Assembly: GCF_017603825.1 (NCBI RefSeq)
Contig: NZ_CP072014.1
Span: 2,108,001 to 2,172,000 of the forward strand
Length of the DNA stretch: 64,000 nucleotides
From: Arthrobacter crystallopoietes
GTDB lineage: Bacteria; Actinomycetota; Actinomycetes; Actinomycetales; Micrococcaceae
Direction of reading: 5' to 3'
Shown: positions 1-64,000 of the stretch, piece by piece
How positions within the stretch are numbered: position 1 is the stretch's first letter
Layout: every line of letters starts with the position of its first letter
The notes under the pieces: generated by a model
Database searches by the model: none
What the model was told of the DNA's origin: nothing
Seen by the model: the letters and a program-made list of their open reading frames with translations, nothing else
Translations under genes and position numbers: made by a program

Positions 1-187
1 TTTCCCTGTCCGCCGGCGCGGGCCGCCTGGGTTCTTCCGTTTCGGCCTGGCCCTTCTCCTCCCCGGTTTTACCCGTCGGCACCACTGCACCGCCGGAAGC
101 GCTGGAAGCGCCGGGCAGCCCGGGCTCCTCGTGCCCGGGCTCGTCGCGGGCGGGAACGTTATCGGGCGTGCGCGGATCGGAGGCCAT
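1..187 (-). CDS. N-terminal fragment of a hypothetical protein, cut by the left edge
   Basis: An open frame starts at ATG (complement of 185-187) and runs off the left edge. A purine-rich AGAGAAGAGAG stretch just upstream can serve as ribosome binding site. The roughly 62 visible residues begin MASDPRTPDNVPARDEPG and are rich in Pro, Glu, Ala and Gly, with no hydrophobic segment or catalytic motif. Such disordered N-termini often precede a membrane or regulatory domain in actinobacteria, but the domain lies outside the window, so no function can be given. It is divergent from the broken IclR gene. Confidence 0.55.
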   Translation of the reverse strand, partial: MASDPRTPDNVPARDEPGHEEPGLPGASSASGGAVVPTGKTGEEKGQAETEEPRRPAPADRE

Positions 188-385
188 GGTTTCTCTCTTC
201 TCTTGGCAGCAGTCTCGTGACAAAGGGCGCTTGTCCTTCAGCATAGGCCCGCCTGCACTCCGTAGTCAGGAGCGGCAGGCAGATCGGCTGCGGATAATCG
301 GGAAGGGGCGGCACTGGCAACACGCAGATGGGCGAGGTGCGCCAGTGCGTCGTGGCCCGCAGCCCGAAGATATTAGGCTAATGCC

Positions 386-1044
386 ATGCCCTCGCCCGAG
401 ACCTCCACTGGTAACAGAATGCTTGAGCGGATTGCCGCGATCCTGGATGCTGTGGAGGGCACCTCAGCTTCGGCCAGCGAACTTGCCCGCAGAACCGGAC
501 TTTCGGTGTCAACTTCCACCGGTTGGCGCTATCGATGGTGGAGTACGGCTTCCTGCGCCGTAACGAAAGCGGCGGCTTCCAGTTAGGCCATCGATTTGTC
601 CGTACCGCGCTGGAGAACGCGGCGCTGCCGGTTTTGACCGAATTGCGTGATACCACGGGGGAGACCGCCCAGCTGTGGATCCGCCGCGGTGATGAACGTA
701 TCTGCCAGCTCAGCGTAGACAGCCAGCATGAGCTGAAGGCCACTCTGCCGGCAGGCGCTCGGCTGGCGTTACCGGCAGGATCGAGCGGACGTCTCCTGGC
801 AAGAGAGGCCGAGGCCATGGAGGAACTGGCGGCTAAGGGCTGGGTCGAGTCCGCCGGGAGGAGGACGCCCGGTCTGGGCTCCGTGAGTGCCCCGGTGCTG
901 TCACGGAGCCAGGTAATTGCCACGATCTGTCTCGCCATGCCGCTCAGCCGGGTCAGGGAATCGCCCGGCTCGGACTTCGGCGACGCCGTTAGGCAGGCTG
1001 CGCACCGGATAGAGGCCGATCTCGAACAAACCCAGGAACGGTAA
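386..1044 (+). pseudogene. IclR-family transcriptional regulator, frameshifted
   Basis: Two overlapping frames together spell one IclR-type regulator of about 219 residues. The first (386-516) gives the N-terminal winged helix-turn-helix, with MLERIAAILDAVEG and ELARRTGLSVST. The second (from about 517 to 1044) continues HRLALSMVEYGFLRR and the effector-binding domain. The switch falls in the codon at 515-517: the second frame lies one base early, so one base (probably a C of a TCC/CAC run) is missing relative to an intact gene. Without the shift the family pattern S-T-x-H-R-L is restored. As written the protein stops after 66 residues, losing the ligand domain. A sequencing error cannot be excluded. 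No target gene is evident; the neighbour downstream is a kinase-like gene. Confidence 0.75.
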
Positions 1045-1129
1045 CCCGCGTCTGGGCGCTACGGCGCTCCTCACCGCCGGGCCCGCGGTGCAAGTTCGGT
1101 ACAGTGACACCAACGCTAGGAGGACCGCC

Positions 1130-2032
1130 ATGTCAGACGAACCGGAATTCACTGCCGCCTCGGTCGCGGAGCTGGCCCAGGAACACGGACTGGATATCCA
1201 ATCCACCAACGTCACGTTCAACGAGGCCGGCCTGGATTACCTGGTGGCGTTCGCCGTCGCCCGGGACAACAAGCACTGGGTCCTGCGGATTCCGCGCCGG
1301 CCGGACGTCTCCGCCAAAATTGCCGACGAAGCGAAAATCCTCAAGCTGGTCAAAGGCAGGCTCTCCGCGGCGGTGCCGGAGTGGCGGATCCGGAGCCGCT
1401 CGTTGATTGCATATCCGGCGCTGCCGGGGGAGCCCGGCCTGACGGTGGAGGACGGCCAGCCGGTCTGGCACTTCGACCGCGAATCCCCAACCTACTGCGC
1501 GTCGCTGGGCCGGATCATCGCCCAGCTGCACCGCATTGACGCCGAGCAGGCCCACGCCGCGGGCATTCCCACGCTGACCCCGGAGGAGGTACGCGAGGAA
1601 TGGCGCACCAACCTGGCCAAGGTGGAGGCCGAATTCCAGATCGCCGATGCCCTGCTGGAACGCTGGAACGTCTGGCTGGCCGAGGACAGCTACTGGCCGG
1701 ACTTCACAGTCTTCACCCACGGGGAGCTCTACCCGGCACACTTGCTGCTGGACGAAAACGCCGAAATCCGTTCCGTCCTCGACTGGACCACGGCCAAGGT
1801 AGCGGATCCGGCGCTGGACTTCATGTTCCACTACATGGTTTCCACCCCGGAGGCCTTCGACCTCACCGTGCGCAGCTATCTTGACGACGGCGGACGCGTA
1901 CCACCGCGGCTGGCCGACCAATGTGCGGAGCTGATGGCGGCCGCACCGATCAGCTATGGCGTGTATGCAATGACAACAGGGAATCCGGACCATCAGGCGG
2001 CGGCTGCCGCGCAGCTGAACCCGGCGGATTAA
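1130..2032 (+). CDS. Macrolide 2'-phosphotransferase-like kinase (APH family)
   Basis: A 300-residue aminoglycoside-phosphotransferase-fold protein most like the Mph(A)/Mph group, which inactivate 14-membered macrolides by phosphorylating the desosamine 2'-OH with a nucleotide triphosphate. Family features are visible: WVLRIPRRPDVSAKI (ATP-binding lobe lysine region), SLIAYPALPG, the catalytic loop THGELYPAHLLLDE and the metal-binding SVLDWTTAKVADPALDF. The loop has HGE where Mph(A) has HGD, and His replaces the usual Asn, as in other Mph proteins. ATG 1130 was chosen because a perfect AGGAGG lies at 1118-1123; the longer frame starting at 1088 has no such site. Its stop overlaps the stop of the convergent gene by 4 bases. 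Real resistance activity is not shown; many chromosomal homologues have unknown substrates. Confidence 0.8.
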   Translation: MSDEPEFTAASVAELAQEHGLDIQSTNVTFNEAGLDYLVAFAVARDNKHWVLRIPRRPDVSAKIADEAKILKLVKGRLSAAVPEWRIRSRSLIAYPALPGEPGLTVEDGQPVWHFDRESPTYCASLGRIIAQLHRIDAEQAHAAGIPTLTPEEVREEWRTNLAKVEAEFQIADALLERWNVWLAEDSYWPDFTVFTHGELYPAHLLLDENAEIRSVLDWTTAKVADPALDFMFHYMVSTPEAFDLTVRSYLDDGGRVPPRLADQCAELMAAAPISYGVYAMTTGNPDHQAAAAAQLNPAD

Positions 2033-2862
2033 CGGTGTATTGAGCGTGCCCCTGGACTGCCGCGGAGAACTGCCGGCAGCGGGACGGCGAAGAACAGCCG
2101 CGGGTCCTGCAGCAAGGCGGGACAGTCAAAGTCCGACCGGCGGATCTCGCCGCTGAGCACCAACGTCCGCGCGAGCGTGTCCGCCGCCCCGGTGATTGGA
2201 CCGAGCGTACCGGTAGCAAAGCGCAGGCCGCCGTCGAGCGGTAGGGCGACCGGGTCGCCGTCGTTCGCTTCATTCAGCATGGCATCCACCTGCCGGGCCT
2301 TCTTCCCCCGCACCGGCACTCCGGCGGGCGTCAAGGCAGGAAGACTAACGACGGCGGTGCCCGGCTTTTCGCCTTGCCCGCCTTGGGCCCGGGCTATCCA
2401 CAAGCGCGGACCGGTGACTTCAGCGGGGACTAGTTCGGTGGCCGGCTCGGGCCAGATATAGGGGAGCGCATTCGACGTGCCGGGGAAGCGGGGGCCGTAG
2501 AACGCAGGATCCTTTTGGATCAGGTTGGAACGATGGGACCGGTGAAAGTCCTCGTCGCCGAGCCAAGGTGGAAGCGCCGGCGCCGCTCGTTCTGCTTCGG
2601 GCGCGAATTCGAGGATGGACCCGCGGGTGCTGTCCGCATGACCGCGGGCCAGCCATTCGTCCGTCATCGCCAATCCATAACAGACCAAAGCCGGCACGTG
2701 TCCCATCCACATCCGTACCGCAGGGTGCCGCTGCCACCCGTAATCCGGAAAAACCAAGGCGCGCAGGACCTGTAACGTCTCCACCCGCTGCTTGCCCAGG
2801 CGTGGCCCGTCGAGGACCGCCGCGCTGGCAGCAAAGTCAGGAAACGGCAGGAAAGTCTGCAT
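2029..2862 (-). CDS. Pyrimidine-dimer-glycosylase-like protein (MSMEG_6728 family)
   Basis: A 277-residue cytosolic protein. The N-terminal half reads MQTFLPFPDFAASAAVLDG, RLGKQRVETLQVLRAL, GWQRHPAVRMWMGH and HRSNLIQKDPAFYGPRF, which is the signature of the actinobacterial MSMEG_6728 family, related to the Pyr_excise (endonuclease V type) fold. Members are presumed to act in DNA repair, but this is inferred from distant similarity, not proven. The C-terminal 120 residues are less conserved. The ATG at 2862 was preferred over one 12 codons earlier because it places the conserved MQTFLPF at the start; no strong ribosome site decides it. Convergent with the upstream kinase gene. Confidence 0.65.
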   Translation of the reverse strand: MQTFLPFPDFAASAAVLDGPRLGKQRVETLQVLRALVFPDYGWQRHPAVRMWMGHVPALVCYGLAMTDEWLARGHADSTRGSILEFAPEAERAAPALPPWLGDEDFHRSHRSNLIQKDPAFYGPRFPGTSNALPYIWPEPATELVPAEVTGPRLWIARAQGGQGEKPGTAVVSLPALTPAGVPVRGKKARQVDAMLNEANDGDPVALPLDGGLRFATGTLGPITGAADTLARTLVLSGEIRRSDFDCPALLQDPRLFFAVPLPAVLRGSPGARSIHR

Positions 2863-2907
2863 GATCAGATCGTAACGTTCGAGTCCGGATCCGATCACGC
2901 TCCGGTA

Positions 2908-3702
2908 TTACTTTCGGCCTTTACGTTTCAGCAGCGGCTTTGAGGCACAGGACTTCGCTTGGGCCTTTTTGCCCGGGGCATTCTTGCTGGGATCACTTTT
3001 TCCGGGGGCACTCTTGCCCTTGGCGCTCTTGCCTGCCGGGGACGTGCCAGCTGGTCGAGCCGAGGGCTGGGTCGCGGACTTGGCCGCAGCAGGGGCATCG
3101 GCTGCCGGGGAAGCCTCAGGCTTCGTGGGCCCTGGCTCGGACGCAACCTTGTGCCCGTTTTCTCCATCGGCCACAGGTACAGCCTGGTCTGTGGAAAGCG
3201 TGCCCTCATCGGCTGGGCTGCCGTTCCGCTGCGGGTTGCCAGCGGCCGGAGCCATGGGAGGCCGCGGCGAGGCGGGAGCGTCCATGGATGAAACCAGTTT
3301 GGTGATCTGACCGGTGAAGTCCGGGATGGAGGAATCCCATTTCGGGGCCGGTGACTGATCTTCTGTACTGCCGCCTTGCCCGTCGAAGAATACGTCACGG
3401 TAACCCAACCGCTGAACGAGCATCCAGACCGCGATCGCGACCATGAGCAGCGTCAACAGGACGACGGCGCCCGTTCCGTAGATCCGGGTCAGCGCGCCCA
3501 CGGGGGAGATCGACCCTTGCAGCGCATGGTCTGCCAGCCAGACCACAAGCCAAAAGGTCGCAGTGACGGCCAGGATTCCCAGCGGCAGGCCAAGGCCGGC
3601 ATCAGAGGCACGGCGTCGCCAGTTATCCAGGGCAAGGAGCAATCGAGTCATAGGGCTGGTCTTGAACTCCTGTATGTTCCTGGTGGGGGCGGGGACGCTC
3701 AC
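2908..3702 (-). CDS. Membrane protein with long disordered Lys/Ala/Pro tail, coupled to marR
   Basis: 264 residues. Two hydrophobic segments lie at about residues 41-60 (LGILAVTATFWLVVWLADHA) and 77-95 (GAVVLLTLLMVAIAVWMLV). The remaining 150 residues are hydrophilic and low-complexity, ending in repeated lysine blocks such as GKSAKGKSAPGKSDPSKNA and LLKRKGRK. Such a tail could bind nucleic acid, teichoic acid or acidic proteins, but this is inference. Its ATG overlaps the TGA of the MarR gene (ATGA), so the two are translationally coupled and probably share a promoter and regulation. A second ATG 17 codons in (3651) would trim the start. The family is not recognised. Confidence 0.65.
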   Translation of the reverse strand: MSVPAPTRNIQEFKTSPMTRLLLALDNWRRRASDAGLGLPLGILAVTATFWLVVWLADHALQGSISPVGALTRIYGTGAVVLLTLLMVAIAVWMLVQRLGYRDVFFDGQGGSTEDQSPAPKWDSSIPDFTGQITKLVSSMDAPASPRPPMAPAAGNPQRNGSPADEGTLSTDQAVPVADGENGHKVASEPGPTKPEASPAADAPAAAKSATQPSARPAGTSPAGKSAKGKSAPGKSDPSKNAPGKKAQAKSCASKPLLKRKGRK

Positions 3703-4220
3703 TCGGTGTTTCCTTCGGCGACTGATTCGAAAGCGGATTCTTGGTGGTCAGCGAGTTCCTGGACGAAGCGGTCCAGCATACGCGCAAGTGTTTCGCGGTC
3801 CTTCGCGGACCAGGTGGACAGGACTTCGTCAAAGAGACCGGCTCCCGCCGCACCGATCTGGCGCTGCATCTCACGGCCTTCTTCGCTGGTGCTGACCAGC
3901 GTTGCCCGGGCATCGCCTGGATCTGACTGGCGGTCTACCAGCCCCTTGTCGTCGAGCCGCCGGACCTGCGGGGTCATGGTGGATTTGTCGACGCCGTGCT
4001 GGACGGCAAGTTCGGAGACGCGCACGGGACCGTTTTTGCTGATGTAGTCCAGCAGCGCCACATCGTTGGGAGACATGTCCGAAGCGGCGGGCCCAAATAG
4101 TTCTTTGCGGACCTGCGAACGCGCGGCCCAGCGGATCAATTGGGTGACGCTGGACCTCACTTGGTCACCCGCGGTTGGGCCGGTGTCGTCCTGACTTCCG
4201 GCCCCTTGAATCTTTTGCAC
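3699..4220 (-). CDS. MarR-family transcriptional regulator
   Basis: A dimeric winged-helix repressor: LIRWAARSQVRKELFG (dimer helix), DMSPNDVALLDYISKNGPVRVSELAVQHGVDKSTMTPQ (the helix-turn-helix, here in two readable parts), VRRLDDKGLVDRQSDPGDARATLVS (wing with the typical D-x-R) and C-terminal dimer helices. The start is uncertain. The open frame reaches a TTG at 4256, but that codon sits inside a perfect inverted repeat (4241-4263) that looks like the operator. The GTG at 4220 gives 173 residues and leaves the operator in the leader. The gene is coupled by ATGA overlap to the downstream membrane protein, suggesting autoregulation of a two-gene operon. Ligand unknown. Confidence 0.8.
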   Translation of the reverse strand: MQKIQGAGSQDDTGPTAGDQVRSSVTQLIRWAARSQVRKELFGPAASDMSPNDVALLDYISKNGPVRVSELAVQHGVDKSTMTPQVRRLDDKGLVDRQSDPGDARATLVSTSEEGREMQRQIGAAGAGLFDEVLSTWSAKDRETLARMLDRFVQELADHQESAFESVAEGNTE

Positions 4221-4240
4221 ATGATGAGGATACGTCCTAA

Positions 4241-4263
4241 AGTTTGATTGTGCCAATCAAACT
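4241..4263. promoter_or_regulatory. Perfect inverted repeat, probable MarR operator
   Basis: Ten-base arms AGTTTGATTG and CAATCAAACT are separated by TGC. The core TTGATTG-n-CAATCAA matches the usual shape of MarR-family binding sites, and it lies 20-43 bases upstream of the proposed GTG start of the marR gene. Binding by the adjacent MarR protein is inferred. Confidence 0.65.
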
Positions 4264-4343
4264 AAATTGGGAGGAAGGGTTGGCGTGTACGTACTTGCGG
4301 AAGCGGGGTGCAGTGCAGGAATTTACAGTGTAAACTCGTTTGG

Positions 4344-4355
4344 TAAGTATACTTA
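4344..4355. promoter_or_regulatory. 12-bp palindrome TAAGTATACTTA in an AT-rich promoter region
   Basis: The divergent gap between marR and the next gene is unusually AT-rich around 4327-4380 and contains this perfect 12-base palindrome, about 77 bases upstream of the zinc-protein start. It may be part of a promoter or a second regulator site; nothing decides which. Confidence 0.35.
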
Positions 4356-4431
4356 GTTTAGCTAGACTAGATTTAGTTGGGGTTGGCTAGCAAAGTCCAG
4401 ATTGATCTTCTGCGAGGGAGTGAGAGTGGTA

Positions 4432-4875
4432 ATGCCCAATCACAAACAGCGCTATCGGCCCACCGGCAGGGATGACGACGTCTCTGATCCTTGGTGTTCC
4501 GTCTGTGCCACGGACGACTATTTGATTATTGAAGAGGTCGAGCCCGCCGAAGAGCAGAACCTCAGCGGGCATCCGTTGTGGAACATCAGCTACTCGTGCG
4601 CCGAGTGTGAGAGCTTCTATGGGCATCAGACCCGGAAGCCATGGCTGGGCGAGCCTGATGAGGCAGACTGGCTGGTGGCGGTCGAATCCGCCTACATCCA
4701 TTGCGGCGAGCCGATGCGACCGTTCGATTCCGCTCAACGGCCTATCTATGATCCGGTGCTCAACCATGATCCGGAGGACGCATTGCCGCATGTCGAAGTA
4801 GACACGCTGGTGCTGCGCTGTGCCTGCGGATTCCAGATTGCAGTGCCGGCGGAGAGCTATTCGGAAGGCAATTGA
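4432..4875 (+). CDS. Cysteine-rich putative zinc-binding protein
   Basis: 147 residues beginning MPNHKQRYRPTGRDDD. Four small metal-ligand motifs are spaced through it: CSVC (near 27-30), CAEC (near 64-67), HCGE (near 90) and CACG (near 130). This suggests one or two zinc ribbons formed by paired knuckles. There is no membrane segment, and the composition is acidic. ATG 4432 follows GAGGGAG at 4414-4420; an upstream frame start at 4402 lacks a site. I do not recognise a named family. It stands alone downstream of an AT-rich promoter region and ends before a hairpin, so it is probably monocistronic. Confidence 0.65.
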   Translation: MPNHKQRYRPTGRDDDVSDPWCSVCATDDYLIIEEVEPAEEQNLSGHPLWNISYSCAECESFYGHQTRKPWLGEPDEADWLVAVESAYIHCGEPMRPFDSAQRPIYDPVLNHDPEDALPHVEVDTLVLRCACGFQIAVPAESYSEGN

Positions 4876-4892
4876 GCCGGCAGGAATGGTAG

Positions 4893-4919
4893 GAGCCGCA
4901 CCGGCATTCGGCGCGGCTC
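4893..4919. terminator. Bidirectional hairpin between convergent genes
   Basis: GAGCCGC and GCGGCTC pair across a 13-base loop that can add a short inner CCG/CGG stem. It lies exactly between the zinc-protein stop and the convergent gene at 4926. Confidence 0.5.
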
Positions 4920-4925
4920 TTGGCA

Positions 4926-5207
4926 TCAGGCGATTGTGACACGCTCCACGGCCAACTGGGCGGTGGCTGCGGGGTCAGCGGCGGGTGCGGCCATGGGGGA
5001 CCAGGAGAGCGTGATCTGGATGCCATCAGCCAGTTCACTGATCCTCAAGCGCAGATCCTCGTCGTAGAGGTTCCTGCGCTGGGTGACAAGGCCGTCATCC
5101 TCTGCCTGGTGCAATAGCTTGGAGACGGCCAGGGCCATGGCGCGGCCCCAGTCGTAGGGATGCTTGCTGTTGGCTTTGGCTGTGGCCGTGTACCTTTTCT
5201 CACGCAT
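4926..5207 (-). CDS. Small hypothetical protein, 93 residues
   Basis: The frame opens MREKRYTATAKANSKHPYDW at ATG 5207, with a TTAGGACA stretch upstream as a modest ribosome site. It contains an amphipathic helix (ALAVSKLLHQAEDDG) and a predicted strand-rich middle (LRLRISELADGIQITLSWSPMA), with no Cys motif, signal or membrane segment. The coding look (third-position GC, balanced composition) supports a real gene. Family and function are not recognised. It is convergent with the zinc-binding gene. Confidence 0.55.
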   Translation of the reverse strand: MREKRYTATAKANSKHPYDWGRAMALAVSKLLHQAEDDGLVTQRRNLYDEDLRLRISELADGIQITLSWSPMAAPAADPAATAQLAVERVTIA

Positions 5208-5444
5208 GGCAGATGTCCTAACGGTCCTGGGGATGGGCGTATTGGAAAGCCTGATGATTCGTCCGCCCGACGCAGCGTCTGAGGGGACATGCGTTATTCA
5301 GTTGCTAAGGGTGCTGATTTGGTCATTCAGTGTAACGCCGAAGGAAAGCATTCGTCCATCATGCGAACAGGCGCCAGCGAAACCGGCTTTGTAACGTCCT
5401 GACACGTGCTCCCAACGGCCGGGGGAGAGGGGTAGCGTCCCTGT

Positions 5445-5933
5445 ATGACCGTTACCGTAGTTGCAGGAAACCCGAAGCCGGACTCCCGAACCCTTGCCGC
5501 GGCCCGGCTCCTGGCCGAGCAGATCACCGGAGCGCCGGTGGACAATGCAGTCGACGTCATCACTTTGGGCCCTGGCCTGCTGGGGTGGGGCGACGACGCC
5601 GTCGCGGCGGCCGTGAAGACAGTCCAGTCCAGCGATCTGGTGATCTTCGCATCGCCGACCTTCAAGGCCACATACACCGGAGTGCTCAAGCTGTTCCTTG
5701 ATCAGTTCGCCACCGGCGACGGGCTCAAAGGCGTTGTCGCAGTACCGTTGATGCTCGGTGCGGGCCCGGCCCACGCGCTGGCCCCGGAGCTGCTGCTCAA
5801 GCCGGTACTTGTTGAGCTCGGTGCCACGGTTCCTGTGCAGGGTTTGTACCTCGACGAGAAGTCCTGGGACGACCCGGAAAGCACGCGCGAATGGCTGGAC
5901 CGGTGGACGCTGGTGATCCAGTCGCTGCTCTAG
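5445..5933 (+). CDS. NADPH-dependent FMN reductase (SsuE/MsuE-like)
   Basis: 162-residue flavodoxin-fold oxidoreductase. The N-terminal phosphate loop VVAGNPKPDSRT, the central VIFASPTFKATYTGVLKLFLDQF and the late VVAVPLMLGAG are typical of the NADPH-dependent FMN reductase family. These proteins pass reduced FMN to monooxygenases or reduce small acceptors. In SsuE/MsuE systems the reductase sits next to a sulfonate monooxygenase; none is present here, so the partner is unknown. The size fits the short members of the family. Purine-rich sequence upstream (GGGGAGAGGGG) is near the ATG. The gene ends one base before the convergent phosphatase gene. Confidence 0.8.
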   Translation: MTVTVVAGNPKPDSRTLAAARLLAEQITGAPVDNAVDVITLGPGLLGWGDDAVAAAVKTVQSSDLVIFASPTFKATYTGVLKLFLDQFATGDGLKGVVAVPLMLGAGPAHALAPELLLKPVLVELGATVPVQGLYLDEKSWDDPESTREWLDRWTLVIQSLL

Positions 5934-5934
5934 G

Positions 5935-6477
5935 CTAGCCGGCGACTTGCTCCGCCTCGAAGCCCAGCAGCAAGTCCGGATCCAGCTCGATGGCTTCGCC
6001 GTTGATGACATGGGCATGGGCTTCGCCCCGCAGGAGTCCCATAGTCACCCTGATGAGCGTGCCGTGCGCGACGACGATGATGCGCTGATCCGGGTTCGCA
6101 TGGACCAGTTCCTGCAGCGTGGCAATGCTGCGTGCCGCTACTTCGGCTTCCGGCTCGGAGGCGAGGAGCACTTTGTCGATCTCGGGCCGGTCCATGCCCA
6201 GCAGGACGGTCCCTTCGGCGTCGCGGAAGTCCCGTTCGATCAGGCCCGGCAGAGTGCCGGAAATAGACAGCCCGACGTGCTTGCCGATGATCTCAGCGGT
6301 TTCGCGGGCGCGGCGCAAAGGGGATGAAACCAGAAGGTTCCATTCCTCCGTTGCCAGCTTAGCGCCGGCGTCGTTAGCCTGCCTGCGGCCCAACTCATTC
6401 AGCGGGATGTCCGTATGCCCCTGCAGCCGTCCGGCCGAATTCCAGTCGGTCTCACCGTGTCGCACCAGTGCCAGCAC
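5935..6477 (-). CDS. Histidine phosphatase family protein (phosphoglycerate mutase-like)
   Basis: 180-residue branch-1 histidine phosphatase. The catalytic LVRHGETDWN is at residues 4-13, followed by the substrate loop GHTDIPLNELGRRQA, the second arginine region SSPLRRARETAEI, and the second catalytic histidine in IIVVAHGTLIRV. These residues form and resolve the phosphohistidine intermediate. Short actinobacterial members act on sugar phosphates, nucleotides or cell-wall precursors, so the substrate cannot be read off. It is convergent with the FMN reductase with no room for a terminator between the stops. Confidence 0.85.
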   Translation of the reverse strand: MLALVRHGETDWNSAGRLQGHTDIPLNELGRRQANDAGAKLATEEWNLLVSSPLRRARETAEIIGKHVGLSISGTLPGLIERDFRDAEGTVLLGMDRPEIDKVLLASEPEAEVAARSIATLQELVHANPDQRIIVVAHGTLIRVTMGLLRGEAHAHVINGEAIELDPDLLLGFEAEQVAG

Positions 6478-6651
6478 TTAGGCCTCCTCATGTCCAGTTG
6501 TCTGCATCAATCCTGCCCCAATGCGGTGCCAATAGGAAACGACGACGGCGCCTGGCGCGCGAGCGACGGGCAGCGGTCCGGGGCTTCCGGCCCGGCAGCA
6601 GAACCAGTTGAAATGCCGGGGCACGTGACATGACGGCAGGGTAAACGGTTC

Positions 6652-6667
6652 ATGAGAGCACTCTCAT
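6652..6667. promoter_or_regulatory. Inverted repeat ATGAGAG-CA-CTCTCAT, candidate operator
   Basis: Seven-base arms around a 2-base centre, followed by CGG, 75 bases upstream of the P-loop gene start. A closely similar 16-base element followed by CGG is at 39002-39017. It looks like a dimeric repressor site; the regulator is not identified in the window. Confidence 0.5.
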
Positions 6668-6741
6668 CGGTACATCATGTCCCTTTCATATGGGTCGCGT
6701 TTAGTCGTAACTGGCAGCAAAACCCGACTCAGGAGAAGACC

Positions 6742-7842
6742 ATGACACTCGTCGCCCACCCCAGCGAAGCACTTTCCCTCACCACCAGTACGGCGGTAGC
6801 CGCGGATCCCCTGCGGCTGCAGCGGGCCAAGAAGGCCTACACCACCCGTTTCCTCGCGGATCGGCTGGCACTCGATCCGTCAGGGTACGAACTGCTGGAC
6901 ATTGCCCCGGCCGCCGGCGATGTGGTGCTGGCCAAAGTGGTGGAAATCGGGAGTCACACGAAGCTGGAAAGCCCGGCCTCGCGCCGCCAGGCCATGTTCC
7001 CCGGCGACGAAATCCTGGTCTCCTTCGGGAACCGCTACGCGCCGGACCAGTTCCTCGCCGTGGTGCCGGATGACCTGAGCGAATGCAGCCTGGTGGCTGG
7101 CGGCGGACTGGCCGCCCGGGTCCTTGAACAGCACGCGGACATCGACAAGGCCACTACCATCCAGCCGATCGGCTTGCTCGCCAAGGACGGCGTGGTGGTC
7201 AACCTGCAGGACCTGGCGCCGCACGCCGTCAATCACGCTACGGAACTGCCCGGCCGGCCGCCGGTGATTGCGGTGCTGGGTACCTCCATGAATTCGGGCA
7301 AGTCGACCACGCTGGGCTGTCTGGTAAACGGGCTGGACGCAGCGGGCCTGCGGGTTTCCGCCGGCAAGGCGACCGGGACCGGCTCCGGCAACGATCCGCG
7401 CCTCTTCACGGACGCCGGTGCCCGCCTGGTGCTCGACTTTACCGACTTCGGTTTCCCCACCACTTACCTGCTGGACTACGAAACCGTGCGCGGCCTGCTG
7501 ACCAGCCTCATCGACACCCTGACCACGGCCGAGTCCGATGTGATCGTGGTGGAGATTGCCGACGGCGTCTACCAGGGCGAAACGAGCAGACTGCTCCATG
7601 ACCCGGTTTTCCACGCCGCCGTCGACCATGTAGTGTTCGCCGCCGCGGATGCGCTGGGCGCCACGGCGGGCATCGGAGTCCTGCAGGATGCCGGCGTTTC
7701 CGTGCCGGCGGTTTCGGGCCTGCTCACAGCCTCGCCGCTTGCCGCCCGGGAAGCCGCCGGCGTCATCACTACCCGCGTGATCAACACCTATGATCTGTGC
7801 AACCCGGCAACCGCCCTGGAACTGTTGCCTGCACGCAAGTAA
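6742..7842 (+). CDS. P-loop NTPase, DUF1611-like, with N-terminal beta-rich domain
   Basis: 366 residues from ATG 6742, set by AGGAGAAG at 6731-6738. Residues about 55-160 form a strand-rich domain (DVVLAKVVEIGSHTKLE, FPGDEILVSFGNRYAPDQF). The C-terminal half is a P-loop domain with Walker A GTSMNSGKST (180-189), VSAGKATGTGSGNDP, LDFTDFGFPTTY and a Walker-B-like VIVVEIADG (267-275). This layout resembles DUF1611-type ATP-binding proteins of unknown role. The ATG of an ABC-exporter-like gene lies only 16 bases after its stop, and that protein has lost its own Walker A. The pair may therefore work together, with this protein supplying or gating nucleotide hydrolysis, but that is inference. It could instead be an independent ligase or synthase. 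Confidence 0.65.
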   Translation: MTLVAHPSEALSLTTSTAVAADPLRLQRAKKAYTTRFLADRLALDPSGYELLDIAPAAGDVVLAKVVEIGSHTKLESPASRRQAMFPGDEILVSFGNRYAPDQFLAVVPDDLSECSLVAGGGLAARVLEQHADIDKATTIQPIGLLAKDGVVVNLQDLAPHAVNHATELPGRPPVIAVLGTSMNSGKSTTLGCLVNGLDAAGLRVSAGKATGTGSGNDPRLFTDAGARLVLDFTDFGFPTTYLLDYETVRGLLTSLIDTLTTAESDVIVVEIADGVYQGETSRLLHDPVFHAAVDHVVFAAADALGATAGIGVLQDAGVSVPAVSGLLTASPLAAREAAGVITTRVINTYDLCNPATALELLPARK

Positions 7843-7857
7843 GGGCAGGTGTGAAAC

Positions 7858-9612
7858 ATGCCTAGCAAGAAACTTCCGCCAGGCCTGCCCAGGCTGCTCA
7901 GTGGCCGCCGGCGTGGTTTGATGGCGATGCTGGTCGGTACCGGCCTGGCCATGGCGGCGGTGACCGGTGCCAGCGCGCTGCTGATGATGTGGTTGCTCGA
8001 CGACGCCCCAGCAGGTGCCGGGAATATCGTCCCCCTCGTCGCCGGGCTGGCCGCGGCCGCGCTGGCCATCGGCGGCCTGCGGGCTCTCGAGCGTGTGCTG
8101 GGCGAGATGCTCGGCCAGGACTACATCCATCAGATCCGCAAGGGCCTGGTGAAATCCGCGCTCGCCACCGACCGGGGACCGTCGCCGGGCGTGACCATCG
8201 CGCGTAGCACCAACGACCTCTCCAGCGTGCGCAACTGGATTGCGATGGGAATCGCGCCGCTGGCCGTAGGCATCCCGCTCATCCTCGGTACTGCAGTGGC
8301 ACTATGGCTGCTCGCACCGGGACTTGCCCTCGCCGTCGTCGTTCCCCTGGCCGTTCTGGCTGCAGGCTTGGCGATGCTGGCCAGACCGGCCTTTGAACGG
8401 GCGCGTGCCCTGCGGCGGCAACGCGGGCGGCTCGCGGCACGGCTCGCCGATACGGTCATGGCAGCCGGCACGATCCGCGCCGCAGGTGGCGAGGCGCGCG
8501 AGGTCAAGCAGGTGGACAAGGCCGGCCGCAGTGTGGTCGACGCGGCAGTGCATCGCGCCGCCGCTTCCGGTTCCATCCGTGGTGCCGCCGCAGCCGCCGC
8601 CTCGCTGGGCACCGCTGCCGTCGCCGCCGTAGGCAGCTGGCAAGCCATTCCGACGGCGACTGTGGCCGCCGCGCTGACCATCGTGGGCATCATCGCGGCC
8701 CCCATTGCTGACATGGGCCGCGCCGTCGAATACCGGCAGAACTTCAAGGCCGCACGCCGGATCCTTGGTCCCGCCCTCGCCGTCTCGGCAACGCAAGGAA
8801 ATGAACGACGACGGCGGGTGGCCGCCTCCGCTGGCCACGCCACTGCGGTGGGTGCGACTGCGGTGGGTGTGAATGAAGTGGCTTCAAACGGGGAGGTGGT
8901 GAACGGAGAGCCGCTGAACGCTGAGGATGCGGGCACGCTCCTGGTAGCGGGCATGTCCGAGTGCCGGAACTGCCCCGTCCCGGAGCTTCGGGCCGGGCCG
9001 GGCCAACGGGTGCGCATTCGCTCCGCGGATCCGGCAGTGGAGACCAGGCTGCTGGAAACGCTGATCGGTGTGCGCAGTGATCCCGATGCGTTTACTCAGG
9101 TCGATGGCATATCGCTGCTGGACAGCGGCGGACGGGACCGGCGGCGGCTGGTCGGCTACGCCGCTGCCGGAGCCTATCTGGAGCGGGGATCGATCGCCCG
9201 CAGCGTGCGCTACCGCAGGCCTGATCTGGACGTGGCGGAAGGAACGGCCGCCCTGGAACAGGTGGGACTGGCCGGCCCTATTGCCCGGCTGGAGCGGGGC
9301 GAGCAGACCCTGCTCAAGCGCGGCGGCGAGCCCTTGTCCACCTCGGAACGGGCACGGCTGGTGCTGGCCCGGGCAATGCTGGGGGAGCCGCCGGTGCTTG
9401 TGATCAACCGGCTGGACGCGGATCTGGACCGGGACGGCAGAAAGATGCTGGCATCGGTTGTACGCGACTATCCCGGAGTGGTGCTGTTCGCCTCGGACGA
9501 TCCGGACGCGCTCGCCGCCGGTTTCACCGAATGGTCCGTTGACTGTCCCCATGCCGGATTGGACCTGACCTGGGTAGCCGCGCGTCCCGCCGTCGTTCAT
9601 GATGCGTACTGA
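7858..9612 (+). CDS. ABC-exporter-like protein with degenerate nucleotide-binding domain
   Basis: 584 residues. Residues 1-310 look like a type I exporter membrane domain: hydrophobic segments near 21-47, 57-75, 128-150, 151-175, 243-265 and 266-285, and long charged loops (FERARALRRQRGRLAARLADTV, here residues 179-200). A linker (310-355) leads to an ABC-ATPase-shaped domain. The Walker A position reads RIRSADPAVETRL (386-398) instead of GxxGxGKS. The signature loop is LSTSERARLVLARAML instead of LSGGE. Walker B is PVLVINRLDADLD, lacking the Asp-Glu pair, and the H-loop histidine is absent (LFASDDPDAL). It should not hydrolyse ATP in the usual way. Paired with the preceding P-loop gene in a likely operon. 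Substrate unknown. Confidence 0.7.
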   Translation: MPSKKLPPGLPRLLSGRRRGLMAMLVGTGLAMAAVTGASALLMMWLLDDAPAGAGNIVPLVAGLAAAALAIGGLRALERVLGEMLGQDYIHQIRKGLVKSALATDRGPSPGVTIARSTNDLSSVRNWIAMGIAPLAVGIPLILGTAVALWLLAPGLALAVVVPLAVLAAGLAMLARPAFERARALRRQRGRLAARLADTVMAAGTIRAAGGEAREVKQVDKAGRSVVDAAVHRAAASGSIRGAAAAAASLGTAAVAAVGSWQAIPTATVAAALTIVGIIAAPIADMGRAVEYRQNFKAARRILGPALAVSATQGNERRRRVAASAGHATAVGATAVGVNEVASNGEVVNGEPLNAEDAGTLLVAGMSECRNCPVPELRAGPGQRVRIRSADPAVETRLLETLIGVRSDPDAFTQVDGISLLDSGGRDRRRLVGYAAAGAYLERGSIARSVRYRRPDLDVAEGTAALEQVGLAGPIARLERGEQTLLKRGGEPLSTSERARLVLARAMLGEPPVLVINRLDADLDRDGRKMLASVVRDYPGVVLFASDDPDALAAGFTEWSVDCPHAGLDLTWVAARPAVVHDAY

Positions 9613-9730
9613 CTTCGATGATCGATGGCCTGTCCCAGGCGCACGGAGGCCGCGGTGCCGCGAATGAAGAACCTCGGCAAGAACGGCCCGCGGAACGTCG
9701 GAGGGCTCCCCATGAAGTACTGCGTGCCGA

Positions 9731-9783
9731 ACGAGCACGTGGTCGTCGCTCCCTGACAACGAGCATGTCGTCGTCGCTCCCTG
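9731..9783. repeat. Tandem 25-bp imperfect direct repeat
   Basis: Two 25-base copies (9731-9755 and 9759-9783) match at 23 positions; each begins ACGAGCA and ends TCGTCGCTCCCTG. They lie in the 241-base gap between the ABC-like gene and the HNH gene, which otherwise holds no convincing gene. Confidence 0.7.
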
Positions 9784-9853
9784 TCTTGGAACCTTGACTA
9801 ACGACGGCGGCGTCTGACCTCTGGGGTGCGGTGCCGCCGCTAGGTGGAGGGTG

Positions 9854-11473
9854 TTAGAAGGGTGGTGGGGTGTAGAGGTCAGGTGGTGGTGGTTCGGTTG
9901 GTGGGCGGATGGACCAGCTGTTTTCGGGGGTGCTGGTCCATTCGTGGCCGGTCCGCGATTTCCAGGTGGTGCTGCCGTCGGGATACTGGGTGACTGTCCA
10001 GCCGCCGGCGTGCTTGGACATGTGCTCGGGTTTGCAGAGCGCTTTGAGATTTCCGAGCACGGTTTTACCGCCGTCTTCCCAGGCGACGGTGTGGTCGACC
10101 TCGCAGAACCGGGCTTCCACGCGGCAGCCGGGGCCGCTGCAGTGCCCGTCACGTAACCGGACGAGGCGTTTGAGCCATTCGGGCGGGTGCCGCAGGTCTT
10201 TCGCGGCCGCGACCGCGTTGCGGTACTCATCGGTCAGGACCAGCAACCAGGATTTCGCGAGGCCGGCAAGGTTGCGGGCCATGTCCGGCGGGATCGGCCC
10301 GTACCCGGCGAGTTCGCCGGGCTCCTCGCTCAACCCCGCCGCGGTCTCCAACGACAACGTGACCGCGACACTGGCCGTGATCCCCGCCCCAGCACCCGTC
10401 CCCGTCCCGGCACAGGTGCCCGTGCCGCTCCCGGTACCCTTGCAGGTTCCGTTCCCGGTGACTGTGCTGCCGTTGCAGGTGCAGCCGCCGGTGCGGGTGC
10501 CGGGGTTGAGGAGCAGGTCGGTGATGACGTCGGCGCGCAGCTGGGGCAGGGTCCGGGCTTCTTCGGGGCCCTGCAGCTTCTTCGCGAGGGCCTGGACGAG
10601 GTTGAACACCATGACTGCCTTGTCCGCGGCGCAGCGGAACCAGACTTCGGCCATCCCGTCATCCTGCGGCACGAGACCGGCATTGCGGGACCGGTCCGCG
10701 CGTTCGTGGCGCACGGTGAGGGTTTCCGGGTGCAGCCGTTCACGGGCCTTGCGGGCACGGGCCTGCACACTCTCCACCGTGATCTTGCCGGCCTGGGGCA
10801 GGACGGCGGCCTCGAACGCCGGCAGCAGGTCCTCGGGCAGGTCCTGGGAACCGCGGGCGATCGCGGTGGCCCGCGGCAGGTCCAGGTTCCCGGCGGCCAT
10901 CGCCTCCACCGTGGCCGGCAGATGCCCGGACAGCTGCGCGGCCTCGGCCATGTCCTTCAGCGCGCTGCCGCGGGGCTGGGCCAGGGCCGCGGCGATCTCC
11001 GTCGCCGCGCAGGAGGAAAACCCGTGCGCGTTGCCGGTCTCGGCGCCCTCGGCCGGACGCAGCTCGGTGAACCGGTTCAACGCCTTCACCCGGCCCGACT
11101 GCAGCCACGCCACGGCCTTCGCCGACGCCTGCAGGTAATCAATGGTCCCGACATCATCGAGGCCTTCCGGATCAATCCGCTCCAGCACCGCGGCCAGCGC
11201 CGCCGGCGCCAGGGTCTCCCAGCCCTCCGGCAGACCCGGCACCTCCGGCAGGACCGCGGCCGCCGCCAGCACCGCGGCGGCTTCCTCGGCCGCTTCGTCG
11301 AACGGCCCGGTAAGACGGCCGCCGAAGGCCAGGTTCTCCCCGGCCCAGGCATCGAGCAGGAGTTTATGCAGCATGATTTCCAACAGCGAACTCCCCGCCA
11401 AACCGAGCGCCCGCAAACCACGGTCCCGGTCCGGCTCCGGCGCCGGTATGAAATCAAACTGGAAGCCATCCAT
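9854..11473 (-). CDS. DUF222/13E12-family protein with C-terminal HNH endonuclease domain
   Basis: 539 residues. The N-terminal two thirds is the Ala/Leu-rich helical DUF222 region found in mycobacterial 13E12 repeats and many Micrococcaceae copies (LSGHLPATVEAMAAGNLDLPRATAIA, split here by residue runs). An HNH nuclease domain follows near residues 440-495: RDGHCSGPGCRVEARFCEVD, then HTVAWEDGGKT and NLKALCKPEHMSKH, with zinc-ligand cysteines and the catalytic His. Between them a Gly/Thr/Cys-rich low-complexity stretch (about residues 323-365) is encoded by a degenerate GC repeat. The C-terminus is proline-rich. These proteins occur in many diverged genomic copies, their role is not established, and they may be selfish or involved in recombination. 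Alone, no partner. Confidence 0.85.
   Translation of the reverse strand: MDGFQFDFIPAPEPDRDRGLRALGLAGSSLLEIMLHKLLLDAWAGENLAFGGRLTGPFDEAAEEAAAVLAAAAVLPEVPGLPEGWETLAPAALAAVLERIDPEGLDDVGTIDYLQASAKAVAWLQSGRVKALNRFTELRPAEGAETGNAHGFSSCAATEIAAALAQPRGSALKDMAEAAQLSGHLPATVEAMAAGNLDLPRATAIARGSQDLPEDLLPAFEAAVLPQAGKITVESVQARARKARERLHPETLTVRHERADRSRNAGLVPQDDGMAEVWFRCAADKAVMVFNLVQALAKKLQGPEEARTLPQLRADVITDLLLNPGTRTGGCTCNGSTVTGNGTCKGTGSGTGTCAGTGTGAGAGITASVAVTLSLETAAGLSEEPGELAGYGPIPPDMARNLAGLAKSWLLVLTDEYRNAVAAAKDLRHPPEWLKRLVRLRDGHCSGPGCRVEARFCEVDHTVAWEDGGKTVLGNLKALCKPEHMSKHAGGWTVTQYPDGSTTWKSRTGHEWTSTPENSWSIRPPTEPPPPDLYTPPPF
10377..10505. repeat. Degenerate GC-rich minisatellite inside the HNH gene
   Basis: Short units of the type CCGGTxCC/CCCGTxCC recur through this stretch and encode alternating Gly, Thr, Ser and Cys residues on the minus strand. 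Length variation here between strains would leave the reading frame intact only in steps of three. Confidence 0.5.
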
Positions 11474-11842
11474 ACACCCACCCTACGAACCGCCTATGAC
11501 AGTTTGTGAGCGCGCACACACCAAGACGTGAGGGAAACAGCGGAAAACGTTCCCACAGCTGAGCCTGCAAGGGCGGTCAAGGCGGCGTGATGCCCTAGGC
11601 ATCCGAAGCTCGTGAAGCGGTGGGCGGCAGCGGCGAGAGACAGGCTGGCAGGGGCGTGGGACGCAGGGGCAGCGGCGCTTGCTGACGGAAGTTAAAGAGT
11701 TGGCGCCGGCTGGTTGGAGGTTGGGGGAAAACTCCGACCGGCCGGCGCCGCATCACTCGCACCTTTATGAGGTAACTTCACAGTAGGGCTTGTACTTGAT
11801 TGTTAGCCGGGAGCAACCTGTGAATTGCCTGAGTATGGGATT
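11474..11842. other. Intergenic stretch, 369 bases, one strong hairpin, no gene seen
   Basis: Contains the HNH gene leader on the left and the 11702-11749 terminator. The remaining sequence (about 11520-11700) is GC-rich, with no frame that has a start, a ribosome site and coding character together. Confidence 0.5.
11702..11749. terminator. Long GC-rich hairpin
   Basis: Two 18-base arms, starting GGCGCCGG and ending CCGGCGCC, pair over a 12-base loop; the only non-Watson-Crick positions can form G-U pairs in RNA of the plus strand. Placed downstream of the minus-strand GNAT gene, it probably ends that transcript. Confidence 0.65.
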
Positions 11843-12502
11843 TTAGATAGCTCGTTCGAGCACGTAGTCACGCAAAACCAAGCGGCCGGTGGGAAAGTTC
11901 ATGCCGCCAACGATCCGGAAGCCGTTCCTGGCGTAGAACTTCTGGGCACGCACGTTTTCCTCGCTGACGGAGAGCCACACTGCGCGCGAACCGTTTTCCG
12001 CGGCGGCGGACAGGGTGGCGTTCATGAGCTGATGGGACAGGCCGCTGCCGTGGGCGTTGGCCCGCATATAGAACTTGCTCAGCATAGAGGTGGGCCGCAA
12101 CGTCAGAGCCGCCTGGACTTCGACATCCAACGGAGGGGTGTGGATGAGCATGCTGTAGCCCAGCAACCTCTGGTCCGTGCGAGGACTGGATGCGTCGCCT
12201 GCGTCAGCATTCGGCTCTTCGAGCACCATTACCGTTCGTTCCGCATTAGCAATATAGCTGCTGAATCGGGCCTCGGTAAGATGCTCTGCGATGTAGCCGT
12301 TGATGTCGTCCTCGGTCATGATCGGAGGGCACGCCAGCGGGATAGTTACCGCGGCCAGTTCAGCGAGGACGGTGACGTCCTCAGCTGTGGCTTGGCGGAT
12401 CGAAGCGTCGGCTGGCGGTGCGGGATTGCCGGTCGCAGATCCGGGCATGGTTGCAGATTCCACTGACAATAATCCCGCGTCTGGATGGATCGAATGGTTC
12501 AC
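11843..12502 (-). CDS. GNAT-family N-acetyltransferase
   Basis: 219 residues with a disordered 30-residue N-terminus, then a GNAT fold: ASIRQATAEDVTVLAELAAV (first strand and helix), RLLGYSMLIHT (central strand), FYMRANAHGSGLSHQLMNAT (acetyl-CoA pyrophosphate loop with the R/Q-x-x-G-x-G/A pattern in relaxed form), AVWLSVSEENVRAQKFYARN and GFRIVGG (C-terminal strand pair). The acceptor (protein N-terminus, antibiotic or metabolite) cannot be inferred. The universal stress gene upstream on the same strand is 37 bases away, so the two could be co-transcribed. Confidence 0.8.
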   Translation of the reverse strand: MNHSIHPDAGLLSVESATMPGSATGNPAPPADASIRQATAEDVTVLAELAAVTIPLACPPIMTEDDINGYIAEHLTEARFSSYIANAERTVMVLEEPNADAGDASSPRTDQRLLGYSMLIHTPPLDVEVQAALTLRPTSMLSKFYMRANAHGSGLSHQLMNATLSAAAENGSRAVWLSVSEENVRAQKFYARNGFRIVGGMNFPTGRLVLRDYVLERAI

Positions 12503-12539
12503 GGAACAATCCTAAGCGGGCGTCAACGCTCCGTTGTGA

Positions 12540-12929
12540 TCACGCGCTGTACACAGCCTTCACCGCGAGCACAGGGGCGTTGGCCTGCAGCAGGATCTGC
12601 TGGGCGCTGCTGCCGAGCAGGAACTTGCCCACGGAGCTGCGGTGCCGGATCCCAATGATGATCAGCGACGGATCCAGTGCCTCCGCCATGTCCAGAAGAT
12701 CACCCACGGCATCGCGGCTGCGCTCGTTAGGCAGCCGATAGCTGACGGCCACACCCTCAACCTCGGCAGGGAAGTCTGGCTGGCTGCCGCTGACAACTTC
12801 TTCATCATGAACGGTCCGGTCCAGATCAAAAACCACCAGGTCCTGACCGCGGAGCCTGGCTTCCGCGACGGCAGTGGTAAAGGCTGCGGTTCCTTCCCGG
12901 GAGCGGGATCGACCAACGAGAATAGTCAT
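12540..12929 (-). CDS. Universal stress protein (UspA family)
   Basis: 129 residues, a single UspA domain. The nucleotide-binding pattern G-2x-G-9x-G(S/T) is only partly kept: SLIIIGIRHRSSVGKFLLGSSAQQIL ends with the GSS loop (quoted in part, residues about 88-113), and the first glycine pair is replaced by IRHRS. ATP binding is therefore possible but uncertain. The N-terminal TILVGRSRSREGTAA is the usual first strand and turn. Start ATG 12929 has GAAAGGTAAC upstream. Such proteins appear in stress and stationary phase; this one may share a transcript with the GNAT gene downstream. Confidence 0.8.
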   Translation of the reverse strand: MTILVGRSRSREGTAAFTTAVAEARLRGQDLVVFDLDRTVHDEEVVSGSQPDFPAEVEGVAVSYRLPNERSRDAVGDLLDMAEALDPSLIIIGIRHRSSVGKFLLGSSAQQILLQANAPVLAVKAVYSA

Positions 12930-13078
12930 AAGTGTTACCTTTCGCCATTCGCCAGTTGCGACGGGTTTAGGTCACTCTGGCCGCGTGAAATAGCCTAAAT
13001 TGGATCGGTTCTTCCAACGCACCTACGTTCGCAAGGTGAATGCGCCGCAAACAGCAATTCTAAGGAAGGTCGGGAATC

Positions 13079-14113
13079 ATGGCATCCCCGAAGCCCCAAC
13101 CCGGCGACTCCATGGCCGCGAGTGGCCGTTCCAGGAAACGGACCGTCGGTCTGACTGTCTACGGGGTACTCGCCGCCCTTGTCATCGCGGGAGCAGTCTT
13201 CACCTCCTCCCGCAGTGCAGCCGATGCAGAACTCCGCAGCAAGCTGACCCTTATTGCCCCTGCTGGTGCCGGAGGCGGGTGGGACACTTTCGCCCGTGAG
13301 CAGCAGCAGGCCCTGCGCTCCAACGGCATTGTGAACAGCGTTCAGGTTGTCAACGTTCCCGGCGCCGCGGGCACCATAGGCCTGGGACAGTTTTCCACCA
13401 TGCACGGACAGTCCTCGACCCTGATGGCTACGGGCACCGTGATGCTGGGTGGCATCCAGCTCAACGACTCCCCGGTGGGAATGGACGACGTGCGCCCCCT
13501 GGCCCGGCTGGCCGATGATTACGACGCGATCGTGGTGCCTGCCGATTCGCCATTCAACTCCATCGATGACCTGATCGCCGAGTGGAAGAAGAATCCACGG
13601 GGATTCCCGTTCACCGGCGGTTCCATCGGCTCCATTGACCATCTGGTCATGGCGCAACTGGCCATGGAAGCCGGGATTGATGCCTCGCAGACCACATACA
13701 TCCCCAACACCAGTGGCGGCGAAGCCCTGCAGACAGTCTTTTCCGATACTGCCAAGGCAGCCATCAGCGGCTACAACGAGTTTGCGGACCAGATCGAGGC
13801 GGGAAGAGTGAAGGTTCTGGCCATCTCGGCACCGCAACGGCTGGAAGGCATCGACGTTCCCACCTTGCTGGAGGAAGGCTACGACGTGCAGATGAGCAAC
13901 TGGCGCGGGATGGTCGCAGCACCGGGGACCAGCGACGAGGACTTCGAGGAACTGCTGAGTATCATCACGGAGATGTCGCAGACGGAGGAGTGGGAAGACG
14001 CTCTGGCCCGCAACCAATGGGATAACACCTTTATGGTCGGCGAAGAATTCGAGGAGTTCATCGCCGTGGAGGAAAAGGAAGTCGCCGAGATCCTGGAAGG
14101 GCTGGACCTGTGA
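13079..14113 (+). CDS. tctC: Tripartite tricarboxylate transporter, substrate-binding protein
   Basis: 344 residues. The Bug/TctC-type binding protein captures a small carboxylate outside the cell and delivers it to the TctAB membrane pair. Residues 20-45 (RKRTVGLTVYGVLAALVIAG) are a positively charged signal/anchor segment rather than a lipobox. The family motifs LTLIAPAGAGGGWDTFAREQ, VVNVPGAAGTIGLGQF and FTGGSIGSIDHLVMAQLA follow. The downstream tctB start GTG overlaps the stop (GTGA) and tctA follows at once, so this is one operon. No TctDE two-component sensor gene is adjacent. The ligand (citrate or another di/tricarboxylate) is not determined. Confidence 0.9.
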   Translation: MASPKPQPGDSMAASGRSRKRTVGLTVYGVLAALVIAGAVFTSSRSAADAELRSKLTLIAPAGAGGGWDTFAREQQQALRSNGIVNSVQVVNVPGAAGTIGLGQFSTMHGQSSTLMATGTVMLGGIQLNDSPVGMDDVRPLARLADDYDAIVVPADSPFNSIDDLIAEWKKNPRGFPFTGGSIGSIDHLVMAQLAMEAGIDASQTTYIPNTSGGEALQTVFSDTAKAAISGYNEFADQIEAGRVKVLAISAPQRLEGIDVPTLLEEGYDVQMSNWRGMVAAPGTSDEDFEELLSIITEMSQTEEWEDALARNQWDNTFMVGEEFEEFIAVEEKEVAEILEGLDL

Positions 14114-14721
14114 CACATCCGGACAATCATACGCACACGGGTACAGCGCCCCCGGCCGGGGATGCTGTGCCTGCTGCCCGGGGCTTCTGGCACGGACGCA
14201 GCGGAATCGTCATTGCCGTCATACTGGCGGCGTTCAGCACCTATTTGCTGGTCGGCATATTCGACATGGACGTACCTTCGGGGGCGGCCTTCCCCGGACC
14301 GACGTTCTTCCCCGTACTGATCGTGGCGGCCGGCTACCTTCTTTCAGTGCTCCTGGCCGTCTTCACGATCAAGAATCCGGATCCACCCAAGCCGCCGCAC
14401 TACGAATTCGAAGAGGATCTCGATCCGGACGTACGGGCCACGGCCGAAAAGGCAGCGGCCAGGAAGTACGCAACGTATTCCGACTGGTCCTCGGTTGCGG
14501 TGGCTATCGGCAGCTTCCTGCTTTTCGCTTTGCTGATGGAACCGCTCGGTTGGATCATCGCCGCCGCTGTTCTGTTCTGGGGAATGGCCCGCGCCATGGG
14601 GAGCCAGCGGCCGTTGTTCGATATCAGCCTGGCGCTGGTAGTCGCCTCGCTTGTCCAGCTTGCCTTCGGTGCCGCGCTGGGCCTCAATCTGCCCGCCGGG
14701 ATCCTGGGAGGTGTGTTCTGA
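14110..14721 (+). CDS. tctB: Tripartite tricarboxylate transporter, small membrane subunit
   Basis: 203 residues, the small four-helix TctB subunit of the importer. Hydrophobic segments are readable at about 32-52 (IVIAVILAAFSTYLLVGIFD), 62-85, 130-150 and 165-195. A charged cytosolic loop (residues about 92-120, NPDPPKPPHYEFEEDLDP) separates the first and second pair. It starts at a GTG overlapping the tctC stop by 4 bases and ends immediately before the tctA ATG, so translation is probably coupled through the operon. Confidence 0.88.
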   Translation: MTHPDNHTHTGTAPPAGDAVPAARGFWHGRSGIVIAVILAAFSTYLLVGIFDMDVPSGAAFPGPTFFPVLIVAAGYLLSVLLAVFTIKNPDPPKPPHYEFEEDLDPDVRATAEKAAARKYATYSDWSSVAVAIGSFLLFALLMEPLGWIIAAAVLFWGMARAMGSQRPLFDISLALVVASLVQLAFGAALGLNLPAGILGGVF

Positions 14722-16227
14722 ATGGATGCTCTGGCCAATCTGATGGAAGGCTTCAGCCTGGCGCTGACGCCGATGAATCTGCTCTGGGTAGTCGTGGGCG
14801 CGTTCCTCGGCACCGCAGTCGGGGTGCTGCCGGGACTCGGGTCCTCCATGGCAGTGGCGCTGCTGCTGCCGATGACCTTCGCGCTGGATCCGATCGGGGC
14901 GTTCATCATGTTCGCCGGGGTGTACTTCGGTGGGCTCTTCGGCGATTCCACCATGGCCATCCTGATGAACACACCCGGACAAGCCTCCTCGATCGCCAGT
15001 ACGTTCGAAGGCCACAAGATGGCCAAGGCCGGCAGGGCACCGCAAGCGCTGGCAACCGCTGCCATCGGCGCCTTCATCGGCGGTATCATTGCCAGCCTGC
15101 TGGTGGTGTTCTTCGCCCCCGTCCTGGCCGATCTGTCCGCCAACTTCGGCCCGCAGGAATTCTTCGCGCTGGCTGTCTTCGCGTTCCTGGCCACCTCCTC
15201 GGTCGTCTCGGACTCGGTGATCAAGGGACTGGTTTCCCTGGTCTTCGGCCTGGGCATTGCCGTGCTCGGCATCGACAGCATCTCCGGTGCCGAGCGCTTC
15301 AGTTTCGGCGTGCCGGAACTTTTCGACGGCGTCAACATCATCACCGTCACCGTGGGCATCCTGGCCCTCGGCGAGGTGTTCCACGTGGCCTCGCGCATCC
15401 GGCGCGATCCGGCCGCCGTGGCCACGCCGTCCTCGGGCCGGCCGTACCTCTCCAAAGCCGAATTCCGTGAGGCGCTGCCGGCCTGGCTGCGCGGCACGGC
15501 GATCGGTGTACCTTTCGGGGTCATTCCCGTGGGTGGCGCGGAAGTGCCCACGTTTCTGGCTTACGGGGCCGAACGTTCGCTGGACCGCCGCCGCCGGAAG
15601 CCGATGTTCGGCAAGGGTGCCATCCGCGGGCTGGCCGCCCCGGAAGCGGCCGGCAACGCGACCACGGGTACCGCGATGGGAGCGCTGCTGGCGCTGGGCC
15701 TGCCGGTCTCGGCCACCGCGGCCATCATGCTGGCCGCGTTCCAGCAGTACGGGCTGCAGCCGGGCCCGCTGCTCTTTGACCGGGCCCCGGATCTGGTCTG
15801 GGCGCTGCTGGCCAGCTTCTTCCTCGGCCTGATCGTGCTGCTGATCCTGAACCTGCCCTTCGCGCGCTTCTGGGCCAAGCTGCTGCTGATCCCCAAGCAG
15901 TACCTGTACGCGGGAATCTCGGTCTTCTGCGGACTGGGCGTCTATGCGACGTCGGCGTCGGTGTTCGACCTGCTGATGGTGCTCGGCATCGGGGTGCTGG
16001 GCTTCCTGATGCGCCGCTACGGCGTCCCGCTGGCGCCGATCATGATCGGCATAGTGCTGGGTCCGCTGGCCGAAACCTCTATGCGCTCGGCGCTATTGTC
16101 CTCGAACGGGGACTACTCCGTTTTCGTGGACAGCCCGATCACCGTCACGCTGTACATCCTGCTGGCCGTCGCGCTGAGTATCACGGCGTTCAGCCGGATC
16201 CGTGCGCGTGCCAAGGCCGATGTTTAG
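14722..16227 (+). CDS. tctA: Tripartite tricarboxylate transporter, large membrane subunit
   Basis: 501 residues with about 12 membrane segments, the transport channel of the system. The conserved signature near the start is intact: VLPGLGSSMAVALLLPMTFALD, here residues 33-54, then FIMFAGVYFGGLFGDSTMAI and LMNTPGQASSIASTFEGH. The second conserved half appears as GVIPVGGAEVPTFLAYGAER and AAPEAAGNATTGTAMGALLA. Length is usual for TctA. The ATG directly abuts the tctB stop. A long hairpin at 16248-16290 ends the operon. Confidence 0.92.
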   Translation: MDALANLMEGFSLALTPMNLLWVVVGAFLGTAVGVLPGLGSSMAVALLLPMTFALDPIGAFIMFAGVYFGGLFGDSTMAILMNTPGQASSIASTFEGHKMAKAGRAPQALATAAIGAFIGGIIASLLVVFFAPVLADLSANFGPQEFFALAVFAFLATSSVVSDSVIKGLVSLVFGLGIAVLGIDSISGAERFSFGVPELFDGVNIITVTVGILALGEVFHVASRIRRDPAAVATPSSGRPYLSKAEFREALPAWLRGTAIGVPFGVIPVGGAEVPTFLAYGAERSLDRRRRKPMFGKGAIRGLAAPEAAGNATTGTAMGALLALGLPVSATAAIMLAAFQQYGLQPGPLLFDRAPDLVWALLASFFLGLIVLLILNLPFARFWAKLLLIPKQYLYAGISVFCGLGVYATSASVFDLLMVLGIGVLGFLMRRYGVPLAPIMIGIVLGPLAETSMRSALLSSNGDYSVFVDSPITVTLYILLAVALSITAFSRIRARAKADV

Positions 16228-16247
16228 CAAGATACTTACCCAGCGGA

Positions 16248-16290
16248 CGACGGCGGCGCCCCACCTTTTGAAGGTGGGGCGCCGCCGTCG
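16248..16290. terminator. Perfect 20-bp stem, 3-base loop; bidirectional terminator
   Basis: Arms beginning CGACGGCGG and ending CCGCCGTCG are fully complementary, with loop TTG. It sits between the convergent tctA and DoxX genes and can serve both. Confidence 0.8.
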
Positions 16291-16316
16291 ATCCCGGCTG
16301 TAAAGACGGTGGCCGG

Positions 16317-16739
16317 CTAGACCTTCAGCGACTTCTGCTTGCCCTTGGAGTCCAGGATCAGGGCCAGGGCGATGCCGAACATCCAGATGTCCTTGGCCAG
16401 GCCCGTTCCCTCGGCCGTGGGGCGGATGTTGTCATCCTGCGTCATGCCCGGGGTCTTGAGGTACATGCCGATCAGCGTGCCGGAGAACGCGGCGAGGCCC
16501 AGGCCCACCAGCCGGCTGGGGATGAACGGAGCCAGCAACGCGCTGCCGAGGGCGAGCTCGCCATAGCTGACATACTTGCCGAACTGCTCGGGCTCCATGT
16601 CCTTCACCTGGGGCAGAAGGTTGCCGGCCATGCCCTGCAGGCCCGCGGCGCTTTCCTTGTCCAGGTTCATTTTGCCTATGCCGGAATTGAGGATAAATCC
16701 GCCGGTGGTCAGGCGCAGGGGAATGTGGCTGAGCTTCAT
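16317..16739 (-). CDS. DoxX-like small membrane protein
   Basis: 140 residues with four hydrophobic segments: around residues 5-22 (HIPLRLTTGGFILNSGIGK), 59-78 (ELALGSALLAPFIPSRL), 79-95 (VGLGLAAFSGTLIGMYL) and 117-132 (DIWMFGIALALILD). The first segment and the loop with GxGKMN fit the DoxX/DoxX-like fold, small quinone-related or redox membrane proteins of mostly unknown role. ATG 16739 is preceded by AAGGACC. It shares a bidirectional terminator with tctA and appears monocistronic. Confidence 0.75.
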   Translation of the reverse strand: MKLSHIPLRLTTGGFILNSGIGKMNLDKESAAGLQGMAGNLLPQVKDMEPEQFGKYVSYGELALGSALLAPFIPSRLVGLGLAAFSGTLIGMYLKTPGMTQDDNIRPTAEGTGLAKDIWMFGIALALILDSKGKQKSLKV

Positions 16740-17047
16740 GTCAGGTCCTTCCGGTAGTCAGGCTCGGTCTCTTCGAGCGTACTTCCGGGGGCCCGCTCCT
16801 GCCAGTGTTCGGCGGGGCGGCTTCTGCCGCACAAGGGACGACCGCGCTGGGCAGCGGCGCAGGTTAGAGTTTGTTTCCGGCACACTTCGCACTGTTTTCC
16901 GTTGCTAATGCATAGGCCGCTGAGACTCAGTTAAGCGAAACAAACTGAAATGCCGCCGTGCGTTAACTTGCGGTTTGAGTCTCGTCTGCTTGGATGGAAT
17001 GTAATAGGAAACGGGTATCCCGGTTCCGAAACAGCAGAAGGTTAGTG
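16740..17047. other. Divergent intergenic region with nested inverted repeats
   Basis: A 308-base region between the divergent DoxX and phosphodiesterase genes. GAGACTCA at 16922-16929 and its complement TGAGTCTC at 16976-16983 form an 8-base inverted repeat about 46 bases apart. CTGAGACTCAG at 16920-16930 is itself a palindrome. The interval is AT-richer than its surroundings and probably holds the promoter of the phosphodiesterase gene. No coding frame is convincing. Confidence 0.4.
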
Positions 17048-17953
17048 ATGGATTACATCCACGCCGAGCATCCACGGCCTCACCATTTCATACTGCACAT
17101 GAGCGACACCCATCTGGTGGGCGGTCCAAATCCCCTGTACGGACAGGTGGACAGCGAGGCCCGGCTCCAGCAGATCTTCACCGAACTCGAGGCCTCCGGC
17201 GCGCGTCCGCAGGCCATTGTGTTCACCGGAGATCTGGCGGACAAGGGCGAGCCGGAGGCCTACACCAAGCTCCGCGGCATCGTCGAGCCCGCCGCGGAAC
17301 GGTTGGACGCGCAGGTCATCTGGGCCATGGGGAACCATGACGACCGCGCCAATCTGCGCACCGGATTGCTGGATCAACCGGCGGACATGTCGCCGCTGGA
17401 CAAGGCGTACGACGTCGATGGCCTGCGAGTGATCACCCTGGATTCCACCGTGCCCGGGTTCCACCACGGCGAGCTCAGCGACAGCCAGCTGGACTGGCTA
17501 AAGGGGGAGCTGGCCGTGTCCGCGCCGCACGGCACCATTCTGGCTCTGCACCATCCTCCGGTGCCTTCCGTGCAGGACCTGTCCGTGCTGGTGGAACTGC
17601 GGGACCAGAGCCGGCTGGCCGCGGCGCTCGAGGATACGGATGTGCGGACCATTCTGGCCGGACACCTGCACTATTCCACCACCGCCATGTTCGCGGGCAT
17701 CCCGGTGTCGGTAGCCTCGGCGACCTGCTACACCCAGGACCTGAATGTTCCCGTGGGCGGCACCCGCGGCCGCGATGGCGCCCAGGCCTACAACCTAGTC
17801 CACGTGTACGACGAGACGATCGTCCACTCGGTCGTGCCGATGGGTGACTACGCCACCGTGGGCGAGTACGTGTCCCCGGAAGAAACCCAGCGCCGGCTGG
17901 ACGCGGCCGGCATCCGGATCCCGGAAAGCCGCCGCCTGCTCGCCCGAGTCTGA
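17048..17953 (+). CDS. Class III cyclic-nucleotide phosphodiesterase (CpdA/Rv0805-like metallophosphoesterase)
   Basis: 301 residues. All five metallophosphoesterase blocks are present: D-x-H at 20-22 (HMSDTHL), GDLAD at 61-65, GNHDD at 95-99, ALHHPP at 166-171 and GHLH at 205-208. These bind two metal ions and attack the phosphodiester. Similar proteins hydrolyse cAMP, or glycerophosphodiesters in the GpdQ group. ATG 17048 follows AGAAGG at 17036-17041 and gives the usual length; a frame start at 16994 adds 18 unconserved residues. The gene is alone, facing the Stealth gene across a long palindrome. Confidence 0.85.
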
Positions 17954-18076
17954 CAACGACGGCGGCACTCACCTTGGCGGCTATGGCTTTTGCAGGTTGT
18001 GGCGATCGCCGACAAGTGGTCAGCCGGCTACTCGGTGGCGCGGGTAGTCAAGGCCTGCCGCAGGTAACCATACAAC

Positions 18077-18118
18077 GAACCTAACGACGGCGGGCGCCCG
18101 CCCGCCGTCGTTAGGTTC
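18077..18118. terminator. Perfect 42-base palindrome; bidirectional terminator
   Basis: Twenty-base arms with a 2-base centre are completely complementary. The arms contain the window-wide motif AACGACGGCGG in both orientations. It lies between the convergent phosphodiesterase and Stealth genes. Confidence 0.75.
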
Positions 18119-18153
18119 CCGTGGCTTTTTAGCCACTTGGTTCCCAGGAGCCG

Positions 18154-19764
18154 CTATTTTTCCCAGGGCGCGGGGATCGGGAAGTACTTCTCGAGGAAGT
18201 CCGTGACGACTTCCTGCCGCTCCAGGGCCGGAACTTCCGGGAAGCTGCCGTCATTGAGGCAGAAGAAGTCATGGTTGCGCTTTTTGAGCAGCTTCGCCAG
18301 CGACTTCAGCCCCGAGTACATAGTGGTGTCGATGTACTTCACCTTGGCTTCGGTCTGCGTGACGGCGCGTCCGGTCAGCAGAGCGTAGTAGTGGTAGAGC
18401 GAGTTGGTGACCGAGATGTTGTCCTTGGCCCGGAAGCGGCTCGCCGCGGTGGCCTCGAACTCCGCCGCGAACTCCTTCTCCATTTCCAGCAGCACGCTCT
18501 TGCGCAGCGGCGCGGCGCAGTGTTCCAGATGCCGGGTAGTGATGCGGCCAAAGCGATCGTAGAGCAGCTTCCGGTTCACACGGGCGGCGTTCTCGAAGCC
18601 TGAGCGGTCCAAGTGGTTATCGCCCAACCCGATCCGGGTGGAGGCCTCAATGAACTTTGTGATGCCACCGGGGGAGAAGAACACGTGCGGACCCACCGCG
18701 CGGCCGAAGAACATGTCGTCGTTGGAGTAGAGGAAGTGCTCGCTCAGGCCCTCGATGTGCTGCAGTTGCGCCTCGACCGCCTGCGAGTTGTGCGTGGGCA
18801 GGACCGAGGGGTCCTTGAAATGCTCTTCGCTGCGCACAATGTTGATGGCCGGATGCTCGGCGTTCAGCCACTCCGGCACGGGGGAGTCGGTGGCGATGTA
18901 AATTTTGCGGATCCACGGGGCGAACATGTACACCGAGCGCAGGGCGTACTTGAGTTCGTTGATCTGGCGGAAACGGGCATCGGCGTCGTCGCCCTCGCCG
19001 AGGATGACCCCTTCCATCCGCTTGCGGCGGGCGGCCTGGTAGGCCGGATCGTTCCCGTCCACCCAGGAGAAGACGATGTCGATCTCGAAGTCGATGTCCG
19101 TGGCGTGGTCGGCGAACATGTTCTCGATGGTCGGCCAGTCCAGTCCGTACCTGCGCACGGTCCCGCGGACGGCTTCGGCGGCAGGGAGCGAGCGCCGGGT
19201 CAGCGAGTTTTCGATGGGCAGGATCAGCTTCTCGTCCTGCCACATCCACAGTTCCAGCTGGACGCCGGCCGACTGCCCGTAGACCAGTCCGCCGTTAGGT
19301 TCGATGCGGGGACGGTAGAGCCGGAAGATGCGGGCCTGGTTGCCCTCGGCGAGCCGGCCGTCGCCGACCAGCAGCGCGCGCTTTTTCTTGGCGTCCACCG
19401 TCATGGAGTAGAACGGTTCGTCCCGGCAGGCCTCGGCCAGCGCGTCCTGAAGATCCCGGCGGTCATCCCAGTTGATGGCGATGACCGGCCGGGCGTCATT
19501 GCCCCGGACCAGCAGGTAGCCGAGGCCTGCATCATCGAGTACGCCGCGGATGAACAGCAGGTCCTCCACCATCGCCTCATGCTGGGTGCGGTCCTGGTTG
19601 ATGAGGGCATACCGGCGCTTGACCTTGACGACATCCTCGCGGTCACTCAAGCGTGCGACGGCGGCAGGAGAGGTTACCTCAACGACGTCGCGCTGGCTTT
19701 CCTCCGGTTCGGGGGCACCAAAGTAGGCATCCGAAATGTCACTGGGGGCAAGCGATTCGGTAAT
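18154..19764 (-). CDS. Stealth-family protein (sugar-1-phosphate transferase), probable ATT start
   Basis: Stealth proteins transfer hexose-1-phosphate groups onto capsule or wall polysaccharides. The conserved regions are readable in order: CR1 IDIVFSWVDGNDPAYQAARR, CR2 INELKYALRSVYMFAPWIRK plus IYIATDSPVPEWL, CR3 with FLYSNDDMFFGRAVGPHVFF, and CR4 near the C-terminus. The first ordinary start is a TTG at 19650 with no ribosome site. In the same frame an ATT at 19762-19764 lies 6 bases after AAGGAG, and an in-frame TAG precedes it. The 38 residues between read (M)TESLAPSDISDAYFGAPEPE and look coding. The full product is then 536 residues. A T-for-G error at the third base would also explain it. 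No capsule genes are adjacent. Confidence 0.8.
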   Translation of the reverse strand: MTESLAPSDISDAYFGAPEPEESQRDVVEVTSPAAVARLSDREDVVKVKRRYALINQDRTQHEAMVEDLLFIRGVLDDAGLGYLLVRGNDARPVIAINWDDRRDLQDALAEACRDEPFYSMTVDAKKKRALLVGDGRLAEGNQARIFRLYRPRIEPNGGLVYGQSAGVQLELWMWQDEKLILPIENSLTRRSLPAAEAVRGTVRRYGLDWPTIENMFADHATDIDFEIDIVFSWVDGNDPAYQAARRKRMEGVILGEGDDADARFRQINELKYALRSVYMFAPWIRKIYIATDSPVPEWLNAEHPAINIVRSEEHFKDPSVLPTHNSQAVEAQLQHIEGLSEHFLYSNDDMFFGRAVGPHVFFSPGGITKFIEASTRIGLGDNHLDRSGFENAARVNRKLLYDRFGRITTRHLEHCAAPLRKSVLLEMEKEFAAEFEATAASRFRAKDNISVTNSLYHYYALLTGRAVTQTEAKVKYIDTTMYSGLKSLAKLLKKRNHDFFCLNDGSFPEVPALERQEVVTDFLEKYFPIPAPWEK

Positions 19765-19770
19765 GGAAGT

Positions 19771-19776
19771 CTCCTT
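19771..19776 (-). promoter_or_regulatory. Shine-Dalgarno AAGGAG that points to an ATT start codon
   Basis: On the minus strand AAGGAG is followed after 6 bases by ATT, the ideal spacing for a start. No ATG, GTG or TTG is available in that frame until 38 codons later. This site is the main reason for extending the Stealth gene. Confidence 0.65.
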
Positions 19777-19946
19777 CTAGTTTGAGGGCAGGGCGTACCT
19801 ACTCCATAGTAAGCCTGCTCATGCAACGGGCTCGATAGCCTGTCGCTGCGGGAGGACAAGAGCGCCGCCCCCGTGAATCTCGCTTCTGTTGATTTTAGGC
19901 CTATTGACGCTGCTACTATGGGCCCCCCAAAGCAAAGGAGCGCCCC

Positions 19947-20528
19947 GTGGGCAAGGTGGTCATGTACGGCTCGGTATCGGTGGACGGTTTCATCGCGGAC
20001 GAGAACGACCAGCCCGGCCCGCTGTTCGACTGGTTGTCCAGCGGTGACGTGCCGTTGGACGAGAGCGGCGAGTTGAAGGTGTCGCAGGCGTCCTACGACT
20101 ACACCCGGCCGTACTGGGACCAGATCGGGGTGACAATCGCCGGCCGCCACGTCTTCGACATGACGGACGGCTGGGACGGGAAGCCTCCGAGCGGGGTCGA
20201 CCACGTGGTCGTCGTGACGCACCGGCCGAAGCCTGAGGGCTGGGACGCCGAGGCGCCGTTTCATTTCGTCCACGGCGTCGAGGCAGCCGTGGCCAAGGCA
20301 CAGGAACTCGCGGGTGAGCGCATCGTTGAGGTCGCCGCTGGCGACGTCGGTGGCCAAGTGCTTGCCGCGGGCCTGGTCGACGAGGTGCGGATGGACGTTG
20401 TACCCGTCGTGTTCGGGTCCGGCAAGCGCTACTTCGGGTCGGTCCACGCGCAGCACCTGTTGGAGGATCCCGACGTGGTGATTCAGGGCAGCCGGGTGCT
20501 TCACCTGCGCTATCAGTTGCGCCGTTGA
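19947..20528 (+). CDS. Dihydrofolate reductase-family protein (RibD C-terminal domain)
   Basis: 193 residues of the RibD_C/DHFR-like family. The opening VMYGSVSVDGFIADENDQPG is the usual first strand and active-site loop. VTIAGRHVFDMTDGWDG and VVVVTHRPKPEGWD carry the nucleotide-binding part, and ELAGERIVEVAAGDVGGQVL (with GG) and LVDEVRMDVVPVVFGSGKRYF complete the fold. Stand-alone members reduce unknown substrates with NADPH; a role in true folate metabolism should not be assumed. The GTG start at 19947 is set by AAAGGAG at 19934-19940. Monocistronic, next to the end of the peptide ABC operon. Confidence 0.8.
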   Translation: MGKVVMYGSVSVDGFIADENDQPGPLFDWLSSGDVPLDESGELKVSQASYDYTRPYWDQIGVTIAGRHVFDMTDGWDGKPPSGVDHVVVVTHRPKPEGWDAEAPFHFVHGVEAAVAKAQELAGERIVEVAAGDVGGQVLAAGLVDEVRMDVVPVVFGSGKRYFGSVHAQHLLEDPDVVIQGSRVLHLRYQLRR

Positions 20529-20614
20529 CCGACCTGAGCGGGTACGGGAGACTCCCCGCCGACTTGCATCAAACCAACTCTCAGCTGTACCGCGGCCTTA
20601 GCACGGCGGCGGGC

Positions 20615-22246
20615 TTAGCGCGCCTCGAGGGCCGGGGAGGATGCGAGGAGCTGTTGTGTGTAGGGATGCTGGGGCGCGGCGAAGAGCTGCTCGGCCGGGC
20701 CTTGTTCGACGATCCGGCCGCGCCGAAGGACGGCAACCCGGTCGCTCATGTGCCGCACCACCCCCAGATCGTGCGAGATGAACAGGTAGCTCAGCCCTAG
20801 TTCCCGCTGCAGGTCATCAAGCAGGTCCAGGATCTGGGCCTGGATGGAGACGTCCAGCGCCGAGGCCGGTTCATCGCAGATCAGGATCCGGGGCCGCCGC
20901 GCCAGGGCCCGGGCAATGGCGACGCGCTGCCGCTGTCCGCCCGAAAGCGTGCGCGGGCCGCGGCGGGCAAAATCCGCGTGCAGCCCGACCATCTCCAGCA
21001 GCTCGTCGACCTGCGATCCGGAACCCCGGGGATTCAGCGTCCGGCCTCTGGTGGCCGCATCCGCGAGAGTCTGGCCGACGGTCAGCCGCGGGTCGAACGA
21101 GCTGAGCGGATCCTGGTATACGGTGCCGATCAACGGCCGCCGGCCGCGCCGCTCCTTCTCGGTAAGCAAGCTCCAAGGCTCACCGAACAGGCGGAGCTCG
21201 CCGGCATCCGGTGCGGTGAGCCCGAGCGCGATGCGGGCGATAGTGGTTTTTCCGGAACCGGACTCGCCCACCAGCCCCAGCGTCTCCCCGGCGGCCAGTT
21301 CGAAGGACACATTGTCGACGGCGGTAAAGCTGGTCTTGTCCGGGTTGCGGAACCGTTTGGCCAGATCGGTGGCCTGCAGGACGGGTGTGTAGGACTGGGG
21401 GGAACGTCGGTCCGCAGCTTTTGGCTTCGCGGCCGCTGGTCCGGACAAGCGCGCGCCGCGGGGATGGGCGGAGGGCACGGCGCGCAGCAGCTTCTTCGTG
21501 TAGTCGTGCTGAGGGGAGCCAAGGACCTGAGCCACCGGGCCCTGCTCCACAATCCTGCCCCCGGTCATCACCGCCACCTGGTCCGCCACCGAACCGACCA
21601 CGGCCAGATCGTGGCTGATCAGCAGCATCGCCGTTCCCCGCTCCCGCAGCGAGGCCAGCAGGTCCAGGATCTGCGCCTGCACCGTGGCATCGAGCGCGGT
21701 GGTGGGCTCGTCGGCGATGAGCAGCGTCGGATCCAGTGCGATGGCGGAGGCGATCAGGGCACGCTGGCGAAGGCCGCCGGAGAGTTCGCCGGAGCGTTGG
21801 CCCGCCCGCAGCTGCGGATCGTCCATGCCCACATCGGCCAGCAGCGACAACACCCGCCGGCTGCGTTCGGCACGGCTCAGCCGGGTGCGCAGCCGGAGCG
21901 AATCCTCGATCTCACGCCCGATGGTCCGCAGCGGATCCAGTGAGACCAGCGCATCCTGCAGCACAAAGCCGACCTTGCTCCCGCGCAGCTGCCGCCAGCC
22001 GCGCCGGCCCAGCCCGGTCAAGGATTCACCGCCCAGTTCCATCCGCTCCGCCGAAACGTCCGCAGTGTCCCCGGCGAGGCCGATCAGGGACCGCGCGGTC
22101 ACGGACTTGCCGGAACCGGATTCGCCCACCAGCGCCAGGCACTGCCCGCGGCCGATGGACAAAGACACCCCGCGCACCGCCGGGACGGCACCAAAGCCGA
22201 CGTTCAGGTTCTCCACCCGCAGCACGACGTCGTTCTTCGCATTCAC
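20615..22246 (-). CDS. Fused double ATPase of a peptide/nickel ABC importer (DppD-DppF type)
   Basis: 543 residues with two complete ABC ATPase domains. Domain 1: Walker A GESGSGKS (about residues 37-44), signature [12 protein letters not shown], Walker [14 protein letters not shown]-loop [10 protein letters not shown]. Domain 2: Walker A GESGSGKT, signature [16 protein letters not shown], Walker [14 protein letters not shown]-loop [10 protein letters not shown]. Each has the C-terminal HxYTxxLL pattern of oligopeptide ATPases ([16 protein letters not shown]). It energises the two permeases upstream. The open frame extends to 23428, but that part is antisense-like noise; the GTG at 22246 overlaps the dppC-like stop by 4 bases and begins the conserved sequence. 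Last gene of the operon. Confidence 0.9.
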
Positions 22247-23160
22247 CGTCCGGCCACCCTTCGCTGCAGGGCCCGCCCGAGCACGGTCGAGGACGCCGCC
22301 GTCAGGACAATCGCGACGCCGGGGAAGAACGTCATCCACCACGCCGGGCCCAGGTACGTCCGTCCGGCCGCCAGCATCGCGCCCCACTCGGCGGCCGGCG
22401 GCGGTGCCCCGAGGCCGAGGAAGCTGAGCGAGGACGCCCACACCACGGCCTGTCCCAGTCCGAGGGTGCCGAGCACAAAGACGGGGGAGAGGGCGTTGGG
22501 CAGGATGTGGCGGAAGAGCACCTGCGCGGGCCGGCGGCCCAGTACGACGGCGGCCTCCACCATCGCGGACGACCGCACCTGGCTGATTTGGCCGCGGATG
22601 ATGCGCGCATAGCCCGGTGCCGTGGAGAGCCCGACGGCGATGACCGAGGTGGTGATGCCCGGACCGGCCAGCGCGATGAACACGAGCGCCAGCAGCAGGC
22701 CCGGCAGCGCGAACAGGACTTCGAGGATCCGGCCCACGCCGAAGTCGAGCCAGCGGCCGCCGAGTCCGGCCAGGGTACCGAGCACCAGCGCCAGTCCTAC
22801 GCCGATGGCGGTGGCCGCGGCGCCGATCAGCAGCGAGGGGCGGGCACCGTGGATCACCCGCGAGTAGATGTCCCGGCCGGACTCGTCCGTGCCGAACCAG
22901 TGCTTCGGGGACGGGCCCTGGAACGAATCGGCCGGGTTGATGGCCAGCGGGTCGAACGGCGCCAGCAGCGTAGGGAAGCAGGCGGCCAGGACCAGGAACA
23001 GAGCGACGGCGGCGGCGCCGAGTTCGACGGCGCGCAGGCCGGACACCCGGCGCAGGCTGCGGCCGCTGAGGATTCCCGGGGCGCCCGGGGCGCCCGGCGT
23101 GCCCGGGGTGCCGGCGAGGACCGGGTCCTGGTGATTGCGCTTGCTGGAAAAGATGCTCAT
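22243..23160 (-). CDS. Peptide ABC transporter permease (DppC type)
   Basis: 305 residues. After a short N-terminal tail containing the collagen-like [13 protein letters not shown], there is a membrane helix, then the DppC landmark [20 protein letters not shown] and five more helices. The cytosolic ATPase-contact loop (EAA motif) reads [20 protein letters not shown] plus LPNALSP. It forms the channel with the DppB-like subunit. The start overlaps the upstream permease stop by 4 bases, and the stop overlaps the ATPase GTG by 4 bases, so the operon is tightly coupled. Confidence 0.9.
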
Positions 23161-24188
23161 GCGGCCCGCAACCGTGGATCGGCGGCGCGCTCGGCCACGT
23201 CGCTGGCGGCCATGACCAACACATATGCCAGTGCCGAGACCAGGGCGACACCGGTGACCAGAGGAATGTCGCGGAGCGTGACGGCATTGAGCAGCGTCCG
23301 GCCGAGGCCCGGCCTGGCAAAGATGGACTCCACGACGACGGCGCCGCTGAGCAGGCTGCCGAAAGCCCAGCCCGAAAGCGCGATGCCGGGCAGCGCGGCA
23401 TGGCGCAGGGCATGGCGGAACAGCACACCGGTCTCGCCTTCCCCGCGCGCCCGGGCGGAAAGGGCGAAGGGCGACGTCATGGCGTTGAGCATCGATTCGC
23501 GCATCACCTGGCCCAGGAACCCGGCCAGCGGCAGCGCCAGCGCGAGCACCGGCAGCACCAGCCCGTCGGCGGAGTTTGTGCTGACCGGCGGCAGCCAGCC
23601 GAGCGTGTTGCTGAACAGCAGGATCAGGATGCTGGCCAGCCAGAAGTGCGGCACCGCGGCTGCCGCGATCTCCAGCCCCGAAGCAACGACGGCGGCCGCC
23701 TTGCCGTTCAGCGTGGACCAGCAGGCCAGCCCGAGCGCCAGCAGCCAGGCAACCAGCAGAGCCAGAGCGGACAGCAGGAGGGTGCCGGGCAGTTGGTTGC
23801 CGAGCAGTTCGGCTACCGGCATCCGCAGCGAATAGGACTCGCCCAGATCGCCCTGCAGCAGGCGGCCCAACTGGGTAAAGTACTGGGCCAGCAGCGGCTG
23901 GTCCAGCCCGTAGTCCCGGCGGACCTGCTCCAGCGCCTCGGGCGACGCCTGCGATCCCGGCCCGCCAAGGATGGCCTCGGCCGGGTCGCCGGGGATCAGC
24001 CGGATCCCGAAGAAGATCAACGTGGCCACGGCCCAGAGCACGAAGACCGCGCCCAGTACCTTGGCGAGCAGCCAGCGGACGGTTGTGGGGAGGCGGACAC
24101 TGTCACCCAGTATCCGCGCTGGCCCCCGGTCGCCGTCGGTTACCGTAGGCCGGCCGGGAACCGGTTGCTCAGGAGTTGAGCCAGGCAT
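23157..24188 (-). CDS. Peptide ABC transporter permease (DppB type)
   Basis: 343 residues. A hydrophilic N-terminal extension of about 38 residues precedes the first helix; DppB proteins usually begin there. Landmarks are [40 protein letters not shown] and [20 protein letters not shown] (periplasm-facing part), then six helices, with the EAA-like loop [20 protein letters not shown]. The 20-base overlap with the binding-protein gene upstream and the 4-base overlap downstream place it firmly in the operon. Confidence 0.9.
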
Positions 24189-25830
24189 CGTAGAACGTCG
24201 GCGTGGACACGGTGGGCAGCGCCCGCAGCCCGGAGACTTCCGAGCGGTACAGGAAGTGGTTCTGCTGGTCGTACAGCGGCAGGATGTAGTATCCCTCCAG
24301 CACGATCTGCTGCGCCTTTTCGTACAGCGCCGCGCGCTCGGCCGGGTCGGAGGTTTCGCTGCCCTTGGTCAGGATCTCATCGAGTTCGTCCAGCTTCACC
24401 TGGGACAGGTTGGCGAAGTAGCCGCTGGGTGCCGGGACGGTGCTGTCCGAGTGGAACAGGATCCGCAGCACGTCCGGGCCCACTTTGGTGTACGGGGCGC
24501 TGACCAGGTTGTAGTCGTTCTCGGCCAGGGCACCGTACCAGCTGGACAGGTCCAGCAAGTTCAGTTTGATCTCGAAGCCGGCTTCCTTGGCCGTGGCCTG
24601 CAGCTGCTCGAACAGGGACTGCTCGGCCGGGATGGACTGGTTGGTGCTCACGGGGAATTCCAGGCTCAGCCGCTCGCCGTCCTTCACCCGGTAGCCTTCG
24701 GCATCCCGCTCGGTCCAGCCGGCTTCGTCCAGCAGCCGGTTGGCCTCGGCCGGGTCGTGGCCGAACAGGGACTCGTCCGAGTAGCCCAGCGGCTCGACGC
24801 TGGACAGCGGCGAGTATGACCGTTCGGCAGTACCGAAGAACAAGGAGGATACGCCGTCGTTTACGTTCACCGCCCGGACAAACGCCTCGCGCACCAGCGG
24901 GTCATTGAAGGGCGCCTTGCTGGTGTTCAGCTCGAGCCGGTTGGAGGCGCCGGGCCGGGGCGCGTCCAGGTGTTTGATGACGTCGTTGTTCTCGGCCGCG
25001 GCGATGGTGTCCGGCTGCGCGTTGTCGATCACGTGCACCTCGCCGGCCTGCAGTGCGGCATACCGGGTGGCGGATTCCGGAATGAACTTCCAGGTGATGG
25101 ACTCCAGGTAAGCCGGGCCCCCATGGGCCGCGTCGGCCGGCGGGGAGTTGTAGTTCTCGTTGCGGACCATGGTGATCGAGTCCTGCTTGACCCAGTCCTC
25201 CACCATGAACGGACCGGTGCCGACCGGCGCCGCACAGTTCTCTTCCTGACTGCGCTCCAGTGCCTTGGGCGACTGGAGGGCGACCCACGGCATGCTGAAG
25301 GATTCCAGCAGCGCGCTGTCCGGAGCCTTGAGGTTCAGCTTGAGCGTGAGGTCATCGACCACCTCGGCGCTCTCAATCTTCTGCAGCGCCAGATAGCCGG
25401 TGGAGGACGCGGTTTCGGGATCCTGGACGTGCTCGATGTTGGCCTTCACGGCCTCGGCGTTGAGCGGGGTGCCGTCGGTGAACTGCACGCCCTCGCGCAG
25501 CGTGAAGGTCCAGCTGAGGCCGTCTTCGCTCTCCTGCCATTCGCTGGCCAACCACGGGATGAACTCGCCGTCGACGTTCTTGGAAACCAGCGGTTCCAGG
25601 TACTGACTCGCCGCCAGGGCCTGCGGGTAGTTGCCGCCGACGTGCGGATCCAAGCAGGTCGGTTCGGCGTCGCCCGTGGCGTAAACCAGGTTTCCGCCGC
25701 TGACCGGCTCGCCCGCGTTCTCTTCGGAACCGGTGCCGCCGGCGCTGCAACCGGCCAGAAGTACGACGGCGGCCGCGGCGCCTGCCGCTGTCATGACGGC
25801 ACGGCGCGGGGTACGGAAGGCAAACGACAT
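24169..25830 (-). CDS. Peptide/nickel ABC transporter substrate-binding lipoprotein (SBP family 5)
   Basis: 553 residues. Signal peptide with lipobox VVLLAGC (Cys near residue 28), so it is anchored outside the membrane. The family 5 (DppA/OppA) pattern follows: GGNLVYATGDAEPTCLDPHV, SQYLEPLVSKNVDGEFIPWL, ASEWQESEDGLSWTFTLREG plus VQFTDGTPLNAEAVKANIEH. The ATG at 25830 is set by GAGGAAG upstream; a much longer open frame runs into the divergent hpaH gene and was not used. First gene of the four-gene operon. The ligand could be peptides or another solute; the neighbouring hpa genes raise the possibility of an aromatic-derived compound, which is only a guess. Confidence 0.9.
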   Translation of the reverse strand: MSFAFRTPRRAVMTAAGAAAAVVLLAGCSAGGTGSEENAGEPVSGGNLVYATGDAEPTCLDPHVGGNYPQALAASQYLEPLVSKNVDGEFIPWLASEWQESEDGLSWTFTLREGVQFTDGTPLNAEAVKANIEHVQDPETASSTGYLALQKIESAEVVDDLTLKLNLKAPDSALLESFSMPWVALQSPKALERSQEENCAAPVGTGPFMVEDWVKQDSITMVRNENYNSPPADAAHGGPAYLESITWKFIPESATRYAALQAGEVHVIDNAQPDTIAAAENNDVIKHLDAPRPGASNRLELNTSKAPFNDPLVREAFVRAVNVNDGVSSLFFGTAERSYSPLSSVEPLGYSDESLFGHDPAEANRLLDEAGWTERDAEGYRVKDGERLSLEFPVSTNQSIPAEQSLFEQLQATAKEAGFEIKLNLLDLSSWYGALAENDYNLVSAPYTKVGPDVLRILFHSDSTVPAPSGYFANLSQVKLDELDEILTKGSETSDPAERAALYEKAQQIVLEGYYILPLYDQQNHFLYRSEVSGLRALPTVSTPTFYDAWLNS

Positions 25831-26148
25831 AGGATACTTCCTCAACTGGATCCGCCCGGCGGTAGCCTGCGGCGGTGTTGCGCGGCCGGACGGGCGCCGG
25901 CGCAGGTTTGTACCCATTAAGGGTAGGTCAGCAGCGCAAACCGGAGCATGACGCGCCGCACAATGTGAGCAAGCTCTCCGGCGGGCCGACCGGCGGACAG
26001 GCTGTAATGGAAGTCTCGTCACTGAGCGGGGAAACGTACTATGGTGCTGTGGCCGCCCGGCACCGCCGCCGTAGGGAGGGCCACCAGACCGGACGGGGGT
26101 TCCGTCCGGCTGCCCGCAGCTGATGACTTTTGGACTGGAGCCTGTCGC
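25831..26148. other. Divergent promoter region of the peptide ABC operon and hpaHI
   Basis: 318 bases without a supported gene. It holds a small inverted repeat TACCC-ATTAA-GGGTA (25911-25925), a candidate regulator site, roughly 80 bases upstream of the ABC operon start. An open frame from 26041 leading into hpaH has no ribosome site and an atypical translation. Confidence 0.4.
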
Positions 26149-26934
26149 GTGCTTGATCAGACGACCATTGAGAAGATTGCCGATGAGCTGGTGGAGGCCG
26201 GGCGCACCCGTACGCCGGTGCCTCGGCTGACGGCCCGGTACCCGGAGATGACGGTGGAGGACTCCTACGCCGTGCAGAACCTCTGGCGGGAGCGCAGCGA
26301 AGCCAATGGCCGCAAGCTCGCCGGGCGCAAGATCGGTCTGACTTCCAAGGCGATGCAGGCCGCCACCGGCATTACCGAACCGGACTACGGGATCATCTTC
26401 GACGACATGATCCTCGAAAACGGCTGCACCGTGAAGTGGGACCAGTACACGCACCCGCGCGTCGAGGTGGAGCTGGCCTTCGTGCTGAACCGTGACGTGA
26501 AGGGCCCCAACGCCTCCATCTTCGACGTCCTGAATGCCACCGAATACGTGGTCCCCGCCCTGGAGATCCTGGACTCGCGGATCGAGATGGAAGGCCGCAC
26601 CATCGTGGACACCATCTCCGACAACGCCGCCATGGGTGCGATGGTGATCGGCGGCAACCCGGTCCGCCCGCAGGACGTCGACCTGCGCTGGATCGCCGCG
26701 ATCCTGTACAAGAACCAGACCGTGGAGGAGACCGGCGTCGCCGCAGGCGTCCTGAACCACCCGGCCGCCGGCGTGTACTGGCTGGCCAACAAGATCGCCC
26801 CCCACGGCGACCACCTCAAGGCCGGCGAAACCATCCTCGCCGGCTCCTTCACCCGCCCGATGTGGGTCTATGAAGGCGACACCGTGCACGCCGACTACGG
26901 ACAGCTGGGATCCATCACATGCCGATTCGAGTAG
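26149..26934 (+). CDS. hpaH: 2-oxo-hept-3-ene-1,7-dioate hydratase
   Basis: 261 residues of the fumarylacetoacetase-like hydratase family (HpaH/MhpD). It adds water to 2-oxohept-3-ene-1,7-dioate in the homoprotocatechuate meta-cleavage pathway. Visible blocks: RKIGLTSKAMQAATGITEPD, YTHPRVEVELAFVLNRDVKG (the metal-binding E-x-E), and ALEILDSRIEMEGRTIVDTI followed by SDNA. The length matches HpaH (about 267). The GTG at 26149 has GGAG 8 bases upstream. The next gene, hpaI, starts 16 bases inside this one. The upper-pathway genes (dioxygenase, dehydrogenase, isomerase) are not in this window. Confidence 0.87.
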   Translation: MLDQTTIEKIADELVEAGRTRTPVPRLTARYPEMTVEDSYAVQNLWRERSEANGRKLAGRKIGLTSKAMQAATGITEPDYGIIFDDMILENGCTVKWDQYTHPRVEVELAFVLNRDVKGPNASIFDVLNATEYVVPALEILDSRIEMEGRTIVDTISDNAAMGAMVIGGNPVRPQDVDLRWIAAILYKNQTVEETGVAAGVLNHPAAGVYWLANKIAPHGDHLKAGETILAGSFTRPMWVYEGDTVHADYGQLGSITCRFE

Positions 26935-27746
26935 AAGCAGCGCCGTCCTTCAAGGACCTCGTCAACAACGCCGACCGCACCATCGCGGGCATGTTCGTGT
27001 GCTCCGGCGACGCCGGCATCGCCGAGATCTGTGCCGGCTCCGGCATTGATTACCTTCTGATCGACGCCGAACACGGGCCCAACGGGCTGGAGACGGTCCT
27101 GGCCCAGCTGCGCGCCATCGCCGGCTACCCGGCCATCCCCGTGGTCCGCGTCCCCTTCAACGATCCGGTGCTGATCAAGCAGTTCCTGGACATCGGTGCG
27201 CAGTCGCTGATCGTGCCCATGGTCAACAACGCGGAGCAGGCACGGGCCGCCGTGGCGGCCATGCACTACCCGCCGCGCGGCATCCGTGGAGTGGGTTCGG
27301 CGCTGGCCCGTTCGGCACGCTGGAACCGCATCCCCGACTACCTCAACCGTGCCGAGGACCTGGTTACCCTCGTGGTGCAGGTCGAAGCGGCCGAGGCAGT
27401 CCAGAACGCAGCGGAAATCGCCGCGGTGGACGGGATCGACGGAATCTTCATTGGCCCGTCTGATCTGGCCGCCTCGATGGGCGTGCTCGGCCAGCAGGAG
27501 CATCCGGACGTGGTGGCCTCCGTGGTCAAGACGATCGAGGACGTGAAGGCCGCCGGCAAGTTCGTCGGGGTCAACGCCTTCGTCGAAGCCTCAGCCCGCC
27601 GCTACATCGACGCCGGGGCGGACTTCGTCAATGTCGGCGCCGACGTGGCCCTGCTGGCCCGCGGGACCGAGGCGCTCGCCGCCAAGTACATTCCCGAAGA
27701 GGCAGGAGTCGGAGCAGAGGCACAGGCGCCCCGCGCCAGCTACTGA
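26919..27746 (+). CDS. hpaI: 4-hydroxy-2-oxoheptane-1,7-dioate aldolase (HpcH/HpaI family)
   Basis: 275 residues, metal-dependent class II aldolase that splits the product of HpaH into pyruvate and succinate semialdehyde. Features: YLLIDAEHGPNGLETVLAQL (active-site acid), VVRVPFNDPVLIKQFLDIGA (substrate Arg), VQVEAAEAVQNAAEIAAVDG (metal Glu) and GIDGIFIGPSDLAASMG (metal Asp). The 16-base overlap with hpaH shows translational coupling and supports the pathway assignment of both. The C-terminus is slightly extended (EAGVGAEAQAPRASY). A hairpin follows. Confidence 0.88.
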   Translation: MPIRVEAAPSFKDLVNNADRTIAGMFVCSGDAGIAEICAGSGIDYLLIDAEHGPNGLETVLAQLRAIAGYPAIPVVRVPFNDPVLIKQFLDIGAQSLIVPMVNNAEQARAAVAAMHYPPRGIRGVGSALARSARWNRIPDYLNRAEDLVTLVVQVEAAEAVQNAAEIAAVDGIDGIFIGPSDLAASMGVLGQQEHPDVVASVVKTIEDVKAAGKFVGVNAFVEASARRYIDAGADFVNVGADVALLARGTEALAAKYIPEEAGVGAEAQAPRASY

Positions 27747-27755
27747 TCTCCGCTG

Positions 27756-27807
27756 TTGTGCAGCTGATGCCCTTTTGAACGTCCTGGAAAGGGCGCCAGC
27801 TGCACAA
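27756..27807. terminator. 20-bp stem hairpin after hpaI
   Basis: Arms starting TTGTGCAGCTG and ending CAGCTGCACAA pair with only two internal mismatches over a 12-base loop. Located between the convergent hpaI and glycosyltransferase genes, serving both. Confidence 0.75.
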
Positions 27808-27850
27808 TGGATACGCCTTGCCCCTTGCCGGTCTGGTCCGGCAGGCTTGC

Positions 27851-29011
27851 TCAGCGCAGGTACTCGCGGGCCTGGACGTTCAGCGCCCGACGCTTCACCG
27901 AGATCGCCTTGGCGTAATAGCCCACGAGCTGCTCGCACAGCACCGGCCAGGTCCTGCCCTGGACGGACTCGAACGCCGCCTGGCCGAAGGCCCGGCGCTT
28001 GATGTCGTCGCCGATCAAGTCCTGCACGCGGGCCCGCAGTTCATCCAGCTGGCCGGGCGTGTAGATCCAGCCGGTCCGCGACTGGTCCACCAGATCCAGC
28101 GGACCGCCCCGTCCCACCGCCACCACCGGCACTCCGGAGGCCTGCGCTTCCTGGATGGTCTGGCAGAACGTCTCGGACTCGCCCGGATGGACAAACAGGT
28201 CGAAACTGGCCACCATCCGCGCCAGGTCCTCGCCGCCCTGGAAGCCGGCGAAATGCGCGCCGGGCAGCTTGGCCCGCAGCGAGCCCTTCAGCGGCCCTGA
28301 CCCCACGATGACCAGCCGTGTGCCGGGCAGGTCGGCGAGCACGGCTAGATCCTCCACCTGCTTCTCCGCGGCCAGCCGGCCCACAAAGCCGATAATCCGC
28401 TCGCCGTTGGGCGCCACGGAACCCCGCCACCCGGCGTCGTACTTTTGCGGGTTGAAACGTGAGGTGTCCACGCCCCGCCGCCACAAATGCACCCGGCGCA
28501 CGCCGTGGTTGTGCAACTGGTTCACGGCGAAACTGGACGGCGCCAGAGTGAGGGTCGAGAGCTCATGGATGTTCTCCACGTGCTGCCACAAAATCTGCTC
28601 CAGCCACGGGGCGCCGTACCGTGCGGCGTAAGCGGGAACCTCGGTCTGGTAGATGGACACTGCGGGGATGCCCAGCTGTTGCGCAGCCTGCACGGCCCGC
28701 CAACCGAGGACGAACGGCGAGGCCACGTGCACTACCTCGGGCATGAAATCCGCGAAGATCCGCCGCAGCCGCGCCGGCGTCCCGGCGGCGACCCGCACAT
28801 TGGCGTAGCCGCGCAGCGCGACGGATGGCAGCCGGTGCACCGGATAACCCTCCACCTCGGCCGGCGCCTCATCATCGAGCCACGACGAGGTCGGCGCGAC
28901 GACCAGCACGTCGTCGCCCCGCCGGCGCAGATGCGCAATGACCTGCAGCAGCGAGTGGGTGACGCCGTTCATATGCGGCAGGAACGATTCAGCAACAATG
29001 GCGATCCTCAC
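27851..29011 (-). CDS. GT4 glycosyltransferase, GDP-mannose-dependent alpha-mannosyltransferase type
   Basis: 386 residues with two Rossmann halves (GT-B). The N-terminal acceptor half begins RIAIVAESFLPHMNGVTHSL, the pattern of actinobacterial MgtA-like mannosyltransferases acting on glycolipids. The C-terminal half holds GFVGRLAAEKQVEDLAVLAD (donor loop), LFVHPGESETFCQTIQEAQA (the E-x7-E catalytic pair region) and SGVPVVAVGRGGPLDLVD. It probably works at the inner membrane on phosphatidylinositol or diacylglycerol mannolipids; this is from family knowledge. The GTG at 29011 was chosen because it places the conserved RIAIVAESF at the N-terminus; the upstream ATG adds 26 atypical residues. 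Confidence 0.82.
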   Translation of the reverse strand: MRIAIVAESFLPHMNGVTHSLLQVIAHLRRRGDDVLVVAPTSSWLDDEAPAEVEGYPVHRLPSVALRGYANVRVAAGTPARLRRIFADFMPEVVHVASPFVLGWRAVQAAQQLGIPAVSIYQTEVPAYAARYGAPWLEQILWQHVENIHELSTLTLAPSSFAVNQLHNHGVRRVHLWRRGVDTSRFNPQKYDAGWRGSVAPNGERIIGFVGRLAAEKQVEDLAVLADLPGTRLVIVGSGPLKGSLRAKLPGAHFAGFQGGEDLARMVASFDLFVHPGESETFCQTIQEAQASGVPVVAVGRGGPLDLVDQSRTGWIYTPGQLDELRARVQDLIGDDIKRRAFGQAAFESVQGRTWPVLCEQLVGYYAKAISVKRRALNVQAREYLR

Positions 29012-29160
29012 GCTTCTACCGTGGCGGCCGGGCGCAGACTCCCGGCGAGGACAGGGTTTCGCCCCGATGAACAGTTGCAGAAGACTCACGACGGCGCGGT
29101 CCGGGCCGATGGCGGGAGAAGCGGTCCGGGCAGGCGGCGGGAGGCGGCTAGGGTAGTCGG

Positions 29161-29913
29161 GTGACTCTTGGACTTCTGAGCGTGATTCTGGTGGCGATTT
29201 TCCTCGGCTCGGTAGCCCAGCGGATTGCCGGGGTGGGCTTCGCGTTGCTGCTCTCGCCCATCCTGGTGATGCTGCTCGGCGCGCACACGGGGATCATGAT
29301 GATCAATATCTGTTCGGTGGTCTCGTGCGGCCTGATCGTGCCGCGGGTCTGGGCGGACATCAACTGGAACATGTTCTGGTGGCTTACCATCCCGGCCACA
29401 CTTGGGACCATCGGCGGCTCCTTCATTGCGGTCAACGTCCCGTCCGCGCCGCTTGTCGTGACAGTCGGCGCCGTCGTCATCTTCGCCCTCGGCCTGTCCG
29501 TGATGCTCCACCGCGCTTCCGTGACGGTGAGCGGCAACCCGCCGAAGGCGCTGGCGGGGCTGGGGTCAGGACTAACCAACTCGCTGGCCGGGGTGGGCGG
29601 CCCCACCGTCAGCGCCTACGCGGTGCTGGCCCGCTGGCCGCAGCGGGAGTTCGCCGGCACGCTGCAGCCCTACTTCCTGGTCATCTGCTTGATCACCGTT
29701 GGCGTCAGGACCTGGCTCAATCCCTCCCACCTGCCGCAACTGGACTGGTGGATGTGGGCAGCGCTGGCGGTCATGATCGTCGTCGGGATCTTCACGGGGG
29801 AGAAGCTGCTGAGGCACATCAAGGACGACCACGCGCGGGTGGCCGTCATCATCATGGCGTTCGTGGGCGCGCTCGCTGCGCTGATCAAGGGACTGCTGGA
29901 CCTTAACGGCTAA
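29161..29913 (+). CDS. TauE/SafE-family sulfite/organosulfonate exporter-like permease
   Basis: 250 residues, about eight hydrophobic segments arranged as two repeated halves. The first half has GSVAQRIAGVGFALLLSPIL and the second LGSGLTNSLAGVGGPTVSAY, the paired G-x-G-x(G) motifs of the family. Members export sulfite, sulfonates or sulfoacetate, and many have unknown substrates. GTG start at 29161. It is divergent from the glycosyltransferase and followed by the small basic protein gene about 140 bases away, so it is probably transcribed alone. Confidence 0.82.
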   Translation: MTLGLLSVILVAIFLGSVAQRIAGVGFALLLSPILVMLLGAHTGIMMINICSVVSCGLIVPRVWADINWNMFWWLTIPATLGTIGGSFIAVNVPSAPLVVTVGAVVIFALGLSVMLHRASVTVSGNPPKALAGLGSGLTNSLAGVGGPTVSAYAVLARWPQREFAGTLQPYFLVICLITVGVRTWLNPSHLPQLDWWMWAALAVMIVVGIFTGEKLLRHIKDDHARVAVIIMAFVGALAALIKGLLDLNG

Positions 29914-30006
29914 AGCTGGACTTCAACGGTTAAAACGGTGCCGTTGTTCCCGTCGCGCCCCTTTTCCGGCTGTTTCGTGCCCGTACTGGCTTTTTATTTT
30001 AAAGCA

Positions 30007-30024
30007 GGTATGGTCTCTCATACC
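30007..30024. promoter_or_regulatory. Inverted repeat GGTATG-n6-CATACC upstream of the small basic gene
   Basis: Perfect 6-base arms lie within an AT-rich stretch 31-48 bases upstream of the start codon, the region where promoter and operator are expected. Unknown regulator. Confidence 0.4.
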
Positions 30025-30054
30025 GTTGTATTTCGCCTTGAAAAAGGAGCTGGA

Positions 30055-30186
30055 ATGGCAGGAAAGTCCCCGCAGGGGTCTAACACCAAGAAACAGGGTA
30101 AATCTATCAAGGAAAAGCGCGCCGAGAAGCGTTCGAAGTCCGCGGCTGAGGAGGAGCTCATTCCCAAGCGCCGCAAGGGCGCCTAA
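30055..30186 (+). CDS. 43-residue lysine-rich small protein
   Basis: The frame starts at ATG 30055, with AAGGAG at 30044-30049, and encodes 43 residues, 14 of them Lys or Arg and 5 Glu. The middle, KKQGKSIKEKRAEKRSKSA, should be a charged helix. There is no hydrophobic segment. An almost ideal ribosome site, an AT-rich promoter with an inverted repeat, and a strong terminator at 30282-30312 make this a complete transcription unit despite its size. Small basic proteins of this look are common in actinobacteria and are often left unannotated. A ribosome- or nucleic-acid-binding role is a guess from charge. Confidence 0.7.
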   Translation: MAGKSPQGSNTKKQGKSIKEKRAEKRSKSAAEEELIPKRRKGA

Positions 30187-30512
30187 GGTAGGGCTGGATA
30201 AAGAAACCTAGGCTGGCGGAAATCCGGAGGCAGTCCGCGGCATTCTTGCCGTGTTGATTTCCCGGAATATTCCGCCTTTCCGGGCGGCTGGTTCTTTTTG
30301 AACCAGCCGCCCGCTTCCATTTAACGGCCGCATTCCGGAAATTCCATCAAGATTGATTGCCGGAAACAGCCTTTCCCGAAGAGCGGATTTACCTTTTCCG
30401 GCGAGGAAAGTGCCGGATTGTCCCGTGCCCCCGCTCAATTTTGGTGCTGGTTGCCCGTCGCTGCCCGGCGTAACATCTGTCTCGGGTGGCCCATGGTGCG
30501 AAGGAGCAGACC
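30187..30512. other. Intergenic stretch with a terminator, no gene seen
   Basis: 326 bases between the small basic gene and the FAD oxidase gene. The first half carries the terminator at 30282-30312. The second half (30320-30500) must contain the oxidase promoter, but no clear -35/-10 pair stands out. Confidence 0.45.
30282..30312 (+). terminator. Rho-independent-like terminator
   Basis: Perfect 13-base arms GGGCGGCTGGTTC and GAACCAGCCGCCC around a TTTTT loop. No long U-tract follows, as is usual in high-GC actinobacteria. Ends the small basic protein transcript. Confidence 0.7.
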
Positions 30513-31880
30513 ATGGAATGGATCCGGCCGGAAGACGCCGGCTACGACGAAGCGCGCACACTTTTCAACGCGATGATCGACCGGCGGCCAGCCGTGATCG
30601 CCCTATGTTCGAGCGCGGCCGACATCCGCGAAGCGCTGTTATACGGGCGGCAGCACGGCCTCGAGGTCGCCGTTAGATCCGGCGGCCACTCCGTTGCCGG
30701 CATGTCCATGAACGACGGCGGACTGGTCATCGACGTGCGCGGGCTGAAGGACATCACCGTGGACCCTCAGGCCCGCACCGCAACCGTTGCCGGCGGCGCG
30801 ACCTGGGGAGAATTCGACCGCGCCGGGCAGCCCTATGGCCTCGCGGTCACCGGCGGCAGGGTCTCGACGACCGGCGTTTCCGGTTTCACCCTCGGCGGCG
30901 GATCCGGCTGGATGGACCGTGGCTGGGGGTTGGCCTGCGACAACCTGATCTCCGTGGATCTGGTGACTGCGGCAGGCGAGGAAGTGACGGCCAGCGCCGA
31001 TGAGAACCCGGAGCTGTTCTGGGCGCTGCACGGCGGCGGCGGGAATTTCGGCGTAGCCACCTCCTTTACTTTCAAAATGTACGACGTCGGCGAGCAGGTT
31101 CTGTGCGGCCTGCTGCTGTGGCCGGCCGGACAGGCCCGGGACGTGGCGTGCGCCTACCGGGACTTCGCGCCTGGCTCGCCAGAGGCCCTGGGCTCTTGCC
31201 TGCTGTCGGTGATCGCTCCGCCGGAGGAGTTCGTACCGGCCGAACTGCAGGGCCACCCGGCCCTGGGCCTCGTGGTGGTCTATGCGGGCGACCCGGACGA
31301 GGGCAGGGAAGCGGTCCGGCCGCTCATGTCGCTGCAGCCCGCGGCCGATATTGTCGAGCCCCGCCCGTACGCGGATTTCCAGTGCATGCTCGATGACGCT
31401 CCGGGGCAGTTGAACTACTGGACGGCGGACTACCATGACGAGTTTCCGGACGCAGCACTGGATGTCTTCCTCCGGTTCGGGGAAGCGCTGCCGCATGAAT
31501 CCTCACAGATGCTGCTGGCACCATGGGGCGGCCGGGCCGGCAGGGTTGACCCGGACTCCACACCGATGGCCCGGCGCACTGCCCAGTGGATCACCCACCC
31601 CTTCGCCGTGTGGCAGGACCCGGCGCAGACCGCTGACGCGATCGGCTGGGCCAAGGGCTTCCGTCGCGACATTGCTCCCTATGCCAGCGGCGGCGTGTAT
31701 CTGAACTTCATCGGCCACGAGGGGCAGGAACGGATCATGGCGGCCTTCGGGCCTGAGAACTACGCCAGGCTCGCCCGGATCAAACGGGACTTCGATCCGG
31801 ACAACGTCTTCCGCGGGAACCAGAACATCCTGCCCGCCGCCGGAGAGCCGGCCGAAAGGGAAGGTGCCGTTGCCCCCTGA
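30513..31880 (+). CDS. FAD-binding oxidoreductase, PCMH/berberine-bridge type
   Basis: 455 residues. The N-terminal PCMH FAD domain contains VAVRSGGHSVAGMSMNDGGL; His59 in GGHS is the usual covalent FAD attachment residue. TGGRVSTTGVSGFTLGGGSG and GWGLACDNLISVDLVTAAGE and ALHGGGGNFGVATSFTFKMY continue the FAD site. The C-terminus, IKRDFDPDNVFRGNQNI, is the BBE motif. Relatives oxidise sugars, nicotine derivatives or alkaloids using O2; the substrate here is unknown. ATG 30513 has GAAGGAG at 30498-30504. Cytosolic, no signal peptide. The dehydrogenase gene 150 bases downstream may be transcribed separately. Confidence 0.88.
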   Translation: MEWIRPEDAGYDEARTLFNAMIDRRPAVIALCSSAADIREALLYGRQHGLEVAVRSGGHSVAGMSMNDGGLVIDVRGLKDITVDPQARTATVAGGATWGEFDRAGQPYGLAVTGGRVSTTGVSGFTLGGGSGWMDRGWGLACDNLISVDLVTAAGEEVTASADENPELFWALHGGGGNFGVATSFTFKMYDVGEQVLCGLLLWPAGQARDVACAYRDFAPGSPEALGSCLLSVIAPPEEFVPAELQGHPALGLVVVYAGDPDEGREAVRPLMSLQPAADIVEPRPYADFQCMLDDAPGQLNYWTADYHDEFPDAALDVFLRFGEALPHESSQMLLAPWGGRAGRVDPDSTPMARRTAQWITHPFAVWQDPAQTADAIGWAKGFRRDIAPYASGGVYLNFIGHEGQERIMAAFGPENYARLARIKRDFDPDNVFRGNQNILPAAGEPAEREGAVAP

Positions 31881-32032
31881 GGTACGTGCCGCCGTCGTAC
31901 GTTGACGCGTTATGCCGCCGCGGGCCTGTCAACCTCTGGCCCGAACCAGAACCGGCGCGTAGCGTTGAAAAGGTTCCCGCCGTCGAGAAATCACGCGGCC
32001 CGGCACGCGAATCATTGACAGGAGTTCCAGAC

Positions 32033-33211
32033 ATGAAAGCTCTGACCTGGCAAGGCAAACGTCAAGTGTCCGTCGAGGAGGTCCCGGATCCGGCCATCCA
32101 GGACCCCACGGATGCCATCATCCGCATCACCTCCACCGCCATCTGCGGCTCGGACCTGCACCTGTACGAGGTGCTGGGCCCGTTCATGAACAAGGGCGAC
32201 ATCCTCGGCCACGAGCCCATGGGCATTGTGGAGGAAGTCGGCAGCGCCGTCACCAACATCAAGCCCGGCGACAAGGTGGTCATTCCGTTCAACATCGCCT
32301 GCGGGAACTGCTTCATGTGCGGCCTCGGCCTGCAGTCGCAGTGCGAGACCACCCAGGTCAGGGAGAAAGGGTCCGGCGCGGCGATGTTCGGCTACACCGA
32401 ACTCTACGGCTCCGTGCCGGGCGGCCAGGCCGAGTACCTGCGGGTGCCGCACGCGGACTACGGTCCCATCAAGGTGGCTAACACCAGCATTCCGGACGAG
32501 CGCTACCTGTTCCTTTCCGACATCCTGCCCACCGCCTGGCAGGCCGTGGATTATGCCAATGTCCCCGGCGGCGGCACGCTGGCCGTCTTTGGGCTTGGCC
32601 CCATTGGGCAGCTGGCCAGCCGGATCGGCAAACACCTGGGCTACCGCGTCATCGCCGTCGAACGCATTCCCGAGCGCCGCCAGATGGCCGAGCGGCACGG
32701 CATCGCCACGCTGGACTGGACCCGGACCTGTCCCGATGACCTGCGCGACATGACCGGCGGACGCGGGCCGGATTCGGTGGTCGACGCGGTCGGGATGGAA
32801 TCGCACGGTTCGCCGGTGGCAGCCGCCGCTCAGGCCGCCGTCGGGGTCCTGCCGCACCCCGTGGCCAAGCTGGCCATGACGACGGCGGGGGTGGACCGGC
32901 TTGCCGCCCTGCACGCGGCGATTGATTCGGTTCGGCGCGGCGGTACCGTCTCGCTCTCCGGAGTCTATGGCGGAGAAGCGGATCCGATGCCGATGCTGAA
33001 GATGTTCGACAAGCAGCTCCAGTTGCGGATGGGCCAGTGCAACGTCAAGCATTGGATCACCGACCTGCTGCCCTTGGTGGACGACGACACCGACCCGCTG
33101 GCTTTGTCCGATCTGGTTACCCACCGCGTCTCCCTGGACGAGGCGCCGGCCATGTACGAGATGTTCCAAAAGAAGGAGGACGGCTGCATTAAGGTTGTGC
33201 TTCAGCCTTAG
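32033..33211 (+). CDS. Zinc-dependent alcohol dehydrogenase, formaldehyde-dehydrogenase-like
   Basis: 392 residues, medium-chain dehydrogenase with catalytic zinc ligands Cys38 (STAICGSDLHLYE), His60-Glu61 (ILGHEPMG) and a structural zinc lobe Cys90, Cys93, Cys96 and Cys104 (ACGNCFMCGLGLQSQC). The NAD-binding motif is VFGLGPIGQLASRIGKHLG. The longer-than-usual loop after the structural zinc resembles the glutathione-independent formaldehyde dehydrogenase group, so a small aldehyde or alcohol is a likely substrate. ATG 32033 has ACAGGAG upstream; the open frame extends to 31886 without support. Followed within about 100 bases by the DUF6350 gene. Confidence 0.87.
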   Translation: MKALTWQGKRQVSVEEVPDPAIQDPTDAIIRITSTAICGSDLHLYEVLGPFMNKGDILGHEPMGIVEEVGSAVTNIKPGDKVVIPFNIACGNCFMCGLGLQSQCETTQVREKGSGAAMFGYTELYGSVPGGQAEYLRVPHADYGPIKVANTSIPDERYLFLSDILPTAWQAVDYANVPGGGTLAVFGLGPIGQLASRIGKHLGYRVIAVERIPERRQMAERHGIATLDWTRTCPDDLRDMTGGRGPDSVVDAVGMESHGSPVAAAAQAAVGVLPHPVAKLAMTTAGVDRLAALHAAIDSVRRGGTVSLSGVYGGEADPMPMLKMFDKQLQLRMGQCNVKHWITDLLPLVDDDTDPLALSDLVTHRVSLDEAPAMYEMFQKKEDGCIKVVLQP

Positions 33212-33315
33212 TGTTGCGCTGGCTGCGGGCGGCGGAACTGTTAGGGCCGCCGCTTTTGGCTGCTCCGCCGCGTCGCTGTCCGGACGGTGGCCTGTCAACT
33301 GGCACCATGGAGACA

Positions 33316-34641
33316 ATGAAACTCAAATGGCGCCCGGGCGGGCAAAGCGGACTGCCCATGCCTCTCTGGCTGCAAGGTGGTTTCGAACTTTTCCAGAGCG
33401 CGCTGCTCTCGGCGATCGTCGTGTTGCTGCCGCTCGTTGGAGTGTGGTTCGCGGACGGGTTTGAAGACCGCAGCTTCGATTCGCTGGCCAGGCTTGGCGG
33501 ACAGGCCTGGCTGCTGATCCATGGCGTGCCGCTGCAACTGGAAATCCTAATGGGTACCACGTCCGCGGACATGGAACGGGGGACGCTGTCCCTTGTTCCG
33601 CTGGGGCTGACGCTGCTGCCCTTTTTCCTGTCCTGGCGGGCGGGACGACGTCTGGCGCGCGCCGCATATACCGACCAGCTCTGGCAGGCCCTGCTCGGCG
33701 CACTCGGCGTGTATGCCTTTGTCGGCGGTGCCACCGCTTATCTGGTGCAGACCGAGGAAGTGGAAATTTCCATGGTGGCCGGCGCCCTGATACCGCTGAT
33801 CCCGGCCGGGGCCGGCCTGATCATCGGAGCGTACCGCGCGGCCGGATCATGGGGCCGGCTGATCGGCGTCGACGCGGCGGCCTGGGTGGCGAAGACCAGC
33901 CAACACTCTCGCTGGGCCGGCTCCTACGTCTGGTCCGTCATCCGGGCGGGCCTGCTGGCCGTCACCGCCGCGGTCTGCCTGGCGGCCCTGCTGCTGGCCG
34001 TGGACATTGCCCTGCACTGGGCGGACATCATCGAGATCTACCAGGAGCTGAACACCGGCGTGGTCGGTGGCATCGTGCTCACTGTCGCGCAGCTGGGTCT
34101 GCTGCCGAACTTCGTTGGCTGGACACTGGCATGGTCATCCGGTGCCGGGTTCGCCGTCGGCACCGGCAGCTCAATCAGCCCGCTCGCCACCACGGTGGGC
34201 CCGCTGCCAGCGTTCCCGCTGCTCGGCGCCCTGCCGACCGGTGAACTGACTTACGGCATGGCCGCCCTGCTGCTGCCTGTGGTTGCCGGTGTGCTGGCCG
34301 GCTGGTGGTTCCTGCGCGAGGGTGAAAACCACTTTGACGAATGGCTGTCCATCAAGGTCCAGACCCGCTGGTTTACGGCCGCTGCCTCCACCGTGGTGCT
34401 TGGCCTGCTGATAGGCGCCGCCGCCGGGGCCGGCACTGCCGGCCTGGCCTGGCTGTCCCGCGGTTCGCTGGGCATCGGCCGCTTTGTTGAGCTGGGACCG
34501 GACCCGCTGTGGACGGCACTCTGGATCGCGCTGGAAGTCGCTGCCGGCGTCGTTATTGGTTACGCCGTAGGCCCCTGGCTGGAGCGCGAACCGCGCCGCG
34601 CTGCAACAACGACGGCGGGGAGCCGCGGCAAGAAAGACTAG
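33316..34641 (+). CDS. DUF6350 polytopic membrane protein (PerM-like)
   Basis: 441 residues with about ten hydrophobic segments and very little soluble sequence. The beginning, LPMPLWLQGGFELFQSALLS, and the position directly before purN match the actinobacterial DUF6350 family, whose mycobacterial member PerM is linked to stabilising cell division. No catalytic motif is visible. ATG 33316 with GGAGACA just upstream was preferred; another ATG lies 9 bases earlier, and the open frame runs to 33211. A small gene on the other strand separates it from purN. Confidence 0.75.
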   Translation: MKLKWRPGGQSGLPMPLWLQGGFELFQSALLSAIVVLLPLVGVWFADGFEDRSFDSLARLGGQAWLLIHGVPLQLEILMGTTSADMERGTLSLVPLGLTLLPFFLSWRAGRRLARAAYTDQLWQALLGALGVYAFVGGATAYLVQTEEVEISMVAGALIPLIPAGAGLIIGAYRAAGSWGRLIGVDAAAWVAKTSQHSRWAGSYVWSVIRAGLLAVTAAVCLAALLLAVDIALHWADIIEIYQELNTGVVGGIVLTVAQLGLLPNFVGWTLAWSSGAGFAVGTGSSISPLATTVGPLPAFPLLGALPTGELTYGMAALLLPVVAGVLAGWWFLREGENHFDEWLSIKVQTRWFTAAASTVVLGLLIGAAAGAGTAGLAWLSRGSLGIGRFVELGPDPLWTALWIALEVAAGVVIGYAVGPWLEREPRRAATTTAGSRGKKD

Positions 34642-34692
34642 TTGACGCAGCGACGGCGACGCATGGCTGCCGTCATAACGACGGCGGATCCG

Positions 34693-35109
34693 TCAGCTCT
34701 GCGGGTTGAACAGGTTGTTGTAGTCGAGCAGCTTTTCCGAGTACTCGTTGGTGCACTGCTCCTGGGCGCTCTGCGTGACAGCCAGGCGCGTGCACTCCTC
34801 GTACTGGGCCGTGAGCGGCCAGAAGACCATTTGGGCCAGGGCGGTCAGCGCGAAAAAACCACCGACGATGATGCCGAAAATAAACGTGATCCGCAGCGTC
34901 CCCGGCAGGCCGTGCCGGACTGACTTCACCAGGCCAACGATCGAAACCACCACGGTAGCGACGGCCAGGACGAGCGCGGCAATCTTCCAGGGCAGCGGCA
35001 GAGCCGCCGCCAGGAACGTGGCCAGCACCAGCAACAGCAGAACCCGCAGATAGAGACTGGCGTTTTTTGTTTGTTCCTCGCTGGGCCGCGGCCGTGTGTC
35101 ATGTTCCAT
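34693..35109 (-). CDS. Small hypothetical membrane protein
   Basis: 138 residues. Three hydrophobic segments: about 22-40 (LRVLLLLVLATFLAAALPLP), 43-62 (IAALVLAVATVVVSIVGLVK) and 74-98 (TFIFGIIVGGFFALTALAQM). The C-terminal 40 residues are hydrophilic with two cysteines (EECTRLAVTQSAQEQCTNEY), likely on the outside and possibly disulfide-linked. The ATG at 35109 was chosen because the upstream part is shadow sequence over the purN promoter. Divergent from purN by 40 bases, so the two promoters overlap. Not assigned to a family. Confidence 0.65.
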   Translation of the reverse strand: MEHDTRPRPSEEQTKNASLYLRVLLLLVLATFLAAALPLPWKIAALVLAVATVVVSIVGLVKSVRHGLPGTLRITFIFGIIVGGFFALTALAQMVFWPLTAQYEECTRLAVTQSAQEQCTNEYSEKLLDYNNLFNPQS

Positions 35110-35149
35110 GGGTTTAAGCCTAGGCGAGCCGGGAGCATAAAGTTGACGC

Positions 35150-35719
35150 ATGCGCATCGTGGTACTCGTCTCCGGCTCCGGCACCAACCTTCAGGCAGTC
35201 ATCGAAGCGGTGAAAACAGGGGAGCTTGACGCCGATATCGTCGCCGTGGGTTCCGATGTTCCTGGCTGCCTGGGGCTCGAGCGGGCGGAGGGCGCCGGTA
35301 TCGAGACGTTCGTGGTGGCGCCGGCTGACTTCGGCAGCCGGCCGGAATGGAACCGCGCGCTGCAGGCCGCCGTCGCATCCTATGCCCCGGATGTTGTGCT
35401 GCTCGCCGGTTTCATGCGCATCCTGGACGCTGAATTCGTCGAGGCCTTCGAGGGTCGCATGGTCAATACCCATCCCGCGCTGCTGCCTTCGTTCCCAGGT
35501 GCCCACGGGGTGCGGGACGCACTGGCTCACGGCGTGAAGATCACCGGCGTCACCGTGCACATTGTCGATTCCGGCGTGGATACGGGGCCGATTCTCGCGC
35601 AGGCGGCAGTGCCCGTTCGTGAGGAAGACACCGAGGAAGTTTTGCACGAGCGCATCAAGGTGGAGGAGCGCAAGCTCCTGGTGCAGACGCTGGCGGACCT
35701 CAGCACACGCACCGGCTAG
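35150..35719 (+). CDS. purN: Phosphoribosylglycinamide formyltransferase (GART)
   Basis: 189 residues. It transfers the formyl group of 10-formyltetrahydrofolate to glycinamide ribonucleotide, the third step of purine synthesis. The substrate loop VVLVSGSGTNLQAVIEA is at 4-20, and the catalytic residues Asn106, His108 and Asp144 (NTHPALLPSFPGAHG, DSGVDTGPI) fall at exactly the numbers known from the E. coli enzyme. Complete, usual length. The next purine gene, purH, is normally adjacent but here begins 3.8 kb away. Confidence 0.95.
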   Translation: MRIVVLVSGSGTNLQAVIEAVKTGELDADIVAVGSDVPGCLGLERAEGAGIETFVVAPADFGSRPEWNRALQAAVASYAPDVVLLAGFMRILDAEFVEAFEGRMVNTHPALLPSFPGAHGVRDALAHGVKITGVTVHIVDSGVDTGPILAQAAVPVREEDTEEVLHERIKVEERKLLVQTLADLSTRTG

Positions 35720-35884
35720 CTTTTCTGGTGGCGATGATGCGGCTGCGTTTGCGCTGCTGTCTCCACGACTTATTGCGCTCCCCGCGCCCGGTTTCCTGTG
35801 GATAACCTTCCTGCCCAGTTAAACGTGTGATTACACTGGCTCGAACGCATCCGTTAGAAACCCGACCAGTGCATAGGGGTCTCG

Positions 35885-36559
35885 GTGAACCGCAGGACCA
35901 AATTCGCTACTTCCACGCGTGCCCGATCCTCGGTGTTTGCCCTGCTGACTGTGGCCGCTCTCGGCCTCACGGCCTGCGGCGGCGACGCCGAGGGCGAGCC
36001 CGGCAGTTCTGCCTCGCCCGCAACTTCGGCTGTTGCTTCTGAAGCTGCAACGCCGACGCCTACCCCGAGTGCCACTCCCGAATACAAGCCAGCTTCGGCT
36101 GACGGTCCTGCAGAGAATGTTCCACTCCCGGATATGCCCAGCGAAGCGAAATTAAAATCACAGCAGGGTCTTGAAGCTTTCATTCCTTATTGGTTCGAGA
36201 CGTTGTCATATGCATACGAAACAGGAGATCTGGCTCCACTGCAGAAAAGCACCGGCCCCGATTGTCTGATCTGCGGCGAGTTTACCAAATCCGTAGTTGA
36301 GGGAAACGCAAACAATAGATGGATTGTAGGTGGCCGACTCGACGTCGTTGAGATTGAAGATCGATTCATTGAGACAATTGATGGTGACTACGCGCCAATA
36401 GTTTTCCTGACACAGCAACCCCTCGACTACTACGAAAGCGGTGAGTTGCTGGGAACTGCAAAAGGATTTTCTGAACCACTTCTTTGGGTAGCGACTATTG
36501 AGTACGCGGATGGCCAATGGAAGATGCTGGATTTTGAGCGCCCCAAGGACGCGTCGTAG
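35885..36559 (+). CDS. DUF6318-family lipoprotein
   Basis: 224 residues from GTG 35885. Signal peptide with lipobox GLTACGG (Cys near residue 31), then a Ser/Thr/Pro-rich spacer (ATPTPTPSATPEY) and a folded domain, GLEAFIPYWFETLSYAYETG through DCLICGEFTKSVVEG to DGQWKMLDFERP. The domain has the paired-cysteine motif CLIC and a NTF2-like look. DUF6318 is a Micrococcales family without known function. Base composition after about 36090 is clearly AT-richer than the surrounding genes. Its TAG shares one base with the GTG of the next gene, so the two are coupled. Confidence 0.72.
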   Translation: MNRRTKFATSTRARSSVFALLTVAALGLTACGGDAEGEPGSSASPATSAVASEAATPTPTPSATPEYKPASADGPAENVPLPDMPSEAKLKSQQGLEAFIPYWFETLSYAYETGDLAPLQKSTGPDCLICGEFTKSVVEGNANNRWIVGGRLDVVEIEDRFIETIDGDYAPIVFLTQQPLDYYESGELLGTAKGFSEPLLWVATIEYADGQWKMLDFERPKDAS

Positions 36560-37509
36560 TGCTAGGAATCCCAGGGCGAGTTTTAGCGCTAGCGATCGTC
36601 GGATTGCTGGGGTTCGGGCCTACCCTGCCGATAGATTCGCAGCAGTCCCGGAAGAATGAGATGCCGGATTTCATCACGGACGTCACCGACAACGATTTTG
36701 TGATCAGCGGGGAGCGAGAAACGAGCAGTGAATCTCAGCAGAAGCCGGCTGGCTCCGGCAGAAAGCCCTCCAGGCTTATGGGCGGTTATGAGCCAAAGCC
36801 GCAGAGAAAGTACGAGCCCGTGTGCATTGCAGACTTCAACAACATTTCCATTACTTGTGTGACTATCAATGACCAATGCTCGGTCGGCGTAAACGGCACA
36901 CTTATGAGAATCCTTCAAGCCCCAGCAGGCCAAGATCCCCCTCAATGGAGGGATACGAACGAGACCATTTGTCAGTATCCAGATCGGCCGATCGACACCG
37001 CGGAAGAAGCGGATGAAGATCCCTTGCCCACGATTACTGTCGAGTTCTTTCGTCGTCTACCTATCGCACCGTCTCATTTAGGAGTCGAACCTGTACCACA
37101 CACGCTGATCGGTGCCGAAACGAACGTCTTTGCGGATCCCAATCCCCAACGTTTCGATGAGGTAGTTGACGGGCATGATGTCGCTGTTCGAGCCATCCCG
37201 ACATCGTATACATGGGATTATGGAGATGGAACCATTCTGGGCCCGACAGACGATCCGGGAGGTCCGCTTGCAACTGACCGGATTGGGGAGGCAACTGCGA
37301 CAAGCCATAGATTCGTCAGGACAGGGGACGTTCAAATCTCACTGACGACGACGTACCGGGGTGAGTACTCTTTTAACGGCACAGACTGGATTGGCATCGC
37401 CGGCGAAGCCAATGTTATGAGTCCGTCCGTCAGTGTCAGTGTATGGCGCTCAGTTGTGAACAACTTTGCGGATAATTGTCTCGAGAATCCAAACGGGGCT
37501 GGCTGTTGA
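36559..37509 (+). CDS. Secreted PKD-domain-like protein
   Basis: 316 residues starting at a GTG that overlaps the lipoprotein stop by one base. A short signal-like segment (VLALAIVGLLGFGPTLP) is followed by a polar region. Near residues 190-270 a PKD-type fold is suggested by ANVFADPNPQRF in form AETNVFADPNPQRFDEVV, then TSYTWDYGDGTILGPTDDPG and TSHRFVRTGDVQISLTTTY, the classic Y/W-D-Y/F-G-D-G-T followed by H-x-F/Y-x-x-x-G. Six or more cysteines suggest disulfides. AT-rich like its partner, probably acquired together. The role could be surface adhesion or envelope assembly. Confidence 0.68.
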   Translation: MLGIPGRVLALAIVGLLGFGPTLPIDSQQSRKNEMPDFITDVTDNDFVISGERETSSESQQKPAGSGRKPSRLMGGYEPKPQRKYEPVCIADFNNISITCVTINDQCSVGVNGTLMRILQAPAGQDPPQWRDTNETICQYPDRPIDTAEEADEDPLPTITVEFFRRLPIAPSHLGVEPVPHTLIGAETNVFADPNPQRFDEVVDGHDVAVRAIPTSYTWDYGDGTILGPTDDPGGPLATDRIGEATATSHRFVRTGDVQISLTTTYRGEYSFNGTDWIGIAGEANVMSPSVSVSVWRSVVNNFADNCLENPNGAGC

Positions 37510-37570
37510 TCGTTGGACCAGAATAGGACGTCCGCCCTGACAGAGGCAGGCCGCGGCCGGCCGTGAGAGC

Positions 37571-38923
37571 TTAATGCAGCTCTGCGCCTTTGGTCTCGGG
37601 GGAGAACCGGGCCATCCAGAGCACGGCGATCAGCACTAGGCCGCCGGCGATGGCGAAGGACCAGGCGAGGCCGAGGTAAGGCCACATGATCGAGACGAAG
37701 ATCAGCGGTCCGAAGCCGGCGCCGATGCGGGAGAACGTTGAGGCCCAGCCGAAACCGGAGCCCCGCAGTTCCGTCGGATAGAGCTCGGAGACGTACGCGT
37801 AGAGCACCGGGATGGCGATCTGGACGACGAAGCCGTAGACCAGCAGCCAGGTGATCACTGCCGCGGGCACCTCAATCACCAGCGCCACAGTCACCAGGAT
37901 CAGAGCAGACAGCGGTCCGGTAACCGCGAGGATCCACTTCCGGCCCGTCTTTTCCACGAAAAACGCGGCGACGATGACGCCCAGCAGACCAACGCCTGCC
38001 ATGCCGGCGGTGGTGATGAAGGCGCGGATTTCAGCGAAGCCGGACTCGATCAGGATGCGTGGCATCCAGGTCAGGGCCAAGTAGTAGACCAACAGGATGC
38101 TGAAGAATAAGGCCCACGCCGCCGTCGTTATTTTCCAGTTGTGTTTCCAGATGGCCGGGAACTGTTCAAAGATGTTGCCGACGGTAAGCTTCGGAACGGC
38201 TTCGGGCTCGGGCAGCCGCCATTCGGTGGGTGTGCCGCCGGTGCGTCTGACCAGATCGTTGATGACGTGGGCTGCTTCTTCGCCGCGGCCCTTGCTGATC
38301 AGGAACAGGGGAGATTCCGGGACGGATCGGCGGATCCAGAAGACCAGAAGCGCCGGGAGCACCATGATCAGCATGGTGTAGCGCCAGTCCGCGAAGGTGG
38401 CCATGATGCCGGCGGAGACGAAACCGCACAGGGCTGCGCCGAGGGGCCACCAGCCGTCCATCGCGGTGAGGACGCGCCCTCGTAGTTTCCGCGGCGTGAA
38501 CTCCCCGACAAGGGCGTAGTCCACGGGCACGCAGCCACCGAGGCCGAAGCCTGCGATGAAGCGGAAGATGCAGAACCAGACGATGTCTGGGGCGAAGGCG
38601 CCAAAGACCGTGAAGATGGAAAAGACCAGCAGCGTCGCTGTGAAGGCCTTCTTCCGTCCGATGATGTCCGCGATGGTGCCCCAGACGAACGCTCCGACTG
38701 CCATGCCGATGAGGTTGGCGGTTCCGATCCATGCTGCCTGTGACGGTTCGAGGCTCCAATGGTCGGACAGCAGGGGGATCAGCACGCCGTTGAGGGTGAC
38801 GTCCCACGCGTCGAACATGAACCCTAGGCCGCCGATGATGAAGATCTTCCCCTGCACCCGCCAGCGCCAGGGGAGTTCCTGCACGATGTGGTCGCCCGTG
38901 GGAATCCTCTGGGTTTCGGTCAT
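37571..38923 (-). CDS. MFS transporter (sugar porter / aromatic-acid symporter-like)
   Basis: 450 residues, 12 hydrophobic segments. The family signature after helix 2 is GTIADIIGRKKAFTATLLVF, helix 4-5 has FIAGFGLGGCVPVDYALVGE and FTPRKLRGRVLTAMDGWWPLG, and the second-half repeat has VEKTGRKWILAVTGPLSALI and SELYPTELRGSGFGWASTFS. The D-R/K-x-G-R-K/R and PE-S-P-x-x (VPESPLFLISKGR) motifs fit the metabolite:H+ symporter group. Substrate unknown. The start is 79 bases from the operator-like repeat at 39002-39017, which may regulate it. Lies inside the purN-purH interval. Confidence 0.82.
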   Translation of the reverse strand: MTETQRIPTGDHIVQELPWRWRVQGKIFIIGGLGFMFDAWDVTLNGVLIPLLSDHWSLEPSQAAWIGTANLIGMAVGAFVWGTIADIIGRKKAFTATLLVFSIFTVFGAFAPDIVWFCIFRFIAGFGLGGCVPVDYALVGEFTPRKLRGRVLTAMDGWWPLGAALCGFVSAGIMATFADWRYTMLIMVLPALLVFWIRRSVPESPLFLISKGRGEEAAHVINDLVRRTGGTPTEWRLPEPEAVPKLTVGNIFEQFPAIWKHNWKITTAAWALFFSILLVYYLALTWMPRILIESGFAEIRAFITTAGMAGVGLLGVIVAAFFVEKTGRKWILAVTGPLSALILVTVALVIEVPAAVITWLLVYGFVVQIAIPVLYAYVSELYPTELRGSGFGWASTFSRIGAGFGPLIFVSIMWPYLGLAWSFAIAGGLVLIAVLWMARFSPETKGAELH

Positions 38924-39001
38924 GACGCCTTCCCTTGATACACCTATAAAAACTCTACTGCGCCCGGTCTCGAGGTGCGCCGCGTGAGCCGAACCATCAA
39001 A

Positions 39002-39017
39002 ATGAGAACTCTCTCAT
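39002..39017. promoter_or_regulatory. Inverted repeat ATGAGA-ACTC-TCTCAT, candidate operator
   Basis: Six-base arms and a 4-base centre, followed by CGG, nearly the same as the element at 6652-6667. It lies in the divergent region between the MFS gene and the small secreted protein gene. Confidence 0.5.
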
Positions 39018-39096
39018 CGGGTTCTCCTGTTTTTCTCACGTTCCAGGCGCAATGTTGCTACCAGCAAACACCGGGCTCGCATCGAAAGGCCACATC

Positions 39097-39366
39097 GTGA
39101 ACAAGCGGAACATCTGGATTGCAACAGGCTCACTCGGAGTGATGGCACTCGGCATGGGGGCAGCAGTTGCCGATAGCGTGCCCAGTCTAATGGACCTCGG
39201 CAGCAGCATCACCGCACAGGCCCAAGCTTCGGCAACCGCGCCTGTCGTGGAGCGGGCAGTTTCGCCCGCGGAGGCGGCGCAGTCTCCGGCTACTCCAGCG
39301 TCGGCGCCAAGCCCGGTCTCTTCAGTAAGCCCGGCCTCGGCTCAGAGCGCAGCTAGCGCCGGCTGA
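39097..39366 (+). CDS. Small exported Ala/Ser/Pro-rich protein
   Basis: 89 residues from a GTG at 39097 (GAAAGG lies about 11 bases upstream). The N-terminus MNKRNIWIATGSLGVMALGM with GAAVADS is a signal peptide or anchor, and the rest is low-complexity Ala/Ser/Pro/Val (PVSSVSPASAQSAASAG) without cysteines. Probably a secreted or membrane-tethered disordered protein. Nothing similar is recognised. A hairpin terminator follows, so it is a complete unit lying between the MFS gene and purH. Confidence 0.55.
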   Translation: MNKRNIWIATGSLGVMALGMGAAVADSVPSLMDLGSSITAQAQASATAPVVERAVSPAEAAQSPATPASAPSPVSSVSPASAQSAASAG

Positions 39367-39394
39367 GCCAGCCGGAAGTCGGTTCAACGAACTC

Positions 39395-39432
39395 GCCGAG
39401 CCCCGGATGTTCTCCATCCGCCAGGGCTCGGC
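39395..39432 (+). terminator. Hairpin terminator before purH
   Basis: GCCGAGCCC and GGGCTCGGC plus an inner CGGATG/CATCCG pair enclose a TTCT(C) loop, followed by GCATTTAATTT. It ends the small-gene transcript and so implies a separate promoter for purH. Confidence 0.7.
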
Positions 39433-39564
39433 GCATTTAATTTCCATGTCCGGAATGATGGCCGCGGGGGAGTGGCCTGCCCGCGCCACTTCATAGTCTC
39501 CGCGCAAGGCAGCCGTGAACTAAACTGATGCCATCCCCCATACTTTGCATCCTTGGAGATTTGC

Positions 39565-41232
39565 GTGAGCTTAAAGCAGCTTGACCGTGTTCCCATCCGC
39601 CGGGCCTTGATCTCGGTGTACGACAAGACCGGACTGGAGGAGCTGGCGCAGGGACTCCACCAGGCAGGCGTACGCATTGTCTCCACCGGATCCACGGCCA
39701 AGAAGATCTCCGCGGCGGGCATCCCCGTAACAGAGGTGTCCGAGGTCACCGGCTTCCAGGAGTGCCTGGACGGCCGGGTCAAGACCCTGCATCCGCTGGT
39801 CCACGCCGGCATTCTGGCCGACCGCCGCCGCGAGGACCACATCCAGCAGCTCAAGGAGCTCGGGGTGGAGGCGTTCGACCTCGTCGTCGTCAATCTTTAC
39901 CCGTTTGTCGACACGGTGAAGTCCGGCGCCGGCCAGGACGAGGTAGTCGAGCAGATCGACATCGGCGGACCGTCCATGGTGCGCGCGGCCGCGAAGAACC
40001 ACCCCAGCGTCGCCGTCGTTGTCGACCCCACCAAGTACGCCGACGTGGTGGCTGCCGCAGCCGAAGGCGGCTTTGATCTGACCGCACGACGCCGGCTGGC
40101 GGCTGCTGCTTTTGCCCACACCGCTGCGTACGACAACGCCGTGGCGTCCTGGACCGCCGCACAGTTCGGCGACGATACGGATGAGTCCAACCAGTGGCCG
40201 CCGTACGCCGGCCTGGCCCTCGAGCGCTCGGAAGTACTGCGCTACGGCGAGAATCCGCACCAGGGCGCTGCCCTCTACGTCGAGAAGGGTGCGACGCCGG
40301 GCATTGCCCAGGCCGACCAGCTGCACGGCAAGCCCATGAGCTACAACAACTATGTCGACGCCGACGCTGCCCTGCGTGCCGCGTTCGATCATGCGGAACC
40401 CGCCGTGGCAATCATCAAGCATGCCAACCCGTGCGGTGTGGCCGTGGCCACGGCCGGCGCCGCCGATCCTATTGCGGACGCCCACGCCAAGGCCCATGCC
40501 TGCGATCCCGTTTCCGCCTTCGGCGGCGTAATTGCTGCCAACCGCGCCGTGACCGCGGGCATGGCCAACACAGTCAAGGACATCTTCACCGAGGTGGTCA
40601 TCGCACCGGACTTCGAGCCGGAGGCCGTGGAAATCCTCTCGCGCAAGAAGAACATCCGCCTGCTGACCCTGCCGGACGGCTACCGCCGCGACCCGGCCGA
40701 AATCCGCCAGGTATCTGGCGGCGTGCTGGTCCAGGTGTCCGATACTTTGGAGGCCGACGGCGACAGCCCCGCCAACTGGAGGCTTGCCGCCGGCGAGGTT
40801 GCCGATGAGAAGACGCTGGCCGATCTGGCCTTCGCCTGGAAGTCGATCCGCGCCGCCAAGTCCAACGCGATCCTGCTGGCCAACGACGGCGCGGCGGTGG
40901 GTATCGGGATGGGCCAGGTTAACCGGCTGGATTCCTGCAAGCTCGCCGTGGAGCGCGCCAACACTTTGGGCGTGGCCGTCGACGGCGGTGCTGACGCCGC
41001 CGGGGGAGCCGCCAACGTGGAAAGCGCCGGTGCGCCGGAGCGTGCCCGCGGTGCAGTGGCTGCCTCGGATGCGTTCTTCCCGTTTGCGGACGGACTGCAG
41101 ATCCTGATCGATGCCGGCGTCCGCGCCGTCGTCCAGCCTGGTGGTTCGGTGCGTGACGAGGAAGTTGTTGCCGCAGCCAACGCCGCGGGCATCACCATGT
41201 ACTTCACCGGAGCGCGCCACTTCTTCCACTAA
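39565..41232 (+). CDS. purH: Bifunctional AICAR transformylase / IMP cyclohydrolase
   Basis: 555 residues. It catalyses the last two steps of IMP synthesis. The N-terminal IMP cyclohydrolase domain reads [40 protein letters not shown] and [19 protein letters not shown]. The C-terminal transformylase domain has [28 protein letters not shown] (catalytic Lys-His) and [17 protein letters not shown]. An insert near residues 465-495 ([20 protein letters not shown]) is longer than in E. coli. GTG 39565 is set by TTGGAG upstream; a TTG four codons earlier is the alternative. Apparently transcribed from its own promoter. Confidence 0.94.
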
Positions 41233-41341
41233 AGGTTCCGCCGCTGGCAACCTCAGCCGGATACCCCCTTGCCAGCGCTGTGCCGGGCACCTAGGTTCAA
41301 AGCAACCGTTGTGCCCGGCAACGGCGTTTAAGGGGGTTGCC

Positions 41342-41599
41342 GTGCTTCCGCTGCAGGCCGTTGAGTCCGCCGACTCGTCCAACGTGTGGATTGGTTTCGC
41401 CGTCGTAATCATTGTCGTGGCGGCCGCGCTGGCCTTCTGGCTGGTGCCGCGGTTCAGCAAGCCACGTTCCCGCTCCGCGCAGGAGCAGGCCATGGTCCGC
41501 GAGGCCGAAGCACCCGGCGGCGCCATGCGGGAAACGCACCTGGAGCACGGCGATGCGGCGCACCGGGGCCAGAGATCCGGACCGGGTAGCGGGTTCTGA
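41342..41599 (+). CDS. Small single-pass membrane protein, DUF6479-like
   Basis: 85 residues from GTG 41342, with AAGGGGG upstream. One membrane helix, VWIGFAVVIIVVAAALAFWLV (about residues 15-35; 20 quoted here less one), is followed by a polar tail rich in Arg, Glu and Gly (SKPRSRSAQEQAMVREAEA). The shape matches short actinobacterial proteins grouped as DUF6479, with no known role. It sits between purH and icd in the same direction and could be read through from purH. Confidence 0.5.
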   Translation: MLPLQAVESADSSNVWIGFAVVIIVVAAALAFWLVPRFSKPRSRSAQEQAMVREAEAPGGAMRETHLEHGDAAHRGQRSGPGSGF

Positions 41600-41717
41600 C
41601 ACGGGAGGAACGCGGGTGACGCCCTTGCCGGGCGTGGCAGGAGCACGGTCATGAAAAGGCGTATATCGGGCTGCGATAGGGATCGAACCGGCCTCCTCGG
41701 GTAAGTTAGAGGGTGAA

Positions 41718-41746
41718 TTCAACAGGATTTACAGAGTTCCGTATAC
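41718..41746 (+). promoter_or_regulatory. Possible promoter of icd
   Basis: TTCAAC (41718-41723) and GTATAC (41741-41746) are 17 bases apart, an acceptable spacing for a housekeeping sigma factor, and lie 20 bases upstream of the icd start. The match to consensus is moderate. Confidence 0.3.
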
Positions 41747-41751
41747 CTTAG

Positions 41752-43986
<2,235 letters not shown>

Positions 43987-44018
43987 GCACCGAGCAGGGA
44001 CAGCCAAAAGCCTGAAGC

Positions 44019-44071
44019 GTACGACGCCGGCCCGCACCTTTTCGTTCGAAAGGTGCGGGCCGTCGTCGTAC
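44019..44071. terminator. Bidirectional terminator after icd
   Basis: Arms beginning GTACGACG and ending CGTCGTAC pair over about 23 bases with a small internal bulge; the loop is around CGTTCG. It separates convergent icd and the SnoaL-like gene. Confidence 0.75.
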
Positions 44072-44458
44072 TTAAGGTCCCCAGGGATTAAGGCCCAACT
44101 GCCGGAACCTTCTCAGCGAGTCTTCCAGTCCCCAAGCCCGCACAATCAGGCGGTCTTCGAAGGTGAAGAAATACACTTCATCAACATTGTTGAAGCGACG
44201 TCCGGTGGGAGCGTGGCCCCGCCATGTCCCGAGGTGGGTGCCTGAGCAGCGGAACCGGGCGGCCACCGAGGAGCCGTCCGAGATCAGCTGCACTACAGAC
44301 ATCCGGACGTCCGGAAACGAAACCCGGAACGGTTCGATCCAGCGGCGCGCGACCGGCACCATCCGGGGGACGTAGAACCGTTCCAGGGCGTCCAGATCCC
44401 CGCCCACCAGCACTTCGTCGACCAGTTGAATGATGACTTCTTCGTGGGAAGTGTTCAT
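44072..44458 (-). CDS. SnoaL-like (NTF2-fold) polyketide-cyclase family protein
   Basis: 128 residues, one NTF2-like domain. EEVIIQLVDEVLVGGDLDAL and ERFYVPRM are the first helices; WIEPFRVSFPDVRMSVVQLI, VAARFRCSGTHLGTWRGHAP and RFNNVDEVYFFTFEDRLIVR the sheet; the end LEDSLRRFRQLGL is typical (as in SnoaL-like ester cyclases). Stand-alone members are mostly of unknown function; no polyketide genes are nearby. Divergent from the AI-2E gene with 94 bases between starts. Confidence 0.8.
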   Translation of the reverse strand: MNTSHEEVIIQLVDEVLVGGDLDALERFYVPRMVPVARRWIEPFRVSFPDVRMSVVQLISDGSSVAARFRCSGTHLGTWRGHAPTGRRFNNVDEVYFFTFEDRLIVRAWGLEDSLRRFRQLGLNPWGP

Positions 44459-44552
44459 GGCCTACACGATAAGCCTGGAGGGCGCAACCACGTCCAGGTC
44501 TTCGTTGGGGTCTCGGTCGGATCCGTTGCCCAAGTGGGGCAGGATAGGAAGC

Positions 44553-45803
44553 ATGCGATTTATTCCGAAGCGCCAGACATCAACCGCCCGGTGGGTGTCG
44601 AGCACTCTCAAAGCCGACCCGGACGCTGTGGAGTCCGCCACCGGATCCGGGGTGAATCCGCAGGAACCACGGGGGATTTTTACCGCCGGCGTTGATCGCA
44701 CGGCTCTATGGACTGGCCGGGCCGTTGTCATCGCAATCGGCCTGGTACTGGCCTGGTGGCTGGTGCGTTCGCTGTGGTCGGTGGTTTTCCCGACGATCCT
44801 GGCCTTGCTGCTGGCCAGCATCTTGTGGCCGGTGAACCGCTTGGCCCGCCGCGTCATGCCCAAGGCTCTTGCGGCGTTTGTCACAGTGCTCGCAGCGCTG
44901 GCGGCCATCGCCGGGGTCCTCATGCTGGTGATTCCGTCGCTGGCTTCGGGAACCGCGGGGCTGGCCGGAAAGGCACGCGAGAACCTCGGGCAGATCACCC
45001 AATTCCTGGCCGGGCCGCCGTTCAACCTTGAAAACGCGGACCTGAACTCCCTGGTCGATAGTGCAATAAACCAGATCCGTGAGCATGCCGGCGATATCGC
45101 CTCGGGAATCACCACCGGACTGGGGGCCATCACTTCGGGCACCGTCATCTTTGTGCTGGTCCTGGTGTTCACGTTCTTCTGCCTCAAAGACGGTGACCGT
45201 TTCCTCGCCTGGACCAGTCGGTGGACGGATGCCAAGGTCTACGTCCACGCCGCTGCCGTGACCTCACGGGCCTGGCAAACCCTGTCCGGCTACATTGCGG
45301 CGCAGGCCGCGGTCGCTTTGGTCGACGCGGTCTTCATCGGCGCCGCCTTGTTCATCCTGGGCATTCCGCTCGCCTTGCCGCTGACCGTCCTGATCTTCAT
45401 TGCGGCCTTCATCCCGGTGGTCGGAGCGGTGGCAACAGGTTTGCTGGCCGCCCTGATCGCCCTGATCTCCCACGGCTGGGTCACGGCCCTGATCGTGCTC
45501 GGCGTGGTGATTGTGGTTCAGCAACTGGAGAGCAACCTGCTGCAGCCGTTCCTGGTGGGAACCAAGCTGAAGATCCACCCGGCCGTGGTGCTGGCCTCGG
45601 TAACGGTCGGCGGCACCCTGTTCGGCATCGTCGGAGCTTTCCTATCGGTACCAACAACAGCGGTGGGAATTGTGGTGCTGCGTTATCTGCGGGATGTGGT
45701 CTTCCCCGTCCAGTCGGAAGGGGACGCAGAGGTAGACGTTTCCGACGGCAGCGTGCCGGAAGCCGAGGCATCGGTGGCGGGCGTCCAGACCGAGCAGGGC
45801 TAA
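44553..45803 (+). CDS. AI-2E family transporter (TqsA/YdiK-like permease)
   Basis: 416 residues, about eight hydrophobic segments plus a soluble loop (residues about 115-160). The C-terminal family pattern is clear: FIPVVGAVATGLLAALIALI, VVIVVQQLESNLLQPFLVG and KLKIHPAVVLASVTVGGTLFG, including the conserved Q-x-x-E-x-N-x-L-x-P. Despite the name, members transport varied ions or signals, so no autoinducer role is claimed. ATG 44553 follows AGGAAGC; an open frame from 44430 overlaps the divergent promoter and was rejected. The C-terminal tail is acidic. Confidence 0.85.
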   Translation: MRFIPKRQTSTARWVSSTLKADPDAVESATGSGVNPQEPRGIFTAGVDRTALWTGRAVVIAIGLVLAWWLVRSLWSVVFPTILALLLASILWPVNRLARRVMPKALAAFVTVLAALAAIAGVLMLVIPSLASGTAGLAGKARENLGQITQFLAGPPFNLENADLNSLVDSAINQIREHAGDIASGITTGLGAITSGTVIFVLVLVFTFFCLKDGDRFLAWTSRWTDAKVYVHAAAVTSRAWQTLSGYIAAQAAVALVDAVFIGAALFILGIPLALPLTVLIFIAAFIPVVGAVATGLLAALIALISHGWVTALIVLGVVIVVQQLESNLLQPFLVGTKLKIHPAVVLASVTVGGTLFGIVGAFLSVPTTAVGIVVLRYLRDVVFPVQSEGDAEVDVSDGSVPEAEASVAGVQTEQG

Positions 45804-45811
45804 GTCCAGAT

Positions 45812-47293
45812 CTAACCCGCCGCACCCTCCAGCGGCCAAGTGTGTACCGGCTGGTTGGTGTGCATGTTGTGCGAATACTGCCGTGTCATCTCGGCCAGCG
45901 CTGCGGGACGGTCCAGCCCTCCTGCTTCGAGCAGCCGCAGGGTCTTGATCTGCCAGTTGGCACCGTTCTGTTCCGTCTGGGCGCGGGCGCGCAGGATCTC
46001 CACGTACCGGTCGATCAGATCCGGGGCCACACGAAGATCGGCCAGGCCCTCGGCGGCCAGCGGCAGCAGATGGCGGATAATCAGCTCTACCACCGGGATA
46101 TCTCCGATGCCCGGCCAATAGACCGTCGCTTCCAGCCCCTGCTTGGCGCAGTTGATGAAGTTATCGGCCGCGCTCTTGAACGCGAGCCGGGACCACAGCG
46201 GTCGGTCAGCCGTCCTGATCATCCGGACCAACCCGAAGAAGAAGGCAGCGTTGGCAACGGTATCCAACACCGTAGGTCCGGCAGGAAGCAGCCGGTTTTC
46301 GAGCCGCAGGTTCGGCAGGTCTTCACCGGGGTCGTAGATGGGGCGGTTCCAGCGGTAGACGGTGCCGTTGTGCAGGCGAAGTTCCGGCAGCAGCGGCGCG
46401 CCGGCCTTGGTCTGCTTGCCGCTGGTGCGCGAGAGTTCCGGCAGTAGGGCCGGGAAGTAGCGCACGTTCTCTTCGAACAGGTCGAAGATCGAGGTGATCC
46501 ACCGTTCCCCGAACCACACGCGGGGCCGGACACCCTGGTTGCGCATTTCCGGTGGCCTCGTATCGATCGACTGCTTGAACACTTCGATCCGCGTCTCATG
46601 CCAGAGCAGCTTCTCCATGAACACCGGCGAATTCGCCGCCAGCGCCACCTGCGGCCCGGCAACGATCTGGGCCGCGTTCCATACCGGTGCGAATTCGGAT
46701 GGCTGGACCTGCAAGTGCAACTGCACGCTGGTGCAGGCGGCTTCCGGCGCAATGTTCTTGGCATAGAAGGACAGCGATTCGATTCCACGCACGTCCATCA
46801 GCACATCTTCGCCGCGGGCCTGCAGTACCGAGGTGTTCAGGGCGGCATAACGCTTACCGGCACTGAGCCAGGACATGTCTTCCACCAGGGCGCGTTTGAG
46901 CGTGGGCAGGATGCCGATCATGAGGATGCGGGCCTTCGCCGATGCGGCGCGTTCGTCCGCATGGTTCAACTGGTCGCGCAGGCCGTTCTCGAGCTCCTCA
47001 AGCCCGCGGCCGGCCACGGCCAGGGCCGGATGGTTGAGCTCAATGTTGAAGGCCCCGATCTCGGTCTGAAAAGCCGGATCGGCGATGGCTTCGAGCACGG
47101 CGGAGTTGCGCAACGCGGGGGAGCAGTCCGCGTTGGTCAGGTTCAGCTCCATCTCCATTCCAATGGAGCCAGTGCCGGCGAAGTCGGCCGTGGCCAGGTA
47201 TTGCCCGAAGCTTTCCAGATTTTCCAGCAGACGTTCACGGTAACGGGTGCGCTGCTCACGGCTGAACGTCTTGGTTTTGACTTCTGCGCCCAT
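45812..47293 (-). CDS. Glutamate-cysteine ligase family 2 (GCS2) carboxylate-amine ligase
   Basis: 493 residues. GCS2 members couple a carboxylate (usually glutamate) to an amine using ATP. Landmarks: SIGMEMELNLTNADCSPALR (metal-binding Glu triad), TEIGAFNIELNHPALAVAGR, SVQLHLQVQPSEFAPVWNAA, QVALAANSPVF and RLENRLLPAGPTVLDTVANA. In actinobacteria related proteins are annotated as glutamate-cysteine ligase, but the lineage usually makes mycothiol rather than glutathione. Gamma-glutamylcysteine for ergothioneine, or another amide, is equally possible. It is followed (minus-strand upstream) by hsp20 with a terminator between. Confidence 0.8.
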   Translation of the reverse strand: MGAEVKTKTFSREQRTRYRERLLENLESFGQYLATADFAGTGSIGMEMELNLTNADCSPALRNSAVLEAIADPAFQTEIGAFNIELNHPALAVAGRGLEELENGLRDQLNHADERAASAKARILMIGILPTLKRALVEDMSWLSAGKRYAALNTSVLQARGEDVLMDVRGIESLSFYAKNIAPEAACTSVQLHLQVQPSEFAPVWNAAQIVAGPQVALAANSPVFMEKLLWHETRIEVFKQSIDTRPPEMRNQGVRPRVWFGERWITSIFDLFEENVRYFPALLPELSRTSGKQTKAGAPLLPELRLHNGTVYRWNRPIYDPGEDLPNLRLENRLLPAGPTVLDTVANAAFFFGLVRMIRTADRPLWSRLAFKSAADNFINCAKQGLEATVYWPGIGDIPVVELIIRHLLPLAAEGLADLRVAPDLIDRYVEILRARAQTEQNGANWQIKTLRLLEAGGLDRPAALAEMTRQYSHNMHTNQPVHTWPLEGAAG

Positions 47294-47367
47294 GTTTGAA
47301 GGTAACCATCACTAGGGCACCTTGTATAGAGCGGCGTGCCATCAGCCGACGGCCGCCGGACAAGAGA

Positions 47368-47400
47368 CGGCCCCTCACCCGGAAGAAGGGCAAGGGGCCG
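47368..47400 (-). terminator. Hairpin terminator of hsp20
   Basis: CGGCCCCT and AGGGGCCG form an 8-base stem with a possible inner CCC/GGG pair. It begins 21 bases after the hsp20 stop on the minus strand and separates it from the GCS2 gene. Confidence 0.55.
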
Positions 47401-47420
47401 CACGTCACGCCAATCGGGGA

Positions 47421-47882
47421 TTACGCCTCGACCGACTTCTGGTCATCGGTAGCTTCGGCGCTATCGACCGCCACCGTTTCAGCTGCTCCGGTGACAACCT
47501 CGATCTTGCGCGGCTTGGCCTTCTCGCTGACGGGGATGGACACCGAGAGCACGCCATTCTCGTATCGGGCGGAGATGGCATCGATGTCGATACCCTGTCC
47601 CAGGTTGAGCTGGCGCAGGAACGAGCCGCCTTCGCGCTCGCGGGTGAGCCACTTGACGCCTTCCGCACCGCGGACCGTGCGCTCGGCCCGGATGGTCAGC
47701 AGCTGCCCGTCGACGTCGATGTCGACGGATCCAGGATCAATCCCAGGCAGGTCAGCGTTCAGAATGTAGTGGTCCCCGTCGCGGTACAGATCCATCGGCA
47801 TCAGGCGCAGGCCCGGGCGGTTTTCCAGCAGGGCTCCGGCGACGCGGTCCAGTTCACGGAATGGGTCGAACTTCATGGCCAT
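47421..47882 (-). CDS. Hsp20/alpha-crystallin small heat shock protein
   Basis: 153 residues. N-terminus MKFDPFRELDRVAGALLENR is the usual Hsp20 start; the alpha-crystallin domain runs from PMDLYRDGDHYILNADLPGI to RYENGVLSVSIPVSEKAKPR, including the conserved G-V-L motif. It binds unfolding proteins without ATP. Three ATGs cluster at the start; 47882 was chosen because AAGGAG lies 9 bases upstream, while the one at 47888 is only 3 bases away. The promoter carries a HAIR-like site and a CIRCE element, so both HspR and HrcA may repress it until heat stress. Confidence 0.9.
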   Translation of the reverse strand: MAMKFDPFRELDRVAGALLENRPGLRLMPMDLYRDGDHYILNADLPGIDPGSVDIDVDGQLLTIRAERTVRGAEGVKWLTREREGGSFLRQLNLGQGIDIDAISARYENGVLSVSIPVSEKAKPRKIEVVTGAAETVAVDSAEATDDQKSVEA

Positions 47883-47939
47883 TGTCATCAACTCCTTCGC
47901 ATCAACGCCCCGTACGGAGCGGTTGTCCTGGCTTCCATA

Positions 47940-47960
47940 GTTGAGTCACCCTCGCTCAAC
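47940..47960. promoter_or_regulatory. HAIR-like HspR site upstream of hsp20
   Basis: GTTGAGT-N7-GCTCAAC resembles the HAIR consensus CTTGAGT-N7-ACTCAAG, with the correct 7-base spacer. The repeat extends one base further on each side (A and T). It lies about 58 bases upstream of the hsp20 start. Confidence 0.7.
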
Positions 47961-47972
47961 TACTTTCATAGA

Positions 47973-47999
47973 TTAGCAGTCAGGTGGGAAGAGTGCTAA
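47973..47999. promoter_or_regulatory. CIRCE element (HrcA site) upstream of hsp20
   Basis: TTAGCAGTC-N9-GAGTGCTAA matches the CIRCE consensus TTAGCACTC-N9-GAGTGCTAA at 17 of 18 arm positions, with exact spacing. It lies 12 bases beyond the HAIR-like site. Confidence 0.82.
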
Positions 48000-48113
48000 C
48001 ACTTTTTGCATGCTGTCAGCGAACAGATGACTAACCGATTCACCCAATTCTCTGGACGGGTGCTCCCAACAGACGTAGCCTGAAATTCGGAAGCAAAACT
48101 GGTTGTCACGGGG

Positions 48114-49148
48114 GTGGTCGCAGTGCGCGTTGAGCGACTGTCCCGTGTGCCCGTCGTGGTGCGCAAGCTCGTGCTCACAGCTGCTGCCACCGCCGGATTC
48201 GCCCTTTTCGGGATCGCTGGCGCGAGTGCCGCGGATGCTGATGACGGCCTTCTGCCCGAAATGCTCAGTTCAGAAGCTCAAAGCACGACGGCGGCGCTCA
48301 CCGGGGAGCTCATACCCATTACCGACAACGTGGGTGCATTGACAGGGAAGCCGGCGCCCGTTGCCGGCGAACTTGCGGCCACGGAGGATGGCGCCCCGGT
48401 TGTCGAAGAGGCCGCCGCCCCTGTCAGCGCTGTTTCGGAGACAGTTGTCCAGGCCGCGCAGCCGGTTACGGCGGCAGCGCACGAGGTGGCCGGCGCTGTG
48501 GCCTCCGTGTCCGATCCTGTCCTTGAATCAGTCGCGCCCCTAGCCGAACCGGTGCTCGAAGCCGCGGCACCTGTCGTCGAAGCGGCAGCTAAACCTATCG
48601 TTGACGCAGCGGAAGCCGGTGGGTTGGTCGGCGAAACTACTGGCTCGAACGAAACGATTACGGTGGACGAGGACGGCCCTACCGCGGATGCATCATCTGT
48701 CTCCGTTGCGGTAGCTGAGGTTCCCAGCATCCAGCTGGCGGATAGCACTGCCGAGGTCGTTCCCGCTGATACCGCCGCTGGGACATCGGACAGCCGCCAG
48801 GAAGAGCGCGAAGCAGCGCCCGCTCCGACGGAGCTCCCACCACCTCCGGCGCAGTTCTTGGCCCAAATTGCCCACGCTCCTTCGGCGGTCACGGATCAGC
48901 ATGCCCATAGTGCCGCCAGGGATTCGTATCCAGGCCAGCCCGTCGCGGCTACTCCGACCGCCGTCCCAGCAGGTGTTGGCGGAAGCGGCACTGCTACCGC
49001 TGGCGGAAGTGCCTCCGCCGGCCAGGGTGCCGCTGACGTGCCTTTTTCTCATCTGCTCCCGCCGTTAGCAAATTCGGGGACTGCCGATGGCTCGGCTTGG
49101 AGTTTGCCCGCTTCACGTTCTTCGGATCCCGGCTCCTCTCCTGATTGA
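48114..49148 (+). CDS. Secreted Ala/Val/Pro-rich protein, no anchor motif
   Basis: 344 residues from GTG 48114 (GTG 48123 is an alternative). A signal peptide (KLVLTAAATAGFALFGIAGA then SAADA) is followed by a low-complexity Ala/Val/Glu/Pro region containing many AAPV and VLE/VVE repeats (PVLEAAAPVVEAAAKPIVDA). There are no cysteines and no LPxTG motif. The C-terminus ends in WSLPASRSSDPGSSPD, an unusual Ser/Asp-rich tail. It looks like an extended surface or biofilm protein. The next gene, 87 bases downstream, encodes a similar but anchored protein, so the two may work together. Function unknown. Confidence 0.6.
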   Translation: MVAVRVERLSRVPVVVRKLVLTAAATAGFALFGIAGASAADADDGLLPEMLSSEAQSTTAALTGELIPITDNVGALTGKPAPVAGELAATEDGAPVVEEAAAPVSAVSETVVQAAQPVTAAAHEVAGAVASVSDPVLESVAPLAEPVLEAAAPVVEAAAKPIVDAAEAGGLVGETTGSNETITVDEDGPTADASSVSVAVAEVPSIQLADSTAEVVPADTAAGTSDSRQEEREAAPAPTELPPPPAQFLAQIAHAPSAVTDQHAHSAARDSYPGQPVAATPTAVPAGVGGSGTATAGGSASAGQGAADVPFSHLLPPLANSGTADGSAWSLPASRSSDPGSSPD

Positions 49149-49235
49149 TCTGGTCCACGCTGCCCTTTTACCGGCAGCACAAAGACCACTGCCACCCGCA
49201 ACAGGGCGGCTACAGATTCAATCAGGAGAACAATC

Positions 49236-50987
49236 ATGCGTAGAACAATGCGGACGGCGCTATGCAGCGTCGTTTTTAGCGGAGGACTTCTCGTCCTCGG
49301 TACCGCGGCTGCTTCAGCCGCGGAACCTGAAACACCGGAGTCTGCGGTTGCTCCGGACAGCACAGTGTCAGTTGCAGCGGATCTGGATGTAATCACCGAC
49401 GACGTCGAGCTCGATGCCGTAGCGGCTGTGGACGCACAGGTCCTCGGTCTTGAGGCAGACGCGGATCTCGACGCCGAACTGCTTAAAGCGGAGGCGGAGG
49501 CCGATGTTGTGGCCGATGTGGAACTCGGAGCCGACGCGGTTGGCTATGCCGCTCCTGTGGAAGCAGAGCCCGTGGCGGAAGCTGTCGAAGCTGAGGCGAC
49601 TGTGGTTGCGGACGCTGACGTTGCCGTCGGGACAGCAGAACAAGATGATGCGATTGCCGAGGAGCCCCAGGCGACGGAAGCGGACGTGGATGCCGTTGCG
49701 GATGTAGAAGCCGAAGCCGATGTTGTACTCGCCGATGCTGACGCGGTGGCTGATGACAATACCGTCGAGACTAATGCGGACGTGATGGCAGAAGCCACGG
49801 TAGTTACCGAGGAAGGCGCCCTAACCGATGCGACCGATGATGCCGAAACCCCAGCAGCACAGGCCGATGCGGCCCCCGCTGCCGATGTGGTGGTCGAGGA
49901 TGTTGCGGCTGCAGACGTTGAGGCCGCCACGGATGTGAATGTGGCGCTTGACGAAGACAACCTGGTCGACGTTTCCGCTGACATTTGCCTTGATGCTGAT
50001 GTTGCTCTGTTGGGTGATGGGCTGTCGGCAAACGGATTTCCGTGCCGCACAACGGACACCAGCAGCGGTACCGACGGCGGCGTTATTGTCGCCGATGCAG
50101 ACCTGCTTGCGGATGCAACGGTCATGATCGGCGAAGTGCTCGGTACCGATAATTTTGGCAACGCCATCGACGCTGATGTTGCCGGAGCTGTCCTTGCCGA
50201 GGCGGATCCGGTGGCAACTGCTGGCTCCGGCGACCGACTTGGTGTGGTGGCCGACATTTGCCTGGATGCCGCGCTGGCCCTCGGCGGTTCGGCGGCTGAT
50301 CCCAATGGCTGCCTGGCCGCGACGGCGAGCAATGGCACCGGTGATGCCGAGGACACCGATGGAGCCGCCGGATCGGATTCTGGTGCAACAGATTCGGGTA
50401 CACGCGGTGACGGTGCCGCGGGAGCAGCCGGCGGTGGTGGTGTCGCAATCGGTGACGACGCAACCGGAACTGAGAATAACGACGGCGATGCCGTAGCTGG
50501 AGTTCAGGGGCCGGGGAATGTCGGCATTCCTGGAGACGAGTCCGCTACCGGGAATGATGCCGGAACGGATGCAGCAGAATCGCAAACGGATACGCCTGCA
50601 GGGATCGCCGGAGACCGAGGGGTCCTCGCCGGCGGTGAAGGAACTCCCGGAACGGAAGGAACCCTGGATTCTGCCTTCGTTGCTGGTGCTAACGGCGGCG
50701 GGGCAACCATAGGGACGCAGGGCGAGCCGGCGGCCAACGGCGTGGAAGTGTCGGCCGCCGCTAACCGCATCGCAGGTAGCGACGCGACCGGAACCAACAG
50801 CGGAACGCTGGCGGCCGGCGTCGTTGTTGGTAGTTCAGAAGCCGGCACGCCAGGTGCCGTCGGAAGAGAAACCCTCGCCCAGACAGGAGCCAATACGGCA
50901 CACCTGCTGTTCGGCGGGATGGCGATGATTCTGCTCGGTGGCCTGCTGGTCATGAGGCGGAAGGAAGTTGCTCCCATGAGGAGCTAG
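49236..50987 (+). CDS. Acidic LAQTG-anchored surface protein with DA-rich repeats
   Basis: 583 residues from ATG 49236 (AGGAGAA upstream). Signal peptide TALCSVVFSGGLLVLGTAAASA. Residues about 45-240 are almost only Ala, Asp, Glu and Val in alternating pattern (EADADLDAELLKAEAEADVV). Two related modules follow, each with a Cys pair: SADICLDADVALLGDG...NGFPC near 247-272 and ADICLDAALALGG...NGC near 338-360. A Gly-rich region leads to the sortase signal LAQTG, a hydrophobic helix (HLLFGGMAMILLGGLLVM) and RRKE. LAQTG fits class E sortases common in high-GC actinobacteria; no sortase gene is in the window. Very acidic and extended; possible roles are adhesion or metal/water binding. Confidence 0.72.
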   Translation: MRRTMRTALCSVVFSGGLLVLGTAAASAAEPETPESAVAPDSTVSVAADLDVITDDVELDAVAAVDAQVLGLEADADLDAELLKAEAEADVVADVELGADAVGYAAPVEAEPVAEAVEAEATVVADADVAVGTAEQDDAIAEEPQATEADVDAVADVEAEADVVLADADAVADDNTVETNADVMAEATVVTEEGALTDATDDAETPAAQADAAPAADVVVEDVAAADVEAATDVNVALDEDNLVDVSADICLDADVALLGDGLSANGFPCRTTDTSSGTDGGVIVADADLLADATVMIGEVLGTDNFGNAIDADVAGAVLAEADPVATAGSGDRLGVVADICLDAALALGGSAADPNGCLAATASNGTGDAEDTDGAAGSDSGATDSGTRGDGAAGAAGGGGVAIGDDATGTENNDGDAVAGVQGPGNVGIPGDESATGNDAGTDAAESQTDTPAGIAGDRGVLAGGEGTPGTEGTLDSAFVAGANGGGATIGTQGEPAANGVEVSAAANRIAGSDATGTNSGTLAAGVVVGSSEAGTPGAVGRETLAQTGANTAHLLFGGMAMILLGGLLVMRRKEVAPMRS

Positions 50988-51007
50988 CGGAAGGACAGGC
51001 AAGGGGT

Positions 51008-51058
51008 GCGGCCTCTTCACTGGGAACTTGGCGGGAGCCAGACGCCGGAAGAGGCTGC
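51008..51058 (+). terminator. Hairpin after the LAQTG gene
   Basis: GCGGCCTCTTC and GAAGAGGCTGC pair over 11 positions (one G-U) enclosing a 29-base loop. It begins 20 bases after the stop. Confidence 0.55.
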
Positions 51059-51089
51059 ATCCACCCTTGTCCGTATATTGATATAACAC

Positions 51090-51102
51090 TCCACATAGTG
51101 GA
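51090..51102. promoter_or_regulatory. Inverted repeat TCCAC-ATA-GTGGA upstream of the BASS transporter
   Basis: Perfect 5-base arms about 33 bases before the start codon, next to an AT-rich TATTGATATAACA stretch that may be the promoter. A candidate operator with no known regulator. Confidence 0.35.
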
Positions 51103-51134
51103 CGCTCGGTGCGGGGCATTTATAGGCTTGCGCA

Positions 51135-52118
51135 ATGACCTCGCCAGTTGAGCCACCGCGGACAGCAAACGCCAGCATCGATACCACTAGGGAGGACCGG
51201 GCCGCGACAATCGCGGTCACGCTGTTCCCCATCCTGATTCTGGCGGGCGGTGTCGTAGCTTTCCTGTTCCCCTCGGCCTTTACCGGCTGGGGAGCACTGG
51301 TGACACCGGCGCTGGGCATCATTATGTTCGGAATGGGGCTAACCTTGACGCCGCCGGACTTCGCGCTGATCGCCAAGCGGCCTATTCCCGTGGTGCTCGG
51401 GGTCATCGCGCAGTTTGTCATCATGCCGCTGCTGGGCCTGCTGATCAGCATGGCGCTTGGCCTGCCGCCGGCGCTGGCGGCGGGCGTGATCCTGGTGGGC
51501 TGCTGCCCCGGCGGGACCGCCTCCAACGTGGTGTCCTATCTGGCCAAGGGCGATGTCGCCTTGTCGGTGGCGATGACTTCGGTGTCGACGTTGCTGGCCC
51601 CGCTGCTCACACCGGTCCTGACCTTGTGGCTGGCCAACCAGTACATGCCCGTTGACGCCGCCTCCATGGCCGGATCGATCGTGCAGATTGTGCTCATCCC
51701 CGTGGTGCTGGGCCTGGTGGCACGCTTCTTCCTGCCCGGGATCGTGGCCAAGGCGCTGCCACTGCTGCCCTGGGTCTCGGTCCTGGCTATTACCTATGTG
51801 GTAATCGCCGTCGTCTCCGGCAGCGCGGCGGCCATCGCGGCAGCAGGGCTGCTGGTGTTTGTCGCGGTGGTGCTGCACAACGGCCTCGGCTACGCGCTCG
51901 GTTACGGTGCCGCACGCCTGTTCAAGCTACCGGTCTCCTCGCGCCGCACCACGGCCATCGAGGTCGGCATGCAGAACTCGGGCCTCGCTGCGGGACTGGC
52001 CGCCCAACACCTGACGGCCGAATCCGCGCTGCCTGCCGCCATCTTCTCGGTATGGCACAACGTCTCCGGCGCTCTCATTGCAGCGTTCTGGCGCCGGCGG
52101 GATGCCGCCAAGTCCTAA
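51135..52118 (+). CDS. Bile acid:sodium symporter family (BASS/SBF) transporter
   Basis: 327 residues, nine or ten hydrophobic segments. Core motifs: PALGIIMFGMGLTLTPPDFA, VILVGCCPGGTASNVVSYLA (sodium-binding unwound helix), VALSVAMTSVSTLLAPLLTP and TTAIEVGMQNSGLAAGLAAQ (second cross-over helix with E-x-G-x-Q-N). Bacterial BASS proteins take up organic acids such as pantoate or pyruvate rather than bile acids. A polar N-terminal tail of about 25 residues precedes the first helix. Transcribed alone, convergent with the oxidoreductase gene. Confidence 0.88.
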   Translation: MTSPVEPPRTANASIDTTREDRAATIAVTLFPILILAGGVVAFLFPSAFTGWGALVTPALGIIMFGMGLTLTPPDFALIAKRPIPVVLGVIAQFVIMPLLGLLISMALGLPPALAAGVILVGCCPGGTASNVVSYLAKGDVALSVAMTSVSTLLAPLLTPVLTLWLANQYMPVDAASMAGSIVQIVLIPVVLGLVARFFLPGIVAKALPLLPWVSVLAITYVVIAVVSGSAAAIAAAGLLVFVAVVLHNGLGYALGYGAARLFKLPVSSRRTTAIEVGMQNSGLAAGLAAQHLTAESALPAAIFSVWHNVSGALIAAFWRRRDAAKS

Positions 52119-52142
52119 CGGTGGAAGCAGCGGGCGGTCAGG

Positions 52143-53234
52143 TCAATCCGCTACCGGCACGGCCCGATCGTTGACATAGCTGACCCCGAGTTGGGCGCGC
52201 ACGCCGTCGAACAGGCGCATGGTGTTCAACGTGTCGTCCAGCGGCATGGTGGGACTTTCCAGCAGGCCCTGCTGGATGCAGCGGGTGACATCGCGCAGCT
52301 CGTACACATAGTTCTGGCCTACGGGCTCAAAGGTCTCGATCCGCGGCAATCCGTTGTGCTCCCGGATGATCAGTTCGGTTGGGTTATGCAGCGGGCTGTT
52401 GGTGCGCAGCCAGCCATTGCTGCCGCAGACGGTGACGGTGCGCGGCGAGGACGCGAGTAGCGAGGAAGTCAGTTGCGCCTGGGCTCCCGAGCTATAGGTA
52501 AGGGTCAGCGCGTTCTGGGTGTCCACGCCGTCGTCGTTAATATGGCCGACGGCGGAAATGGTCTGCGGGAATCCCATCGTGCCGAGGGCCCAGGTGAGCG
52601 GATAGACGGTTAGATCCAGCAAGGCACCTCCGCCGGCATGGGGATTCCAAAGCCGGGTAGCCGGATCATACGGGGCGGGAAAGCCTATGTCGGCCTGCAG
52701 CCACGCGATCTCGCCGAGTTCCCCGGAGTGGAGGATCTCCCAAGCGCGGTGGACGATCGGCAGGAACCGTGTCCACACTGCCTCCATCAAAAACAATGAG
52801 TTGCTGCGGGCCAGTTCGGCCAATTCAAGGGCCTCACGCGCATTAATGGTCAGGGATTTCTCGCACAGCACGTTCTTGCCGGCTTCCAGCGCGCTTCGGA
52901 CGATTTCATAATGCTGGCCGTGCGGGGTGGCCACGTACACGATATCCACGTCCGGGTCCGCGAAGAGCTGCTCATAGCCTTTGCCGCCATCGTTATCAAA
53001 ATAGGCCGCGGAAAAGCCGAACTGGTCCCGGAAGGCGAGGGCATTTTCCTCCACCCGCGAGCTCACCGCTTGCAGCACGGAATCCTCGAGCAGCGCGATG
53101 TCACCGCTGACCTTGGCAGCGACTTTGCCCGTGGAAACCACGCCCCAGCGCAACGGCCGGCCGGTCGCGGCTAGCGGGGAGGGTGCCCCGGGGGCGGCGC
53201 AGGGAGGCGTGATAATTCGCGGGGGCGTTGTCAT
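52143..53234 (-). CDS. Gfo/Idh/MocA-family oxidoreductase
   Basis: 363 residues. After a Pro-rich 28-residue tail the NAD(P)-binding domain begins, LRWGVVSTGKVAAKVSGDIA, then VDIVYVATPHGQHYEIVRSA and GKNVLCEKSLTINAREALEL with the catalytic E-K pair of the family. The C-terminal sheet domain includes WTRFLPIVHRAWEILHSGEL and GGGALLDLTVYPLTWALGTM (D-x-x-x-Y/H). Similar to dihydrodiol or 1,5-anhydrofructose dehydrogenases acting on sugars. The ATG at 53234 was chosen over one 16 codons upstream. Substrate unknown; no sugar gene is adjacent. Confidence 0.85.
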   Translation of the reverse strand: MTTPPRIITPPCAAPGAPSPLAATGRPLRWGVVSTGKVAAKVSGDIALLEDSVLQAVSSRVEENALAFRDQFGFSAAYFDNDGGKGYEQLFADPDVDIVYVATPHGQHYEIVRSALEAGKNVLCEKSLTINAREALELAELARSNSLFLMEAVWTRFLPIVHRAWEILHSGELGEIAWLQADIGFPAPYDPATRLWNPHAGGGALLDLTVYPLTWALGTMGFPQTISAVGHINDDGVDTQNALTLTYSSGAQAQLTSSLLASSPRTVTVCGSNGWLRTNSPLHNPTELIIREHNGLPRIETFEPVGQNYVYELRDVTRCIQQGLLESPTMPLDDTLNTMRLFDGVRAQLGVSYVNDRAVPVAD

Positions 53235-53544
53235 GAATCCATCATTGCCGCTGCAAATGCGAACGTCCATCAAGCCAGGCAAGTTCCAACGTTTTTCACC
53301 TCACGGTGGTCCCGTGCTGTTGGTGCTCGAATCCATGTGGCCGTCATCATGAGCTCAGCGGGTGCAGGACGTGATTGCCGCTGGCGCAAAACGGGTCCTG
53401 GCCCGGCTCTCGGCGCCCGCGGCAGTAGTGCACCTTGCCGCTGACCTGCGGTTCCCGTGTTGCGCCCCTGTTACTGCTACTCCATGAGTGATACAAAGTA
53501 AGTAGGCTGATATTCCCGTTCAGCAGGAAAGAGGCGCTATACCC
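53235..53544. other. Divergent intergenic region, no gene seen
   Basis: 310 bases between the oxidoreductase and the coiled-coil gene. An AT-richer part near 53490-53520 (GATACAAAGTAAGTAGGCTGA) probably holds the promoter of the coiled-coil gene; AGGAAAGAGG lies just before its ATG. Confidence 0.4.
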
Positions 53545-54057
53545 ATGGAAACATCCCAGATTGTATGGATCATTGTTGCAGTTGTAGTTCTTCTGATCAT
53601 CATCGGTTTGATTGCCTTCTTCGCGAAGAAGCGCAACAAGGCCAAGTTGCATGAACGGCAGGAAGCGGACCGGGCGAAAGCCGCCGAAGTCCGTCAATCG
53701 GCCCAGGCTACTGCACTGGGCGCCCGTGAACGCGAAGCGGAGGCACACCGCGTCCAGGTTGAAGCGGAGCAAGCGGACATCGAGGCCGAGCGCGCGCGGA
53801 TGGAAGCGGACCGGATGCGGCAGCAGGCCGATGAACGCAAGGCTGACGCCCAGGGCATCCGCGATGAATCGCAGGAACAGCTGCGCAAGGCAGACGAACT
53901 GGACCCGGATGTCAATACCGACGACAAGCGCAAGGGCGGGCGCGGAAATGACCGGCGTGCCGGTGACCGCGACGAAAACCGCGGCCCTGACCTGAACCGC
54001 GACGACGAGGGCCGCCACGTTGCCCGCGACGCGGACGGAGACCAGCGCCGCCCGTGA
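53545..54057 (+). CDS. Membrane-anchored coiled-coil protein
   Basis: 170 residues. An N-terminal helix (IVWIIVAVVVLLIIIGLIAF, residues 6-25) anchors the protein, followed by KKRNKAK and a long charged heptad-like region from about 36 to 120 rich in Arg, Glu, Ala, Gln (EREAEAHRVQVEAEQADIEA, ERARMEADRMRQQADERKAD). The tail is very polar with DD, RRAGDRDENRG and DGDQRRP. Such single-pass coiled-coil proteins occur in Micrococcaceae and other actinobacteria without known function; they may scaffold envelope proteins. AGGAAAGAGG precedes the ATG. Confidence 0.7.
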   Translation: METSQIVWIIVAVVVLLIIIGLIAFFAKKRNKAKLHERQEADRAKAAEVRQSAQATALGAREREAEAHRVQVEAEQADIEAERARMEADRMRQQADERKADAQGIRDESQEQLRKADELDPDVNTDDKRKGGRGNDRRAGDRDENRGPDLNRDDEGRHVARDADGDQRRP

Positions 54058-54100
54058 CAGCCGCGGCACCTTCCTGAAGGTACTTCGTCAGGAACTGCTC

Positions 54101-54149
54101 AGCGGCCGGCATCTTGAGGGAAGATCATTCCACCAAGATGCCGGCCGCT
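54101..54149. terminator. Bidirectional terminator, 15-bp perfect stem
   Basis: AGCGGCCGGCATCTT and AAGATGCCGGCCGCT pair across a 19-base loop, between convergent coiled-coil gene and sugar ABC operon. Confidence 0.75.
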
Positions 54150-54176
54150 GCTTTGTGTCCCGTTGAGGATGCCCTG

Positions 54177-55061
54177 CTACCCCTTGACGGATCCGCTCAT
54201 CAGGCCGCCCACAAAGTATTTGCCGAGGATGATGTAGACGATCAGGGTGGGCAACGATGCGATGAGCGCACCGGCCATGGACGCGGCATAATCCGTCAGC
54301 TGGCCGCCGGCGAGGAAGCTCAGGGCAATGGTGACCGGTCCGTTGCTGCCTGAGGAGAAGAAGGCGGCGAACAGATAGTCGTTCCAGGCAGAGGTGAACT
54401 GCCAGATCAAGACAACGACGAAGCCCGGCGCGGAGACCGGCAGGATGACCGAGGCGTAGGTCCGCAGCAGGCCGGCTCCGTCCATTCTGGCTGCTTCGAT
54501 CAATTCGCTGGGAACCGACTCGTAGTAGTTGCGGAAGATCAGTGTGCAGATGGGCAGGCCATAAACGATGTGCAGGACCAGCAGGGAGGGGATCCCATTG
54601 GGGATGTTGAGCCCCTGCATCAGCTGGGTCAGCGGGATCATGACCGCCTGGTACGGGATGAACATGCCGAACAGGATGAGCGTGAAGACCACGTTCGCAT
54701 AGGGGAACCGCCAGCGCGAGAGGACAAAGCCGTTCATCGAGCCCAGCATGGCAGAAATGATGGACGCCGGAATGACCAAGGCAAAGGTGCGGCCAAGCGC
54801 AGGCGCCAGCGTCTCCCAGGCCTTGGCCCAGCCGGCGGTTTCCCACGTCGTCGGCAGCAGCCAGGCCGTTGAGGGATCCGCGTCGGCGGGTCCTTTGAAA
54901 CTGGTAATGACCAGCACGTAGGCCGGAATCAGGACGACGACGACGAACACCAGCAGCAACGCGTACTTGAGCGTGCGGTTGATTTTCTGCCGGCCGCCGC
55001 CGCGGGCGGGCGCGCGGGGGGTCGAGACTTTGACCGGGGGCGGTACGGTGGCGGTCGCCAT
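54177..55061 (-). CDS. Carbohydrate ABC transporter permease (MalG type)
   Basis: 294 residues, six membrane helices after a proline/basic N-terminal tail. The helix-1 region reads LKYALLLVFVVVVLIPAYVL, and the ATPase-contact EAA loop is SELIEAARMDGAGLLRTYAS then VILPVSAPGF, the MalG form. The C-terminus YFVGGLMSGSVKG is characteristic. It forms the import channel with the MalF-type partner, whose stop codon it overlaps by one base. No ATPase gene is in the operon; actinobacteria often use one shared MsiK-type ATPase encoded elsewhere. Confidence 0.9.
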   Translation of the reverse strand: MATATVPPPVKVSTPRAPARGGGRQKINRTLKYALLLVFVVVVLIPAYVLVITSFKGPADADPSTAWLLPTTWETAGWAKAWETLAPALGRTFALVIPASIISAMLGSMNGFVLSRWRFPYANVVFTLILFGMFIPYQAVMIPLTQLMQGLNIPNGIPSLLVLHIVYGLPICTLIFRNYYESVPSELIEAARMDGAGLLRTYASVILPVSAPGFVVVLIWQFTSAWNDYLFAAFFSSGSNGPVTIALSFLAGGQLTDYAASMAGALIASLPTLIVYIILGKYFVGGLMSGSVKG

Positions 55062-55966
55062 CAGCGCTTCTCCTGCCGGGAGGTGTAGACGAGGTAGGGG
55101 ACAACCACCAGGGCCACCAGGATCAGCATGATGGTGCCGATGGCGGCGGAATCGGCGTAGTCGCTGCCGATGTACTTAACCCACATCATGGTGGCGGGCA
55201 CCTGGATGTCGTAGGTGTTGGCATCGGGAACGATGGCGCGGATCAAGTCGAAGAGCTTCAGCGACATGTGGCCGATGATGATGACGGCGGAAAGCATGAC
55301 CGGGCTCAGCTGCGGGAAAATGACATGTCGGTACAGCTTCCATTCGCTGCAGCCGTCGATCCGGGCGGCCTCGCGCAGCTCGTCCGGAATGCCGCGGAAA
55401 CCGGCCAGGAACAGCGCCATGACGTAGCCCGAGAGCTGCCAGATCGCGGGGACGGCGATGGCCGCCACACCCCAGTTGGGGTCCGACCACCAGCTGTTCT
55501 GCAGGAAACCCAGCCCAACGCTCTCCAGCAGGCGGTTCAGGCCGGTGGCGCGCTCGCCGCCGGGCTGGTCGGTCTGCAGGCTGGAGAGCAGCCAGCGCCA
55601 GACCACGCCGGAGGCGATGAAGGATACGGCCATTGGAAAGAGGTAGACGGAGCGGAAGAAGCCTTCGCCGAAGCCGGGGCGCTCGAGAATCCAGGCCCAG
55701 AGAAAACCGAAGATCAGTGTGCCGGCCAGGAAGACAACCGTCAGCAGCAGCAGGTTGCGCAGTGAGTGCTGGAAGTCGGCGTCTCCGAACAGGCGGAAGT
55801 AATTGTCCAGACCGACGAAGTCCGCGCGCGGCAGGGACGTGTGCTGGTTGGTCATGGAGATTTGGACGTTCTGGGCGATCAGTCCGTAGACAAAGATGCC
55901 CAGCAGGATGATGGTGGGGGATATCAAGGCCAGCGCCGGGCCCCAGGTCCTGATTTTCGCGAACAC
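55061..55966 (-). CDS. Carbohydrate ABC transporter permease (MalF type)
   Basis: 301 residues with six membrane helices: LALISPTIILLGIFVYGLIA at the start, RNLLLLTVVFLAGTLIFGFL, a longer periplasmic loop near 130-160, and the EAA loop PDELREAARIDGCSEWKLYR followed by HVIFPQLSPV. These are the features of sugar permeases of the CUT1 group. The start lies about 90 bases after the binding-protein stop, a gap that contains a hairpin; the stop overlaps the partner permease start. Confidence 0.9.
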   Translation of the reverse strand: MFAKIRTWGPALALISPTIILLGIFVYGLIAQNVQISMTNQHTSLPRADFVGLDNYFRLFGDADFQHSLRNLLLLTVVFLAGTLIFGFLWAWILERPGFGEGFFRSVYLFPMAVSFIASGVVWRWLLSSLQTDQPGGERATGLNRLLESVGLGFLQNSWWSDPNWGVAAIAVPAIWQLSGYVMALFLAGFRGIPDELREAARIDGCSEWKLYRHVIFPQLSPVMLSAVIIIGHMSLKLFDLIRAIVPDANTYDIQVPATMMWVKYIGSDYADSAAIGTIMLILVALVVVPYLVYTSRQEKR

Positions 55967-56006
55967 GAACCCTAACTCTCCTCAGGCAGCAGTGGAACGA
56001 ACGCGG

Positions 56007-56042
56007 TGGGCGGGTGCATCAGGCCTGAGCCGCACCCGCCCA
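56007..56042 (-). terminator. Intra-operon hairpin between binding protein and permease genes
   Basis: TGGGCGGGTGC and GCACCCGCCCA pair perfectly over 11 bases with a 14-base loop. Located 15 bases after the binding-protein stop, it likely attenuates transcription or protects the upstream mRNA so that more binding protein than permease is made. Confidence 0.6.
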
Positions 56043-56057
56043 TCGGTTTGTCCGGAA

Positions 56058-57338
56058 CTACTGCGCGAACTTTTCCGCTATCGAAGCGGCAGATTCCTGC
56101 AGGGCGGCAACGTCCTGCGGTCCGCCGAACTTGCTCACGGCGGTGCTCAGTTCGTTCAGCCATGCCACCGGCACCGCAGCGCCGTGGGCGAGCGAGGAGA
56201 CGATGGTGTCCGAGGAGAAGTCCTCGATGGCGCTCTGCTGGTACTCGCCGAATTCATCGCTTGGCACGTCGGTGCGGGCGGGGATGGATCCCTTTGCCGC
56301 GTTGAACGCCTGCTGGCCTTCGACACTTGAAATGGTGGTCAGCCATGCCTTGGAGCCGGCCGGATTCGGGGCGCCCTTCGGCAGGGTGAAGGAATCGGCG
56401 AGGAAGTCGAAGACGCCGTCCGTTCCGGGTGTCGGGAAGTAGACGTAGTCCGTGCCCGGCTTTAGCCCGTCCTGCGCGAACTTGGCTTCGGCCCAGTCGC
56501 CCATCACGTTGTAGGCGGCGGCTCCGTCTTCGACCAGCTGCGTGGCAGGGCCCCAGTCGCTGAGGGTGTCGCGGTCCGAGTTGGTGTAGCTGAGCGCCTT
56601 CTTGTAGTTCTCGATCGCCTCGGTCACCTCTGGGCTCTTCCAGTCCGTGGTGCCGTCCCAGAGGCCGCTGTAGGCTTCGGGGCCGAGGGTTGCCAGCAGG
56701 ATGTTCTCGAACAGCTGCACCTGCGTCCAGGTGCCGGCGACAGCCAGCGGGGTGGTGCCGCTTTCCTTGATCTTGTCCATGTCCGCGAACCAGGCGTCGA
56801 GATCGGCGGGCGGACTGTTCGGATCCAGGCCTGCTTCCTTGAGGACTTCCACATTAGCCCACACCACGTTGGCGCGGTGGATGTTGGAGGGCACCGAGTA
56901 GATCTTGCCGTCCACGGTCAGGCGGTCCAGCAGGTCCTGCGGGAAAGCCTCATTGAGCTGGGCTTCCTCGTAGAAGGAGCTCAGATCCTCCAGCTGGTCC
57001 GCGTTGATGTAGTCCTGCAGTTCGGCTCCGGCGTGGGCCTGGAAGGAATCCGGCGGATTGCCGGACTTGAGGTTGGCCGCCAGGACGCTCTTGGCCTGGC
57101 TGCCCGCTCCTCCGGCTACGGCCAGGTTGTCGAAGGTCAGATCCGGGTATTGCTCGTTGAAGATGTCCACGAGCGCATCCAGGCCTACTTTCTCCGAGCC
57201 GTCGGCCCACCAGGTAAAGACCCCGACCGAGCCGGTAGCCTCCGTCGGGTTCGCTTCTTCGACCGAGCTTCCTCCGCCGCATGCGGACAGGAGCAAGCCT
57301 GCTGCCGCAACGCTGGCGAGCAAAGATACGCGTCGCAT
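56058..57338 (-). CDS. Sugar ABC transporter substrate-binding lipoprotein (SBP family 1)
   Basis: 426 residues. Lipobox LLLSACGG (Cys near residue 20) anchors it to the outer face of the membrane. The mature part begins with the family pattern GSVGVFTWWADGSEKVGLDA and includes LAANLKSGNPPDSFQAHAGA, SVPSNIHRANVVWANVEVLK and GAAAYNVMGDWAEAKFAQDG. It resembles binding proteins of glucose/mannose-type importers (GtsA-like), so a monosaccharide ligand is plausible but not shown. First gene of the operon; a 21-bp site about 105 bases upstream is shared with the ROK promoter. Confidence 0.88.
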   Translation of the reverse strand: MRRVSLLASVAAAGLLLSACGGGSSVEEANPTEATGSVGVFTWWADGSEKVGLDALVDIFNEQYPDLTFDNLAVAGGAGSQAKSVLAANLKSGNPPDSFQAHAGAELQDYINADQLEDLSSFYEEAQLNEAFPQDLLDRLTVDGKIYSVPSNIHRANVVWANVEVLKEAGLDPNSPPADLDAWFADMDKIKESGTTPLAVAGTWTQVQLFENILLATLGPEAYSGLWDGTTDWKSPEVTEAIENYKKALSYTNSDRDTLSDWGPATQLVEDGAAAYNVMGDWAEAKFAQDGLKPGTDYVYFPTPGTDGVFDFLADSFTLPKGAPNPAGSKAWLTTISSVEGQQAFNAAKGSIPARTDVPSDEFGEYQQSAIEDFSSDTIVSSLAHGAAVPVAWLNELSTAVSKFGGPQDVAALQESAASIAEKFAQ

Positions 57339-57442
57339 AACGCCTCCATTACTGAGCAGTCATTGACTACTTTGTCGTCTGCCTGAAGTGGGCGCACGGG
57401 TTCGTGGCTTGCCTTGCAGTTAACTCCGTCACACACGTTGCC

Positions 57443-57463
57443 GTCAAGAGTTGAACGCAAAAC
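57443..57463. promoter_or_regulatory. Putative ROK operator in the sugar ABC promoter
   Basis: A 21-base element with GTCAAGA at its start and AACGCAA near its end matches the site at 58715-58735 at 17 of 21 positions without gaps, in the same orientation. Confidence 0.6.
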
Positions 57464-57489
57464 TTCTGTCCGGCGTAGTTTGGATGTTC

Positions 57490-58683
57490 TTACAACGAGG
57501 GCAGTTCCGCCTGCTGCAGGACCAGCGTCGCAGCGCCGAGGGCTTCTGCCCGGTTGCCCAGACCGGACATGGCCAGCTCGGTTGATTCGCCCACGGCGGG
57601 CACCGCGTGGCGCAGCAGACCCCGGCGGACGGGGTCGAGCAGGATGGCGTCCAACCCGGTGAGGGAGCCGCCGAGGACAATGACTTCCGGGTTAACCAGA
57701 TTGCACACGTTCGCCAGCGCCCGGCCGACGGCCAGCCCTGCGTCGTCGATAACGCGCAGTGCCGCCGGGTCGCCGTCGAGGGCGATCCGGACAATGTCTT
57801 CGGTGCTGACCGGTTCGGACCTGCCGCGGCTCAGCAGATCGATCATGGTGGAGGTCGAGGCCACCGTTTCAAGGCAGCCGCGGTTTCCGCAGCGGCAGAT
57901 GAGGCCGTGGTCGGCGACGGTGGCGTGGCCGATTTCGCCCGTCACTCCGATGTTGCCGTAGAACGGCGCGCCGTTGAGGATCAGACCGGCACCGATGCCG
58001 GATCCCAGTTTCAGGAAAACGAGGTTCTGCACGTTCTGGTAGGGACCCCAGCTGATCTGTGCCAACGCACCCAGATTGGCGTCGTTGTCGATGAAGACCG
58101 GAATGCCGAACGCCTGGCGGAGCCGGCCCAGCAGGTCGATGCCCACCCATTCGGGCAGGATCGCTCCGTGGATGACTCTGCCGGTGCGGTGGTCGATCGG
58201 GCCCGGGATGCCGGCGCCCAGGCCGAGGAGCGAACCGGCGTCCACGGCGGTGTCCGCCAGCAGTCGCCGGACCAGCTTTGCGGCGGCCTCGATGCCTTCC
58301 TCCGCCTGATGGCCGAGGGGCAGTTCGACGCCGTCTTCGGCCAGAACCCGGTGGTCGAGGCTGACCAGCACCACATTGACATGGCGCCGGCCGAAGTCCA
58401 CGCCCACCGCAACCGCACCACGGCCGTTCAGCGTGACGGAGAGCGCCCGGCGGCCGGAGCTGGTGGTCGGTGAGGTCAGGATCAGGCCGTCCTCGACCAT
58501 GGCCTTGACGATGTTGGACACGGTGGCCGTGGAAAGACCGGTCTGCCGGGCCAGCTCGGCCTGGGTCAGCCGGCCGCTGGTCATAAGCGCCCGGATGATC
58601 CGCTGGCTGTTGCGCCTGCGCAGTGCACTCTGGGAGCCGGGCCGCTGGTCGGTTCCCGTCACTGTGGCTGGTTCGGCTGGCAT
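57490..58683 (-). CDS. ROK-family transcriptional repressor of the sugar ABC operon
   Basis: 397 residues. N-terminal winged helix-turn-helix GRLTQAELARQTGLSTATVS with NIVKAMVEDGLI, then the ROK sugar-binding domain: GVDFGRRHVNVVLVSLDHRV, GLGAGIPGPIDHRTGRVIHG, and the zinc-binding CRCGNRGCLETVAS near 275-290. It lies just upstream of the binding-protein gene in the same direction, and the promoters of both genes share a 21-bp element, so it very likely represses itself and the importer until sugar or sugar phosphate is present. It could also have kinase ancestry without activity. Confidence 0.88.
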   Translation of the reverse strand: MPAEPATVTGTDQRPGSQSALRRRNSQRIIRALMTSGRLTQAELARQTGLSTATVSNIVKAMVEDGLILTSPTTSSGRRALSVTLNGRGAVAVGVDFGRRHVNVVLVSLDHRVLAEDGVELPLGHQAEEGIEAAAKLVRRLLADTAVDAGSLLGLGAGIPGPIDHRTGRVIHGAILPEWVGIDLLGRLRQAFGIPVFIDNDANLGALAQISWGPYQNVQNLVFLKLGSGIGAGLILNGAPFYGNIGVTGEIGHATVADHGLICRCGNRGCLETVASTSTMIDLLSRGRSEPVSTEDIVRIALDGDPAALRVIDDAGLAVGRALANVCNLVNPEVIVLGGSLTGLDAILLDPVRRGLLRHAVPAVGESTELAMSGLGNRAEALGAATLVLQQAELPSL

Positions 58684-58714
58684 ACCTTACAGGGTGCGCC
58701 CGCCACCCTTTGTA

Positions 58715-58735
58715 GTCAAGAAGTTAACGCAAGAC
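58715..58735. promoter_or_regulatory. Putative ROK operator in the ROK gene's own promoter
   Basis: Begins 32 bases upstream of the ROK start codon. It contains AAGTTAACGCAA and is the counterpart of the 57443-57463 site. Confidence 0.6.
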
Positions 58736-58748
58736 GGCTTCGTGGAGC

Positions 58749-59267
58749 TTACGCGTTGGCGTCCCGGTGCAGCTTGGCGAGCTCGACGTAGTGTGATGCG
58801 TTGTCGAGGACGGACTGGTATTCCTCGTCGCTGAGTTCGCGGCGGACCTTTGCGGGTACTCCGGCCACCAAAGACCGGGGCGGGATCTGCGTGCCCTCCA
58901 GTACCAGCGCCCCAGCGGCAACCAGGGAGCCTTCACCGACCACAGCACCGTTCATGATGGTTGCGCTCATACCGATCAGGCAGTTGTCCTCCACCGTGCA
59001 GCCGTGGACTACGGCGGTGTGTCCGATGCTGACGCCGGCGCCCACAGTGCACGGGAAGCCCTCGTCCGCGTGAAGCACCACGTTGTCTTGCAGGTTGCTG
59101 CCTGCTCCCACCCGGATCGGGGCACTATCGCCGCGGACCGAGACGCCGTAAAAGGCGCTGGAATCGGCGGCCAGCTCCACATCGCCGCTCAAGGTGGCCG
59201 TGGGAGCAATAAAGGCGGACGGGTCGGTGGCCGGGGTTTTGCCGGCGAGTGTGATGATGTGGGCCAT
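58749..59267 (-). CDS. Gamma-carbonic anhydrase-like hexapeptide-repeat protein
   Basis: 172 residues, left-handed beta-helix built from hexapeptide turns (APTATLSGDVELAADSSAFY, IRVGAGSNLQDNVVLHADEG, CTVEDNCLIGMSATIMNGAV). The region VGAGVSIGHTAVVHGC supplies two of the histidines that bind zinc in gamma carbonic anhydrases, and VLHADE the third. The C-terminal helix SDEEYQSVLDNASHYVELAK packs against the trimer. Members include active CamH-type enzymes and inactive relatives (YrdA, PaaY); PaaY-like thioesterase activity is also possible. Just upstream of the ROK gene's promoter region but on its own transcript. Confidence 0.82.
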   Translation of the reverse strand: MAHIITLAGKTPATDPSAFIAPTATLSGDVELAADSSAFYGVSVRGDSAPIRVGAGSNLQDNVVLHADEGFPCTVGAGVSIGHTAVVHGCTVEDNCLIGMSATIMNGAVVGEGSLVAAGALVLEGTQIPPRSLVAGVPAKVRRELSDEEYQSVLDNASHYVELAKLHRDANA

Positions 59268-59323
59268 GGCACCAGCCTACCCAAGCCGAGGTGGCAGCGC
59301 GGGGTGCGCACCGCCGTCGTAAA

Positions 59324-59935
59324 TCAGGGTTTATAGATCAGGAAGTACTGGTAATGCCCGGGATCCTGACCGTGTTCCCAGGTGGTGAAGTCGCGGATGG
59401 TGCCGTGCGGTTCGAACAGGCTCAAGAGGGTCTCGTCGGAGCGGCGGCTGAAGAAGCGCTGCGGTTCCTGATCGTCGGCGGCGTTGATGCCCTCGCTGTC
59501 GGAGCCGGACCAGAGGCCCACGGCCAGTGGGGAGCCGGGTTTGAGTACGCGCATGATTTCGGTCAGGACCCCGTAGAGGTCGGCGTTGGCCACATGCAGC
59601 AGCATGCTCATGGTCCAGGCGGCGTCGAAGGTTTCGTCGGCGAACGGCAGCTCGCGGGCAGAGGCGACCGAGGCTTCGAGCTGTTTGTGCCGGGCGATCC
59701 GCACGCTCGCTTCGGACAGGTCCACCCCGGTGTAACGGATTCCGGCGGCCTTGAATGCCAGACCGTCCACGCCGGTGCCGCAGCCGATTTCCAGCAGGTC
59801 ATGCCGGCGGGTCGCCTTGAGGTGCTCGATGAACTCGCTGCGCTTGGCCACCCGCTGCGGATCCGGCGTCCGGGCATCGCGGATTTCGGCCTGCCGGTCG
59901 TAGTACGTTGTCAGATCCCTTTCATAGTTGCCCAT
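59324..59935 (-). CDS. Class I SAM-dependent methyltransferase
   Basis: 203 residues, a single Rossmann domain. Motif I is RHDLLEIGCGTGVDGLAFKA (about 60-79), motif II YTGVDLSEASVRIA, the acidic-strand region FDAAWTMSMLLHVANADLYG and post-motif LKPGSPLAVGLWSGSDSEG. It begins MGNYERDLTTYYDRQAEIRD. These resemble small-molecule methyltransferases (Methyltransf_11 group); the acceptor is unknown. Transcribed on the minus strand between purU and the gamma-CA gene, with no clear link to either. Confidence 0.83.
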   Translation of the reverse strand: MGNYERDLTTYYDRQAEIRDARTPDPQRVAKRSEFIEHLKATRRHDLLEIGCGTGVDGLAFKAAGIRYTGVDLSEASVRIARHKQLEASVASARELPFADETFDAAWTMSMLLHVANADLYGVLTEIMRVLKPGSPLAVGLWSGSDSEGINAADDQEPQRFFSRRSDETLLSLFEPHGTIRDFTTWEHGQDPGHYQYFLIYKP

Positions 59936-60018
59936 GCTCCGACCCTACGTGGGGACGGCGGCGAGGAGAAGGGTGCACGAAGGGGGCGGCAGGCAAGGGC
60001 GGCCGTTCTGGAACCCGG

Positions 60019-60888
60019 TCAGTTGAAGACGACGGTCCGCTGCCCGTCCAGCAGGACACGGTGCTCGGCATGCCACTGGACGGCCGTGGCCAGCGTGCGG
60101 GCCTCCACGTCGCGGCCCATGGCCACGAACTGCTCGGCGGACTTCGCATGGTCCACGCGGATGACTTCCTGCTCGATGATTGGTCCCTCGTCCAGGTCCG
60201 GCGTGACGTAATGCGCCGTGGCGCCGATCAGTTTGACGCCGCGGTCATGTGCCTGGTGGTACGGTCTGGCACCTTTGAAGGACGGCAGGAAGGAGTGGTG
60301 GATATTGATCGCCTTGCCCTGCAGGTCCGTGCAGAGTTCATTGCTCAGGATCTGCATGTAGCGGGCGAGCACCACGAGCTCGATGTCGTACTCGGCCACC
60401 AGGTCGCGCAGCGCTTGTTCGGCTTCGCCCTTGGTGTCCGGCGTGACCGGAATATGGCGGAATTCGATGCCGTAGAACGCCGCCATGTCTGCCAGGTCCG
60501 TGTGGTTGGAGACGATGATCGGGACGTCGATGGGCAGCGTGCCCGAGCGCTGCTGGAACAGCAGCGAGTTGAGGCAGTGCGCGGATTTAGAGGCCATCAG
60601 CAGCGTGCGCATCTTGGCGCCTTGTGGGTTCAGGCTCCACTGCATGCTGAAGGTTTCGGCCACGGGCCGCAGCGCCCGTTGCAAGTCTGCGTGGGACGTG
60701 CCGGTGGTGACGGCAACGCGCATGAAGAACCGGCCGGAATTCGGGTTCCCGTACTGCTGCGAATCGACGATATTGCAGCCGGCTTCCACCAGCGCTCCGG
60801 TCACGGCGTACACGATGCCGGGACGGTCCTGGCAGGAGAGCGTCAGGTTGTAGATGGAATCGGTGCTGGGCAGGGAAGCTTCACTCAC
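60019..60888 (-). CDS. purU: Formyltetrahydrofolate deformylase
   Basis: 289 residues. An N-terminal ACT domain (NLTLSCQDRPGIVYAVTGAL) is followed by a formyltransferase domain homologous to PurN: VPIIVSNHTDLADMAAFYGI, VVLARYMQILSNELC and INIHHSFLPSFKGARPYHQA with the catalytic Asn/His, then ATAHYVTPDLDEGPIIEQ with the Asp. It hydrolyses 10-formyl-THF to formate and THF, balancing one-carbon pools. GTG 60888 with GGAG nearby; the open frame upstream overlaps the F510_1955-family gene and is not used. Length is normal. Confidence 0.93.
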   Translation of the reverse strand: MSEASLPSTDSIYNLTLSCQDRPGIVYAVTGALVEAGCNIVDSQQYGNPNSGRFFMRVAVTTGTSHADLQRALRPVAETFSMQWSLNPQGAKMRTLLMASKSAHCLNSLLFQQRSGTLPIDVPIIVSNHTDLADMAAFYGIEFRHIPVTPDTKGEAEQALRDLVAEYDIELVVLARYMQILSNELCTDLQGKAINIHHSFLPSFKGARPYHQAHDRGVKLIGATAHYVTPDLDEGPIIEQEVIRVDHAKSAEQFVAMGRDVEARTLATAVQWHAEHRVLLDGQRTVVFN

Positions 60889-61028
60889 AGCTCCAAGGTT
60901 ACCTGTGCAACGAGTTCTTCCGAGGACGCGGTCAAATGGCGCGAAACCGTTGAGGCCCATGCAGCTGCAGACCTGCCGGCCCGACCGGAGCCGGGCCGGC
61001 AGGTCGCGGAAACTCTGGCCAGGACCGG

Positions 61029-61922
61029 TCAGCTTGCAGGCGGACTGAATGTCGCGCCGCCGTCTATCGAATGCTCGACGCCCGCGGTCGTAGCGATCCA
61101 GATCTGTGGCTTCCCATCGTCGCCGGGTGCCGCAGCGATGGCTGCCGGCTGGCCGGAAACTGTCCCGCCGGATACCTGCCACGTCTTGCCTGCATCGCGG
61201 CTGACCTGTACCGAGCCGTCCGGTGCCACGCCGACCGCGGTGGCCTCGTCAGCGAACGTGGTCAGGAGCAGTACTGGTGCATCGGCTGGTGTATCCCAGG
61301 TTTTCCCGCCGTCATCCGAGCGCTGGACGCCCTGTTCGGTCGTCGCCAGGACCACCGGGCTCAGGGACGTGCCGGCCAGATTGTGCGGCTGGAGGTCGGT
61401 ATCGGCAGTGGTCCAGCTCTCCAGGTCCCCGGTGATCCGGAGCTCGCCGTCGTAACCGATGATTCCGTCGCGTGTCATGGTCAGGGCATGGAAATCGGAT
61501 TCGCCTTGCCGGGAGAGCGGTTCCCAGGTTTTCCCGCCGTCGGTTGAGTGGATCAGGCCCGCGGGGTTGGGCAGGTCCGAACCGGGGCCGGGGTGGCCGG
61601 AGGCGTAGAAATGATCGTTACCGGCGGGAGAGAAGCCCATCAGGTCGATGGTCGGCCCGATTTTTTCAGGGTTCTCCGTCGTGACGTCGAAGAGTCCGTC
61701 GTGGGTGGCCAGCAGAACCTGGCCTGACTGCGGATCGACGCTCATGCCGTGGACGTGCCCGTAGGGGGCGGCGCCGGTATCGGCGGCAGAGCCGGAGGTT
61801 TCGGCGGCCGGCTGGGCGCAGCCGGCGGCGAGCAGCGCCACGAATACGGCAGCAGCGGTGCGGGCTGCGCGTTTCCGGGTGCGCAAACGGGAGGGTGTGG
61901 GAGTCAAGAGTCCGGGCTTCAT
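61029..61922 (-). CDS. F510_1955-family exported beta-propeller lipoprotein
   Basis: 297 residues. Signal peptide with lipobox ALLAAGC (Cys near residue 35). The mature part starts with YGHVHGMSVDPQSGQVLLAT, the histidine-containing opening of the F510_1955 family, and contains BNR/Asp-box repeats HSTDGGKTWEPL, RSDDGGKTWDTP, VSRDAGKTWQVS and HSIDGGATFSP, four turns of a propeller. Annotated elsewhere as glycosylhydrolase-like but with no proven activity. It follows the DUF305 gene by about 120 bases on the same strand; the H-x-H opening and the His/Met-rich neighbours suggest a link to metal handling. Confidence 0.78.
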   Translation of the reverse strand: MKPGLLTPTPSRLRTRKRAARTAAAVFVALLAAGCAQPAAETSGSAADTGAAPYGHVHGMSVDPQSGQVLLATHDGLFDVTTENPEKIGPTIDLMGFSPAGNDHFYASGHPGPGSDLPNPAGLIHSTDGGKTWEPLSRQGESDFHALTMTRDGIIGYDGELRITGDLESWTTADTDLQPHNLAGTSLSPVVLATTEQGVQRSDDGGKTWDTPADAPVLLLTTFADEATAVGVAPDGSVQVSRDAGKTWQVSGGTVSGQPAAIAAAPGDDGKPQIWIATTAGVEHSIDGGATFSPPAS

Positions 61923-62045
61923 CAGGGAAAAGGTCTCCAGTAAGGGAAGGCATGCCCGCGCGTACGCGGGAGGTCTGGGAAAGGAACAGCACGCTGCCGG
62001 GGCACAGGATCAAACCGGGTGCCCCGGCAACGTGGAGAGGAAGAA

Positions 62046-62660
62046 TCAGAGGTTGGCGAGAAGATCCTTCATCTTCTCGATCTCTGCACTTTGGTCAGCT
62101 ATGACCGTCTCGGCGAGAGCGACGGTGTCAGCGTTCTGGCCATTGGCGGATTCCTCTTCAGCCATCGCGACGGCACCTTCGTGGTGGGCGATCATCTGGG
62201 TCAGGAACATCCGGGCGGCATCATCACCCTGGGCCGACTCAAGTGCTTCGAGGTCGTCTGGGCTCATCATGCCTTCCATGGCGTGATCGCCGGACATTTC
62301 CATCGGCTCGCCCCAAGCCTGCAGCCAGCCGGTCATTTTCTCGATTTCCGGTCCTTGGGCGGCCTTGATGTCCTCTGCCAGCTGGATGATCTGTGGATCC
62401 AGCCCGTCCTTGGCGAGCATGATGTCGCTCATTTCCACGGCCTGCTCGTGGTGCGGGATCATCATCTGCGCGAACATGGCGTCTGCGCTGTTATGGTCGG
62501 CGGCGTCGGAAGCGGCGGCCGAGGGGGACGCGGACATACTGCCGTGGTCCATGCCGGGCATGGTCCCTTCGGTGGTCTCCGATCCTGTGTCTGAGCCGCA
62601 GCCAGCCAGGAAAAGGGTGGCGGCGACTGCGGTTGCCGAAATGGCGGTAAAGCGCTTCAT
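62046..62660 (-). CDS. DUF305 (ferritin-like) lipoprotein
   Basis: 204 residues. Lipobox TLFLAGCGS (Cys near residue 21), a Met/His/Asp-rich spacer (GTMPGMDHGSMSAS), then the four-helix DUF305 domain with its two conserved H-H-E motifs, FAQMMIPHHEQAVEMSD and TQMIAHHEGAVAMAEEES, and an additional Met-rich loop (MEMSGDHAMEGMMSPDD). The paired HHE and many methionines fit binding of copper or a similar metal outside the cell; this is family-level inference. ATG 62660 has AAGGAAC upstream. Central gene of the DUF6153-DUF305-F510_1955 run. Confidence 0.85.
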   Translation of the reverse strand: MKRFTAISATAVAATLFLAGCGSDTGSETTEGTMPGMDHGSMSASPSAAASDAADHNSADAMFAQMMIPHHEQAVEMSDIMLAKDGLDPQIIQLAEDIKAAQGPEIEKMTGWLQAWGEPMEMSGDHAMEGMMSPDDLEALESAQGDDAARMFLTQMIAHHEGAVAMAEEESANGQNADTVALAETVIADQSAEIEKMKDLLANL

Positions 62661-62775
62661 GGCGGGTTCCTTCGTGTGCTCAAAAATTTGCGTGGCTATC
62701 AGAGGCGCAGTGCCCTGCTCATGCTGCAGGTCACGCGAAACATGCCTTCCCCGTATGGGAGAGGGCAGCGGGATT

Positions 62776-63237
62776 CTAGGTGCGGCTGATAGAGAGCTGA
62801 ACGAGTGAAGGAGGCCGAAGTGCCGGTAAAGCGAGGCTGAGCCCACGGGGCGGCGCACGCAGCCCGTCCCGGCCGCGGATCCGGAGCTGCCTGGGGACGA
62901 AGAGCAGGGCGAAGCCGCCCACAACGATCATCAGCATGCACACGGCAGTCATGGTGTCGTGGTCCCCGCCGCACGGCCCGGCACAGGCAGCCGCATGCAG
63001 CGACTCCGCAGCCGGGGACGACGAGGCTGCGGCGGAGTCCACTCCCGGGCCATGGTCAGTTGAATGGGCCGGGGCCGCGGCGACGGCGTGATCGGCGGTG
63101 CCGGTACCGGGGTTGTGGTGGGAAACGTTCAGGATGTGCATCCCGATAATGCCGATGATGACCGCAACCAAACCCAGAAACAGTGTCAAAGAGCGGCGGA
63201 GGGGCAGGAAGGAACCAGGCTTGGTGCCCTTGTTCAT
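62776..63237 (-). CDS. DUF6153-family membrane protein
   Basis: 153 residues. Helix 1 (LFLGLVAVIIGIIGMHILNV, about 19-38) is followed by a His-rich outside loop (HHNPGTGTADHAV, HSTDHGPG, HAAACAGPCGGDHD) with two or three cysteines, then helix 2 (AVCMLMIVVGGFALLFVPRQ) and a basic proline-rich tail. The histidine/cysteine loop could bind copper. ATG 63237 was selected because GGGAGGCAGG lies just upstream. It is the first gene of the likely three-gene operon with DUF305 and F510_1955. Confidence 0.75.
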   Translation of the reverse strand: MNKGTKPGSFLPLRRSLTLFLGLVAVIIGIIGMHILNVSHHNPGTGTADHAVAAAPAHSTDHGPGVDSAAASSSPAAESLHAAACAGPCGGDHDTMTAVCMLMIVVGGFALLFVPRQLRIRGRDGLRAPPRGLSLALPALRPPSLVQLSISRT

Positions 63238-63686
63238 CGTTGCCTGCCTCCCGCCGGATGAGGTTGTCCCCGTCTTCAAGGGTATCGAAAGGGTGTATGC
63301 TGCGCCGAATCTGCCCAATGCGGCGCAGCTGCCTCCGGCCGACCGGTCATTGAACCGGGCCGGACAGCGTACTGTCTGCACGCGCTCACCGCGGCGGCCA
63401 CTCTGTCCTCCGCAGAAGCTGTCCGGCGGCTCGTCGCCGTCACGCTCTCGGGCCTGATGCCCTCCGCGGACTCACTGTAGAACCGGACGGCGCTCGCGAA
63501 GCCCGGCAGGGCCGGCAAGTGATCGGCGCGTTTCATCGCGGCGCTTCATGAACCTGCTGCTTCGCAAGCCCGAACCGGGCCGCGACCGGCAACAATTACT
63601 TCGTCCGGCAAACGTCCTGGGTAGATCATCGTCGGCAACGGCAGACGGGGGAAGGAAGCGGTCCGGACGACGACGAAGGGGAGGCG
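63238..63686. other. Intergenic stretch, 449 bases, no supported gene
   Basis: Probably includes the promoter of the DUF6153 gene on the left. GCTGCGCC (63299-63306) and GGCGCAGC (63322-63329) form an 8-base hairpin over a 15-base loop. A frame at 63548-63847 is antisense to the next gene and was rejected. Confidence 0.4.
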
Positions 63687-64000
63687 TCAGCCGACCACCG
63701 TTGCCAGCGAGCGCGGTCCCCGGTCCGGCACCGTGGCAGCCTTCAGCTGCCGCAGTGCTGCCATCGCCGCCGCCCGGCCGGCCCGGGTGGCGCCGACTGT
63801 CGAGGCGGTGGAGCCGTACCCCACGAGGAACAGCCGCGGTTCCTTGACTACGGAGACGGCGTCCGTACCCATGCGGATGCCGCCGCCTGGCTCACGCAGC
63901 TGCAGCGGGGTCAGATGGTCCAGCGAGGGACGGAAGCCCGTTGCCCACAGGATGACATCCACCTGCTCGGCCGACCCGTCCGCAAACACCACGCCGTCCT
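63687..64000 (-). CDS. C-terminal fragment of a flavin-containing monooxygenase-like oxidoreductase
   Basis: About 104 residues run to the right edge, so the start is outside the window. The sequence VDVILWATGFRPSLDHL contains the late ATG-F/Y motif of the FMO/CzcO group of FAD- and NADPH-dependent oxidoreductases; PRLFLVGYGSTASTVGATRA is the usual final FAD-binding strand. Substrate and position in any operon are unknown. Confidence 0.75.
   Translation of the reverse strand, partial: DGVVFADGSAEQVDVILWATGFRPSLDHLTPLQLREPGGGIRMGTDAVSVVKEPRLFLVGYGSTASTVGATRAGRAAAMAALRQLKAATVPDRGPRSLATVVG

What the first reader, a model, noticed from the sequence alone, without database searches (positions are those of the whole stretch)
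6742..9612. P-loop protein paired with an ABC exporter that has lost its own ATPase
The ABC-like protein keeps a type I exporter membrane domain, but Walker A, signature, Walker B acid and H-loop are all altered. The gene directly upstream, 16 bases away, encodes a protein with an intact P-loop (GTSMNSGKST). This suggests a non-standard transport or membrane system in which energy or regulation comes in trans. It is the best candidate here for an undescribed system.
Basis: partly seen in the sequence, partly recalled or inferred. Interest (0 to 1): 0.7.

Follow-up and report, generated by a model that had tools for sequence, protein, structure and literature searches.

The report
Exporter that repeatedly lost its ATPase
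A two-gene unit found across several bacterial phyla pairs an uncharacterised ATP-binding enzyme with a membrane exporter that has lost its own ATP motor several times over, yet is still kept intact by selection.

Summary
Window 6742-7842 encodes a P-loop protein; 7858-9612 encodes a type I ABC exporter whose NBD lacks Walker A, signature, Walker B Glu and H-loop His. It is not decay: Walker A is gone in all 22 related pairs read (window included), and the dead NBD is under the same purifying selection as the membrane domain (omega 0.08-0.19; linker 0.67-1.58).

The P-loop gene occurs in several phyla. Elsewhere it sits beside an ABC with intact Walker A (28 of 93 ABC-bearing loci), a membrane-domain-only ABC (2), an MFS transporter (6 further loci), or no ABC. 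So it did not arise to replace the lost ATPase, and ATPase loss recurred (at least 4 label changes forced on the tree).

The P-loop protein resembles dethiobiotin synthetase/DUF1611/DgcN enzymes plus an N-terminal barrel without a PDB match. Many loci with other exporter types add a hydrolase related to poly(aspartic acid) hydrolase-1.

Best reading: a small-molecule enzyme plus its exporter, the exporter running here without ATP hydrolysis. Substrate unknown. New variant of a known kind; interest 0.62.

The parts
6742..7842 (+). P-loop protein, 366 aa: N-terminal beta-rich domain (about residues 20-160) plus BioD/DUF1611-like P-loop domain (about 170-366)
   Evidence: weak Pfam DUF1611 17.7 bits, cut-off 25
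7279..7308 (+). P-loop GTSMNSGKST; Walker Lys187 present in 73 of 74 aligned family members
7363..7395 (+). GKATGTGSGND: K209, T211, G212, D218 invariant in 74 of 74; KATGTG (209-214) lines up with KPAQTG of the genome's own dethiobiotin synthetase
7546..7566 (+). VVEIADG: E271, D274, G275 invariant in 74 of 74; lines up with LVEGAGG of dethiobiotin synthetase
7858..9612 (+). type I ABC exporter half-transporter, 584 aa, NBD without catalytic motifs
9022..9045 (+). position of Walker A, reads SADPAVET
9181..9222 (+). ERGSIARSVRYRRP: R443, R448, Y452 and R453 kept in 45-46 of 46 dead actinobacterial NBDs
9334..9357 (+). position of ABC signature, reads LSTSERAR
9394..9429 (+). position of Walker B / D-loop, reads VLVINRLDADLD (no catalytic Glu)
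9484..9501 (+). position of H-loop, reads LFASDD (no His)

Best explanation
The two genes are the core of a widespread, apparently undescribed cassette: an ATP-dependent enzyme of the dethiobiotin-synthetase/DUF1611 kind that makes or modifies a small molecule, and the exporter that carries the product out. The ancestral exporter was a normal ABC half-transporter. In the clade of this window, and separately in some alphaproteobacteria, the exporter lost the ATPase motifs, mostly keeping the NBD. It most likely now works as a homodimer in a facilitated or ion-gradient-driven mode, as the membrane domain of LmrA does in the laboratory, with the dead NBD kept for structure, assembly or gating. 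Shown here: pairing, recurrent loss of motifs, selection on the dead NBD, fold class of the P-loop protein, an MFS in the exporter's place in one clade. Inferred: direction of the change (loss), enzyme activity, export of its product, ATP-independent transport. The substrate is unknown; an amide or ester of an acidic amino acid is a lead only, from the hydrolase.
For: Pair conserved as neighbours in all 22 of 99 genomes that have the ABC. NBD state of 93 ABC-bearing loci (6 are second records of the same genomes): 28 Walker A intact, 57 degenerate, 8 with no NBD seen, of which 5 are cut by a contig end, 1 is split into two ORFs and 2 are membrane-domain-only. Tree of 99 P-loop proteins: the degenerate label needs 5 changes, at least 4 forced by starred branches; the actinobacterial dead rows fall in one starred group of 50. 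Genome G181 holds both a degenerate pair and an intact pair with hydrolase. MFS in the ABC's place in 6 loci by profile, one of them checked in Pfam, one starred clade. With a family profile the window ABC scores 599.5 bits and that of G002, not in the profile, 590.5; next-best ABC of the window genome 256.5. dN/dS over 15 pairs: NBD 0.079-0.194, membrane domain 0.080-0.196, linker 0.667-1.578. P-loop domain: dethiobiotin synthetase 3fmi Z 16.6, rmsd 2.9, 183 aligned; DUF1611 2g0t Z 16.4, 2obn 15.5; DgcN 7xrj 15.0; hhalign to the genome's own BioD and five relatives E 6.2e-6 over 179 columns. Precedent for ATP-free transport: LmrA membrane domain (PMC2704374, PMC6155054, passages).
Against: No substrate, activity or transport is shown. 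The P-loop gene occurs without a family ABC in 9 of 20 further loci and in 5 of the 99 tree rows scored 'none', so its work does not always need this exporter. Related P-loop folds also include metallochaperones and targeting GTPases (HypB, ApbC, SRP), so 'enzyme' is not certain. No ion-coupling residue was looked for or identified. If transport no longer needs the NBD, its strong conservation needs another reason. Two of the 22 family-level ABCs (L076, L080) keep a Walker B Glu, though not Walker A.
Confidence: 0.45

Rival explanations
1. The exporter is no longer a transporter: the ABC fold is a membrane scaffold, receptor or regulator for the P-loop enzyme.
For: The catalytic motifs are gone while the NBD stays under purifying selection; residues R429, R443, R448 and Y452 are present in 46 of 46 and R453 in 45 of 46 dead actinobacterial NBDs, against 56-89% in 27 relatives with intact Walker A, as expected of a binding surface.
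Against: In six loci the slot is filled by an MFS transporter and in two by a membrane domain without any NBD, which fits a transport role better.
Confidence: 0.25
2. Energy or control in trans: the P-loop protein binds the dead NBD and drives or gates transport with its own NTP hydrolysis.
For: Tight pairing, intact P-loop (K187 in 73 of 74), conserved dead NBD.
Against: The P-loop gene is equally paired with ABCs whose Walker A is intact (28 of 93 loci), with an MFS, and occurs without a family ABC; the nearest folds include biosynthetic enzymes.
Confidence: 0.15
3. The dead ABC is one half of a heterodimer with a canonical half-transporter encoded elsewhere, as in known degenerate-site exporters.
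For: Heterodimeric exporters with one degenerate site are known (PMC7756269, passages); the window genome has 108 ABC ATPase matches, and seven places besides this ABC match the exporter profile at E 1e-30.
Against: Each ATP site takes Walker A from one NBD and the signature from the other (PMC7756269); here one chain has lost both, so both sites would be impaired. In the neighbourhood clusters listed I saw no second ABC gene in more than 5 of 80 loci.
Confidence: 0.1
4. Local decay of an ABC gene.
For: Motif loss alone would look like this.
Against: Walker A lost in all 22 family-level rows (window included) and its Lys absent in 46 of 46 complete non-duplicate actinobacterial rows; omega 0.08-0.19 in the NBD; long open reading frames.
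Confidence: 0.01

Closest known systems
Type I ABC exporters with a degenerate nucleotide-binding site (reviewed in PMC7756269)
   Same: ABC_membrane domain plus NBD with altered catalytic motifs
   Different: The cases in the passages seen keep one canonical site; here one chain has lost Walker A, signature, Walker B Glu and H-loop together, so neither site of a homodimer could work, and no canonical partner is evident
LmrA-MD, the engineered NBD-less LmrA (PMC2704374, PMC6155054)
   Same: membrane domain proposed to work without ATP hydrolysis in a secondary-active mode
   Different: LmrA-MD was made in the laboratory; here loss is natural, recurrent and the dead NBD is mostly kept
Dethiobiotin synthetase BioD
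   Same: fold of the P-loop domain (Z 16.6); K-x-x-x-T-G and V-E-x-x-x-G stretches line up
   Different: extra N-terminal domain; no TIGR00347 match for the window protein; the window genome has its own BioD elsewhere
DUF1611 proteins and the N-acetyltransferase DgcN
   Same: P-loop domain fold (2g0t Z 16.4, 2obn 15.5, 7xrj 15.0)
   Different: below the Pfam cut-off in the window protein; the profile match to four DUF1611 proteins covers only the P-loop domain; neighbours of DUF1611 genes were not compared
Poly(aspartic acid) hydrolase-1 PahZ1 / LpqC
   Same: nearest solved relatives of the third gene seen in other loci (E 1e-48, 5e-46)
   Different: no such gene beside the window pair, and only a weak partial match in its genome (E 1.3e-4)

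Membership tests
Functional ABC exporter | Type I membrane domain | tested here: met
   PF00664 E 3.4e-12, 47 bits against 28
Functional ABC exporter | Walker A, signature, Walker B Glu, H-loop His in the NBD | tested here: not met
   SADPAVET, LSTSERAR, VLVINRLDADLD, LFASDD; ABC_tran 14.2 of 25 bits
Functional ABC exporter | ATP-dependent transport | not testable with these tools
   needs purified protein
CydC (TIGR02868), best NCBIfam match of the ABC | curated equivalog score | tested here: not met
   82.6 bits against 329.05
DUF1611 (PF07755) | Pfam gathering score | tested here: not met
   17.7 of 25 bits; 52 of 74 family members match at E up to 0.01, best 2.1e-5
DUF1611 / DgcN | fold of the P-loop domain | tested here: met
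   2g0t Z 16.4, rmsd 2.8, 175 aligned; 2obn Z 15.5; 7xrj Z 15.0
Dethiobiotin synthetase (TIGR00347) | curated equivalog match | tested here: not met
   not among the window protein's NCBIfam matches at E up to 1; 5 of 74 relatives match at E up to 0.01
Dethiobiotin synthetase | P-loop domain fold and matching motif stretches | tested here: met
   3fmi Z 16.6, rmsd 2.9, 183 aligned; profile alignment; which of these residues are catalytic in BioD is recalled, not tested
MobB (PF03205) | Pfam gathering score | tested here: not met
   12.4 of 26.6 bits
Known anti-phage defence proteins | PADLOC match | tested here: not met
   0 families for either window protein at E 0.001
N-terminal domain in a known PDB fold | significant structural match | tested here: inconclusive
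   model pLDDT 96.9; best Foldseek E 0.18, best VIA Z 3.0

The most novel reading that the evidence does not exclude
A naturally evolved class of ABC exporters that has given up ATP hydrolysis several times independently and runs as a secondary or facilitated transporter, with the dead NBD repurposed as a docking surface for a partner ATP-dependent enzyme of a new family, which hands its product straight to the pore.
Probability: 0.2. Interest if true: 0.85.

Novelty: new variant of a known kind. Interest (0 to 1): 0.62.

Why it matters
Whether the membrane domain of an ABC exporter can transport without its ATPase has been argued from engineered LmrA (PMC2704374, PMC6155054, passages) and from proton coupling in MsbA (PMC4979069, search listing only). 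Here nature appears to have made the experiment repeatedly: versions of one exporter family with and without the catalytic motifs, an MFS substitute, and one genome carrying both a dead and an intact pair. That makes the question directly testable. It also points to an unnamed enzyme family with a conserved exporter and, often, a hydrolase, so probably an unknown metabolite.

Tried and rejected
Local decay: rejected. CphA-associated ABC (NF052233) as a clue to cyanophycin: rejected, general ABC similarity only (53.8 bits against 880 for the window ABC; 199.9 against 880 for an intact relative). Defence system: no PADLOC match for either window protein (an intact relative's ABC matches six models there). 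A partner gene common to all loci beyond the pair: none found; in the 23-locus family profile no other gene cluster reached more than 7 loci apart from ORFs on the opposite strand of the pair itself; in the 80-locus set the hydrolase (25 loci), response regulator (19) and sensor kinase (15) clusters were the largest besides the pair and ORFs opposite it, with HTTM/DoxX-type, porin, sigma-factor and subtilase genes in smaller parts. Hydrolase tracking ATPase loss: not a simple rule; of non-duplicate loci, hydrolase near 16 of 28 intact, 4 of 49 complete degenerate, 2 of 2 membrane-only, 6 of 6 MFS and 3 of 5 complete loci with no transporter (searched from 3 kb before to 6 kb after; the three plasmid loci were set to 'present' by me from the annotation and translations). 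N-terminal domain fold search: no significant match. Literature searches were narrow (open-licence papers only): DUF1611 occurs in 2 papers, neither read; no paper on this pair was seen, which does not show that none exists. Limits of the counts: 'intact' means the Walker A pattern G....GK[ST]; in the three Streptomyces loci so counted (L174, L175, L185) signature and H-loop are altered, and L161 is cut off after Walker A. The tree is a quick search with SH-aLRT only, rows L113, L114, L115, L119, L121, L128, L160 and L196 were left out of it and 9 of its 99 rows had no state; it counts label changes and cannot tell loss from gain. Of 8 plasmid records with a match four were opened and three used; the fourth (L196) has its match in a frame annotated as transposase. 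Distribution within proteobacterial classes was not measured.
Full report
What is there. Window 6742-7842 (+) is a 366-aa protein with P-loop GTSMNSGKST; 15 bases after its stop, 7858-9612 (+) is a 584-aa ABC half-exporter. The membrane domain passes Pfam (47 bits, cut-off 28); the NBD does not (14.2 bits, cut-off 25). Neighbours are a histidine phosphatase and an FMN reductase upstream and a DUF222 gene downstream. In the family-level profile of 23 loci no other gene cluster reaches more than 7 loci, leaving aside ORFs on the opposite strand of the pair itself. The host is probably Arthrobacter-like: G006, same genus, has a contig of the same length (4608) and match as an Arthrobacter crystallopoietes record (inference).

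Is it real and conserved. Of 99 genomes (own plus 98 relatives), 23 have the P-loop gene and 22 the ABC at E 1e-20 or better; all 22 are P-loop-positive and the genes are neighbours (in draft genome G006 they are split over two contigs). A draw from the family gives 62 of 295 with the P-loop gene and one from the class 17 of 345, so it is patchy. All 22 ABC rows read at this level (window included, one partial) lack Walker A; two (L076, L080) keep a Walker B Glu. With a profile of the exporter family the window ABC scores 599.5 bits and the next ABC of the genome 256.5; the ABC of G002, which is not in the profile, scores 590.5. It is a distinct family.

Not decay. Across six close relatives (15 pairs) omega is 0.079-0.194 in the dead NBD, 0.080-0.196 in the membrane domain, and 0.667-1.578 in the 33-50 codons of linker between them, which serve as an internal control. 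Among 46 complete, non-duplicate actinobacterial dead NBDs the Walker A Lys is kept in 0, the Walker B Glu in 2 and the H-loop His in 1, yet Arg429, Arg443, Arg448 and Tyr452 are present in 46 and Arg453 in 45; in 27 relatives with intact Walker A the same columns carry these residues in 56-89%. The dead NBD has been reshaped and kept, not abandoned.

The wider family. By record titles and tree labels they include Actinomycetota, Pseudomonadota, Cyanobacteriota, Chloroflexota, Nitrospirota, Thermodesulfobacteriota and Myxococcota, several only as metagenome bins. In 68 of the 80 the window ABC finds a match just downstream. With the family loci and three plasmid loci, 93 loci have an adjacent family ABC; 6 of the 93 are second records of genomes already in the set, judged by equal contig length. 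By Walker A, 28 are intact, 57 degenerate and 8 show no NBD; of the 8, five are cut by a contig end (L061, L113, L156, L186, L192; the first two are one contig), L140 is split into two ORFs, and L151 and L182 are membrane-domain-only. In six loci without the ABC an MFS gene follows (one confirmed in Pfam). Of 20 further loci fetched (15 of the 17 class-level hits and 5 family genomes), 9 have the P-loop gene and no family ABC, 7 an ABC with Walker A, and 4 an ABC without it; one of the 7 (L197) is probably the genome of L159. Genome G181 has one dead pair (L083) and a second pair with Walker A GANGSGKS plus the hydrolase (L212).

History. On a tree of 99 P-loop proteins (quick search; 9 rows without a state, 8 rows left out beforehand) the degenerate label needs 5 changes, at least 4 forced by starred branches; the MFS group is one starred clade; the actinobacterial dead group of 50 rows (45 scored degenerate, 1 without a transporter, 4 unscored) has support 99. 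Since regaining four motifs is implausible, I read these as repeated losses of ATPase: once in the large actinobacterial clade of the window, and separately among Paracoccus plasmids and in Novosphingobium, Blastomonas and Asticcacaulis. The exact number is open.

What the P-loop protein is. AlphaFold2 gives pLDDT 95.0. The C-terminal domain matches dethiobiotin synthetase (3fmi Z 16.6, rmsd 2.9, 183 aligned), DUF1611 proteins (2g0t Z 16.4, 2obn 15.5) and DgcN (7xrj 15.0); rows within 1 Z are tied, and CTP synthase, HypB and SRP GTPases follow at Z 14-15. Profile comparison with the genome's own BioD and five relatives aligns 179 columns, E 6.2e-6, and lays GTSMNSGKS on GTDTGVGKT, KATGTG on KPAQTG and VEIADG on VEGAGG; comparison with four DUF1611 proteins gives E 5.9e-6 over 81 columns. 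K209, T211, G212, D218, E271, D274 and G275 are invariant in 74 of 74 members and K187 is in 73. That pattern speaks for an ATP-dependent enzyme rather than a transport motor, by inference; no activity is shown. The N-terminal domain, predicted alone at pLDDT 96.9, has no significant PDB match (best Z 3.0), which does not prove a new fold. For the window's P-loop protein no Pfam or NCBIfam model reaches its cut-off; for the ABC only the general ABC_membrane domain does, among the rows shown (25 of 51 NCBIfam rows).

The third gene. In many Pseudomonadota loci, and in two actinobacterial loci with an intact ABC (L200, L212), an alpha/beta hydrolase lies in the cassette. Its nearest solved relatives are poly(aspartic acid) hydrolase-1 (E 1e-48) and LpqC (5e-46), over most of the profile; a PahZ1 enzyme cleaves beta-amide bonds between Asp units (PMC4456602, abstract). 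In one locus ABC and hydrolase form a single 922-aa reading frame. The window genome has only a weak partial match (E 1.3e-4). So the hydrolase belongs to the wider cassette, not to the window's version, and the link to acidic amides is only a lead.

How it most likely works. An ATP-dependent enzyme makes or modifies a small molecule and its neighbour exports it. An MFS in the same place fits a transport role, and secondary-active transport by the ABC membrane domain has precedent: LmrA-MD catalyses ethidium-proton symport without ATP (PMC2704374 and PMC6155054, passages). A heterodimer with a canonical half would not rescue ATPase in an obvious way, because each site takes Walker A from one NBD and the signature from the other (PMC7756269, passages) and this chain has lost both. 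Energy in trans from the P-loop protein remains possible but is not what the distribution suggests, since the same gene accompanies ABCs with intact Walker A and MFS transporters. A non-transport scaffold role is the strongest rival.

Verdict. Observation confirmed; interpretation partly supported; a widespread cassette, undescribed as far as the family libraries and the narrow literature searches listed can tell, with an exporter that repeatedly lost its ATPase.

Noticed in passing
L212 and L083 (genome G181): One genome holds a degenerate pair and, elsewhere, a divergent pair with intact Walker A and a PahZ1-like hydrolase: a natural control.
   Followed up: partly
L203-L211: P-loop gene without a family ABC in 9 genomes (8 of one genus code, 1 of another family); in 8 of them it follows a conserved long ORF that looks like NAD-dependent DNA ligase (by eye, recalled).
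   Followed up: partly
L179:7706-10471: ABC exporter and alpha/beta hydrolase fused in one 922-aa reading frame.
   Followed up: yes
L147, L150, L152, L157, L162, L183: An MFS transporter takes the place of the ABC beside the same P-loop gene and hydrolase.
   Followed up: partly
L080, L081, L137, L146, L155, L164, L169, L193: HTTM/DoxX-type membrane genes, in most of these loci with a small partner gene, recur near the cassette in both Actinomycetota and Pseudomonadota.
   Followed up: no
L151, L166, L178, L182, L191, L193, L195: ECF sigma factor and subtilase (S8) genes lie near the cassette in alphaproteobacteria, with an anti-sigma-like gene in the profile-scored loci.
   Followed up: no
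window 13079-16227: TctC receptor and TctA transporter genes of a tripartite tricarboxylate transporter.
   Followed up: no
window 9854-11473: DUF222 protein on the minus strand just after the pair.
   Followed up: no
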